Part shown: positions 1 to 36,534 of the stretch, piece after piece
How the letters are laid out: each line of letters starts with the position of its first letter
Numbering within the stretch: position 1 is the first letter of the stretch
Origin: a virus
Strand: one strand, 5' to 3'
Virus record (IMG/VR): IMGVR_UViG_3300025646_000152
Location: 1 to 36,534 of that record
DNA length: 36,534 bases
The notes under the pieces: generated by a model
What the model was told of the DNA's origin: nothing
What the model saw: only the letters and a program-made list of their open reading frames with translations
Databases searched by the model: none
Translations under genes and position numbers: made by a program

Positions 1-1203
1 TACAATTTGACCAACAGTTCACAGACAAGGGCGCTTCATCGTCTCGGTTCATATTATACGATAATGACGCAAAATAACTATGATGGTACAAATGTTAGCG
101 GCGCCGGTGTCAACGCTGAATTTAAGGTGTATTCTTTTGCGGAAACAACAACAGTTAGGCCTACAAATTTTGTTGGTGCAATTGGGTACTATAACAACTT
201 GTCGATGCCAGCCAATGAAGTTATTGCAAACTTTGGCCTTGTAGACTACAACAGCGTACACGGTGGATTTGCATGTGCAAGCGGAAGCATTGCGTTGACA
301 GATGCAAACATGTATTTTATTACGGTTGATAGTTCGGGAACCACCCTTTCTTCTGGATCAGCGATTACCGCTGCCCCTGCTGGATTCAGGCTTGTCGACA
401 ACTCGAAGTATGCAACTGAATATGGACTCGGATACCTAACTGGAGCTGTAACGTATCCTTCTGCTCCAACTGGTGTAACTGTTCCTTCCAGCAAAATGCC
501 AACAGTGTCTGTTAAATTTAGTCCAAATGGTAATTACATTGCCGTAGCCTACAATCAAGATTACTCGGGCACTGGAGACACTAACAGCGTTGTTGTTGTG
601 TACACAAGGCAAAATGACGGAACATACGCACATACCCATTCTTCTGGAGATAAAATCTTGTACAGGCCTTCCCATTTCGACTCAATGGCGTGGACTCCAG
701 ATAGCTCTGCCATCGTAACTAGGTCAACCGATAACAAATTGTACGTTTGGTATCCTGGCCTTACCCCGACAAGCATTGCAGGCTATTCTTTTGCCTACAG
801 TGGCGGGTATCCTGCAACCCCTGCGTTTGTTGCCTCCGTTGCGGGGTCGGCTGCAAGCGCTTCATACAACTCAGGAAATGGAACAAATCGCTCTACTGGG
901 ATCTCGTTTTTCCCGACTCTTTCTGGTGCAACATATTTGTGGTCGTATCCATCGGTTACAGATAACCCGTCCTCAGGCGTTACTACAACAACCGATCGAA
1001 ACGGAAGAATTGCAACAATAACTCCGTCAGCAACTGTTACCGCAAACAATTACGTCAACACAGTTGCAAATGGTATCCCGGTCGCAGCGAACACGGTAAC
1101 CCAGATAACGGGAATTGTGCTAGAGGCAAATGAAAGACTAGAAGTAGACGCAACAACTGGATCAAGTCTTAACGTTAATGCCTACGGCGTGGAGATTAGC
1201 TAA
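1..1203 (+). CDS. Tail-associated protein with beta-propeller-like repeats (5' end missing)
   Basis: The reading frame is already open at base 1 and the first in-frame start-like codon is a TTG at base 7, so the true start probably lies outside the window. The visible part is about 400 residues, Ser/Thr/Gly/Asn-rich and beta-prone. Residues about 165-255 contain two WD40-like strands (SVKFSPNGNYIAVAY and SMAWTPDSSAIVTRSTDNKLYVW), which suggests blades of a propeller. The C-terminus (TGIVLEANERLEVDATTG) resembles the end of phage tail accessory proteins. It overlaps the next gene by one base (TAATG) and opens a three-gene tail cluster that is AT-richer than the genes that follow. I infer a host-recognition or tail-fibre role; no enzymatic motif is visible. 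Confidence 0.6.
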   Translation, partial: YNLTNSSQTRALHRLGSYYTIMTQNNYDGTNVSGAGVNAEFKVYSFAETTTVRPTNFVGAIGYYNNLSMPANEVIANFGLVDYNSVHGGFACASGSIALTDANMYFITVDSSGTTLSSGSAITAAPAGFRLVDNSKYATEYGLGYLTGAVTYPSAPTGVTVPSSKMPTVSVKFSPNGNYIAVAYNQDYSGTGDTNSVVVVYTRQNDGTYAHTHSSGDKILYRPSHFDSMAWTPDSSAIVTRSTDNKLYVWYPGLTPTSIAGYSFAYSGGYPATPAFVASVAGSAASASYNSGNGTNRSTGISFFPTLSGATYLWSYPSVTDNPSSGVTTTTDRNGRIATITPSATVTANNYVNTVANGIPVAANTVTQITGIVLEANERLEVDATTGSSLNVNAYGVEIS

Positions 1204-1733
1204 TGTCTGTAAGGACGATAGGAGCAAGTGTTGCCGCTCCTGAAGGTATGACGCTTTTGGCCACGGCCACGCCAAGCGGATCGACAAGTTTTTCTTTTAC
1301 CGATATCCCAAGTACGTATAAGCATTTGTTAATTGTTTATGCTGGATTTACAAACTCTTCGGGTAGCGGTGGGATAAGATTTAACGGCGACACCACGGCA
1401 AAGTACGACAACACATACCAATACAACAGGCAAACATTTAACTCGGTAAATAATGAATTTAACGCGACTAGTATTTTGGCTACAAGTCCTAATGGTCCAT
1501 TCTCCCAAAACTCAGGCGGGAGTGGATCTGGGGAGATTATGATTTATCGCTACACAGACACAACTGCACGCTTTATTCGTTGGCAAAATGTAATTTGGAA
1601 TGGCTCGGCGGGGGCCTCATCGGGTTTAACGATTGGCCTATCGACCTATAGGGGAAGTAGCGCAATATCTTCAATTCAATTTGCTGGCGGAGTAGCCGTT
1701 TCGGGGACTATTTACCTATATGGAGTGTCATAA
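1203..1733 (+). CDS. Minor tail / fibre-type protein
   Basis: A 176-residue protein of low complexity and beta-rich composition. The segment FSFTDIPSTYKHLLIVYAGF followed by GGIRFNGD resembles the jelly-roll-like modules found in many phage tail-fibre and host-specificity proteins, where a similar s-TYKHL-hydrophobic pattern recurs. The ATG overlaps the previous stop codon by one base, with GGAG seven bases upstream. The gene is flanked by two other tail-cluster genes. I infer an exposed virion protein involved in receptor contact; assignment rests on composition and context. Confidence 0.55.
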   Translation: MSVRTIGASVAAPEGMTLLATATPSGSTSFSFTDIPSTYKHLLIVYAGFTNSSGSGGIRFNGDTTAKYDNTYQYNRQTFNSVNNEFNATSILATSPNGPFSQNSGGSGSGEIMIYRYTDTTARFIRWQNVIWNGSAGASSGLTIGLSTYRGSSAISSIQFAGGVAVSGTIYLYGVS

Positions 1734-1951
1734 TGCACTATGAAATAAATGTTACTACAGGTCAAATCATTCAGCGAGAAGAAACAGCGGCAGAGTTGGA
1801 GCAGCAGGCCGCCGATCAGGCCGCAGCGTCCGCTGCCCAGGAAGCTCGTGATGCGGAAGAAGCTGCTGAAATTGCAAATAAAGAATCAGCAATGTCGAAG
1901 CTTTCTGCACTTGGATTAACAGACGAGGAAATTGCCGCGATCATTGGATAG
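1733..1951 (+). CDS. Small coiled-coil protein, possible tail-fibre chaperone
   Basis: A 72-residue protein starting with MHYEINVTTGQI, followed by an Ala/Glu/Gln-rich helix (residues about 18-53) that should form a coiled coil, and ending with LTDEEIAAIIG. Short proteins of this plan directly downstream of fibre genes are often fibre assembly factors or XkdW-like tail accessory proteins. The ATG overlaps the preceding stop by one base. The function is inferred from position and helical content only. Confidence 0.5.
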   Translation: MHYEINVTTGQIIQREETAAELEQQAADQAAASAAQEARDAEEAAEIANKESAMSKLSALGLTDEEIAAIIG

Positions 1952-1960
1952 GGGGTCCGA

Positions 1961-2344
1961 GTGTCATTTGATTTTTCAAGCCTAGAACCAGTTCTCCACG
2001 ACAACCGCGTCGAAAAGATTGCGGTTAAGCTCAAGCTAGAGTTTCCACATCTTGACACCGCACAGTTTGTAACATATCTCCAGCCAGAGCAACGCCTTGA
2101 AAGCAAGGATAAGGGCAAGGACGTTAACATCCCCCCTGTTGTTGTGATGGCAATCCTGTCCCCGAACCCGAAGGCGGCAGGGTATATGATCATGACCAAG
2201 GCTGCAATCTATCTTGAGCATTGGCTTGACACCGACAAGAAGCACAAGCACTACGTCGGACTTGAGGACCCTGCATACAAGATTTTCCGACGAACCGCTA
2301 GGGAGCACGCAAAGATGATGGGGAACCTTCGGGAGATGAACTAA
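1961..2344 (+). CDS. Conserved-type phage protein of unknown function
   Basis: A 127-residue protein with a GTG start preceded by GGGGG. It has a charged N-terminal half (HDNRVEKIAVKLKLEFPHLD) and a basic, helical C-terminal half (KIFRRTAREHAKMMGNLREMN). I recognise no motif. It sits two genes upstream of the terminase large subunit, where phages often carry the DNA-recognising small terminase, and the basic C-terminus would fit DNA contact. That is only an inference. Its stop overlaps the next ATG by one base. Confidence 0.5.
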   Translation: MSFDFSSLEPVLHDNRVEKIAVKLKLEFPHLDTAQFVTYLQPEQRLESKDKGKDVNIPPVVVMAILSPNPKAAGYMIMTKAAIYLEHWLDTDKKHKHYVGLEDPAYKIFRRTAREHAKMMGNLREMN

Positions 2345-2559
2345 TGGCCAGAGCAGGAAGCTTCTCTGGGCCAACAGAACCGTACGGACAAACCCTTTCG
2401 GTTGTCAAGGCGCCAGACAATGTCGAGGCAGCCAAGTACGCGCAGGCCCTCATGGACCCATCGCTTGGCTTGACCGAGATCCAAAAGGTAGAGCTTCAGG
2501 GCAAGGTGGACGAACTGTTCGGTCTGCTTAAGACAATTAAGCAGCTCCCGAACGCATGA
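2344..2559 (+). CDS. Small protein upstream of terminase, small-terminase candidate
   Basis: A 71-residue protein whose second half (DPSLGLTEIQKVELQGKVDELFGLLKTIKQL) is predicted to be amphipathic helix. It overlaps the terminase large subunit gene by four bases (ATGA), implying translational coupling. Its position makes it, or the 127-residue gene before it, the best candidate for a small terminase subunit, but no helix-turn-helix is evident. The coding call is supported by tight overlaps on both sides. Confidence 0.5.
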   Translation: MARAGSFSGPTEPYGQTLSVVKAPDNVEAAKYAQALMDPSLGLTEIQKVELQGKVDELFGLLKTIKQLPNA

Positions 2560-4043
2560 CAGAACTAAGGGTACGACCAGAGCAAGCAGAGTTGATGGCG
2601 CTCCTCGAAAGGGGGCGCGACCCAATTGTCTTCTTTGAGGAGATTCTTGGCATCAGGGTCAACCACGCGCAGCGAAGATGGCTCGACCTCATCCGTCCCG
2701 GCGAAGATGGTTGGCAGTGGCGACACAAGCTAGTCATCCACGTTGCGGCAAACCAGATCGGTAAGACCCTTGGCATTGCTGGCCTGATCATGTGGGCGGC
2801 AAACTACAAGGTTGGCGTCGATAAGTCCAGCCCAGAGGATTGGTTCAAATATCCATACCTTTGGATCCATGTTGCCCCAAAGCAGCAGCAGGCATATCTC
2901 CCGCTAAAAGACATCCGTCTCCTGATGAAGGGAATCCACCCGGCACAGGTAAAAAAGTTCCGGATGCCAGAGGGGTTTATCCGAGAAGTACGGGTAGAGA
3001 ATTACTACGAAGGACTTGAGTTCTGGAACGGATCAGTCATCCAGTTCCGAACGAGCGAGGACAAGGCCCAGGCGCTCCAGGGATACCGATGCGCTGGGAT
3101 TAGCTTCGACGAGGTTGGCTTCGAGAACCACCTGAAGTCCGTAGTGTACGAGACGCTCATGATGCGACTTATCTCCACCGGCGGTCCAATCCTTCTGGTT
3201 GGAACCCCAAACGGACTCACTGAATACTACGAGTTTGTTCGCGAGATTGTCGACCAGGGAGAACAGGTCGGAGAGCGACAGTGGATCAAGGATCAGCAGG
3301 CACTCTGCTGGAGCCACGTCAGCGACAACGTCGGGTTCGGAATCACCCAGCAAGAGATCGACAGGATGGAGGAGAACCTCGATCCTGCAACCAAGGAGCA
3401 GCAGCTTCGCGGTGCCTTCCTCGAGCCGGCAGAGGCCTTCTTCACGCCAGTCGACAAGATGCTCAAGGCATTTAGCAAGGATGTCCCGGACAGCCAACTC
3501 CCGAAGCCTAAGCACCGATACGTCATCTTCTGGGACCCAAGCGTCGCCTCGGACCCTACCGCAGTGGTCGTCCTGGATGTAACGAACAAAGTCTGGGTCG
3601 GAGTCCAGTTTAAGCACTACCTTAAGCCGCCGGCGTTTACGCAGCTTGTAGCAGATATCTACTCGATGCACGCGCTTTACAACAGCAACGGGGCCGTCGC
3701 AATCACAGGATTCGACGCAACCAGCATGGGCGGGGCGATTGTCCGGCAAAGCCTATCTGGAATCCACCCACAGAGGGGGATCAATTTCGGCGGGCCAACG
3801 ATGAAGATCGGGAGCCTGATGAATCTAAAGGCGGCAATTACGGAGGGGAGACTGCTTCTGCCAAACTCATGGGCTCGGCTCCAGCGAGAGATTCTTAACT
3901 ACCGACTCAAGGACGACAAGATCCAGCAAGATGCTGTCATGGCACTTGTTGGCGCAACAGAAATCGCTTCGAAGGGATACTCCGGAGCGCAAAAAACAAG
4001 ATTTAGTGTGAACGGCCGTATCAGTCGCGCCGTTGCATGGTGA
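2556..4043 (+). CDS. terL: Terminase large subunit
   Basis: A 495-residue DNA-packaging motor: an N-terminal ATPase translocates DNA into the prohead and a C-terminal RNase-H-like nuclease cuts concatemers. Walker A-like AANQIGKT is at residues 64-71. Walker B with its catalytic acid is GISFDEVG at 181-188 (D185, E186), and the coupling-motif region is VGTPNG near 215-220. Nuclease acids are visible as FWDPS (D327), GFDATS (D387) and QQDAVMAL (D459), the expected Asp triad. The length is normal for the family. It overlaps the upstream gene by 4 bases and the portal by 7 bases. Confidence 0.96.
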   Translation: MTELRVRPEQAELMALLERGRDPIVFFEEILGIRVNHAQRRWLDLIRPGEDGWQWRHKLVIHVAANQIGKTLGIAGLIMWAANYKVGVDKSSPEDWFKYPYLWIHVAPKQQQAYLPLKDIRLLMKGIHPAQVKKFRMPEGFIREVRVENYYEGLEFWNGSVIQFRTSEDKAQALQGYRCAGISFDEVGFENHLKSVVYETLMMRLISTGGPILLVGTPNGLTEYYEFVREIVDQGEQVGERQWIKDQQALCWSHVSDNVGFGITQQEIDRMEENLDPATKEQQLRGAFLEPAEAFFTPVDKMLKAFSKDVPDSQLPKPKHRYVIFWDPSVASDPTAVVVLDVTNKVWVGVQFKHYLKPPAFTQLVADIYSMHALYNSNGAVAITGFDATSMGGAIVRQSLSGIHPQRGINFGGPTMKIGSLMNLKAAITEGRLLLPNSWARLQREILNYRLKDDKIQQDAVMALVGATEIASKGYSGAQKTRFSVNGRISRAVAW

Positions 4044-6016
4044 GGGTTATGAACGAAGAATTGAATGCACTAGACAAGGCGCTTTCAGATCAGGAGGTCG
4101 TTGGACTAGCCCGAAGACGATACGCAGATGCTGAGCCGTATCAGTCTCGCCTCATCTCAAAATACCAGAAGGCACACCACTTCTACGCCCCGCTCTACGG
4201 CGACCAGTGGCCAGAGGACCTGGCCCAGCGCCCGGGGAAAATCCACCTCAGCGTCAATATTGTCAAGGCCGCAGTCGATGTTGACTCGCGGCTACAGGCG
4301 TTGATCCCAAGGATCTCGCTCGTCCCTGACACGCTTGGTGAGAACGACCGACTCCGCGCGGAAGCTGCGGAGAAGATGATGCTTGGATTCCTCGACCTTT
4401 CTGGTTGGGATGTCTGGCTCCCAGACCTTACCAAGACGAAGTGCCTTTACGGAAAGGGCATCCTCAAGCCGTACTGGAACAAGCGCGATAACCGCCCCGA
4501 CGTTGTCATTATCGAGAACCCCGCTAACCTTCGTGTTGGTTGGGGTTCTTCTGATTATCGGGCAATTGACTGGGCGATCTACGAATACCTCCTGTCTCCT
4601 CTTGAGGCAATGAGCCAATTCCCTGACGTCGACATCAAGTCGACCGGGGATAAGAAGACTCCGTTCGTGGTCGCGCGCGGGGGAGGGAACCACACCGATC
4701 CTCTCAACCAGAGGAGTTCACCGCTACCAACCGACAAGAACCTAATCCGCACGCCAATCAATCGTGAGCGAAGCCAGTACGAGCAGAGCCAAGTTCGTGT
4801 ATGGGACTACTGGTACAAGGACCTTGAGGGCATCGTTCACAACGCTACCCTCATCGAGGGCCAGCTTGCTATGGGTCCTACTGTCCACCGCGAACTTCCG
4901 GACATCCCATTCATCATCATCGAGAACGACCACGAGCCAGGTAGCCCAGAAGGCGTAAGCACTGCAGAGGGCATCTACGACATTCAGATCGAGATGAACC
5001 GAGCAATCAGCCACTGGGCCCAGCTCGTTGCAGACGAGATCGACCCGGCATGGCAGCTCACCGGTGACAACGCCGACAGCGTGCCAGGCGGTATCGTTCC
5101 AAAGGGTGGCGAGATTATCGCTGCCGGTGCTGGTAACAGGATTGATCCAATTATCAAGCCGGTCAACCAGTTCCCAATCCAGTCCCTGATGCAGGAGTTC
5201 TGGAATCTGTTCTACAAGACGACCGGTCTCTCGGAGATCGTGTTCGGATCAATGCCTTCTGCCGGTACGTCCGGCCGCGCGCTTGCAATCCAGGTTGAGT
5301 CAGTTGCAAACCGAATGGACCCGAAGCGACGACGCCTCTATCAGGGCCTTCGCGAGATGCTGATCTTCTGGACGTTCATGACAGAAAAGGTCAACCCAAA
5401 GGTTGATGTCAAGATGCCAGACGGAACTATGGAGAAGCGTGGCGTTGGGGATCTGTTCGAAGGTCTTCGACGATGGAAGATTATTGCGCCAGAGCTTACG
5501 CCACGAGACGTCATCGAGAACACCACCAACGAAATTAACAAGATCAACTCAAGGGTTACCTCGCTGCGAAGCGCCATGGACAACCTTGGTGTTGACTCTC
5601 CAGAGGACGAGCTCAAGCTTATCCAGTTGGAGCGCTCGAACCCGCAACTATTCCCAGGGGATGTCCAGGCATGGGTCGCCGTGCTGAACATGGTCCAGAG
5701 CATGCAGGCCCAGCAGGCCCAACTACAGGCCACCCAGCAGGCCCTACAAGCCCCGCAGCAGGCAGCATTGGGGGTTAGCCCTCTAGCGGCCTCTGAGTCG
5801 GGCGCAGCGGCCGCCCAGAACACCGCCTTCGAGATGCAGCCAGCCCTTGGTCAGGATATGAACCAGGCCGGGCCTACGCAGCCGATGACGGCACCTGGCG
5901 GTCCTTCACCAGAGGGAAGCAACGCGCCCGGCACCCTTCCTAGCTCTCTAGTCCGAAGCACGCCTACGGGCCAAGCAACAGCAACCCAGCAAGTCATCAT
6001 CCCGGGGAGGAGATAA
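4037..6016 (+). CDS. Portal protein (SPP1 gp6-like)
   Basis: A 659-residue protein directly after the terminase, as expected of the dodecameric portal through which DNA enters and leaves the head. The N-terminal part (YQKAHHFYAPLYGDQWPED, then NIVKAAVDVDSRLQALIPRISLVP) and the helical stretch around GIYDIQIEMNRAISHWAQLVADEID are typical of SPP1-type portals. The last 120 residues are low-complexity Gln/Ala/Pro (MQAQQAQLQATQQALQ), an unusually long tail. The first ATG (4037) overlaps the terminase. An internal ATG at 4049 is an alternative, but neither has an ideal Shine-Dalgarno. Confidence 0.92.
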   Translation: MVRVMNEELNALDKALSDQEVVGLARRRYADAEPYQSRLISKYQKAHHFYAPLYGDQWPEDLAQRPGKIHLSVNIVKAAVDVDSRLQALIPRISLVPDTLGENDRLRAEAAEKMMLGFLDLSGWDVWLPDLTKTKCLYGKGILKPYWNKRDNRPDVVIIENPANLRVGWGSSDYRAIDWAIYEYLLSPLEAMSQFPDVDIKSTGDKKTPFVVARGGGNHTDPLNQRSSPLPTDKNLIRTPINRERSQYEQSQVRVWDYWYKDLEGIVHNATLIEGQLAMGPTVHRELPDIPFIIIENDHEPGSPEGVSTAEGIYDIQIEMNRAISHWAQLVADEIDPAWQLTGDNADSVPGGIVPKGGEIIAAGAGNRIDPIIKPVNQFPIQSLMQEFWNLFYKTTGLSEIVFGSMPSAGTSGRALAIQVESVANRMDPKRRRLYQGLREMLIFWTFMTEKVNPKVDVKMPDGTMEKRGVGDLFEGLRRWKIIAPELTPRDVIENTTNEINKINSRVTSLRSAMDNLGVDSPEDELKLIQLERSNPQLFPGDVQAWVAVLNMVQSMQAQQAQLQATQQALQAPQQAALGVSPLAASESGAAAAQNTAFEMQPALGQDMNQAGPTQPMTAPGGPSPEGSNAPGTLPSSLVRSTPTGQATATQQVIIPGRR

Positions 6017-8881
6017 ATGGGCCGAGCATCATTCGGTGGCGCAGGAGACTATAGCGGTCTCTTCGCTTCTCTCTACAACCAGTCTGAATCAGAAGCAAAG
6101 CGCGCGACAGAGGCTGCTGCGACACGTTCGAAGCAGGCCCTTGCCGCTGCTGACGATCTCGCGTTTTCCGACTGGGAGTCAGGGAAGATCTCCGATGATG
6201 ATCTCCTTGCATACATCGAACGCCGTGTATCGGAATCTGCAGGGGACCCAACCGAGTCAGCTCGCTGGCTCAAGGTTCAAGAGCAGTACCGCGTACAGAT
6301 CGCTGACTCCAAGGCCGAGTCTGCATATGCTGCAGGTGGAGACCTTGCTGACCTGATCCAGTATTACGAGGCCAAGATGGCCGGTAAGCAGGAAGACAGC
6401 GGTGGGTACCGTGCTGCACAGCAGCGCGTCATCCAGCTTCGAGATCAAGCCGCAGAAGAGCGATTCTCCAACGAGTTGAACAGCCTCCTCGAGCGCCGAG
6501 CATCATCAAAGGAAGTCCTTGACTTCTACGGAAAGTGGAAGCAGTTGGCTCGACCAGGATCTTCCCTTGAGAACAAGGTTGACAATGCTTACACGGAGAA
6601 GAAAGCACAGAACGTCCTTGAAGATGCAGAGACGAAGATGGCCAAGCTTCAATTTGATTACACGCGCGGGAAGATTAGCGCGGCTAAGTATTACAACGGA
6701 ATCCGCGACGCAGCTTCCGTATACCAGACGTCAGACCCTGTTCGGTACTATCAGGTCCTTCAGTCTGCATTCAAGACAAAGCAGGAAGGCGCTGGCGGTG
6801 GTGGCGGTGGTTCTGCTGTAACCAGCACCCTGAACTCCATCATCAAACTTGTTGACCAGTGGGAGGCCGCACAGGTCAATGGCTCCGCAACCATGTTCAA
6901 CCCACTTAGCGGTCAGGTTGAGACGATTACTGCGGACCAGATCAGGAAGTACGACAACCAGTTTATCAAGGGCGCAACCAACATGGCCAGCGCCTACAAG
7001 GCGGGCGGCAACAATGGTGCTGCCGCTGATATCTACAACAAGATTGGCAGCTTCATTGCAAGCCACGTGCAAGTTCACGTTGGATTCGAGCAGACCGATC
7101 GACTCAATCTTCTCCTTTCAAATGGCGTTTCGTCCATGAATAATGCCCTTGACTCCAACGATGTCTATGCCCCAGAGAAGGTGGCCAAGGAACTTCAGGG
7201 ACAAATCTCTACGTGGGCCAAGGGACTTAGCTACAAGCCGCTTGAGCCTGGAGAGACCGAGGCCGAGCCATATGGACCGCGACGACTTCCGACACAGGAA
7301 CTTCTCGACTGGGCCGCACAGGCTGATATTGCCCTTGGCATCTTTTCCAATCCGGCTGCGACTGACGCACAGAAGTCTGCGGCCAGGGACATGATTGATA
7401 ATGCCCTGTCACAGAACCAGAACGTCGACCCCCGACTGTCTAGCGTTATTGGGGATCTTTCCAAGGTATTTGTTGATCAGGTGCTAATCCCGATCGGGGA
7501 CGTCTCAAAGACTACTGATGCTCTTCGTACCGGAAAAGCAACCGAATTTTACGATGCAGAGTCCGGCCGCGTATCCGTAGCGTTCGTTCAGGCAACCAGC
7601 ACTACGAGGGGCGAAAAGGCACCTGATGGAAGCGTAACGATGAAGCCGGTTATCGAGAACATCCTTGTTGATGACCTCGGGAAGCCAATCCTTCAGGGAG
7701 GCCAAATTATTGCCGACGTCCTTGTCGACGTCAACGACAGCGTCAAGAAGATGCCAGTCGTCCTTAGCCCAGCCAACCTCCCTATCTACAACGCCTTCTA
7801 CGCCAGTGGGAACAAGAAGGGAGATCCCGTAACGCAAGATGACCTAAACAAGGCGACCGAGGCAGACTTCCTCAAGGTAGGAGGAATTTATAAAGTTATG
7901 CCAATTTCAACGCAGGCGTATTCCATGCTTGACTCCAAGACTGGTAAAACTTGGTATTATATGCCTACCATCAACGGTCAGCCTGGGGGATGGGTTGAGA
8001 TGGACCAGCTTAAGTTTGGATCTGACGCACTTCAATTTGGGGATAGAACGATTGTTCCCGTAGATAAGTCTGGTGTTGTGGTCCCACCATTCACCAAGAT
8101 CCTACCTGCCGTGTACATTGGAAGCAATCCAGAGGGAGCCCAGGGGATCCTTGATAGGGACCCATCGCTTCGAGGGTTACTTGTTCAGGTTGATGGAACT
8201 GGGAATATTGTTCCAACCTCTGATACCTCTGGCGTGTATTACAGCCCTTCGGCTTATGGAAAGATTGGGACAAGTCCACGAGACCAGCTTAATGCACGAG
8301 ACAGTTGGTGGAATGTCGAAACGGAAGAAGAGATTCGAAGGAATAAGGTCCGGGAGTATAACAACTCAATCATTCAGTTCCGGGCTGGAGAGCGCGAAGA
8401 CCTTGGGATTTCCAGGCCTTCAGGGGCGCTTCCGTTTGGCATCGGTATCGGGGCAGGAATGCCAACGCTTCTCGATGCGGCAAAGGCTATCGGTGTTTCG
8501 ATCCCAGGTCAGGCTCCCTCTGGTCGTGGCACACCAGCACCAGCGCTCGGAAGCGAGTACGCCGGAATCAACCGTGCCGCTGCCCTTGCGGCGCAGGCGA
8601 AGACAAACGCGCTCACGCCGACGATTAGGCCGGCAACTGGTGGATCAGACTATCTTATCAATCTTGCAAACGCGAACGCAGCAAAGGCAAAGTTTACTGT
8701 TCCAACCAGCTCGTCCGGTCGACCGGGAACTTTCCCTGGTCTCGGTGGTGGATCGCTACCGTATGCAACGCCAGCAACTAGCACCACTAATGTAGAAACC
8801 TCTGCCCAAAAGGCAGCAAGGATTAAGGCAGAACAGAGCTCATTGATCCAGTTCCGGGCTGATGAAAGGAACATGAAGTAA
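6017..8881 (+). CDS. Large internal/structural virion protein (954 aa)
   Basis: It starts immediately after the portal stop behind a strong GGGAGGAGA Shine-Dalgarno. The N-terminal quarter (residues about 15-250) is charged and helical, then comes a run of glycines near residue 263. The middle is mixed alpha/beta and the last 150 residues are Ser/Pro/Gly/Ala-rich. A ten-residue motif is nearly duplicated: IIQFRAGERE at 785-794 and LIQFRADERN at 943-952, the latter at the extreme C-terminus. No enzyme signature is visible. Lying between portal and scaffold and next to a polyvalent-type protein, it is probably an ejected or head-internal protein. Confidence 0.6.
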   Translation: MGRASFGGAGDYSGLFASLYNQSESEAKRATEAAATRSKQALAAADDLAFSDWESGKISDDDLLAYIERRVSESAGDPTESARWLKVQEQYRVQIADSKAESAYAAGGDLADLIQYYEAKMAGKQEDSGGYRAAQQRVIQLRDQAAEERFSNELNSLLERRASSKEVLDFYGKWKQLARPGSSLENKVDNAYTEKKAQNVLEDAETKMAKLQFDYTRGKISAAKYYNGIRDAASVYQTSDPVRYYQVLQSAFKTKQEGAGGGGGGSAVTSTLNSIIKLVDQWEAAQVNGSATMFNPLSGQVETITADQIRKYDNQFIKGATNMASAYKAGGNNGAAADIYNKIGSFIASHVQVHVGFEQTDRLNLLLSNGVSSMNNALDSNDVYAPEKVAKELQGQISTWAKGLSYKPLEPGETEAEPYGPRRLPTQELLDWAAQADIALGIFSNPAATDAQKSAARDMIDNALSQNQNVDPRLSSVIGDLSKVFVDQVLIPIGDVSKTTDALRTGKATEFYDAESGRVSVAFVQATSTTRGEKAPDGSVTMKPVIENILVDDLGKPILQGGQIIADVLVDVNDSVKKMPVVLSPANLPIYNAFYASGNKKGDPVTQDDLNKATEADFLKVGGIYKVMPISTQAYSMLDSKTGKTWYYMPTINGQPGGWVEMDQLKFGSDALQFGDRTIVPVDKSGVVVPPFTKILPAVYIGSNPEGAQGILDRDPSLRGLLVQVDGTGNIVPTSDTSGVYYSPSAYGKIGTSPRDQLNARDSWWNVETEEEIRRNKVREYNNSIIQFRAGEREDLGISRPSGALPFGIGIGAGMPTLLDAAKAIGVSIPGQAPSGRGTPAPALGSEYAGINRAAALAAQAKTNALTPTIRPATGGSDYLINLANANAAKAKFTVPTSSSGRPGTFPGLGGGSLPYATPATSTTNVETSAQKAARIKAEQSSLIQFRADERNMK

Positions 8882-11800
8882 TGGGCCTTCTTGACAGGAC
8901 GAGAAGCTCTGGGAGTGGTGCTTCGTATGGCCAGTCAAACAGGTTTAACATCCCTACCCCGGAGCCAGTAGATCCAAACGACTGGAACATTTCCCCATCG
9001 TCCAACAGTCTAAACGTTGGGACACCTCGTCGGTCTAGCAGCCAGTCAACCCCGTGGGAAGACAGGGGGTTTCCTGAGCGTGTAGCGTATGACGCACTCG
9101 CTCCTGGATCTGGGATCGCTGGGGTAAGACCAGGATACCTCTCAACTCAGACAAACGCTTACAGGACCCCAGGACTTGATTTATCAGGGGCAGCTCCGGT
9201 GGCCGCTTCTGGGCTTGAGACTGCCTTTAAGGCTCCGGGATATGCCGCCGAGCGTCCGATCGCTGCCGTCAACATGATTACTAGGGGCCAGGGAGAAAAG
9301 GGAGCAATTGACGTTGCGTCCGATATCATTCGTGCCACTCCATTGTTAAATGAGCTAGTTGGTGGATTTGGCAACTTCTTAAATGGAAACGCTCAGACAG
9401 CGTTTATTAATTCCTTTACAGCTTCAACCTTGCTTCAATATCGAAAAGATATTGAAGCCGGGAACCTGTCTATGAAAACTACAGTTGCCAATCCAAGCGG
9501 TGGGTTTCAAACACTTGGAGAGTTTATAACCAGCGTTAAGAAAAAGGGATTTACCGACCAGGATATTTCTGATCTTTTTGCCGGGAAAAAGGGAACGTTT
9601 GATTTTGGAGACAGGGAAAAAGGCTACATGATCTCGGACAACGGGATTGTGGATATTGGCCTGCAAGTTCTCTTGGATCCAACTCTTCTTCTTAGTGCTC
9701 CCGTTAAGTTATTGTGGACAGGCGCAAAGACACTTACTGGTGGCTTTAAGGCTGCTCAAATCTTTACCGGCGCAGCTAAGACTGCTCCAATCCTTAATAA
9801 GGCAGCGGAGTCCGCACATGCCGTATCGAACGCGTGGCAGACTGGCTCGATGGCAGTTGGAAACAATGCTTACCGACTAACGCTACCTGGTTATCGCACG
9901 TCAATCAAAGAGGCAATTACTGGTACCAGGATTGGCACTACTGCAGAAGTTGCCGGTGGAATTCTCAAGGGAGCCGCAAAGTCCTACGGACGCGCACTTA
10001 CTGGCCGCGTCACATATAAGGGCTACACCCCAAGCCTGTACCAGAAATACCTTATCTCTTCCACCGCGTTCACCGCAGGTCAGGCCGGTCTTGGCGCTGC
10101 AACCGAGCTGATTGCCAATGGCGATGAGGACAACTTCTTTGTTGGCGGCCTCTACAAGTTTATCAATGACCTTGAGGAGGAGAAGCCTCTTTCCGACAAG
10201 TACCTTGCATGGAACGTTCTTTCTGCATGGAAGTACCCGTATCGAGCGGTAACATCGTCTGCTAAGGGTGCGACTGTTGGCAAAGTTCAGACTGAATTCC
10301 GAAGACTATATTCTATTGACCGAGCGCTAATCATGCGCTTGTCAGACGATATGCCAAATGCGAATAAGTCAAAGTATTCTGCTCGAGTTGCATACGTCAA
10401 AGAGAGATTTGGCGGAGACTACCCATGGAACTCATTTAAGGCGCAGATTCTCCGGTACGTTGCTTTCCACGGATCTGAAGTCCACAAGGTTAATGGTATT
10501 GCCCCATCCCTTGGTGACGCCTACAGGGTCACTCCGGGGAGCATGCCATCCTATGCAATGCACGGTGAGATGCTTTCAAAAAATGTTGATGATCACCTTG
10601 CACGACTTATTGACGAAGGGCAAATTCCCCCGGCCGCAGTTGACGAAGCAGTTGACGCATGGGTTGCAAACCTTCGAGGGGTAGAGGAGCTTACGGGCGG
10701 CGTACAGGCTAGGGTTTCTGGATCTGGAATCATTGACAACTGGGTAAGGTTCCTTCCTCTTGCCGAGCGTGTCTGGGCAACCGGAGACAATTACGGAAAG
10801 GTTGTTCTTCGAAACTTTGATGGCGTATTTGCCAAGGAGCATTGGCTCGGTTTACGAGCGGAGCTTTCTGCTGCGGCTGTTAATGGAAAGATTAGCGCAT
10901 CAAACCTGCAAAGAATTATCCAGGACAACTCCGCAGTCCTTAGCCCTGAATCTGCCCAGAATGCAAACGTATGGCGAGAGTACCTACTCCGTGATGCTGA
11001 CGAAACTTTTGACAACCTTGACTCCATTATCCAGAAAGAACTTGCTGAAGCCCCAACCCTCAATGAGCTGACCGGGCCATGGGGCGCACGAGAAGCTGCT
11101 GCCCCTGTAGATGACCTTGTAGTTCCCCGAGGACCTGTCAAAGCTGACGGAAGTCCGGATCTTGACTGGTCTCCAGATGTCACAGAAATCTTCGTCTCAA
11201 GATTCCGAGATAATATTAAAGCTCGCGTTGGACTTGAAGGAGATTTGAGCGTACAGCAGGCTCTTTCCGTTCGGGCAAACGAAACAGTTGCCGTGTACGA
11301 ACAGAACATTGGCAAGCATCTTACTGACCACGGGTACACCGTAGTAACCTCCAAGCCCGTTATAGGGGTCTGGCAAAAGAGCGCAGAGCCGTCGATGTAT
11401 ATTGCCCTACCTTCCAGGGGGGCCAAGAACCCAGCCGACGCGGGAGACCTTTCCAAGGTTTTGAAGGGTCCTCGAGAGGCTGCTGTCATTGCGTTAAGAG
11501 GCGGCAGCAAGGTCTTTGACGATCAGCAAGATGCCGTCCTCTTAGTGCTTTCAGACGAATTACGAAGATCTGCAAATTTCAAGCCAAACTACCACAGGAT
11601 GACCTTCTCTATTGGACGCGCAATGAGCGGCGAAGAATCCCAAAAAATTGTCGACGCTATTGCGGATTCCTACGGGCCTATCGGGTCAACTATCGATCGC
11701 GAAGCAGGTACCATCCAGATCATGGCAAAGACTGCCGACCTGAGCGGGCTTAAGGCCCGGGGGAGGACACTTGTCCTTGCAAAGGCAATCTCGGAGGTCA

Positions 11801-14800
11801 CTGGTGGTTCGTCCCCGACAACGAGGGTCGAGGGCGTGTATGCTGAGCTTATTGTTAACGACCTCAAGGGTGAGGCCGTATCATATTTAGGGAAGCCGGA
11901 GGTAACAGTCAGTGGAATTGAACAAGCAGCAACCAACGGAATTAACACAGGAGACGCAAGATTCTTCAGAGCCCTTGGGGACTCTGCCGAACTTCGTCCT
12001 GCCGGAATGGTGGCCGACGGAACAGGAACTGCAGGCCTCGCTGGAGCCGAAGACAGAGTCTTCCGAGGAACCGCTGGTGACCTTGATCGTCCCTTCTCCC
12101 CGTCCAACTTCTCGTCGGTAACAAAAAGTCTTTCTAAGGAGACACCGGGTACGCCGGAATACCAGGCGCTTCAAGACGAAGTTCTCGATGAACTGTCCAG
12201 GGTTGTAACTCCAGCCGAAAAGCAGCGTGTTCTTGGGGCTCTTGGGTCTGACATTTCTAGGCTTCAGAGAACCACTGAATCCGCGCGTATCCGCGCGGCA
12301 GAGGAGATGGCCGAGCAGCAAGCTTCGCGAGTCAGTGAATTTTCTAAGGGGGTCAAGCAAGCCTTCAACACGAGCGACGAAGAAGCAAATGCGCTTGCCG
12401 AGTTGTGGGACGCAGCGATGCGGTCCGAAGCTGCGGTCACTGGCCGCACAGTCAAGGATGTATACGACAGCGTGCTCTACGGCGTCATGCGTGGTGGTGA
12501 CGTAAACCCAGATGCCCTATTCGCCAAAGAGTCTGCAGTCCTTGCTGATAAGTTTGCCCGGGCAAAGACGCCTGAAGGTCTTGAGCGCGCCATCCAGGCA
12601 GCGACAGAATTTAGGCCGACCGACGACATGGTGGCTCTTGGGAAAAAGCTAAAGGACGAAAGCCTATCGGGGTATCATCCAGTTGAGGTCATCCCCGGAA
12701 GCTCGCTCAACCCTGGTGCCACAGACATTGCACTTCCGGGAGGGATGGAGTTCCTTGCAAACCCTGCCCCCTATTCGTTGGCAGACGAGGTTGTTATTCG
12801 CTCGCAGGGAATTGTCCCGTCAATGCTGCCAGATCAAATGCGATTCCAGCTTTACAGCAAGCTTTGGGCCGGAAAAACCGTAGACTTCTCTGACCCAGTC
12901 GATCTTGTGAACCGGATCTCATTTGCTCTTACAAGCGCAAACAAAACAGCGTTGCCAATTAATGAAGCTCAGTACATGGTCATTAGGGCAAGGGACCTTG
13001 ACGATGTTGGGCAGATGGCCTCGTTCGTTCGTAAGGCGCGAGATCGAGGCGTTGCCGATAAGGACATGGGGCGAGAGATTATGCGGCACTACCGCATGTA
13101 TCTTCCAGAGTCCGAAATCTCCAAGTATCCAACCGCGCCTGGGGCAGACCCAAAGTTCCGTCAGGAAAACCTTCGAAAACTTGTTGGGCCTGATGGATAC
13201 TTCCCAAACCCAGACATTCGTATCGGTTCAACTAACCAGACGCAGGCGTACCAGCGCATTGCCATGATCTCTGAGTTTGCTGATTCCAACCCAAGCTGGT
13301 TTACTATTCGCGCAGGAGAGACTGCAGAGAATCTAGCTGACCGACTTCTGATGATCAAGGGGGTTGGGGTAAAAGTCGGAAACTTTGCTGTTGAGCTTGG
13401 TCAGCCAACCACTTTGAATCGCGGCACCATTGACCTGCAAATGTCTCTTGACCTGTTCAAGGCAGCAGAGCAAAAGGGCGACCTCGCTGCACTTGTCGAA
13501 CGGCTTAATGCTGTCCCAGGAGGCAAGGCATACGCCGACACCATGGTTAAGGCGCTCCGGGGCGAGGCAGAAACGGTTAACGCACCATTCCGATCTCTTG
13601 GCGTTAGGGCGAAGATGTCTGACGAACTTGAGCGTGCATACTCGGAGATTCCGGAAAGCATCCGAACACCTCGCAAGGACATCCCCGTTTACGGAGAAAG
13701 TCCAGTGCAGGTCATGGACGAGTACCTCGGCGCCCTCCAGGCCGCAGAGGCAGCGGCTATTCCGGGACTTGCAAACGTTGGTCGCGGTGCATATCAATGG
13801 TTCCGATGGGACGCCTTCCGTGGCAAGGTCGAACCACATTCGCTGCTCTACAAGAACGCAAACAAGCTTCCACGAGCAGACTTCAATGACGTCCAGAACG
13901 GCCTCGATACCTTGCGGGCTGCAGGATTCACAAGGCCAACGGATGCCGTACAGGCGTTCAACCCAAACCTTCTCTCCAAATACTTTAAGAAGGATGGTGA
14001 GAAGGTCATTGGGTCGACCGAGTTCCTCGAGAATGGCCGCGCACTTATTAAGGGGTTTGAGGGTTCGAGCTGGACTACTGCAACCCATGAGTTTGCCCAC
14101 GTATTCCGTGGCACCCTCCTTAAGGGTGAGGCCCTGGAGGCTGCATCTAAGTGGGCCGGGGCCAAGCTTGACGATTCTGGTCGGTACGTGTGGACGCGCG
14201 CGCAGGAAGAGAAGTTTGCCGACGCGTTTAACGTGTGGCTCAGAAAGGGTAAGGCACCGATCAAGACCCTTGTGCCAGTATTTGAAAAGTTCCGTCAGTG
14301 GCTCCTTGGGCTATATGATCGCGTTAGTGGCGGCGTCTATAAGTTCTCCGACCTCAAGGGCAATAGGCTGAACCCGGAAATTGAAGCTGCGTTTGAAAGC
14401 TTGTTCCGGCGCGGCGATGATGCAGTTATCTCTCCACGAAACAAGGATCAGGAAAGCCTACTTAATATCCTGTCCAGGATGGAAGACGACCTTAAAGGAA
14501 GTGCCGGCCAGAAGGATGAGGCTCTTGCAAATGTAGCTAAGGACGCCGAGGTTGAGAAGCTTGTTCCAATGCCTCGATGGCATCCAAGCATGAAGGGAGT
14601 TGACCAAGACCTCCAGCTCCAGCTTGCCGGTCTTGGCGCTGACGTTATCAGCAAGGGCAAGTACACGCTTTCTGAGGCTCCAGGCCTTGCAATCCCTCCG
14701 GCTCCTGGCCAGGGATATATCGCACGAGTCACACAGACGAGGACTGGGCTTTATGACTCAATGATTCTTGACAATCCAATTGTATCGGGCCCGTTGCGGT

Positions 14801-16371
14801 TTATTGACTGGCTTACAAAGCCAGTTGGCGCAGGTAAGAACTCCAACACCGCAAGGCAATTCTTGTACCGCGAGCTCCTGTCAAAGGGAGCTACGGTGGC
14901 CGAAGTCAACGGATTCCTTGCCCTCCTCAAGGAGTCCGTTGACGAGGCCGTATTTATGGGGCTTCCTGTCTACAAGACAGTTGGGGCAGTTTGGCCGTCG
15001 GTCATTAACTCGAAGGCAAAGCTTGCATTCAAGGCAGATGTGGTTAAGAAGGTTGGAGAGGGAAACTTCTGGCAGCTTGTTGACCGCGCGCAATCTCGCT
15101 ACTACCGATACCTAGATACTCAGGCTGGTGTTCCTGGAGCAAAGGGATTTGTTACCAGGGCGCTTAAGGATGTATACGAGTCGTATCAGCCAACCAGGGT
15201 TTCCCAGGGCGCACGTGCCGTAAGCCGATTTGCATACCCGTTCTTCCGATTCATGCTTGACCCACGATGGTGGGCAATGAACAAGTTTGAGGCTGACGTT
15301 ATCAACGGCACGAAGTATGGCCTACAAGCCACGCGCGTGCGCGGGGCTAACACCGCCTTGGAAGATGCAGCATATGCAACGCATCGTCAGCGAGGACTTC
15401 CTGTGATGGGAGCAGAGATTGATGGAATCCCAACCTCCGCACTTGCCGGACTTGACGCTGGTTTCTCGGATATGCGACGACTAACTGGGTACGGAACTAG
15501 GGCACTTGAGGTTGCGCGCGAGCGCAATGGGGCTCAGCTCTTTCGTGAGTTTGGTGTAAACCCAAAGACCGGAGAGTTTGAGGCAGTCGAGCAGGCCATA
15601 AACTTTATTGGCCAGCGCGACCCGATCATTCGACGCCTTGGAGACGTCACGCCAGAGCAAATGCTTGAAAGGGCTGACCAACTTCGCCGAAGGCTTCTTG
15701 CACTTCAGAAGCAACAGCAGGGTAAGCCGTTGGCTCAGATCCTTGATGAGGAGCTATACGTCTGGGATCAGAAGGGCCACAGGGCGGGCATGGAGGGAAT
15801 GGCTGATGACATCCTGAAGGATAATAAGCGAGAGATGTCTCCACTCCTCCAGCGCTTGTACGAGCTAAACGAGTCCTCGTATGCATCACACATTAGCGTG
15901 CTGCGAGGCAATACCAGCCGATCTAACCTTGAAAGAATTCTTAACAGCTACTGGCTGTACTGGCCATTTAGCTACCAGCTTAAGGCCACAAGGTGGCTGT
16001 ACAATGTCCTGACTGATGCTGCCGGAGAAGGCACGCTAAAGAATGTGGTTCGACTGGAGCGACTACGCCAGATCCACATGGACCAATTTGAAAACAACAG
16101 TGAGTACGCTGCGATGTTCGAGAACAATCCGTCACTGTGGCGTACTGCACAAATGTTGCTCCCTATTACCCCGGGGGATATCGGGGTAACCCTGTCACGA
16201 GGTCCAAGGTATCTTGGTGGCGCACTTGGGGTTTTCCCTGAGTATGCCGCCCAGGACCCGATCAGCATGGCAGGAAGAATGATGGTACTCGGCCCGAGCT
16301 ACACGCTCGAGCTGCTGTCCCAAGCAGGACGAGAGGGGACATTTGATGTGCTCCCCTTCGTCGGAGATTAG
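8881..16371 (+). CDS. Giant polyvalent-type virion protein with zincin metallopeptidase domain (2496 aa)
   Basis: The largest gene here, about 7.5 kb with an uninterrupted frame, overlapping the previous stop by one base. Residues 1-60 are Ser/Gly-rich. A segment with VDIGLQVLLDPTLLL (about 255-275) precedes Ala/Gly-rich hydrophobic stretches. Residues 1736-1740 are HEFAH, a zincin HExxH site, followed by EEKFADAFNVWLRKGKAP starting at 1776 and then FEKFRQWLLGLYDRV. This layout is that of the metallopeptidase found in large polyvalent proteins of phages and conjugative elements; E1776 or E1777 is the candidate third zinc ligand. The C-terminal 400 residues are helical with aromatic hydrophobic patches (YWLYWPFSYQLKATRWLYNV). 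I infer it is packaged and ejected with the DNA and may cleave host or phage proteins. Confidence 0.75.
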   Translation: MGLLDRTRSSGSGASYGQSNRFNIPTPEPVDPNDWNISPSSNSLNVGTPRRSSSQSTPWEDRGFPERVAYDALAPGSGIAGVRPGYLSTQTNAYRTPGLDLSGAAPVAASGLETAFKAPGYAAERPIAAVNMITRGQGEKGAIDVASDIIRATPLLNELVGGFGNFLNGNAQTAFINSFTASTLLQYRKDIEAGNLSMKTTVANPSGGFQTLGEFITSVKKKGFTDQDISDLFAGKKGTFDFGDREKGYMISDNGIVDIGLQVLLDPTLLLSAPVKLLWTGAKTLTGGFKAAQIFTGAAKTAPILNKAAESAHAVSNAWQTGSMAVGNNAYRLTLPGYRTSIKEAITGTRIGTTAEVAGGILKGAAKSYGRALTGRVTYKGYTPSLYQKYLISSTAFTAGQAGLGAATELIANGDEDNFFVGGLYKFINDLEEEKPLSDKYLAWNVLSAWKYPYRAVTSSAKGATVGKVQTEFRRLYSIDRALIMRLSDDMPNANKSKYSARVAYVKERFGGDYPWNSFKAQILRYVAFHGSEVHKVNGIAPSLGDAYRVTPGSMPSYAMHGEMLSKNVDDHLARLIDEGQIPPAAVDEAVDAWVANLRGVEELTGGVQARVSGSGIIDNWVRFLPLAERVWATGDNYGKVVLRNFDGVFAKEHWLGLRAELSAAAVNGKISASNLQRIIQDNSAVLSPESAQNANVWREYLLRDADETFDNLDSIIQKELAEAPTLNELTGPWGAREAAAPVDDLVVPRGPVKADGSPDLDWSPDVTEIFVSRFRDNIKARVGLEGDLSVQQALSVRANETVAVYEQNIGKHLTDHGYTVVTSKPVIGVWQKSAEPSMYIALPSRGAKNPADAGDLSKVLKGPREAAVIALRGGSKVFDDQQDAVLLVLSDELRRSANFKPNYHRMTFSIGRAMSGEESQKIVDAIADSYGPIGSTIDREAGTIQIMAKTADLSGLKARGRTLVLAKAISEVTGGSSPTTRVEGVYAELIVNDLKGEAVSYLGKPEVTVSGIEQAATNGINTGDARFFRALGDSAELRPAGMVADGTGTAGLAGAEDRVFRGTAGDLDRPFSPSNFSSVTKSLSKETPGTPEYQALQDEVLDELSRVVTPAEKQRVLGALGSDISRLQRTTESARIRAAEEMAEQQASRVSEFSKGVKQAFNTSDEEANALAELWDAAMRSEAAVTGRTVKDVYDSVLYGVMRGGDVNPDALFAKESAVLADKFARAKTPEGLERAIQAATEFRPTDDMVALGKKLKDESLSGYHPVEVIPGSSLNPGATDIALPGGMEFLANPAPYSLADEVVIRSQGIVPSMLPDQMRFQLYSKLWAGKTVDFSDPVDLVNRISFALTSANKTALPINEAQYMVIRARDLDDVGQMASFVRKARDRGVADKDMGREIMRHYRMYLPESEISKYPTAPGADPKFRQENLRKLVGPDGYFPNPDIRIGSTNQTQAYQRIAMISEFADSNPSWFTIRAGETAENLADRLLMIKGVGVKVGNFAVELGQPTTLNRGTIDLQMSLDLFKAAEQKGDLAALVERLNAVPGGKAYADTMVKALRGEAETVNAPFRSLGVRAKMSDELERAYSEIPESIRTPRKDIPVYGESPVQVMDEYLGALQAAEAAAIPGLANVGRGAYQWFRWDAFRGKVEPHSLLYKNANKLPRADFNDVQNGLDTLRAAGFTRPTDAVQAFNPNLLSKYFKKDGEKVIGSTEFLENGRALIKGFEGSSWTTATHEFAHVFRGTLLKGEALEAASKWAGAKLDDSGRYVWTRAQEEKFADAFNVWLRKGKAPIKTLVPVFEKFRQWLLGLYDRVSGGVYKFSDLKGNRLNPEIEAAFESLFRRGDDAVISPRNKDQESLLNILSRMEDDLKGSAGQKDEALANVAKDAEVEKLVPMPRWHPSMKGVDQDLQLQLAGLGADVISKGKYTLSEAPGLAIPPAPGQGYIARVTQTRTGLYDSMILDNPIVSGPLRFIDWLTKPVGAGKNSNTARQFLYRELLSKGATVAEVNGFLALLKESVDEAVFMGLPVYKTVGAVWPSVINSKAKLAFKADVVKKVGEGNFWQLVDRAQSRYYRYLDTQAGVPGAKGFVTRALKDVYESYQPTRVSQGARAVSRFAYPFFRFMLDPRWWAMNKFEADVINGTKYGLQATRVRGANTALEDAAYATHRQRGLPVMGAEIDGIPTSALAGLDAGFSDMRRLTGYGTRALEVARERNGAQLFREFGVNPKTGEFEAVEQAINFIGQRDPIIRRLGDVTPEQMLERADQLRRRLLALQKQQQGKPLAQILDEELYVWDQKGHRAGMEGMADDILKDNKREMSPLLQRLYELNESSYASHISVLRGNTSRSNLERILNSYWLYWPFSYQLKATRWLYNVLTDAAGEGTLKNVVRLERLRQIHMDQFENNSEYAAMFENNPSLWRTAQMLLPITPGDIGVTLSRGPRYLGGALGVFPEYAAQDPISMAGRMMVLGPSYTLELLSQAGREGTFDVLPFVGD

Positions 16372-16382
16372 GAGGAACGCTC

Positions 16383-16931
16383 ATGGAGGAACAACTCGCC
16401 GTTCAGGGTGGGGATACTAGCGCCAGCGCATCTGCGCCCGCAGCCCCTTCGCCAGAAATCGAGAAGGTCCGAGAGGAGTTCGAGTCCCGGTTTAAGGGAC
16501 TACAACGCGTAATTGCTGAAAAGGATGAGGTCCTCAGCAAGGCGCAAGCAGAACTGAAGGAGCTAAAGACCGCCGGCCTGTCCGAGGATGAGCGGGCACA
16601 GCTCCATCAGAAGGAATTGTCTGAACAGCTTGACAAGCTGTCTCGAGAGAATGAGCTTCTAAAGCTCAGCCGGGATTACCCGGACGAGATGCCAGTGTTT
16701 GAAAAGCTTCTTCAGGCCGATAGCACAAAGACCCAGTTGGAAACAATTCGGGAAATCCGAGCTGCTATCGCGAAGGCCCAGACTCCTGCTAAGCAGGAGG
16801 AAACTGAAGTCCCGGACGTAAATCCAATCAACCCTCCGCGCCGTGATTTCGGAGGTGTAGTCATGCCAGACGGTACGACACTCACCGAAGATATCGCCGA
16901 TAGGATCTTGAAGACCTTTGGCAAGCGCTGA
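16383..16931 (+). CDS. Scaffolding protein
   Basis: A 182-residue acidic protein with AGGAGG eight bases before the ATG. Residues about 25-105 are a long charged coiled coil (KVREEFESRFKGLQRVIAEKDEV, then KELSEQLDKLSRENELLKL). The tail contains a Pro-rich linker and the helix TEDIADRILKTFGKR. Size, coiled coil, basic C-terminus and position directly before the major capsid gene are the usual marks of a head scaffold that templates prohead assembly and is then removed. Confidence 0.8.
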   Translation: MEEQLAVQGGDTSASASAPAAPSPEIEKVREEFESRFKGLQRVIAEKDEVLSKAQAELKELKTAGLSEDERAQLHQKELSEQLDKLSRENELLKLSRDYPDEMPVFEKLLQADSTKTQLETIREIRAAIAKAQTPAKQEETEVPDVNPINPPRRDFGGVVMPDGTTLTEDIADRILKTFGKR

Positions 16932-16940
16932 GGATTAGGC

Positions 16941-16956
16941 GGGAGGGCAACCTCCC
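16941..16956 (+). promoter_or_regulatory. Hairpin in the major capsid gene leader
   Basis: GGGAGG-GCAA-CCTCCC forms a perfect 6-bp stem capped by a GNRA tetraloop, 16 bases before the capsid ATG. There is no T-run, so it is not a terminator. It could stabilise a processed capsid mRNA 5' end. A separate Shine-Dalgarno (TAGGGA) lies downstream and stays free. Confidence 0.55.
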
Positions 16957-16971
16957 AACGTAGGGAATAAA

Positions 16972-17919
16972 ATGACAGATGCACAGTTCGCTTCGTCTGC
17001 ACTAAGTGCAGCGATTACGTTCAAGGTCCAGAAGAAGGTCCTTGAGAACCTGCGCGCAGAGCTGGTCTTCGCTGACCAGGCTTACGCAGAGCAGGGTGAC
17101 TTCATGCCAGGGTTCGACACGCTCAAGTTCGTGAGCGTTCCTGACCTTAGCTTCTCCGGAACGACGACCCCTCTTACCGAGGGTACTCGCCCAGACAAGC
17201 GCAGCATGTCGATCTCGACGGTCTCAGTCTCCACGGAACAGTACGGCGATCTTATTTCGATCACCGATATTGCCAAGGTAAAGAGCCCGCTTGAGATTAC
17301 TTCAATTGCTTCGGAGCGCCTCTCGCGCGTCGCGGCTCAGGCGATCGATAAGATCACCCGAGATATCGTGGCCGCCGGTGGTACCGCTTTCTACGCAACT
17401 GAATCAAACGGCGATGCCAACACGACTCGTGCTGGCCTCTCGTCAACGGCCAAGCTCAAGGCTGCGGACCTCCGCAAGCTTCGCGCGACGATGTACAAGA
17501 ACAGCATCCCAACCTTCGGGGACGGATACTACCGATTGTGGATCTCGCCTGAGCAGGGCTTCGATCTCCGCAACGACACCAATACGGGTGCGTTCATCGA
17601 TGTGAACAAGTACGCCACGCCGGAGACCCTCCTCCGTGGTGAGCTTGGCCGCATGGAAGGCTTCCGCATTATGGAAGTTGTCAACACGGCAACCTTCGCC
17701 AGCACCACGACGGTTCACGCGGGCATCGCCCTCGGAAACATCAAGGGCTGGGGCGCGGGTGAGCTTCAGACGCTCAAGACGTATTACGTGGCCCCAGGCG
17801 GGGATCACCAGGATCCGCTCGGACAGGAAGAGCTGATCGGCTTCAAGGTCAACTTCGGTTGCGCCGTGCTGTCGAACAGCTACTACTATCGAGTAGAGTC
17901 TGCAGCAACTTCGCTGTAA
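16972..17919 (+). CDS. Major capsid protein (N4-gp56-like)
   Basis: A 315-residue protein with the HK97-fold pattern of the N4-gp56 capsid family. It has an N-terminal helix (FKVQKKVLENLRAELVFADQAY), an extended segment (TTPLTEGTRPDKRSMSISTVSVSTEQYGDLISITDIAK), the spine-helix region LSRVAAQAIDKITRDIVAAGGTAFY and a C-terminal beta region (GFKVNFGCAVLSNSYYYRVES). It follows scaffold and precedes a capsid accessory gene, the standard head order. The structured leader just upstream and the very regular codon use fit a highly expressed structural gene. Confidence 0.88.
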   Translation: MTDAQFASSALSAAITFKVQKKVLENLRAELVFADQAYAEQGDFMPGFDTLKFVSVPDLSFSGTTTPLTEGTRPDKRSMSISTVSVSTEQYGDLISITDIAKVKSPLEITSIASERLSRVAAQAIDKITRDIVAAGGTAFYATESNGDANTTRAGLSSTAKLKAADLRKLRATMYKNSIPTFGDGYYRLWISPEQGFDLRNDTNTGAFIDVNKYATPETLLRGELGRMEGFRIMEVVNTATFASTTTVHAGIALGNIKGWGAGELQTLKTYYVAPGGDHQDPLGQEELIGFKVNFGCAVLSNSYYYRVESAATSL

Positions 17920-17937
17920 TACTGAAAGGACTATAAA

Positions 17938-18405
17938 ATGGTAGCACGAAGAAGCATTCGAGCTGCAGTAAGCAAGAACGAAGTTCTTGCCACTGCGGAT
18001 GATCTCGATGGCACGACGGACAATACCCAGGCATATGATGTCACGGGTGTTGATCGATTGGTCATCGTTCAGGTAAACGATGGTACGGCTGGAACGGCCG
18101 GGATCGACGTTGTCGAGTACAGCAAGGATGGTGGCGTGACCTGGTCCGCTGCCACCGATGTGCTCGCTGTCGCTTCTGACGATTCGACCGGTACGGCCCT
18201 GGCCGGTGGCGCGTTGAACGCCGCTGGTGTTGAGCCATCCGGAGCCGCTGTATTTAAGTGCGGTCCCTTCGAGGGTCCGACTGCTGTCCGAATTGGTCGC
18301 AAGACGACTGATACGACCGGCACGACTTGGGTTACCGGAGCTCCAACCGTATACGCTTTTGCGATCGGTGGAGTCCCTGGCGACCTGACGGCACTAGCGG
18401 TTTAA
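17938..18405 (+). CDS. Capsid decoration / head accessory protein candidate
   Basis: A 155-residue, Gly/Thr/Ala/Val/Asp-rich beta protein (DRLVIVQVNDGTAGTAGIDVVEYSKDGGVTWSAATDVLAV) starting 19 bases after the capsid stop with AAAGGA as ribosome site. Small beta-sandwich proteins directly downstream of the major capsid gene commonly bind the outer head surface. No specific family motif is visible, so the role is inferred from position and composition. Confidence 0.55.
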   Translation: MVARRSIRAAVSKNEVLATADDLDGTTDNTQAYDVTGVDRLVIVQVNDGTAGTAGIDVVEYSKDGGVTWSAATDVLAVASDDSTGTALAGGALNAAGVEPSGAAVFKCGPFEGPTAVRIGRKTTDTTGTTWVTGAPTVYAFAIGGVPGDLTALAV

Positions 18406-18420
18406 GCTAGGAGTGGTGAA

Positions 18421-18442
18421 CCCGGGGGCTTCGGCCCCCGGG
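18421..18442 (+). promoter_or_regulatory. Strong intercistronic stem-loop (UUCG)
   Basis: A perfect 9-bp GC stem (CCCGGGGGC / GCCCCCGGG) with a UUCG tetraloop sits between the capsid accessory gene and the connector gene. No T-run follows, so simple Rho-independent termination is unlikely. A partial attenuator or a 3' stabiliser for the abundant capsid message is more plausible. Confidence 0.6.
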
Positions 18443-18461
18443 GGATCCGATTGGAGAATAT

Positions 18462-19091
18462 ATGGCAAATGACCTTGCAACACTGAGGGAATATCTTGCG
18501 ATCGCCGTTCGCGACACGAACGCCGAGACGTGGTCTACTGCTGAGCTTGACGACCTCGTTCGCTGGTCAGTTGCTCGACTGTGGCCGCGCCACAGCTATC
18601 AGTACAGCCCAACCTCAAAGACGGTGACCCTGGTTGCCGATACATACCACTACAGCCTTCCTTCAAATATCCACCATGTCGCTCGATGCGAATGGTACAC
18701 CTCTGGTGGCGATGAGTACGGGGCCCTCGACGGTGCCGCGTGGGAACTCGTTGGGGATGTTGATAACGGGACCGCCCAGCTTCACGTTGCCCCGATCGTT
18801 GTCGACCAGGGCGGCATCCTGCGCCTTTTGGCATACACGAAATACGATACGACAACACACCTAATCCCGGACGATCTAGTCCAGCTTGTCCTTGCATACG
18901 CGAGGGCAGAGGCGTACCGTCGTCTTGCCGGAGACCGGCAGCGGTTCACGGCCTGGCTGAGCAGAAACCAGACCCAGAACATCTCGATCAACGAGATGCT
19001 ACAGATGATCAACGAAGCAGAGACCGAGGCCCGTCGACTCAAGGCTGAGCGCAAGACGTGGCAGAAGCCTGTTCCGGGGCGACAGGGATGA
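18462..19091 (+). CDS. Putative head-tail connector / adaptor protein
   Basis: A 209-residue protein with Shine-Dalgarno GGAG nine bases upstream. The N-terminal helical region (LATLREYLAIAVRDTNAETWSTAELDDLVRWSVARLWP) is followed by a beta segment and then helices ending in a charged coiled coil (NEMLQMINEAETEARRLKAERKTW). An initial helix pair, beta core and long C-terminal helix are seen in phage adaptor proteins that dock under the portal. The gene lies between head and tail genes, where an adaptor is expected. It overlaps the next gene by four bases. Confidence 0.5.
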   Translation: MANDLATLREYLAIAVRDTNAETWSTAELDDLVRWSVARLWPRHSYQYSPTSKTVTLVADTYHYSLPSNIHHVARCEWYTSGGDEYGALDGAAWELVGDVDNGTAQLHVAPIVVDQGGILRLLAYTKYDTTTHLIPDDLVQLVLAYARAEAYRRLAGDRQRFTAWLSRNQTQNISINEMLQMINEAETEARRLKAERKTWQKPVPGRQG

Positions 19092-19945
19092 TTGGGATCT
19101 TCGACAACGATGGGAAGAGGCTGCCGATTACGATTAACGGCCTTGTCCTTAACAGCCCGGACGATGATCATGACAATACCTATGAGGTCAACTCAATTGC
19201 TGTCTCGACTGCCGTAGATACTCTTACCGAGGCACGTCAGTTTCGCGATGGCCTGGAGATGTACGGATCAAGGAAGTTAAACTTCCTAATCCGAATCGAT
19301 GGGATGATCAGGGCCAAGACGATGGGGAGCCTTTACGATAAGATAAGCTCCATGGCAGAATACCTTGACCCCGGGACGATTACCTACCCTACTGCCACCT
19401 CGTTGGTAAACGTGCTGTTCTCAACGCCAACCGACGACTACCTCAATTACCCATCTGGGCTCATCTCTTGCAAATATCTTGCAAGGCCAAGGACGATCCC
19501 TACCCCGACCGTCAGCCAGTTCACCGGGACTGTCTCGCCGTTCACGATCGAGTTGGTCGTATCCGACCCTCGTAGGTATCTGAGCACGGCCACAACGAAG
19601 GCGGCAACTGGATCTATTGACAACAGCCTTGCGACCTACCGGTCCTGGCCTACGCTGACGCTCAACATGGGCGGGGCTGGAAGCGCAACATACTCAATCT
19701 CCCTGACGTCATCCCTTGGCACCAAGACGCTCACGCTGAACCTGTCTGCCAGAAGCAACAGTGAGGTTGTGACGGTTGACTTCGCCAACAAAAAGGTAAG
19801 CGTCGGTACAACCGAGACCCCAAGCATCTACGTGTCCGGTGAGTTCTGGGAGATGATGCCGGAAAGCGGGATGACACTTGCTGCGGCAAACACCTCCAAT
19901 GTCTCATCGTTCTCCTTGTCTTGGAGCAGGGCCTTTAGCCTGTGA
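19088..19945 (+). CDS. Distal-tail (Dit)-like protein
   Basis: I choose the ATG at 19088 (ATGA overlap with the connector stop); an upstream in-frame ATG at 19058 would only prepend shadow sequence. The 285-residue product has a Dit-like plan: an N-terminal beta region, then TLTEARQFRDGLEMYGSRKLNFLIRIDGMI, SLYDKISSMAEYLDPG and PFTIELVVSDPRRYLS, matching the first domain of siphovirus distal-tail proteins. The C-terminal beta domain (LTLNMGGAGSATYSISLTSS) resembles the galectin-like half. It would form the ring at the tail tip or nozzle. Confidence 0.65.
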   Translation: MIGIFDNDGKRLPITINGLVLNSPDDDHDNTYEVNSIAVSTAVDTLTEARQFRDGLEMYGSRKLNFLIRIDGMIRAKTMGSLYDKISSMAEYLDPGTITYPTATSLVNVLFSTPTDDYLNYPSGLISCKYLARPRTIPTPTVSQFTGTVSPFTIELVVSDPRRYLSTATTKAATGSIDNSLATYRSWPTLTLNMGGAGSATYSISLTSSLGTKTLTLNLSARSNSEVVTVDFANKKVSVGTTETPSIYVSGEFWEMMPESGMTLAAANTSNVSSFSLSWSRAFSL

Positions 19946-21045
19946 GCATCCCGACGTATCGGGTTCAGGTATTCAAATTCGCTGACACTACAAGCTATGG
20001 AGTCGGCGACCTTCTCGTTGAGTTCGAGAACGCTAAGAACCTTGGATGGGGTAGATACCTCAATGACGTTCCAGAGGCGTTCTTCACAGTTAACCAGGAA
20101 GACGAAAAGATTACGTTGCTTCGCGGGTACGAGGGCAAGGCGCACGTCAGGATCTACCGAAACTCCGACCTTGTTTGGGGCGGTTGGCTTATGGAGCACG
20201 ACGCCAATGCTGACGACGTAATCTTTTATTGCTACGGCTACGAGTCCGGATTGTTCTGGATGCATTCAGATTGGGACCAATCATTTACCTCCTCGCAGGT
20301 AGACGTTATTGTCGATGCGCTTTGGGACCGAGCTCGAATGGGTCTTGCCAACTCAAACCTAAGGTGGACAACGACTGGGACTATCGAGGCTCCGGTAACA
20401 GTTTCTTCCGGAGCGACTGCCTTGGTGCTGCCAAGCTACAAGCTGTACTACAAGAGAATCTTATTCTCGATGAGGGAGCTCGCTGCGTTTTCAATGAGCG
20501 ATACAACCAACACTGTTGTATTCGAGATCACCCCGTCAGGGACATTCAACTTCTGGAAGAACCGTGGGGTACAGAGGAACGACGTGATACTCCGGTGGGG
20601 GGACGAACACATCCAGGCGTTCTCCGATATTGCAACGCCAATTGACTATAGGAATGAGATCCTTGCTGTCGGAAGCCAGCCAAATAACGTCAGCCTAAGG
20701 ACGACCCAGACATCCGGGTCTGGCGTTACGACATACGGGAGAAGGCAGGAGTCCATCTACCTGTCCTATGTGAGGGACGGCGACGAGCTGGACAGGGTGT
20801 CGAAGCTTCGCCTGGCCAGGGCGGTCAGGACAGATCCGGCAATTGCGGTTGCTATCCACCCGGGCACGCTTCAACCGCCAAACACCACTGGGTCCTCGTT
20901 CAACTTGTCCGACACAATCAAGCTTGATATCGATTACGGCATTACAAGCATCAATGCATACTACCTTGTCGTTGGGACAAGGGTAGTGCTGAAGAGGGGG
21001 ACGGAAAAGGTGCAGTTACTATTGTCGCCAAAGCCGGGATCATAA
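19942..21045 (+). CDS. Tail-tip / Tal-like baseplate hub protein
   Basis: A 367-residue protein with a GTG start overlapping the Dit-like gene by four bases. The opening YRVQVFKFADTTSYGVGDLLVEFENAKNLGWGRYLNDVPEAFFTVN and GKAHVRIYRNSDLVWGGWLMEHD match the beta-barrel organisation of tail-associated-lysin-type hub proteins that follow Dit. There is no C-terminal peptidoglycan-hydrolase domain, so only the structural N-terminal part of the Tal family is present. It probably closes the tail tube and carries the fibres. Confidence 0.6.
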   Translation: MSIPTYRVQVFKFADTTSYGVGDLLVEFENAKNLGWGRYLNDVPEAFFTVNQEDEKITLLRGYEGKAHVRIYRNSDLVWGGWLMEHDANADDVIFYCYGYESGLFWMHSDWDQSFTSSQVDVIVDALWDRARMGLANSNLRWTTTGTIEAPVTVSSGATALVLPSYKLYYKRILFSMRELAAFSMSDTTNTVVFEITPSGTFNFWKNRGVQRNDVILRWGDEHIQAFSDIATPIDYRNEILAVGSQPNNVSLRTTQTSGSGVTTYGRRQESIYLSYVRDGDELDRVSKLRLARAVRTDPAIAVAIHPGTLQPPNTTGSSFNLSDTIKLDIDYGITSINAYYLVVGTRVVLKRGTEKVQLLLSPKPGS

Positions 21046-21614
21046 TGGCAGAACAGCCGATCGACGATCAGTTTAGAATGTTGAGGAGAGGCCCATGGGC
21101 CGTACTCGACAACCATAACGCCACATCCTACGAGCTTGTTGATACCGGGGCAGGGAACGTAAACCCAATCGGGTTCGTTGAGGATGGCTCCGTGTCCGGA
21201 ACATCTGTTACCGATGGCTCAATCACCGCAGCCAAGCTGGCAACTGATGCCGTGACTAATACTAAAATCCAGAACGCAGCCGTCACTGACGCCAAGATCT
21301 CGGACGTTGCTGGGTCAAAAATTACCGGATCGGTGGCCACCTCCCTTCTGTCCGGGATCAGCTCCGGAACCGCAAGCTTCGGCACGGTCACGACAGCCAC
21401 GTCGGAAACGCAAACGATAAGCTTGAGCGAGACCATGGCAAACGCAACCTACATCGTTGTCGCCGGAGTATTGGCTGACGCGGCTGCGACCAACCAGCTA
21501 TATGCCATTGTCGAGGCCAGGACTACTACGACGGTAGACGTGAGGGTGGTCAATCCCTCAGGCACCGATGCCACCGGCGTGTTCGTTCACGTGATCGCGG
21601 CAAACGGGATCTAA
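21045..21614 (+). CDS. Short tail fibre protein
   Basis: A 189-residue protein overlapping the hub stop by one base. Residues about 45-110 carry the degenerate repeat common to trimeric phage fibres (SVTDGSITAAKLATDAVTNTK, then IQNAAVTDAKISDVAG, KITGSVA). The last 70 residues are a compact beta domain (TISLSETMANATYIVVAGVLAD) likely to be the receptor-facing head. It ends the structural operon. Confidence 0.75.
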   Translation: MAEQPIDDQFRMLRRGPWAVLDNHNATSYELVDTGAGNVNPIGFVEDGSVSGTSVTDGSITAAKLATDAVTNTKIQNAAVTDAKISDVAGSKITGSVATSLLSGISSGTASFGTVTTATSETQTISLSETMANATYIVVAGVLADAAATNQLYAIVEARTTTTVDVRVVNPSGTDATGVFVHVIAANGI

Positions 21615-21615
21615 C

Positions 21616-21668
21616 CGCCGCCTGGCCTAAGCGGTCATTGAAACAATTGTTCAAAAGGCGGCGCTTTT
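21616..21668 (+). terminator. Possible terminator ending the structural operon
   Basis: CGCCGCC (21616-21622) can pair with GGCGGCG (21657-21663), followed by CTTTTAA. The 34-base loop is long and contains the near-palindrome TGAAACAATTGTTCA. Only four Ts follow, so termination may be partial. It sits immediately after the last structural gene. Confidence 0.4.
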
Positions 21669-21680
21669 AACCCCTATTGT

Positions 21681-21704
21681 TTAGGAAGCTTTATGCTTCC
21701 CTAA
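21681..21704 (+). promoter_or_regulatory. Leader hairpin before the exonuclease gene
   Basis: TTAGGAAGC pairs with GCTTCC-C-TAA across a TTTAT loop with one bulged C. It ends four bases before the Shine-Dalgarno AGGGAG. It may be a leader structure or an operator; I could not place a convincing promoter with sigma70 spacing in this 105-base gap. Confidence 0.35.
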
Positions 21705-21719
21705 CTTAGGGAGTACAAA

Positions 21720-22502
21720 ATGCTTTGGACAAACGATATGGACCGGGCGCTTTTGGCGACGGAGTCCGCAAACGAGGGGGCACCAGCCTCCAAGCTTGCC
21801 TCAATCCTCACTGAAAAGCTTGGGTGGCCATTCTCTGAAGACCAGATTAGGAACAGGCTACGAAGGATCAAGGCTCAGATCGAATCGGGGGAGAAGGCCC
21901 GGGTCGTATCTCAGGACGAGCAGAACTTTAGCCTCGCTGAGGTGCCGAAGGACCGCTACGTTGGGCCAAGAGTCGCCTTCTTTGACATCGAAACCACCGG
22001 CCTCAAGGCCCACGTGGGACGCATGCTGTGGGGTTCGATCGCGGACTCATGGGGCAACGTCAAGAATTTCTCACTCAAGGACTATCCTGGCAAGACGCTG
22101 ATCGACGACAGCGTGCTGGTCGACGCGTACGCACGGGAGCTCGAGAAGTATGACGGCGAGTGGGTGTCCTGGAACGGAAAACTATTTGACTGTCCGTTCA
22201 TGAATGCCCGCCTCCTTAAGGGAGGAAAGCCAATCCTTCGTGGCGACCGAGTTCACGTCGACCTGATGTACTACTCCAAGGGATCTTCCGCAAGGATCGG
22301 CACTAGCCGACTTGCCGGGGTTCAGGAGTTCTTCAATACCGGAAACTCCAAGACGCCACTAGATTTTGACACATGGAACTTGGCTATGGCCGGGGACCTG
22401 ACCGCGTTGGACAAGGTCGGCGAGCATTGCGAAGCAGACGTACTTGTTCTTCGCGACGTTTACGAGCATCTCAAGCCACTCATCAGGAACAAGCACCGAT
22501 GA
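21720..22502 (+). CDS. DnaQ/RNase-H-like 3'-5' exonuclease
   Basis: A 260-residue protein. Residues 1-60 hold a helical, HTH-like region (LGWPFSEDQIRNRLRRIKAQ) that could recognise nucleic acid. The exonuclease domain shows all three Exo motifs: FFDIETTGL (D89, E91), SWNGKLFDCPF (N152 to D157) and HCEADVLVLRD (H236, D240). Its best overall resemblance is to the YprB / RNase_H_2 group. It probably degrades or proofreads DNA or RNA during replication. The next gene starts inside its stop codon. Confidence 0.85.
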   Translation: MLWTNDMDRALLATESANEGAPASKLASILTEKLGWPFSEDQIRNRLRRIKAQIESGEKARVVSQDEQNFSLAEVPKDRYVGPRVAFFDIETTGLKAHVGRMLWGSIADSWGNVKNFSLKDYPGKTLIDDSVLVDAYARELEKYDGEWVSWNGKLFDCPFMNARLLKGGKPILRGDRVHVDLMYYSKGSSARIGTSRLAGVQEFFNTGNSKTPLDFDTWNLAMAGDLTALDKVGEHCEADVLVLRDVYEHLKPLIRNKHR

Positions 22503-22873
22503 GACCAGCAACGTTTCAGCAGGCATTTGCACAGATCTTTGATGAAACGTTTGATCTTCTCGTGGAGCGCCAGCGAAAGTATGGCCCAGAGAATATCAGG
22601 AACCAAGGGATCTACGGCGTCGTTAATAGATTAGCTGACGATAAGGTCGCACGTGTGCGTCAGTCCCTCCAAGGGAACGTCGTAAACGGGCAGGTTGTCC
22701 TCAATCCGATTATAGACCGAGAGGCAACAGACACCTTTGAGGACGCGCTCAAGGACATTGCCAACTATGCAATGATTGCCCTGGCGCTTCACCGTGGGCT
22801 GTGGGGGCTTCCACTTTCTGATGAAACAGAACCAGAGTCTGAGCGCCTTATAGAAGAGGTGGACTGTGAGTAG
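22499..22873 (+). CDS. Nmad1-like (DUF1599) nucleotide-modification-associated protein
   Basis: I place the start at ATG 22499 (ATGA overlap with the exonuclease), giving 124 residues. The pattern FQQAFAQIFDETFDLLVERQRKYGPENIRNQGIYGVVNRLADDKVAR followed by EDALKDIANYAMIALAL is that of the Nmad1 / DUF1599 family, an all-helical MazG-like group found in phages near nucleotide-metabolism genes. The family is associated with modified-nucleotide pathways or nucleotide hydrolysis. It lies between an exonuclease and a deoxyribosyltransferase-like gene, which fits. Confidence 0.75.
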   Translation: MRPATFQQAFAQIFDETFDLLVERQRKYGPENIRNQGIYGVVNRLADDKVARVRQSLQGNVVNGQVVLNPIIDREATDTFEDALKDIANYAMIALALHRGLWGLPLSDETEPESERLIEEVDCE

Positions 22874-23255
22874 TCCGCAGGTCTATCTTGCAGGGGCAAT
22901 GGAGCTGGTCGACTCAGACCATGCGATGGAGTGGAGAGCAGAGGCTTCTGCCAGGCTGTCCGACTTTACTAATTGCTCTGCCGTTGATCCACATCATTAC
23001 GAAGTAGACGAGAGCGACAGCTCCGTTGTAAACGTTGACAAAAGCCTAATCGCCAAGTGCGATGCGCTCCTTGTTGACGGACGAGTCCCGGGGTGGGGGA
23101 CTGCAATGGAAGTGTACTTCGCGTGGGAAAAGAATATTCCAATCGTGGTCTGGGGGATCTCCAAAGAGAATGCCCCCAAGTGGCTACGTTACCACTCAAC
23201 ACTAGTGGTCGAAGACCTAAGCGCTGCAGTGATGGAGGTAGCAGCGCTCGTTTAG
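22866..23255 (+). CDS. Nucleoside 2-deoxyribosyltransferase-like protein
   Basis: A 129-residue protein with a GTG start overlapping the previous gene by 8 bases and AGAGGTGG upstream. It starts with VYLAGAM, the family's first strand and turn, has KCDALLVDGR (nucleotide-facing strand) and ends the active site with GWGTAMEVYFAWEKNIPIVVW, in which E82 matches the nucleophilic Glu of the family. These enzymes cleave or exchange the base of deoxynucleosides. Paired with the Nmad1-like gene it suggests a nucleotide salvage or modification step. Confidence 0.78.
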   Translation: MSSPQVYLAGAMELVDSDHAMEWRAEASARLSDFTNCSAVDPHHYEVDESDSSVVNVDKSLIAKCDALLVDGRVPGWGTAMEVYFAWEKNIPIVVWGISKENAPKWLRYHSTLVVEDLSAAVMEVAALV

Positions 23256-23267
23256 CCGGAGGGCTAC

Positions 23268-24419
23268 GTGCGCTATATCATCATCCTCCTCCTGCTGGCA
23301 CTGCCAGCTCAGGCGTATGCCCTAGACAGCACAGACCAGTGGGACCAGCAGGTTGACTCCAACGGCACAATCACGCTGACCGATGGATCAATCCTGATTG
23401 AGGGCAGCAATAATGCTGGTCCTGAGTACCCGTGGCAGAACACGGTGACCGGCTTGACGACTGATTCGTCCATTGGCGAGACGGTCACCTTTGACTGGGC
23501 GTACTGGACGACTGATGGTGCCTTCTACGATCGCGCACAGATGCTGCTCGATGAGAGCTGGACTGACCTCGCGATCTGGGATCAGGCTGGCTACAACCCG
23601 CTGCAACAGAGCGGCAGCCAGATCGTCTACATCGCGGCTGGCGGCCTGTTCGGATTCCGGATTATGAGCACGGACTCGTGCTGCGGGGCTGGCTTTCTTC
23701 AGATCACAAACACAACCTGGGTAGTAGGCCCAGCGCCAACACCAAGCCCGACGCCGGATCCTACACCGACGCCAACGCCGGAGCCATCTGTTGATCCATC
23801 TCCAGAGCCGAGCCCAACGCCAGAGCCTACGCCCGAACCGACGCCGACGCCGGAACCTTCGCCGACGCCTGAGCCAACTCCGGAGCCTACGCCAGAGCCA
23901 ACTCCTGATCCAACTCCTGAACCGACTCCAGAGCCTGAGCCCTCGGTAGAGCCAGAGCCGGAGCCAAGTGAAGAACCAGAGCCGACTCCCGAGCCCGAAG
24001 AGACGCCCGAGCCAGAGCCTTCAGAGGAACCTGAGCCGAGTCCTGATCCTACTGACGAGCCTAGCCCTGAGCCTGAGCCTAGCGTTGAGCCTTCTCCTGA
24101 GCCAACTGACGAACTGCTAGGTGTAGAGGAAGCGGTTGAGGAAATTGCGGAAGCATTTGGAGAGGCTGCCGAACAAGTTGCCGAAGTATTCGGCGCATCA
24201 TTTGAAGCGATATTAAACATTGGAGAAATCGGAAAGGACTTAGACCCCGAGGAGAAAGAGGAGGCGCAACCTGTCGCGGTTGCGGTGGTCATTAGCCAAG
24301 TCGCAAGCGCTGCGGTATCTGCAGCAATGGCGAGGGCCGGTGGCACAGGAGGAGGGGGTCCAGTAGGGGGACCGTCATCTTCATCCAGCTCTTCTAGTAG
24401 AAAGGGGAACAAGTCTTGA
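23268..24419 (+). CDS. Secreted Pro/Glu/Thr-repeat protein with C-terminal hydrophobic segment
   Basis: A 383-residue protein with GTG start and CCGGAGGG just upstream. Residues 1-18 are a clear signal peptide ([18 protein letters not shown], cleavage likely before LD). A 130-residue beta domain follows, with a Cys pair (DSCCGAG). Then comes about 125 residues of degenerate TPEP/SPEP/PEPE repeats, an acidic helix ([22 protein letters not shown]), a hydrophobic segment ([21 protein letters not shown]) and a Gly/Ser tail. It resembles a surface protein on a rigid stalk. It is just upstream of the lysis genes, so a lysis or envelope role is possible; function unknown. Confidence 0.7.
23732..24114 (+). 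repeat. Degenerate tandem repeat encoding Pro-Glu-Pro-Thr/Ser stalk
   Basis: About 380 bp of imperfect 6- to 15-bp units (CCNGAGCCNACN) encoding TPEP, SPEP, DPTPEP and PEPE units. Synonymous third bases vary widely, so selection appears to act on the peptide rather than the DNA. The unit number is likely to vary by slippage or recombination. Confidence 0.85.
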
Positions 24420-24586
24420 TTAAGAACATCGTAAACGATCTCATCGGAGGAGCATGGACAATTCTCGGACTTTTGTTCGCGGTAGTAGTTCTCCCCGAAG
24501 GCCAGACTCAGACCGTAATGGGAACTCTTTTCGTTTTACTGACGATCTCTTGGCTGGTCACGGGACCAATGCGTTGGAGGGAATAA
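24416..24586 (+). CDS. Small two-helix membrane protein, holin/pinholin candidate
   Basis: A 56-residue ORF with TTG start overlapping the previous stop (TTGA) and AGGGGAA about seven bases upstream. Two hydrophobic segments are visible: [16 protein letters not shown] and [18 protein letters not shown], with a short QTQT turn and a basic end (MRWRE). Its stop touches the ATG of the endolysin candidate. Small two-TM proteins directly before a lysin are usually holins or holin regulators; a second holin-like gene follows the lysin. Confidence 0.65.
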
Positions 24587-25201
24587 ATGAAATTCAAGGT
24601 GAAGAGTCAGCTCGATCACGTAGAAAAGGGCGGCATCTTAGACGATTGCGGCCCGAGTTCTGCGTCGGCTGCCTTGGCCTGGGCGGCGAAGTACCTCATC
24701 GACCCGAGTGCCGGAGACGGCATCAAGGCGAAGACTAAAGCCACAGGCATAGTTGACAAGGAGGGAGTGAGCGACAACGGGTCATCACTGGGCCAACTCA
24801 TCAAGACTGTCAAGGTCCTTGGTGGAACCGCCCGGTATGCGAAGTCATGGGACGATGTCGTTCTCTCAGCGCACCGTGGAGCAGGACTCATTATTTGGGT
24901 CCAGCAGGCTGTCGGGTATCCCGATGTCGAGATCAGTGAATGGCACAAGAAGTGGCAGAAGTACTGGCAGACTAAGGGGCCGAAGCACATTAAGGAAGGC
25001 TACGGCCACATGACTGCGGCAGGGTGGGATGCTGTAGACGGGTGGCAATGGGCCTGCCCAACACGTTCTGGTAAGGGCAAGGAGAAGTTCGGCGTGAAGG
25101 TAACCGAGGATCAGCTCAAGCAGATTGCTGACTCCAAGCGCGTTGCCGGCAAGGACAATGGGGCCCCGCACAAGCATGTTGTCATTGTCGAATACAAATA
25201 G
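24587..25201 (+). CDS. C39-like cysteine peptidase, endolysin candidate
   Basis: A 204-residue protein. DDCGPSSASAALAWAA (C21) matches the catalytic Cys region of papain-like C39 peptidases, and GYGHMTAAGWDAVDG supplies H141 with D148 as the likely third member. The middle LIIWVQQAVG strand fits the fold. C39-like domains occur as endolysin catalytic domains that cut peptidoglycan peptide bridges. Its position between two holin-like genes supports a lysin role. No separate cell-wall-binding domain or signal peptide is seen, so export would depend on a holin. Confidence 0.7.
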   Translation: MKFKVKSQLDHVEKGGILDDCGPSSASAALAWAAKYLIDPSAGDGIKAKTKATGIVDKEGVSDNGSSLGQLIKTVKVLGGTARYAKSWDDVVLSAHRGAGLIIWVQQAVGYPDVEISEWHKKWQKYWQTKGPKHIKEGYGHMTAAGWDAVDGWQWACPTRSGKGKEKFGVKVTEDQLKQIADSKRVAGKDNGAPHKHVVIVEYK

Positions 25202-25209
25202 GAGAAACA

Positions 25210-25503
25210 ATGTACTCAGATCTTAAGGCAGGCATTCGTTGGGTCATCGACAACACTGGTGTTGACGAGGCACTCATTGAGTTCGGCCGCACGTTCATCA
25301 CTGTCTCGATCTCAGTCGCCCTTGGTCTCGGCATCCCGCTCCTGGATATCAGTGGCGGTGACTTCCGAACCATTCTCTCGGCTGGTCTTGCATCTGGTCT
25401 CCAGATCCTGATCAAGTTCCTCGATCCGAAGAACACGCAGTTCGGGATCAAGGAGAAGACGCCTGAGGATAAGGCTGCCGAAGAGAAGCAGTTCGATATC
25501 TAA
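25210..25503 (+). CDS. Holin (r1t-like)
   Basis: A 97-residue protein with GGAGAAACA before the ATG. After a short N-terminal helix it has two hydrophobic segments (RTFITVSISVALGLGIPLLDI and FRTILSAGLASGLQILIKFLD) and a charged C-terminal tail (KEKTPEDKAAEEKQ), the plan of r1t-type holins common in phages of Gram-positive bacteria. It would permeabilise the membrane to release the lysin. It is the last gene before a strong terminator. Confidence 0.75.
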   Translation: MYSDLKAGIRWVIDNTGVDEALIEFGRTFITVSISVALGLGIPLLDISGGDFRTILSAGLASGLQILIKFLDPKNTQFGIKEKTPEDKAAEEKQFDI

Positions 25504-25518
25504 GCGGGGCTGAGCCCC

Positions 25519-25553
25519 AGCCCCTGGCCTTTGTGCCAGGGGCTTTTTCTTTT
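25519..25553 (+). terminator. Rho-independent terminator after the lysis cassette
   Basis: A 10-bp perfect GC-rich stem (AGCCCCTGGC / GCCAGGGGCT), a six-base loop and a T-rich tail (TTTTTCTTTT). It ends the rightward late operon, six bases before the next promoter. Confidence 0.93.
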
Positions 25554-25558
25554 GGCGC

Positions 25559-25587
25559 TTGACAGCCTGTCAGGCAGGGCGTAGACT
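25559..25587 (+). promoter_or_regulatory. Sigma70-type promoter of the replication operon
   Basis: A consensus -35 TTGACA (25559-25564), exactly 17 bases, then -10 TAGACT (25582-25587). It follows a terminator and precedes the Cas4-like gene by about 40 bases. The predicted start of transcription is near 25594. TTGACA with TAGACT-like -10 boxes is familiar from actinobacteriophage early promoters. Confidence 0.85.
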
Positions 25588-25592
25588 CCTTA

Positions 25593-25614
25593 CCTAGGCA
25601 GCGCTGCTGCTAGG
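25593..25614 (+). promoter_or_regulatory. Inverted repeat at the transcription start
   Basis: CCTAGGCAGC and GCTGCTAGG pair with one bulged G around a three-base loop. It overlaps the predicted +1 and ends just before the Shine-Dalgarno region, so it could be a repressor operator or a 5' mRNA hairpin. Confidence 0.5.
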
Positions 25615-25628
25615 AGAACGGAGGCCAA

Positions 25629-26381
25629 ATGACGTTTACTGTTGCTCAGGCCCTGAACGAATACATCAGGGCTACGGCCAAGCCCCGTCAGCCCGATGGC
25701 ATGTGGCACCCATCCGGCCTGTACGGATGCGACCGCAAGACCATCTACGAAGTGCGAGGCACCACCCCAACCGATGACCGGGATGACCGGAGCTATCGCA
25801 TCCTTGAGGTCGGGCAGATCATGCACGACTTCATCCAGGGTGCGTTGAAGCACTCGAATACCTACGTGGCCCAGGCGTGGGACGAGGTCAAGGTCAACGC
25901 AGCCGACATCAAGCTTGTCGGATCTGTTGACATGCTTGTGCAGCACCACGATCGCTCGTACGAGGTGCTCGAGTTCAAGACAATCAACAGCTACGCGTTC
26001 AAGTATAAAGAGCTTCCCAAGGAAGAGCACGTTGGCCAGGTGCGTGCGTACTTGCATGCACTGCGCTACTACGGCGGCATCGTCAACGAAGGAACGCCGC
26101 AAGAGCACGCCATCGAGCCACTTGGTTCGGACCTTACCAAGGCCCGAATCATCTATGTCTCGAAGGATGATATGATGATGGAGGAGTACCCGGTCGAGTG
26201 GACTGCCGAGGGCGACGCTGACCTGATCTCCCGCATCAATCGGTTGGAGTCGCACCAGTCTTCTGGCACCTTGCCAGAGCGGCTCAAGCCGGAGGTTAAG
26301 AAGGGTAAGCTGCAGCGCAACTGGCTCTGCGGATATTGCCAGTTCCAGACGAAGTGCTGGGACGAAGACAAGGAGGCATGA
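25629..26381 (+). CDS. Cas4/RecB-like Fe-S exonuclease
   Basis: A 250-residue PD-(D/E)XK nuclease of the Cas4-like group. The active-site order is complete: H66 (GQIMHDF), D101 (VGSVDMLV), E115-x-K117 (LEFKTIN) and Q137 (VGQVRAYLHAL). C34 plus C234, C237 and C243 (LCGYCQFQTKC) form the four-Cys set expected for an iron-sulphur cluster. It is the first gene of the replication operon and sits next to an annealing-type protein, so it probably resects DNA ends for recombination rather than acting in CRISPR adaptation; no array is present. Confidence 0.88.
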   Translation: MTFTVAQALNEYIRATAKPRQPDGMWHPSGLYGCDRKTIYEVRGTTPTDDRDDRSYRILEVGQIMHDFIQGALKHSNTYVAQAWDEVKVNAADIKLVGSVDMLVQHHDRSYEVLEFKTINSYAFKYKELPKEEHVGQVRAYLHALRYYGGIVNEGTPQEHAIEPLGSDLTKARIIYVSKDDMMMEEYPVEWTAEGDADLISRINRLESHQSSGTLPERLKPEVKKGKLQRNWLCGYCQFQTKCWDEDKEA

Positions 26382-26383
26382 AC

Positions 26384-26962
26384 ATGGCAGACGATCGACT
26401 CAGTAATTACATCGAGGTCAAGGACCGGGTGGCAGAGTTCTTCAAGCGATACCCGGAGGGCAGCATCCAGACGGAGATCGCATCGCTCTCGGACAAGCTT
26501 GTGGTGGTGCGCGCGTATGCGTACCGCAACCCTCAGGACCCAAAGCCAGGAGTGGACTACAGCTCGCTTGAGATCCCGGGCAAGACCGGGTTTACAAGGG
26601 GGTCGGAGCTTGAGAACGCAGCCACCTCAGCGGTAGGCCGTGCGCTCTCTCTCGGTCTTGGCATCGCAGCGCACCGTGGCATCGCCTCCAAGGAGGAGGT
26701 CGCAGTGAAGCAGGCACAGGGGGAGGCCAAGGCTGCCTCCTCTACTGGCAAGCTCGCCACTGACGCCATGAAGCGCATGGTGTTTGCCGAGGCAAAGAAG
26801 CAGGGCCTTGGCGAAGAGCAGATCAAGGCGCTGTTTGCGCTGGTAGCAGGGACTCCTTCAAGCGAGGGTCTGACCTACCAGCACGTTGACGTCATCCTTG
26901 AAGAGCTGAAGACGAAGGGCACGCGGTTCCAACTCGCATCTGATACGGCCAAGGTCGGCTGA
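26384..26962 (+). CDS. Erf-like single-strand annealing protein candidate
   Basis: I take ATG 26384, seven bases after AGGAGG; ATG 26378 is only one base from it. The 192-residue product begins YIEVKDRVAEFFKRYPEGSIQTEI, has LVVVRAYAYRN, then FTRGSELENAATSAVGRALSLGLGIAAHRGIAS. This last stretch aligns in pattern with the conserved helix of Erf-family annealing proteins. The C-terminal half is helical and may recruit partners. Its neighbour is an exonuclease, the usual two-component recombination arrangement. The family call is by pattern only. Confidence 0.55.
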   Translation: MADDRLSNYIEVKDRVAEFFKRYPEGSIQTEIASLSDKLVVVRAYAYRNPQDPKPGVDYSSLEIPGKTGFTRGSELENAATSAVGRALSLGLGIAAHRGIASKEEVAVKQAQGEAKAASSTGKLATDAMKRMVFAEAKKQGLGEEQIKALFALVAGTPSSEGLTYQHVDVILEELKTKGTRFQLASDTAKVG

Positions 26963-28227
26963 TGGAGCAGTTGCCGTTTAACCAGGGGGCCGAGGCTGGC
27001 CTCCTGACCCGGCTACTCCTTGACCCGGCTCAGATACCGCTCGTCAGCGACAAGCTGACGGCAGAGGACTTCTATGTGCCAGAGTATCGCCGCGCATATA
27101 GCGCGATGGTACGTTTATCGCAGGAGCGCAAGTCGGTAGACATTGCCTCCATGGGTCAGGATGGCGTCGGCCTCAACGCCCTCCTGACCCAGATGACTCA
27201 AGGCCACCGGGCACCAGCCGAAGAGTACGCAGAGATCGTGCGGCGAGACGGATTCCGTCGTCGCCTCATCGTTGCGCTCGAGAAGTTGATCGACAAGGCG
27301 CACCGGGAGGAGTCCAGGCAGGACCTTCTGACTGCCCTGTCACAGGCCACCACCTCGATCATGTCGAACGCGGAGGACGGATCACTTCTGTCCCCGCACA
27401 GTGCAGTCGAGATGTACAAGGACGTCCAGGTCGCAAGGATGTCCGGCATCAATGGGCTCTCCTACAATATCGGAGGGCTGGATAGGCTGCTTACCCCTGC
27501 TCATGGCGGGGAGATGATCGTTGTGGCTGCTCGTCCATCTGTCGGCAAGAGTGCGCTGGCCGATAACGTGGCCGACAACTGGGCTGAGCAAAGCCAGCAT
27601 CCGATCCTCTTTGTCTCGATCGAGATGACCGTGCCTCAGCTTTTGGACCGTGCTGTTGCACGGCTTGGCCACCTCGATGCGTCGAAGGTGATTCGTGGGC
27701 AGCTCAATGGGGACGAGCAGAAGGTTGCCATCGAGGTTCTTGCAAAGAGAGAGACCATGAGGATCTGGTACCTCGACGACCCTCACGCAACCACCGGTTC
27801 GGTGCGCGCTGCGGCTGCCAAACTACGCAGCTTGGCTGGCGGCATCGGTGGCATCATCATCGACTACATGCAGATCTTGAAGGACGACGGCACGGACTCT
27901 GAGGTCCAGCGCGTCACAAGGATTAGCCGAAACGTCAAGGCCCTTGGCCGAGAGTTCGACTGCCCTGTGCTCGTGCTGTCTCAGCTCAACCGTGCGGTTG
28001 AACTTCGAGACGATCAACACCCGAAACTGCACGACCTCCGGGAGTCCGGGGCCATCGAGCAGGACGCTGACATCGTCATCGGGTTGAAGAGGGAGCTCGG
28101 TACCAGGGAAATGGATATCGAGGTTCTCAAGAATCGGCAGGGTCCTGTCGGGTTGGTGAAGGTCGAGTTCGACTTTACCACCATGACATTCCCTCCGTAC
28201 AATGCAGTTAAGGAGGCAGTTTCATGA
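26962..28227 (+). CDS. dnaB: Replicative DNA helicase (DnaB-like)
   Basis: A 421-residue RecA-fold hexameric helicase. An N-terminal helical domain (residues 5-110, starting LPFNQGAEAGLLTRLLLDP) precedes Walker A ARPSVGKSA (190-198), FVSIEM (218-222), Walker B GGIIIDYMQIL (D301), VLVLSQLNRAVE and the arginine-finger region LRESGAIEQDADIVIGL. It unwinds DNA ahead of the fork and should work with the AEP primase encoded downstream. The start codon overlaps the previous stop (TGATG). Confidence 0.95.
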   Translation: MEQLPFNQGAEAGLLTRLLLDPAQIPLVSDKLTAEDFYVPEYRRAYSAMVRLSQERKSVDIASMGQDGVGLNALLTQMTQGHRAPAEEYAEIVRRDGFRRRLIVALEKLIDKAHREESRQDLLTALSQATTSIMSNAEDGSLLSPHSAVEMYKDVQVARMSGINGLSYNIGGLDRLLTPAHGGEMIVVAARPSVGKSALADNVADNWAEQSQHPILFVSIEMTVPQLLDRAVARLGHLDASKVIRGQLNGDEQKVAIEVLAKRETMRIWYLDDPHATTGSVRAAAAKLRSLAGGIGGIIIDYMQILKDDGTDSEVQRVTRISRNVKALGREFDCPVLVLSQLNRAVELRDDQHPKLHDLRESGAIEQDADIVIGLKRELGTREMDIEVLKNRQGPVGLVKVEFDFTTMTFPPYNAVKEAVS

Positions 28228-28700
28228 GGATCTATATCGCATTCGTGACATCGATGTGTGTGATCGCATCGTTCTTCAGCGGGTACGGCATCGGCAAGTC
28301 CGAAGGCTTGATGACCCCGGTGTCTGTACAGGTAACACCATCCCCGAGCCCGGAGCCGGAGCCGGAGGCAAAGCCATCCAACGTGATCGTTGGGGTTGCA
28401 TCATGGTTCGACGCCAAGCGTAGCGGACAGAGCACTTGGTACAGCAGGGCCGGGGTGAAGTACTACGCGGCAGCAGGGCCAGCCCTGCGAGCGGTAAAGA
28501 ACTTCCGATACGGAATGAACCCATACCCAATCAGGATCACCAACCTCAAGACCGGTCGCAGTGTGGTCGCCCTTGTGGTAGACTGGTGTGAGTGCCCGGC
28601 CAAGAACCGCATCGTGGATCTTGCGCCGGCTCTGTTCAAGGAGCTCGGGGTTGACCTCAGCCTCGGCCTCCAGAAGGTATCGATTGAGGTCATTGAGTAG
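28224..28700 (+). CDS. Membrane-anchored RlpA-like double-psi beta-barrel protein
   Basis: A 158-residue protein overlapping the helicase stop by four bases. An N-terminal hydrophobic anchor or signal (IAFVTSMCVIASFFSGYGIG) is followed by a Pro/Glu linker (TPSPSPEPEPEAKPS) and a DPBB domain: VGVASWF, YPIRITNLKTGRSVVALVVDWCE (D120, the RlpA/EG45-type Asp) and RIVDLAPALFKELG. RlpA-like domains bind or cleave peptidoglycan glycans. An exported cell-wall protein in a replication operon is unusual. Superinfection exclusion or envelope remodelling are possibilities. Confidence 0.78.
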   Translation: MRIYIAFVTSMCVIASFFSGYGIGKSEGLMTPVSVQVTPSPSPEPEPEAKPSNVIVGVASWFDAKRSGQSTWYSRAGVKYYAAAGPALRAVKNFRYGMNPYPIRITNLKTGRSVVALVVDWCECPAKNRIVDLAPALFKELGVDLSLGLQKVSIEVIE

Positions 28701-28709
28701 GAGGCACTC

Positions 28710-29042
28710 ATGGGAAAGATGAAAGACATGGCAATCGTCGCACACAACGAGGAGATGGACGTCCCTGAGTACGCTCAGGACAGCGCGCTCATGGCCGATG
28801 GATTCGAGAAAGCGTTCATTGGGTTTGGCACGCACTTCAGCCACGCTGTGGCGATCTACGACTACGACAAGTGTCTTGACATCCTGATCACCATGTTTAG
28901 GAAGGACGCTGAGTTCGAGCAGAGAGAGATCGAACCAGAGCAGATCTACCTTGACGCGGTGGAGTACATGGAGTTCAACGTCACAGGCGGTTGGGTCGGG
29001 CCGAACACCCCGGTCTTCCTCAGGGACAGGAGGAGCCTATGA
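28710..29042 (+). CDS. Hypothetical phage protein
   Basis: A 110-residue acidic protein with Shine-Dalgarno GGAGG eight bases upstream. A probable helix-rich domain contains GFGTHFSHAVAIYDYDKCLDILI and REIEPEQIYLDAVEYMEFNV. I do not recognise a family. It lies between the RlpA-like gene and a nuclease and overlaps the latter by four bases (ATGA), so it belongs to the same transcript. Confidence 0.6.
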   Translation: MGKMKDMAIVAHNEEMDVPEYAQDSALMADGFEKAFIGFGTHFSHAVAIYDYDKCLDILITMFRKDAEFEQREIEPEQIYLDAVEYMEFNVTGGWVGPNTPVFLRDRRSL

Positions 29043-29383
29043 AGGATGCTGCTGCCTCCCGGAGGGGGCGCAACAATCGCAAGCGTGGCAACGCGCTTGA
29101 GCTCTGGGCATGCAAGCAGCTCGGCATCAGCCGGACTGGGATGTTCGGGAGCAAGGTCGACGGTGGAAAGCACGACGAGTGGATCGTGATCCAGGTAAAG
29201 TCTGGGCCATCGAACTTTAGTGAGAAGGTTTGGAGCCTTCTCAACTCGCTCACTCCGGTGGCGGGTCAACAGCGCGGTGTCGTCTTCGTCAGTGCAGACG
29301 GACCGGGTAAGCCGAAGCGAGCGTACATTGCGCTCGAGCTCGGAGAATTTATCGATAGCGTAGGAGGAAAAGAAAATGCCTAG
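29039..29383 (+). CDS. PD-(D/E)XK nuclease, Holliday-junction-resolvase-like
   Basis: The start is ATG 29039 (ATGA overlap, AGGAGCC upstream), giving 114 residues. The motifs are those of the resolvase/VRR-type nuclease fold: a basic start (RGRNNRKRGNALELWACKQLG, with E21), GGKHDEWIVIQVKSG (D46, Q52-x-K54) and a final strand VVFVSADG. It would resolve recombination or replication intermediates before packaging. Adjacent SSB and annealing genes agree with this role. Confidence 0.7.
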   Translation: MKDAAASRRGRNNRKRGNALELWACKQLGISRTGMFGSKVDGGKHDEWIVIQVKSGPSNFSEKVWSLLNSLTPVAGQQRGVVFVSADGPGKPKRAYIALELGEFIDSVGGKENA

Positions 29384-29726
29384 CAAAGGAACGTTCTTGG
29401 CAACAGTAGGAGCAGTCGGTGGAACGCCGGAGACGAAGGATACCCAGAAGGGTAAGATCGTAACCTTCCGTCTCGCAGTGCAGACAGGGTACCCAGAGAG
29501 CAAGGGCGATAAGGGTCCAGATCCAATCTGGTACGACGTCGCCGTGTTCAAAGAGGCCCTTCAGCCGGTGATCCTTGAGGCCATCTACAAGGGCGCGAAG
29601 GTCGCAGTCGAAGGCTACACCTCGGTGCGTGAGTACCAGGGCAAGGCCTACCACAACATCGTGGCCAGCCGGGTTGGCATTGTTGAGTGGCTCAAGGCTG
29701 ACGGTAGCGCGGCGGTACCATTCTGA
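29376..29726 (+). CDS. ssb: Single-stranded DNA-binding protein
   Basis: A 116-residue OB-fold protein: GTFLATVGAVGGTPETKD, KIVTFRLAVQTGY, DPIWYDVAVF, GAKVAVEGYTSVREYQGKAYHNIVASRVGIVEW. This is the canonical SSB strand order. The end, AAVPF, keeps the terminal Pro-Phe of the bacterial SSB tip although the usual acidic tail is almost absent. It protects ssDNA at the phage fork. Confidence 0.9.
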   Translation: MPSKGTFLATVGAVGGTPETKDTQKGKIVTFRLAVQTGYPESKGDKGPDPIWYDVAVFKEALQPVILEAIYKGAKVAVEGYTSVREYQGKAYHNIVASRVGIVEWLKADGSAAVPF

Positions 29727-30214
29727 TGGGGGTCAGGGTTGACCTCAGTTGGTACGAGCTTGAGCTCGCAGTCAACGTCGGAGTACGACGACAGACGGAG
29801 TCTCTCCGAAAGAATCTTCAGGATGCCCATGGATTCAATGGTGAGGACGGGTGGACCAAGCATATCGAGGGGGCTTGCGGCGAGATGGTCGTGGCTAAAC
29901 TTCTCGGCATGTACTGGGATGGATCGGTCAACACCTTTAAGAAGCCGGACGTCGGCACGATCCAAGTAAGGACCAGGAGCAAGAGCACGTACGACCTGAT
30001 CGTCAGGCCGAACGACGAGGACGACAGCATCTTCGTGCTTGTGACCGGGGTGGCCCCATCCTTCGAGGTGGTCGGCTTCATCCGTGGTGGCGACGCGAAG
30101 CAGGAAGCGTGGGCTGAATCATACGGTGACAGGCCTTCGGCCTTCTTTGTCCCGCAAGAGTCGCTCATGCCAATCGAGAACCTCGTGCAGCAGCGAGAGC
30201 TTGTTGAGGCGTGA
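29726..30214 (+). CDS. Predicted restriction-endonuclease-fold protein
   Basis: A 162-residue protein overlapping the SSB stop by one base. The pattern EGACGEMVVAKLLGMYW, KKPDVGTIQVRTRSKSTYDLIV, SIFVLVTGVAPSFEVVGFIRG is that of a small phage family with a PD-(D/E)XK-like fold: E in the first helix, D in PDVG, then QVR. The Lys normally seen in the last position is replaced by Arg, so activity is uncertain. It is encoded between SSB and primase and is probably part of DNA metabolism. Confidence 0.6.
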   Translation: MGVRVDLSWYELELAVNVGVRRQTESLRKNLQDAHGFNGEDGWTKHIEGACGEMVVAKLLGMYWDGSVNTFKKPDVGTIQVRTRSKSTYDLIVRPNDEDDSIFVLVTGVAPSFEVVGFIRGGDAKQEAWAESYGDRPSAFFVPQESLMPIENLVQQRELVEA

Positions 30215-31065
30215 GCTCGTTTTTGGAGTCGATCTGGGGGAGGTCCGAGATGTATGGAGAGCTGCGCCTGATGCGGCCGGACGGAGACCGCAAGGTAATC
30301 ACGCAGAGGTTCTACCCTTTGCGCGATGGCCTCGGGATTGTCCGTGCTGAAGCTGACTGCCTGACCTTCATGGTCGAGGGGTGGGATGTGTACTACGGCG
30401 TGGTTCCAAGGGTCCGGCAAAGGGGCACGGCAGCAGATGCTGCGCCTAGCACGAACGTGATCTGGGCAGACGTTGATGCCAAGAACTTCGCTTCGAAGAC
30501 TGAGGCAGCTACGAGCCTGAACATGTTTGAGATCCCGGCCTCTGCAATCGTTGACTCCGGGCATGGGTTCCATGCGTACTGGTTCCTGAGCGAGCCGGTC
30601 GAGATGGCACAGGCCCAGTCATCGATGAAGGTCATCGCACGAGCGGTCGGTGGCGACGCAGTGTCTGACGCTTCAAGGGTGCTGCGAGTACCGGGGACCA
30701 CGAACTACAAGGGCACGCCTGCTCCGGTACGGCTGCTCAGGTTCGATGATGCCCGGCGATACAGGCCTGGAGACTTCCCGGTCGAGGAGGTTGTGGTCAA
30801 AAAGCCAAGGGCGGTGGTCACGGACGTGGCCTCGTTCGTCAAGCTTCCGGATTGGCTGCAGCAAATTGTCAAGGAGGGCGCGCCTAAAGGGGCACGCTCT
30901 GAGGCCGCCTTCAAGGCGTGCCTCTGGATGATCCGCTACGGATGGAGCGAGGAAGCTATCCGCGAGATCTTTGCGGCGTACCCGAATGGCATCGGGGAGA
31001 AGTACGCTGAGAGCGGGGACCGCTGGCTTGCGGTGACCTTGAGAGCAGCGAGAGAGGCGGCATAA
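30211..31065 (+). CDS. Archaeo-eukaryotic-type primase (RepB/PrimPol-like)
   Basis: A 284-residue protein with GTG start overlapping the previous stop (GTGA). The AEP core is recognisable: YYGVVPRVRQRG, WADVDAK (D87, D89 metal ligands), IVDSGHGFHAYWFL (H121) and DASRVLRVPGTTNYK (residues 153-167). A C-terminal helical region (FKACLWMIRYGWSEEAIREIFAAYPNGIG) resembles the PriCT-type domain that follows such primases. It would prime replication with the DnaB-like helicase; no DnaG-type primase is present. Confidence 0.87.
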   Translation: MSSFLESIWGRSEMYGELRLMRPDGDRKVITQRFYPLRDGLGIVRAEADCLTFMVEGWDVYYGVVPRVRQRGTAADAAPSTNVIWADVDAKNFASKTEAATSLNMFEIPASAIVDSGHGFHAYWFLSEPVEMAQAQSSMKVIARAVGGDAVSDASRVLRVPGTTNYKGTPAPVRLLRFDDARRYRPGDFPVEEVVVKKPRAVVTDVASFVKLPDWLQQIVKEGAPKGARSEAAFKACLWMIRYGWSEEAIREIFAAYPNGIGEKYAESGDRWLAVTLRAAREAA

Positions 31066-31256
31066 TGGCAGCCGTAAAGACACAGAAGGGCTCTGGAGGG
31101 CCAAGATTACAGACAAGGTGGAAGGGCGCGATCTGCTCGCTGTGTGCGAAGGAGATCGATGGATTGAATCAGGCGTGGCGGGTGCAGTCGATATCGTATG
31201 GCCCTCGCCGTGACCTCATGGTGTGGCAGCACCGAACCTGCCAGGCTGCGAAATGA
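31065..31256 (+). CDS. Small zinc-finger-like protein
   Basis: A 63-residue protein with CSLC (C24, C27) and HRTC (H56, C59), a plausible C2-H-C zinc site, and a basic N-terminus. The ATG overlaps the primase stop (TAATG). It may bind nucleic acid or a partner protein; family unknown. Confidence 0.6.
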   Translation: MAAVKTQKGSGGPRLQTRWKGAICSLCAKEIDGLNQAWRVQSISYGPRRDLMVWQHRTCQAAK

Positions 31257-31492
31257 TTAACAAGCTTGGAGCAGAGTACATTCAGTCTGCAGTCGATGCC
31301 GGGAAGATCAGGCAAGAAGCAGCGCAGGAGTTTCTGCGACTAGTCACTGCCAAGACTGACCGATGGGTCGCGCAGAAGATGGTCGAAGCTGAATACGCTG
31401 AGCGGATTGCGACTGCCGAAGCGGTGGCCGAGGTCAAGCTGGCATACCTGAAGAATGGAGGGGAAAGTGCCTATCAACCCAGTGAAGACTAG
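31253..31492 (+). CDS. Small helical protein
   Basis: The start is ATG 31253 (ATGA overlap with the zinc-finger gene). The 79-residue product is almost entirely helical (IRQEAAQEFLRLVTAKTDRWVAQKMVEAEYAERIATAEAVAEVKLAYL), so probably an oligomerising coiled coil. No family is recognised. The next small gene starts inside its 3' end. Confidence 0.55.
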   Translation: MINKLGAEYIQSAVDAGKIRQEAAQEFLRLVTAKTDRWVAQKMVEAEYAERIATAEAVAEVKLAYLKNGGESAYQPSED

Positions 31493-31601
31493 CTCCCCGG
31501 TTTCCTCATGGGCCCGGAGAAACCACGACCTCGTCATCTTCTTCTGCGGACAGGTGACCGCGTTGGTCCTGTTTGCGGTGGCGATGGCGTTGATGAAATG
31601 A
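31467..31601 (+). CDS. Very small single-pass membrane protein
   Basis: A 44-residue ORF with GTG start and GGAGGGG three to eight bases upstream, overlapping the preceding gene by 26 bases and the next by four (ATGA). The end is one hydrophobic helix (LVIFFCGQVTALVLFAVAMALM) after a short basic N-terminus. Coding is supported by the Shine-Dalgarno and the overlap chain. Confidence 0.55.
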   Translation: MPINPVKTSSPVSSWARRNHDLVIFFCGQVTALVLFAVAMALMK

Positions 31602-31822
31602 AGTGCCCCGCGTGCGGCGGCCTAGATTACCGGAGACACCGGACTCCGGTGACGGTGGACGGCGTAGTATACCGGAGGCACGAGTGCCTAAACTGGAAGT
31701 GCGGCACGATCTTCATCAGCATGCAGCAAGCACTGAGCGAGGAGATGGTCGAGGTCCTGGCCGAGGCCTTCGAGATTGCGACGACGCAGACCTCTTCTTC
31801 CGAGGAGACGCAGAGCGTTTAG
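31598..31822 (+). CDS. Zinc-ribbon protein (NrdR-N-like)
   Basis: The start is ATG 31598, overlapping the previous stop by four bases; 74 residues. CPACG (C3, C6) and CLNWKCG (C30, C35) form a zinc ribbon, with VVYRRHECL resembling the RRREC segment of the NrdR N-terminal ribbon. There is no ATP-cone, so it is only a ribbon. The C-terminal half is helical (EEMVEVLAEAFEIATTQ). A DNA- or RNA-binding regulator is plausible. Confidence 0.65.
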   Translation: MKCPACGGLDYRRHRTPVTVDGVVYRRHECLNWKCGTIFISMQQALSEEMVEVLAEAFEIATTQTSSSEETQSV

Positions 31823-31965
31823 GCTACCTCGCTCCGGGAGGCAAGGGGCTATGGGCCTATTACAGGGACCATGGAATCCACCCTCCGGAGTATCTGAGGA
31901 GGACGGTGAACCGCAAGGAGCTCACCATGGGAGACGCAGTCAACCTCATCGAGGATGACAAATAA
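31684..31965 (+). CDS. Overlapping ORF at the end of the rightward operon (start uncertain)
   Basis: The frame ends with a protein-like stretch (LAPGGKGLWAYYRDHGIHPPEYLRRTVNRKELTMGDAVNLIEDDK) that is unlikely to be a shadow because no other gene covers 31823-31965. The only well-placed start is GTG 31684, five bases after GGAGG, giving 93 residues, but its first 45 residues overlap the zinc-ribbon gene and look like out-of-frame sequence. Alternatives are a frameshift from the zinc-ribbon gene, a short product from GTG 31907 (after AGGAGG), or a lost start. Confidence 0.4.
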   Translation: MPKLEVRHDLHQHAASTERGDGRGPGRGLRDCDDADLFFRGDAERLGYLAPGGKGLWAYYRDHGIHPPEYLRRTVNRKELTMGDAVNLIEDDK

Positions 31966-31996
31966 AAAGGCCCCAGGTCATACGACCTGGGGCCTT
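31961..31996 (-). terminator. Terminator at the convergence of the two operons
   Basis: A perfect 13-bp stem (AAGGCCCCAGGTC / GACCTGGGGCCTT) with a four-base loop. Read leftward it is followed by TTTTTATT, a standard Rho-independent terminator for the minus-strand operon. Read rightward there is no T-run, but the stem could still block transcription from the replication operon. Confidence 0.9.
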
Positions 31997-32028
31997 CGTA
32001 CAGGGGAGAACGACCCTGTGGGTGAATA

Positions 32029-32277
32029 CTAGAACGGAAAGACCTCATCCGACAAGGCCCTGACCGGGCCTGTTTTCGCTTGCTTCAACCCCTGCGCCAT
32101 CGCAACAGCACACGCGACCCATCCCTCGGCCCACGCTGCCTTCTCCGGGTCATCGCCATGGATGTCACCCTCGACTGAGCGGATCGTCTTGATGATCTCC
32201 TTGACGGTCTGCTCGTAGGCAATCGCGTTGGCCTCGTGCCTGCGTAGAGCCTCCAGTTCAGACTTCAAGATCTTCAT
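32029..32277 (-). CDS. Small acidic helical protein ending DEVFPF
   Basis: The start is ATG at 32275-32277, giving 82 residues; the longer open frame upstream is shadow of the neighbouring gene. The protein is helical (LKSELEALRRHEANAIAYEQTVKEIIKTIRSVE) and ends in ALSDEVFPF. The acidic end closing in Pro-Phe looks like the C-terminal tip of SSB proteins that docks onto repair enzymes. No family is recognised. It is the last gene of the leftward operon, 32 bases before the terminator stem. Confidence 0.6.
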   Translation of the reverse strand: MKILKSELEALRRHEANAIAYEQTVKEIIKTIRSVEGDIHGDDPEKAAWAEGWVACAVAMAQGLKQAKTGPVRALSDEVFPF

Positions 32278-32563
32278 CGTCGCCTCCCCGCTCGGCCGGG
32301 ATATAGGGGTCGCCGCACGCAATGCGGAGGATCGAGCCATAGGCCCGGCCATCCTGCACGTCAATTGCGACGAGGCCCTCGCATGCGAGACAGTCGCCGA
32401 CTAGGTCGGTCTCCATCTCCGGGTTGCGCGTGAGGTACGGCACGAAGTGCCCCTTATCACGGAGCTCCTTGCTCGTGGTGCTCCACAATGCGTAAAGCTC
32501 CGACCTCAGGTCGCAGGTCCTGTTTGGGTATATCGCCGGGGGCGAATCCCCCTGCGTCCTCAC
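32258..32563 (-). CDS. Hypothetical protein with a Cys pair
   Basis: A 101-residue protein with GTG start (TAGTG overlap with the preceding stop) and GAGGA upstream. CDLRSELYALWSTTSKELRDKGHF is helical. GDCLACEGLVAID holds a CxxC and a second region IACGDPYIP another Cys, so a zinc site is possible. The tail is acidic (GGDDEDLEV). It overlaps the next gene by 20 bases. Function unknown. Confidence 0.55.
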   Translation of the reverse strand: MRTQGDSPPAIYPNRTCDLRSELYALWSTTSKELRDKGHFVPYLTRNPEMETDLVGDCLACEGLVAIDVQDGRAYGSILRIACGDPYIPAERGGDDEDLEV

Positions 32564-32826
32564 TACTGGATCCTCGCGAAGCGGTCGATGGCCTTGAACG
32601 CGTCGCCATATGACGAGACGTAGCCAACGGCCGACTCACGAGTCTCCGGATTAACGACTTCATAACGCATTGGCTGCCCCATCCCGGTGTCCCGGATCTG
32701 GTAGTGGCAGCCGTGCGCTGAACCGGTGAATACCACCGGCTCAAAGTGGCAGTCGACCCCGCACCTAATGCAGATGCCGTCCTCCCAGTGTGGATTGTGC
32801 TCTAGTCCCTTATCAATGCAGTTCAT
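32563..32826 (-). CDS. Small Cys/His-rich protein
   Basis: An 87-residue protein behind AAGGAGGAG. It has CIRCGVDCHF (three Cys, one His) and a beta-rich second half (YQIRDTGMGQPMRYEVVNPETRESAVGYVSS). The pattern GICIRCGV suggests a zinc knuckle. No family is recognised. It overlaps the next gene by one base. Confidence 0.6.
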   Translation of the reverse strand: MNCIDKGLEHNPHWEDGICIRCGVDCHFEPVVFTGSAHGCHYQIRDTGMGQPMRYEVVNPETRESAVGYVSSYGDAFKAIDRFARIQ

Positions 32827-32836
32827 GTTCTCCTCC

Positions 32837-32914
32837 TTACTGCAAACTACTTGCCATTGCCACTAAAAGATACACCACGTAGGCCATAAGGGCAACCATG
32901 ATCTTACTCTGCAT
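32837..32914 (-). CDS. 25-residue membrane peptide (candidate)
   Basis: A tiny ORF starting inside the 3' end of the preceding gene (11-base overlap), with AGGAG about ten bases upstream. The product is a single hydrophobic helix (SKIMVALMAYVVYLLVAMA). Its stop lies directly before the Shine-Dalgarno of the next gene, filling what would otherwise be the only gap in this block. Small single-helix peptides like this are common in phage accessory operons, but proof of translation is lacking. Confidence 0.4.
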   Translation of the reverse strand: MQSKIMVALMAYVVYLLVAMASSLQ

Positions 32915-33548
32915 GAGGATCGACTCCTTCTACGCAGTTTGTGCAGATCAGTTCATCGCCCACCTTGACCGGAGGCACATAGTCCTCCGGGACGTACGCA
33001 ATGCCGCACTTGCTGCAACCATACGGATCAAGGCTGAGAAGAAGATCTTCAAAGTCCTTGACCCGGTGTTGCGGCACGAAGATTGATACGCCCGCAGCAA
33101 ACACGTTGCTCGTGCGGTCAACCACGAAGGCCACGTCAAAGGGCAGAAGTTCTGCCTCCCACGCGTACTTGATCTTCTCGGCCATGCTGTCAATCTTGGA
33201 GCCCTCGCCCCACAGATTCACGCCTTCGGCCACCTCGTGCCACCCCTCAAGGGTGGTCACGAAGTACCCGCGCCATGCATCCGTGCGTGTGTAGGTCCGG
33301 CTGAACCGGGCCCACTGCTCACGAGGGAGCTCCTCGTAGTACTCGCCATCAACGATCCAGTTGGAGCCGATAAGGTATCGGTCCTCCTCCTTGCCGGGCT
33401 TGTACACCGTGACCACAGAGGCAGACTCAATGTCCGACTCAAAGCAGCCCCAGCAATACTCTGCATTGCGCAGTTCAGACCAGCGGCCACCGTCGCCGGA
33501 GTCCGTGTCAAAGGTGCTCTCGCACCCGAAGCACTTAACCTCGCTCAT
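32904..33548 (-). CDS. Hypothetical protein with two zinc-ribbon-like ends
   Basis: A 214-residue protein, the largest of the leftward operon. The N-terminus has CFGC and CWGC pairs (KCFGCESTF, EYCWGCFES) and the C-terminus has CSKCG and CTNC pairs, so it probably carries one zinc ribbon at each end. The middle is mixed (GYFVTTLEGWHEVAEGVNLWGEG, DVAFVVDRTSNVFAAGVSIFVPQHR). No family is recognised. It starts with an ATGA overlap to the preceding gene. Confidence 0.65.
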   Translation of the reverse strand: MSEVKCFGCESTFDTDSGDGGRWSELRNAEYCWGCFESDIESASVVTVYKPGKEEDRYLIGSNWIVDGEYYEELPREQWARFSRTYTRTDAWRGYFVTTLEGWHEVAEGVNLWGEGSKIDSMAEKIKYAWEAELLPFDVAFVVDRTSNVFAAGVSIFVPQHRVKDFEDLLLSLDPYGCSKCGIAYVPEDYVPPVKVGDELICTNCVEGVDPHAE

Positions 33549-33829
33549 GACTGACCACCCTTCTTGCTCTTCTTCTTGGGGTTCTGAATCTCGTACACGG
33601 CAGCCTTCACGCTACGCGACACGAGTTCATCGTGGCAGATCTCGCATAGTCCGGTGTACCAGAGCCCATCAAGGTCTGGCATGCCACACTCCTTGCACGG
33701 ATTGTCTTCTGCCTCCTCAACGACCTTCTTCTCCAGCGCATCAGCGATGGCCTTGTTGGTCTTGTCGCTTGCTCCGATCACCACGATCTCAAACCCCAGT
33801 GCCGGTACGTTCAGCTTCCTTGTGCTCAT
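33545..33829 (-). CDS. Small zinc-binding protein with basic tail
   Basis: A 94-residue protein. An N-terminal strand-helix (LGFEIVVIGASDKTNKAIADALEKKV) is followed by CKECGMPD and CEICHDEL (two Cys pairs, zinc-ribbon-like) and a basic tail (NPKKKSKKGG). The basic tail suggests nucleic-acid contact. The start overlaps the preceding 31-residue gene by one base (TGATG). Confidence 0.6.
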   Translation of the reverse strand: MSTRKLNVPALGFEIVVIGASDKTNKAIADALEKKVVEEAEDNPCKECGMPDLDGLWYTGLCEICHDELVSRSVKAAVYEIQNPKKKSKKGGQS

Positions 33830-33924
33830 CAGAGCACCTCCTTCCCTAGTCCACTTAGGATCAAGGCCGCGAAGATAATCAACGCTAGTAGCCTCATGCG
33901 CTTTGTGTCCTGTTCATACTCCAT
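33829..33924 (-). CDS. 31-residue membrane peptide
   Basis: A 31-residue ORF with GGGGAG seven bases before its ATG and a stop overlapping the next start. The product has a charged start (MEYEQDTKRMR), one hydrophobic helix (LLALIIFAALILSGLG) and a short end. It is the first cistron released downstream of ribozyme 1, 29 bases after the ribozyme, and leads the seven-gene block that has no internal ribozymes. Confidence 0.55.
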   Translation of the reverse strand: MEYEQDTKRMRLLALIIFAALILSGLGKEVL

Positions 33925-33951
33925 GTGTGTTCTCCCCTGTTCTCAAGGTGT

Positions 33952-34010
33952 CTGCCTCATCAGCCCCGGGAGACTATCCCCGGAGGACGCCCCGAAGGGC
34001 GTTTCGGCTA
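33952..34010 (-). ncRNA. Hammerhead ribozyme 1 (type II)
   Basis: Read on the minus strand: UAGCC then GAA, stem III ACGCCC-UUCG-GGGCGU (6 bp), GUC, stem I CUCCGG / CCGGGG (one G-U pair) around GGAUAGUCUC, then CUGAUGA and GGC. GCC pairs with GGC as the open stem II, which makes it type II. Every core nucleotide is present. Cleavage is predicted between 33986 and 33985. The stop codon UAG of gene 34008-34229 is the first part of the element, and the next gene starts 29 bases after it. Confidence 0.95.
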
Positions 34011-34229
34011 CCAGACTTCGCTCTTCTTGGTCTGGCTCTTCTCAGCGTAGTGAGCGCGCAGTCGCTCGTCAATCCTCATCTTGATCTCGTCGCCGATCAC
34101 CCATCCGGTAACGATCGCACCGACCGTACCGAAGAGGACCAGAACAGAGAGCCCAAGGTGGCCATACACGGCGTACGCCACCGCTGCCGCCACCGTGGCG
34201 AGCAGGTATGTTGCGATAAACTCCTTCAC
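34008..34229 (-). CDS. Two-helix membrane protein
   Basis: I choose GTG at 34227-34229, six bases after GAGGT; upstream frame is shadow. The 73-residue product has two hydrophobic helices (FIATYLLATVAAAVAYAVYG and LSVLVLFGTVGAIVTGWVIG) and a basic cytoplasmic-type tail (KMRIDERLRAHYAEKSQTKKSEVW). It follows gene 34231-34503 after one base and shares its ribozyme-bounded segment. Its TAG stop forms part of stem II of ribozyme 1. Confidence 0.6.
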   Translation of the reverse strand: MKEFIATYLLATVAAAVAYAVYGHLGLSVLVLFGTVGAIVTGWVIGDEIKMRIDERLRAHYAEKSQTKKSEVW

Positions 34230-34230
34230 G

Positions 34231-34503
34231 TTAAACCTCCATCTCTTGCATGCGGGCTGCGTACTCAACGCTGCCCTTCGTGCCTGCTTTGACCTCGTAC
34301 CGGGACGGCACGTAGTTGCCCCAGTAGTCGGTGTGTCCGCTCTCGCCAAGGATGCAGATCCCTGCCTCGATGGCGTACGCGGCTGCTCGCCCGACCGATC
34401 CCTGCATGCGCCATGCCTGCCCGGTATCGATCAACTCCTGCAGCGCCTCGACCGGATCAGCGGCCTCTTCGCGCAGGTACTTCAGTGTGTTCTCCGTGAA
34501 CAT
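34231..34503 (-). CDS. Small actinophage-type conserved protein
   Basis: A 90-residue protein with Shine-Dalgarno AGGAG nine bases upstream. The text PVEALQELIDTGQAWRMQGSVGRAAAYAIEAGICILGE, DYWGNYVPSRYEVKAGTKGSVEY resembles a family of unknown function I associate with actinobacteriophage accessory regions. The product is helical in the first half. It is the first cistron released downstream of ribozyme 2. Confidence 0.65.
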   Translation of the reverse strand: MFTENTLKYLREEAADPVEALQELIDTGQAWRMQGSVGRAAAYAIEAGICILGESGHTDYWGNYVPSRYEVKAGTKGSVEYAARMQEMEV

Positions 34504-34527
34504 GTTCTCTCCTGTTCTCGTGAGGGT

Positions 34528-34587
34528 CTGCCTCGTCAGTGCCGGGAGACTATCCCCGGCAGACCGGGCCGTGCCCGGTTTCGGCTA
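34528..34587 (-). ncRNA. Hammerhead ribozyme 2 (type II)
   Basis: Minus strand: UAGCC, GAA, stem III ACCGGGC-ACG-GCCCGGU (7 bp), GUC, stem I UGCCGG / CCGGCA around GGAUAGUCUC, then CUGACGA and GGC. It is the only copy with C at the variable seventh core position (CUGACGA), which still fits the CUGANGA consensus. Cleavage is predicted between 34562 and 34561. Its stem-I loop is identical to that of ribozyme 1 while stems differ by compensating changes. The UAG is the stop of gene 34585-34884. Confidence 0.95.
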
Positions 34588-34884
34588 TTGCTGATCCTCC
34601 TCCAGTGCCTGCTCAGCGAATGAGACCTTGATCTCAAGGCGCTCTACCCAAGAGTATCCACCCGCGTAGGCTTTTTCAAGACTCTGGATGAACTCCTGAA
34701 CATAGGCGTCGTACGCCATGTCGTCGTTGGTGTGGCGCGATACGGTGAGCCCTGCTTGCAGCAGGTCAACCTCGTACGGCGCATCGCCCTCGCGAGAAGT
34801 CCGGTAGATTACGTCCACGCCATGCTCGTCGCGCAGCGTCTGGATACGGTCCCAAAGTGCCTGTCCCGGCTTGTGGGTGCTCAC
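34585..34884 (-). CDS. Hypothetical protein
   Basis: The start is GTG at 34882-34884 (GTGA overlap with the preceding stop) behind GGAGGACG, giving 99 residues. The pattern is mixed: LWDRIQTLRDEHGVDVIYRTS, APYEVDLLQAGLTVSRHT, then an acidic helix (YVQEFIQSLEKAYAGGYSWVERLEIKVSFAEQALEEDQQ). No family is recognised. It is coupled to gene 34881-35129, and its stop is inside ribozyme 2. Confidence 0.6.
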   Translation of the reverse strand: MSTHKPGQALWDRIQTLRDEHGVDVIYRTSREGDAPYEVDLLQAGLTVSRHTNDDMAYDAYVQEFIQSLEKAYAGGYSWVERLEIKVSFAEQALEEDQQ

Positions 34885-35129
34885 TTGACGTCCTCCAGAT
34901 AGGTGGCCCAAGCATCAATGCGTGTTGCCTTGAGATCAAGGCTCTCGCAGTCAACGCCATCCTCAGCCGTCTCAGCGACCCTGTAGGCCTCACTCTTCTG
35001 GTCATCTCCCAGATCACCGATTACGGCCTCAAGGGCCTCATCGGCTTGGTCGGCCAACTCCACGGCAACCAAGTAGGCCTGCTCGGCCTGTGCTGCCAGT
35101 TCAAGTGCGAGCGTGCGCTTGTCCTTCAT
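34881..35129 (-). CDS. Small acidic helical protein
   Basis: An 82-residue protein behind AGGAGGAG. It is a nearly continuous acidic helix (LALELAAQAEQAYLVAVELADQADEALEAVIGDLGDD) with a short second part (LDLKATRIDAWATYLEDVK). Acidic helical phage proteins of this size include DNA mimics, but nothing specific supports that here. It is the first cistron released downstream of ribozyme 3. Confidence 0.6.
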   Translation of the reverse strand: MKDKRTLALELAAQAEQAYLVAVELADQADEALEAVIGDLGDDQKSEAYRVAETAEDGVDCESLDLKATRIDAWATYLEDVK

Positions 35130-35147
35130 GTTCTCCTCCTATGTGCC

Positions 35148-35204
35148 CTGCCTCATCAGTCGCAGTCGGGCTCGTCTGCGAGACCCCCGAAGGGGTTTCG
35201 GCTA
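35148..35204 (-). ncRNA. Hammerhead ribozyme 3 (type II)
   Basis: Minus strand: UAGCC, GAA, stem III ACCCC-UUCG-GGGGU (5 bp), GUC, stem I UCGCAG / CUGCGA around ACGAGCCCGA, then CUGAUGA and GGC. Cleavage is predicted between 35182 and 35181. UAG is the stop of gene 35202-35414. The start codon of gene 34881-35129 lies 20 bases downstream. Confidence 0.95.
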
Positions 35205-35414
35205 GTACTGACTGTTGATGTGATCCCAGTACTCCATCATCTTGTCGTGGCACTCATCGCATCGTTGCACTGGTACGTGCTTCCTGTCCCCGTAGAGACG
35301 CGGATAAACAGACTTGCTGCTCTTCTTGCACATGTCGCACCGCCGTGCCTCTTTGCGTGGCGCACTAGTCATGTTGAACCACTTTGGGTACTCAACGCGT
35401 TCTCGTTTCGCCAT
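35202..35414 (-). CDS. Small protein with two CxxC pairs
   Basis: The start is ATG at 35412-35414, six bases after AGGAGGT; 70 residues. RRCDMCKKSS and RCDECHDK (C26, C29, C52, C55) form a likely zinc-binding knuckle; the N-terminus is basic (MAKRERVEYPKW). It stands alone between ribozymes 4 and 3 and would be released as a single-gene mRNA. Its 5' leader (AGGAGGTTGGACATG) is identical to that of gene 35491-35721. Confidence 0.65.
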   Translation of the reverse strand: MAKRERVEYPKWFNMTSAPRKEARRCDMCKKSSKSVYPRLYGDRKHVPVQRCDECHDKMMEYWDHINSQY

Positions 35415-35434
35415 GTCCAACCTCCTGTTTTCAC

Positions 35435-35493
35435 CTGCCTCATCAGCACCGGTAGGTGAGTCCCGGTGGACGGCCCGAAGGCCGTTTCGGCTA
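35435..35493 (-). ncRNA. Hammerhead ribozyme 4 (type II)
   Basis: Minus strand: UAGCC, GAA, stem III ACGGCC-UUCG-GGCCGU (6 bp), GUC, stem I CACCGG / CCGGUG around GACUCACCUA, then CUGAUGA and GGC. Cleavage is predicted between 35469 and 35468. UAG is the stop of gene 35491-35721. The next start codon is 22 bases downstream. Confidence 0.95.
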
Positions 35494-35721
35494 GTAGATC
35501 TCTGGAACCTCAATCTCCTCGTAGGGCTTGAGCAGTTTCTCAAGCCGGTTGTTGAGTGCATCTGCCTGATCCTGAATCTTCGCCATCTTCTTCTCAATCT
35601 TCGCGAGTTCACTGCCTTCAGTCATCTCGTTGAAGTACTGAGTGAAGATCCCGCATGACCCTGCGATGGTCTGCACTTCCCGCAGTGCGAGTCGTGCCAG
35701 TGCGATCTGTCGCGTGTTCAT
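35491..35721 (-). CDS. Small coiled-coil protein
   Basis: The start is ATG at 35719-35721 behind AAGGAGGT; an upstream in-frame ATG falls inside ribozyme 5 and is rejected. The 76-residue product has a helix (TRQIALARLALREVQTIAGSCG) and a coiled coil (SELAKIEKKMAKIQDQADALNNRLEKLLKPYEEI). It stands alone between ribozymes 5 and 4. No family is recognised. Confidence 0.6.
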   Translation of the reverse strand: MNTRQIALARLALREVQTIAGSCGIFTQYFNEMTEGSELAKIEKKMAKIQDQADALNNRLEKLLKPYEEIEVPEIY

Positions 35722-35742
35722 GTCCAACCTCCTTGTGTGCGC

Positions 35743-35798
35743 CTGCCTCATCAGTCCCGGGTGGCGACTCCGGGAGACCCCCGAAGGGGTTTCGGCTA
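35743..35798 (-). ncRNA. Hammerhead ribozyme 5 (type II)
   Basis: Minus strand: UAGCC, GAA, stem III ACCCC-UUCG-GGGGU (5 bp, identical to ribozyme 3), GUC, stem I UCCCGG / CCGGGA around AGUCGCCAC, then CUGAUGA and GGC. Cleavage is predicted between 35776 and 35775. UAG is the stop of gene 35796-36014. The next start codon is 23 bases downstream. Confidence 0.95.
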
Positions 35799-36014
35799 GA
35801 AGTCCTGCTTGCCGATCGTGACTTCAAAGAAGCACGAACTGCAGAACTCCACGGTTTTTACACCGGTTTGCGAGTCTGGAAGCGGCACGTAGCATTCGTG
35901 CTGAATGCCGCCGGGCCGCTGCGACCCGAACGTGTGTGCACATCGTGCACAGTTGCCGGGCTTTGCGATCGTGCTCATTCGCTCTGGTACAAGCACGACG
36001 ATCTCCTCGCTCAT
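35796..36014 (-). CDS. Small Cys-rich zinc-binding protein
   Basis: The start is ATG at 36012-36014 behind AGGAGGT; 72 residues. NCARCAHTF (C22, C25) and FCSSCFFEV (C58, C61), with C41 between, suggest a zinc ribbon. It is the first gene of the leftward operon, bounded by ribozymes 6 and 5, and its message would be the earliest made. Confidence 0.65.
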   Translation of the reverse strand: MSEEIVVLVPERMSTIAKPGNCARCAHTFGSQRPGGIQHECYVPLPDSQTGVKTVEFCSSCFFEVTIGKQDF

Positions 36015-36033
36015 GATCAACCTCCTGCCCCAT

Positions 36034-36104
36034 GTCCTCATCAGCCGGCATGCGGGGCCCTACACGCCGGGACCGGCACGCCAGAAGGCGCACCGGTTTC
36101 GGTT
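36034..36104 (-). ncRNA. Hammerhead ribozyme 6 (type II, extended)
   Basis: Minus strand: AACC, GAA, an 11-bp stem III (ACCGGUGCGCC / GGCGUGCCGGU with two G-U pairs, loop UUCU), GUC, a long stem I (CCGGCGUG / CAUGCCGG plus inner G-C pairs), then CUGAUGA and GGACA. Cleavage is predicted between 36071 and 36070. It differs from the other five: longer stems I and III, stem II of only two canonical pairs next to the core, and no upstream gene or UAG. It lies in the operon leader, 21 bases before the first gene. Confidence 0.88.
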
Positions 36105-36284
36105 GGAGGTCCGTTCGTGTATTCACCTGTTCAGGGACTCTGGCCGGCTCCCCGGTGGCCTCTTGGCTCTGGGCTCTCCGGTCACCCCGGCTCCCTCGGC
36201 CTCACTGGCCCCGGTGCTCTCGCTCTGCTTGCGGCGATTCGCACCGGTTCGTCTGAGAGAAGAATGAACCCTGCGAATAGGCCT
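36105..36284 (-). other. Gene-free leader region of the leftward operon
   Basis: There is no credible gene on either strand; the open frames across it have the composition of shadows. It is GC-rich and contains repeats of CCGGCTCCC (36144 and 36187 regions) and CCCCGGTG (36152 and 36211 regions). On the minus strand it holds GACCUCC (36105-36111), complementary to the Shine-Dalgarno of the first gene. It is probably the 5' untranslated leader removed by ribozyme 6. Confidence 0.45.
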
Positions 36285-36362
36285 TGTCAAGGTAAGAGAT
36301 CTTAACAATTGCGTAACAATCGTGCTCGCTGTAACACTGGAAGAATAAGGTCTCTTAACAAT
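36285..36362 (-). promoter_or_regulatory. Repeat-bearing control region of the leftward operon
   Basis: TAAGNNNTCTTAACAAT occurs at 36293-36309 and 36346-36362 (17 bp, three mismatches, 53 bp apart), with related GTAACAAT at 36313-36320 and GTAACACT at 36331-36338. A minus-strand TTGACA (36285-36290) could be a -35 box, but the -10 at 17-18 bp is poor (TCATTC/CATTCT). I interpret the repeats as binding sites for a regulator, or replication iterons. Confidence 0.45.
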
Positions 36363-36534
36363 CCAGTGGTCGTGCTCAGCCCGGTGTGAGCGTGGCTTGG
36401 TGTGAGGATGGCTCAGGTTCATGGGCTGAATGTGAGGGCGTCTCACGTGGTTGTGGTGGGCTGCCGGTGGGCGTGGGGGGTGTATCCTCAGGTCCCACGA
36501 TCAGCACAGCCCCGGCCATCATCACCCCCCAAAG
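36363..36534. repeat. Non-coding right end with tandem GTGTGAG repeats
   Basis: A 16-bp unit occurs twice in tandem (36383-36398 and 36399-36414, three mismatches), with further TGTGAG at 36431. The rest is G/T-rich (GGGCGTGGGGGGTGTATCC). No gene or promoter is supported, and the window ends here. The repeats may belong to the same regulatory region or to an origin. Confidence 0.4.

Follow-up and report, generated by a model that had tools for sequence, protein, structure and literature searches.

Six type II hammerhead ribozymes interspersed among the genes of a phage operon, with a likely role in mRNA processing

The leftward operon and its surroundings

The window analysed here comprises positions 1–36,534 of IMG/VR record IMGVR_UViG_3300025646_000152, which is the whole of that record; outside the operon described below it carries rightward genes that include those for a terminase, a major capsid protein and a DnaB-like helicase, identifying it as a tailed phage contig. 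Near-identical DNA was not found in named phages, terminase relatives were not confirmed in any genome contigs, and the phage collection returned only a 24%-identical match. The ribozyme array spans positions 36102–33950 of the minus strand, where the order of features in the leftward direction is leader, E1, A, E2, B, E3, C, E4, D and D2, E5, two further genes, E6 and F (E1–E6 being ribozymes and the remainder cistrons). There are six hammerheads within 2.15 kb, all on one strand and each ahead of a cistron group: a clustered array, placed as an earlier note on this DNA had described it.

The leader or regulatory region upstream of E1 (36114–36524, minus strand) is 95% identical at the DNA level in a related contig, L228. 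A protein gene was considered for this region and rejected, as its frames are not kept in L228 despite the DNA identity, and the leader is probably non-coding. It contains two occurrences of ATTGTTAAGA, which are perhaps operators. No match to the sigma-70 consensus promoter was found upstream of the array, such that a single primary transcript is an assumption.

All of the cistrons lie on the minus strand. Cistron A (35796–36014) encodes a Cys-rich protein of 72 aa and has the sequence AGGAGG 6 nt upstream of its ATG; its product has neither a Pfam match nor a significant PHROG match. Cistrons B (35491–35721) and C (35202–35414) encode, respectively, a coiled-coil-like protein of 76 aa and a protein of 70 aa with two CxxC motifs. 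The stop codon of cistron D (35129–34881; 82 aa) overlaps the GTG start codon of D2 (34884–34585; 99 aa). Between E5 and E6 there are two cistrons: the first (34503–34231; 90 aa) is DUF7417-like, albeit below the cut-off, and corresponds to phrog_3908, and the second, which also starts with GTG (34229–34008; 73 aa), is membrane-like. Cistron F (33829–33924), the first gene past the last ribozyme, encodes a small hydrophobic protein of 31 aa. Overall, comparison of the array proteins (31–99 aa) with Pfam and PHROG gave no confident named function. Downstream of cistron F, further ribozyme-free genes are followed by an intrinsic terminator at the end of the minus-strand operon (31997–31966, minus strand; 14-bp stem and T-rich tail); this terminator was identified in a scan for the consensus, which detects no more sites of this type in the region than in shuffled sequence. 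Matches to suhB, NsiR1, Spot 42 and snoTBR17 in the window are all below the Rfam cut-off, and the first three of these overlap the terminator hairpin.

Two observations concern other parts of the window. At 23748–24114, ~250 bases match themselves at an offset of ~130 in relatives (65% identity), which corresponds to an internal repeat of the gene at 23268–24419. Additionally, ARAGORN calls a tRNA-Leu at 8968–9044 on the minus strand, inside a gene for a 2496-aa protein on the opposite strand; this call, which has no Rfam match at the cut-off, is probably spurious.

Structure and covariation of the six elements

The Rfam family Hammerhead_II (RF02276; gathering cut-off 37 bits) matches all six elements full length (1–66). 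The expectation in the earlier note that all of them would exceed the threshold was borne out for four, namely E2 (35740–35796; 46.5 bits), E3 (35431–35491; 45.4 bits), E5 (34526–34585; 58.8 bits) and E6 (33950–34008; 61.4 bits), whereas E4 (35145–35202; 32.0 bits, E = 0.0014) and E1, which lies in the 5' leader (36027–36102; 20.3 bits, E = 1.6), fall below it. A strict descriptor, specifying stem II, GAA, stem III, UH, stem I, CUGANGA and the return strand of stem II in that order with every helix formed, gives exactly six matches over both strands of the window, all of them in the array. Its null rate is one match per 4.2 million strand-bases in reversed or complemented DNA, and it has no match in 120 unrelated viral loci totalling 1.0 Mb.

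The catalytic core is complete in all six copies, each having CUGANGA, GAA and UH at the cleavage site, and cleavage is predicted 3' of C36071 (in the sequence GUC), C35776, C35469, C35182, C34562 and C33986 for E1 to E6, respectively. In every copy, stems I and III are closed by hairpins and a third helix of 2–3 bp is open; since this open helix is stem II (GCC…GGC in E2–E6 and CC…GG in E1), the previous assignment of the elements to type II is right. The most divergent copy is E1, where a stem II of just 2 bp is combined with a stem III of 11 bp and a stem I of 9 bp. In E2, stem III is capped by UUCG. Minimum free energy folds of E3 and E5 lack stem II, in calculations that ignore pseudoknots.

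The sequences of the stems differ between the six copies, and covariation among them was counted in a structure-based register, because a MAFFT alignment misaligns E1. Strands were exchanged among the copies in all 720 permutations: for the five core-adjacent pairs of each copy, the strands of stem III pair with their own partners in 30 of 30 cases against a permutation mean of 20, and those of stem I in 30 of 30 against a mean of 19, although these two results, obtained with a descriptor that already called for four or more pairs in each helix, measure the match of partners within copies and are not fully independent. The descriptor places no requirement on the loop I/3'-tail pseudoknot, which comprises 4–6 bp in every copy: GCCCC/GGGGC in E1, CGCC/GGCG in E2, UCACCU/AGGUGA in E3, GCCC/GGGC in E4, and GUCU/AGAC in both E5 and E6. 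The copies form 27 pairs with their own partners compared with 19 on swapping, a value attained solely by two equivalent permutations, as E5 and E6 share their pseudoknot. For stem I, stem III and the pseudoknot alike, own pairing is the best reachable value. The compensating changes that had been remarked on by eye are supported by the swap tests. Moreover, across 327 viral elements, among the matches listed, the pseudoknot has a mean of 4.15 bp with its own partner and 3.13 bp when shuffled.

Gene-edge placement and processing of the transcript

The ribozymes are fitted tightly between the stop codon of one cistron and the start codon of the next. In all five internal copies, stem II begins with the G of the upstream TAG (35798–35796 for E2, 35493–35491 for E3, 35204–35202 for E4, 34587–34585 for E5 and 34010–34008 for E6); E1 has no abutting upstream stop codon. 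On the other side, CUGANGA is followed by the next start codon at distances of 23, 26, 25, 23, 29 and 32 nt for E1 to E6, respectively. Viral contigs were scanned for the type II motif in two ways, once with a preceding TAG and once without, all counts being of the matches listed; because TAG was obligatory in the first search, only loci that the second was the first to detect entered the stop-codon statistics. Among the 133 viral elements obtained in this manner, the stop lies at −9 to −4 from GAAA in 53%, and within −30 to 0 in 81%, of those that have a usable one, and the median distance to the start codon is 30 nt. Both here and in the sampled viral contigs, the ribozymes fit exactly between stop codon and ribosome-binding site, which points to the production of separate mRNAs.

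We consider it likely that the transcript of this operon, which is bounded by a terminator, cleaves itself as it is made, yielding short mRNAs capped by hairpins at their ends. The operon runs leftward, consists of small accessory genes and is probably an early one; the ribozymes would act in its 5' leader and in five of the gaps between its cistrons. As the polymerase traverses each gap, the element would fold, with stems I and III closed, the open stem II formed over 2–3 bp and the pseudoknot joining loop I to the 3' tail, and would then cleave after GUC. The mRNAs between successive cuts would be about 295, 307, 287, 620 and 576 nt in length. Hammerhead cleavage leaves 5'-OH and 2',3'-cyclic phosphate ends. 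The upstream product would thus terminate just past its own stop codon in the stem III hairpin (UUCG-capped in several copies) and a 2',3'-cyclic phosphate, while the downstream product would begin with a 5'-OH and the stem I hairpin, followed by its own Shine–Dalgarno sequence and start codon. The resulting mRNAs would probably carry one or two cistrons, have protected ends and be shielded from adjacent untranslated sequence, an insulation that would let the operon acquire or shed gene cassettes with no disturbance to the remaining genes. Protection by the hairpins is suggested by analogy with hairpin-ended phage mRNAs; we likewise infer that these six copies cleave, that they do so during transcription, and that the phage benefits.

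Several features support a role in mRNA processing: the intact core with its copy-specific helices, the pseudoknots, the placement at gene edges, the terminator and the published cleavage of comparable arrays. The earlier proposal that type II hammerheads separate the cistrons of one operon, with RNA processing as their likely role, is supported. Counting against it are E1, given its 2-bp stem II and score of 20.3 bits, and the minimum free energy folds of E3 and E5. Moreover, neither the D/D2 pair nor the pair of cistrons between E5 and E6 has a ribozyme inside it, so processing would not be strictly per gene.

The abutting stop codons could alternatively reflect gating by translation, whereby a ribosome that terminates at the UAG sits over stem II and the GAA core and prevents the element from folding, with the consequence that cuts are made only at poorly translated upstream cistrons; the array would then sense translation rather than cutting everything. 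The shared G of the TAG in the five internal copies is consistent with this, as is the tendency, among the matches listed for viral elements at large, of the stop most often to abut stem II. However, simple genome packing yields the same placement, E1 has no upstream cistron, and about 47% of stops in the sample found without a stop demand lie outside −9 to −4; we, therefore, regard gating as unlikely. A broader proposal, in which translation-gated modular mRNA processing is combined with the use of ribozyme cores as cassette swap points across many phages, is likewise unlikely.

The related contig L228 is 94% identical to the window over 17.6 kb and has an array of five ribozymes. Cistron F is 100% identical in L228, and the gene after it is also shared (by protein match); homologues of cistrons A and D2 are 57% and 87% identical, respectively, the latter being located directly 3' of a ribozyme. 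The L228 array lacks cistrons B, C and D and carries other genes after its third ribozyme. The comparison shows cassette turnover within the array. The blocks of homology break in or at ribozymes, at window positions 35788, 35778 and 34590, and the fourth L228 element, E4' (~17613, minus strand), matches E5 of the window from stem I onwards, but its stem III is entirely different and its cleavage position is occupied by A instead of C, as though the 5' half had been exchanged. Over the arrays compared, ribozymes contain 23 of 59 alignment ends versus eight expected, an enrichment that is suggestive only, in view of redundant contigs and the bias due to conserved sequence. These breakpoints, together with the different genes of L228, would suit a reading in which the short shared cores are kept partly as recombination joints for swaps of small genes, with RNA cutting being secondary. 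We consider this improbable: there are few independent events, conserved ribozymes stretch alignments into themselves, and the retention of pseudoknots and cores would be left unexplained.

It is very improbable that the elements are mostly decayed or inactive motifs left behind by duplication and devoid of a role. The copies are related to one another and E1 is a weak match, as this would predict, but all of the core bases are kept, the helices and pseudoknot are maintained by covariation within copies, and the L228 orthologues retain both core and pairing, including E4' with its unrelated stem III. Finally, that the ribozyme ends feed the RNA ligase RtcB to give circular or spliced mRNAs is barely credible, even though the 5'-OH and 2',3'-cyclic phosphate ends would suit this enzyme: RtcB was found in none of 50 hammerhead-bearing contigs and none of 45 controls, giving no support for it as a phage-encoded partner. 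Furthermore, Perreault et al. sought spliced or circular products and found none (PMC3088659). One virus with type II hammerheads, Dulem virus 39, does encode RtcB: its locus (L233; PP511791.1, 46000–59751) carries the ligase and a RAGATH-27 RNA at 12460–13665 and 10033–10116, a pairing that may be due to chance, given the absence of RtcB from the 50 sampled contigs.

Relationship to other arrays and known systems

Arrays equal to or larger than this one are common in viral contigs and cultured Streptomyces phages. The descriptor finds at least 67 array regions of two or more elements, the largest having ten, although some of these are overlapping loci of one contig, and Rfam confirms between two and ten copies in each of fifteen records. 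Among cultured phages, Streptomyces phage Celia (MN062705) has ten copies by descriptor and nine by Rfam, and Streptomyces phage Alvy (NC_054669) about eleven by Rfam. In both of these Arquatrovirinae, as in the window, the type II hammerheads lie between small genes in the right arm and are encoded by the minus strand; they differ in having more copies over a longer region, and in a stem II of GGC/GCC rather than GCC/GGC. No terminase relative of the window was found among the Arquatrovirinae Streptomyces phages. In Alvy, two type II hammerheads follow one another directly, without an intervening gene (13396–13529 of locus L232, minus strand), the first having GUU at the cleavage site. With about ten copies each, these cultured phages make the role of such arrays accessible to standard infection experiments and mapping of 5' ends.

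Processing of the operon transcript into short mRNAs, the reading that we favour, has parallels of two kinds. In the early region of T7, host RNase III cuts the polycistronic early RNA between genes to give hairpin-ended mRNAs; there, the cutting is done by a host protein, whereas here the RNA would cut itself. Ribozymes have also reportedly been placed between cistrons by Liu et al. in 2022 for ribozyme-assisted polycistronic co-expression, yielding separate mRNAs; that system is engineered, whereas the array in the window is natural.

The closest counterparts are the clustered prophage hammerheads of Perreault et al. (2011), which flank single genes or gene blocks and for which processing into single-gene mRNAs was proposed (PMC3088659). 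The earlier note knew of no described equivalent, and that claim is, therefore, incorrect; a 2017 review repeats the point about clustered hammerheads and calls their role open, as has been the view since 2011. No later work on phage hammerhead arrays was found in the literature searched, most subscription journals being outside its reach. Relative to RF02276, the window elements share the open stem II permutation, the core, a pseudoknot (≥4 bp) linking loop I with the 3' tail, and the phage setting; they differ in that two of the six copies score below the cut-off and E1 has an 11-bp stem III with a 2-bp stem II. Pseudoknots of this kind matter for fast cleavage, and published tandem arrays have been found to cleave in vitro and, in one case, in vivo (PMC3088659). 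In the triple array at ardA of Agrobacterium tumefaciens, and in Azorhizobium caulinodans and Clostridium scindens, several hammerheads on one strand flank genes or blocks, as in the window, and mRNA processing has been proposed; cleavage has been demonstrated for those prophage arrays, whereas it is predicted here (PMC3088659). The window array differs from them in having six copies, all of type II, with one ahead of each cistron group. It is a clean example of the arrangement published in 2011, to which it adds a clean stop-to-start layout and cultured counterparts of similar or larger size.
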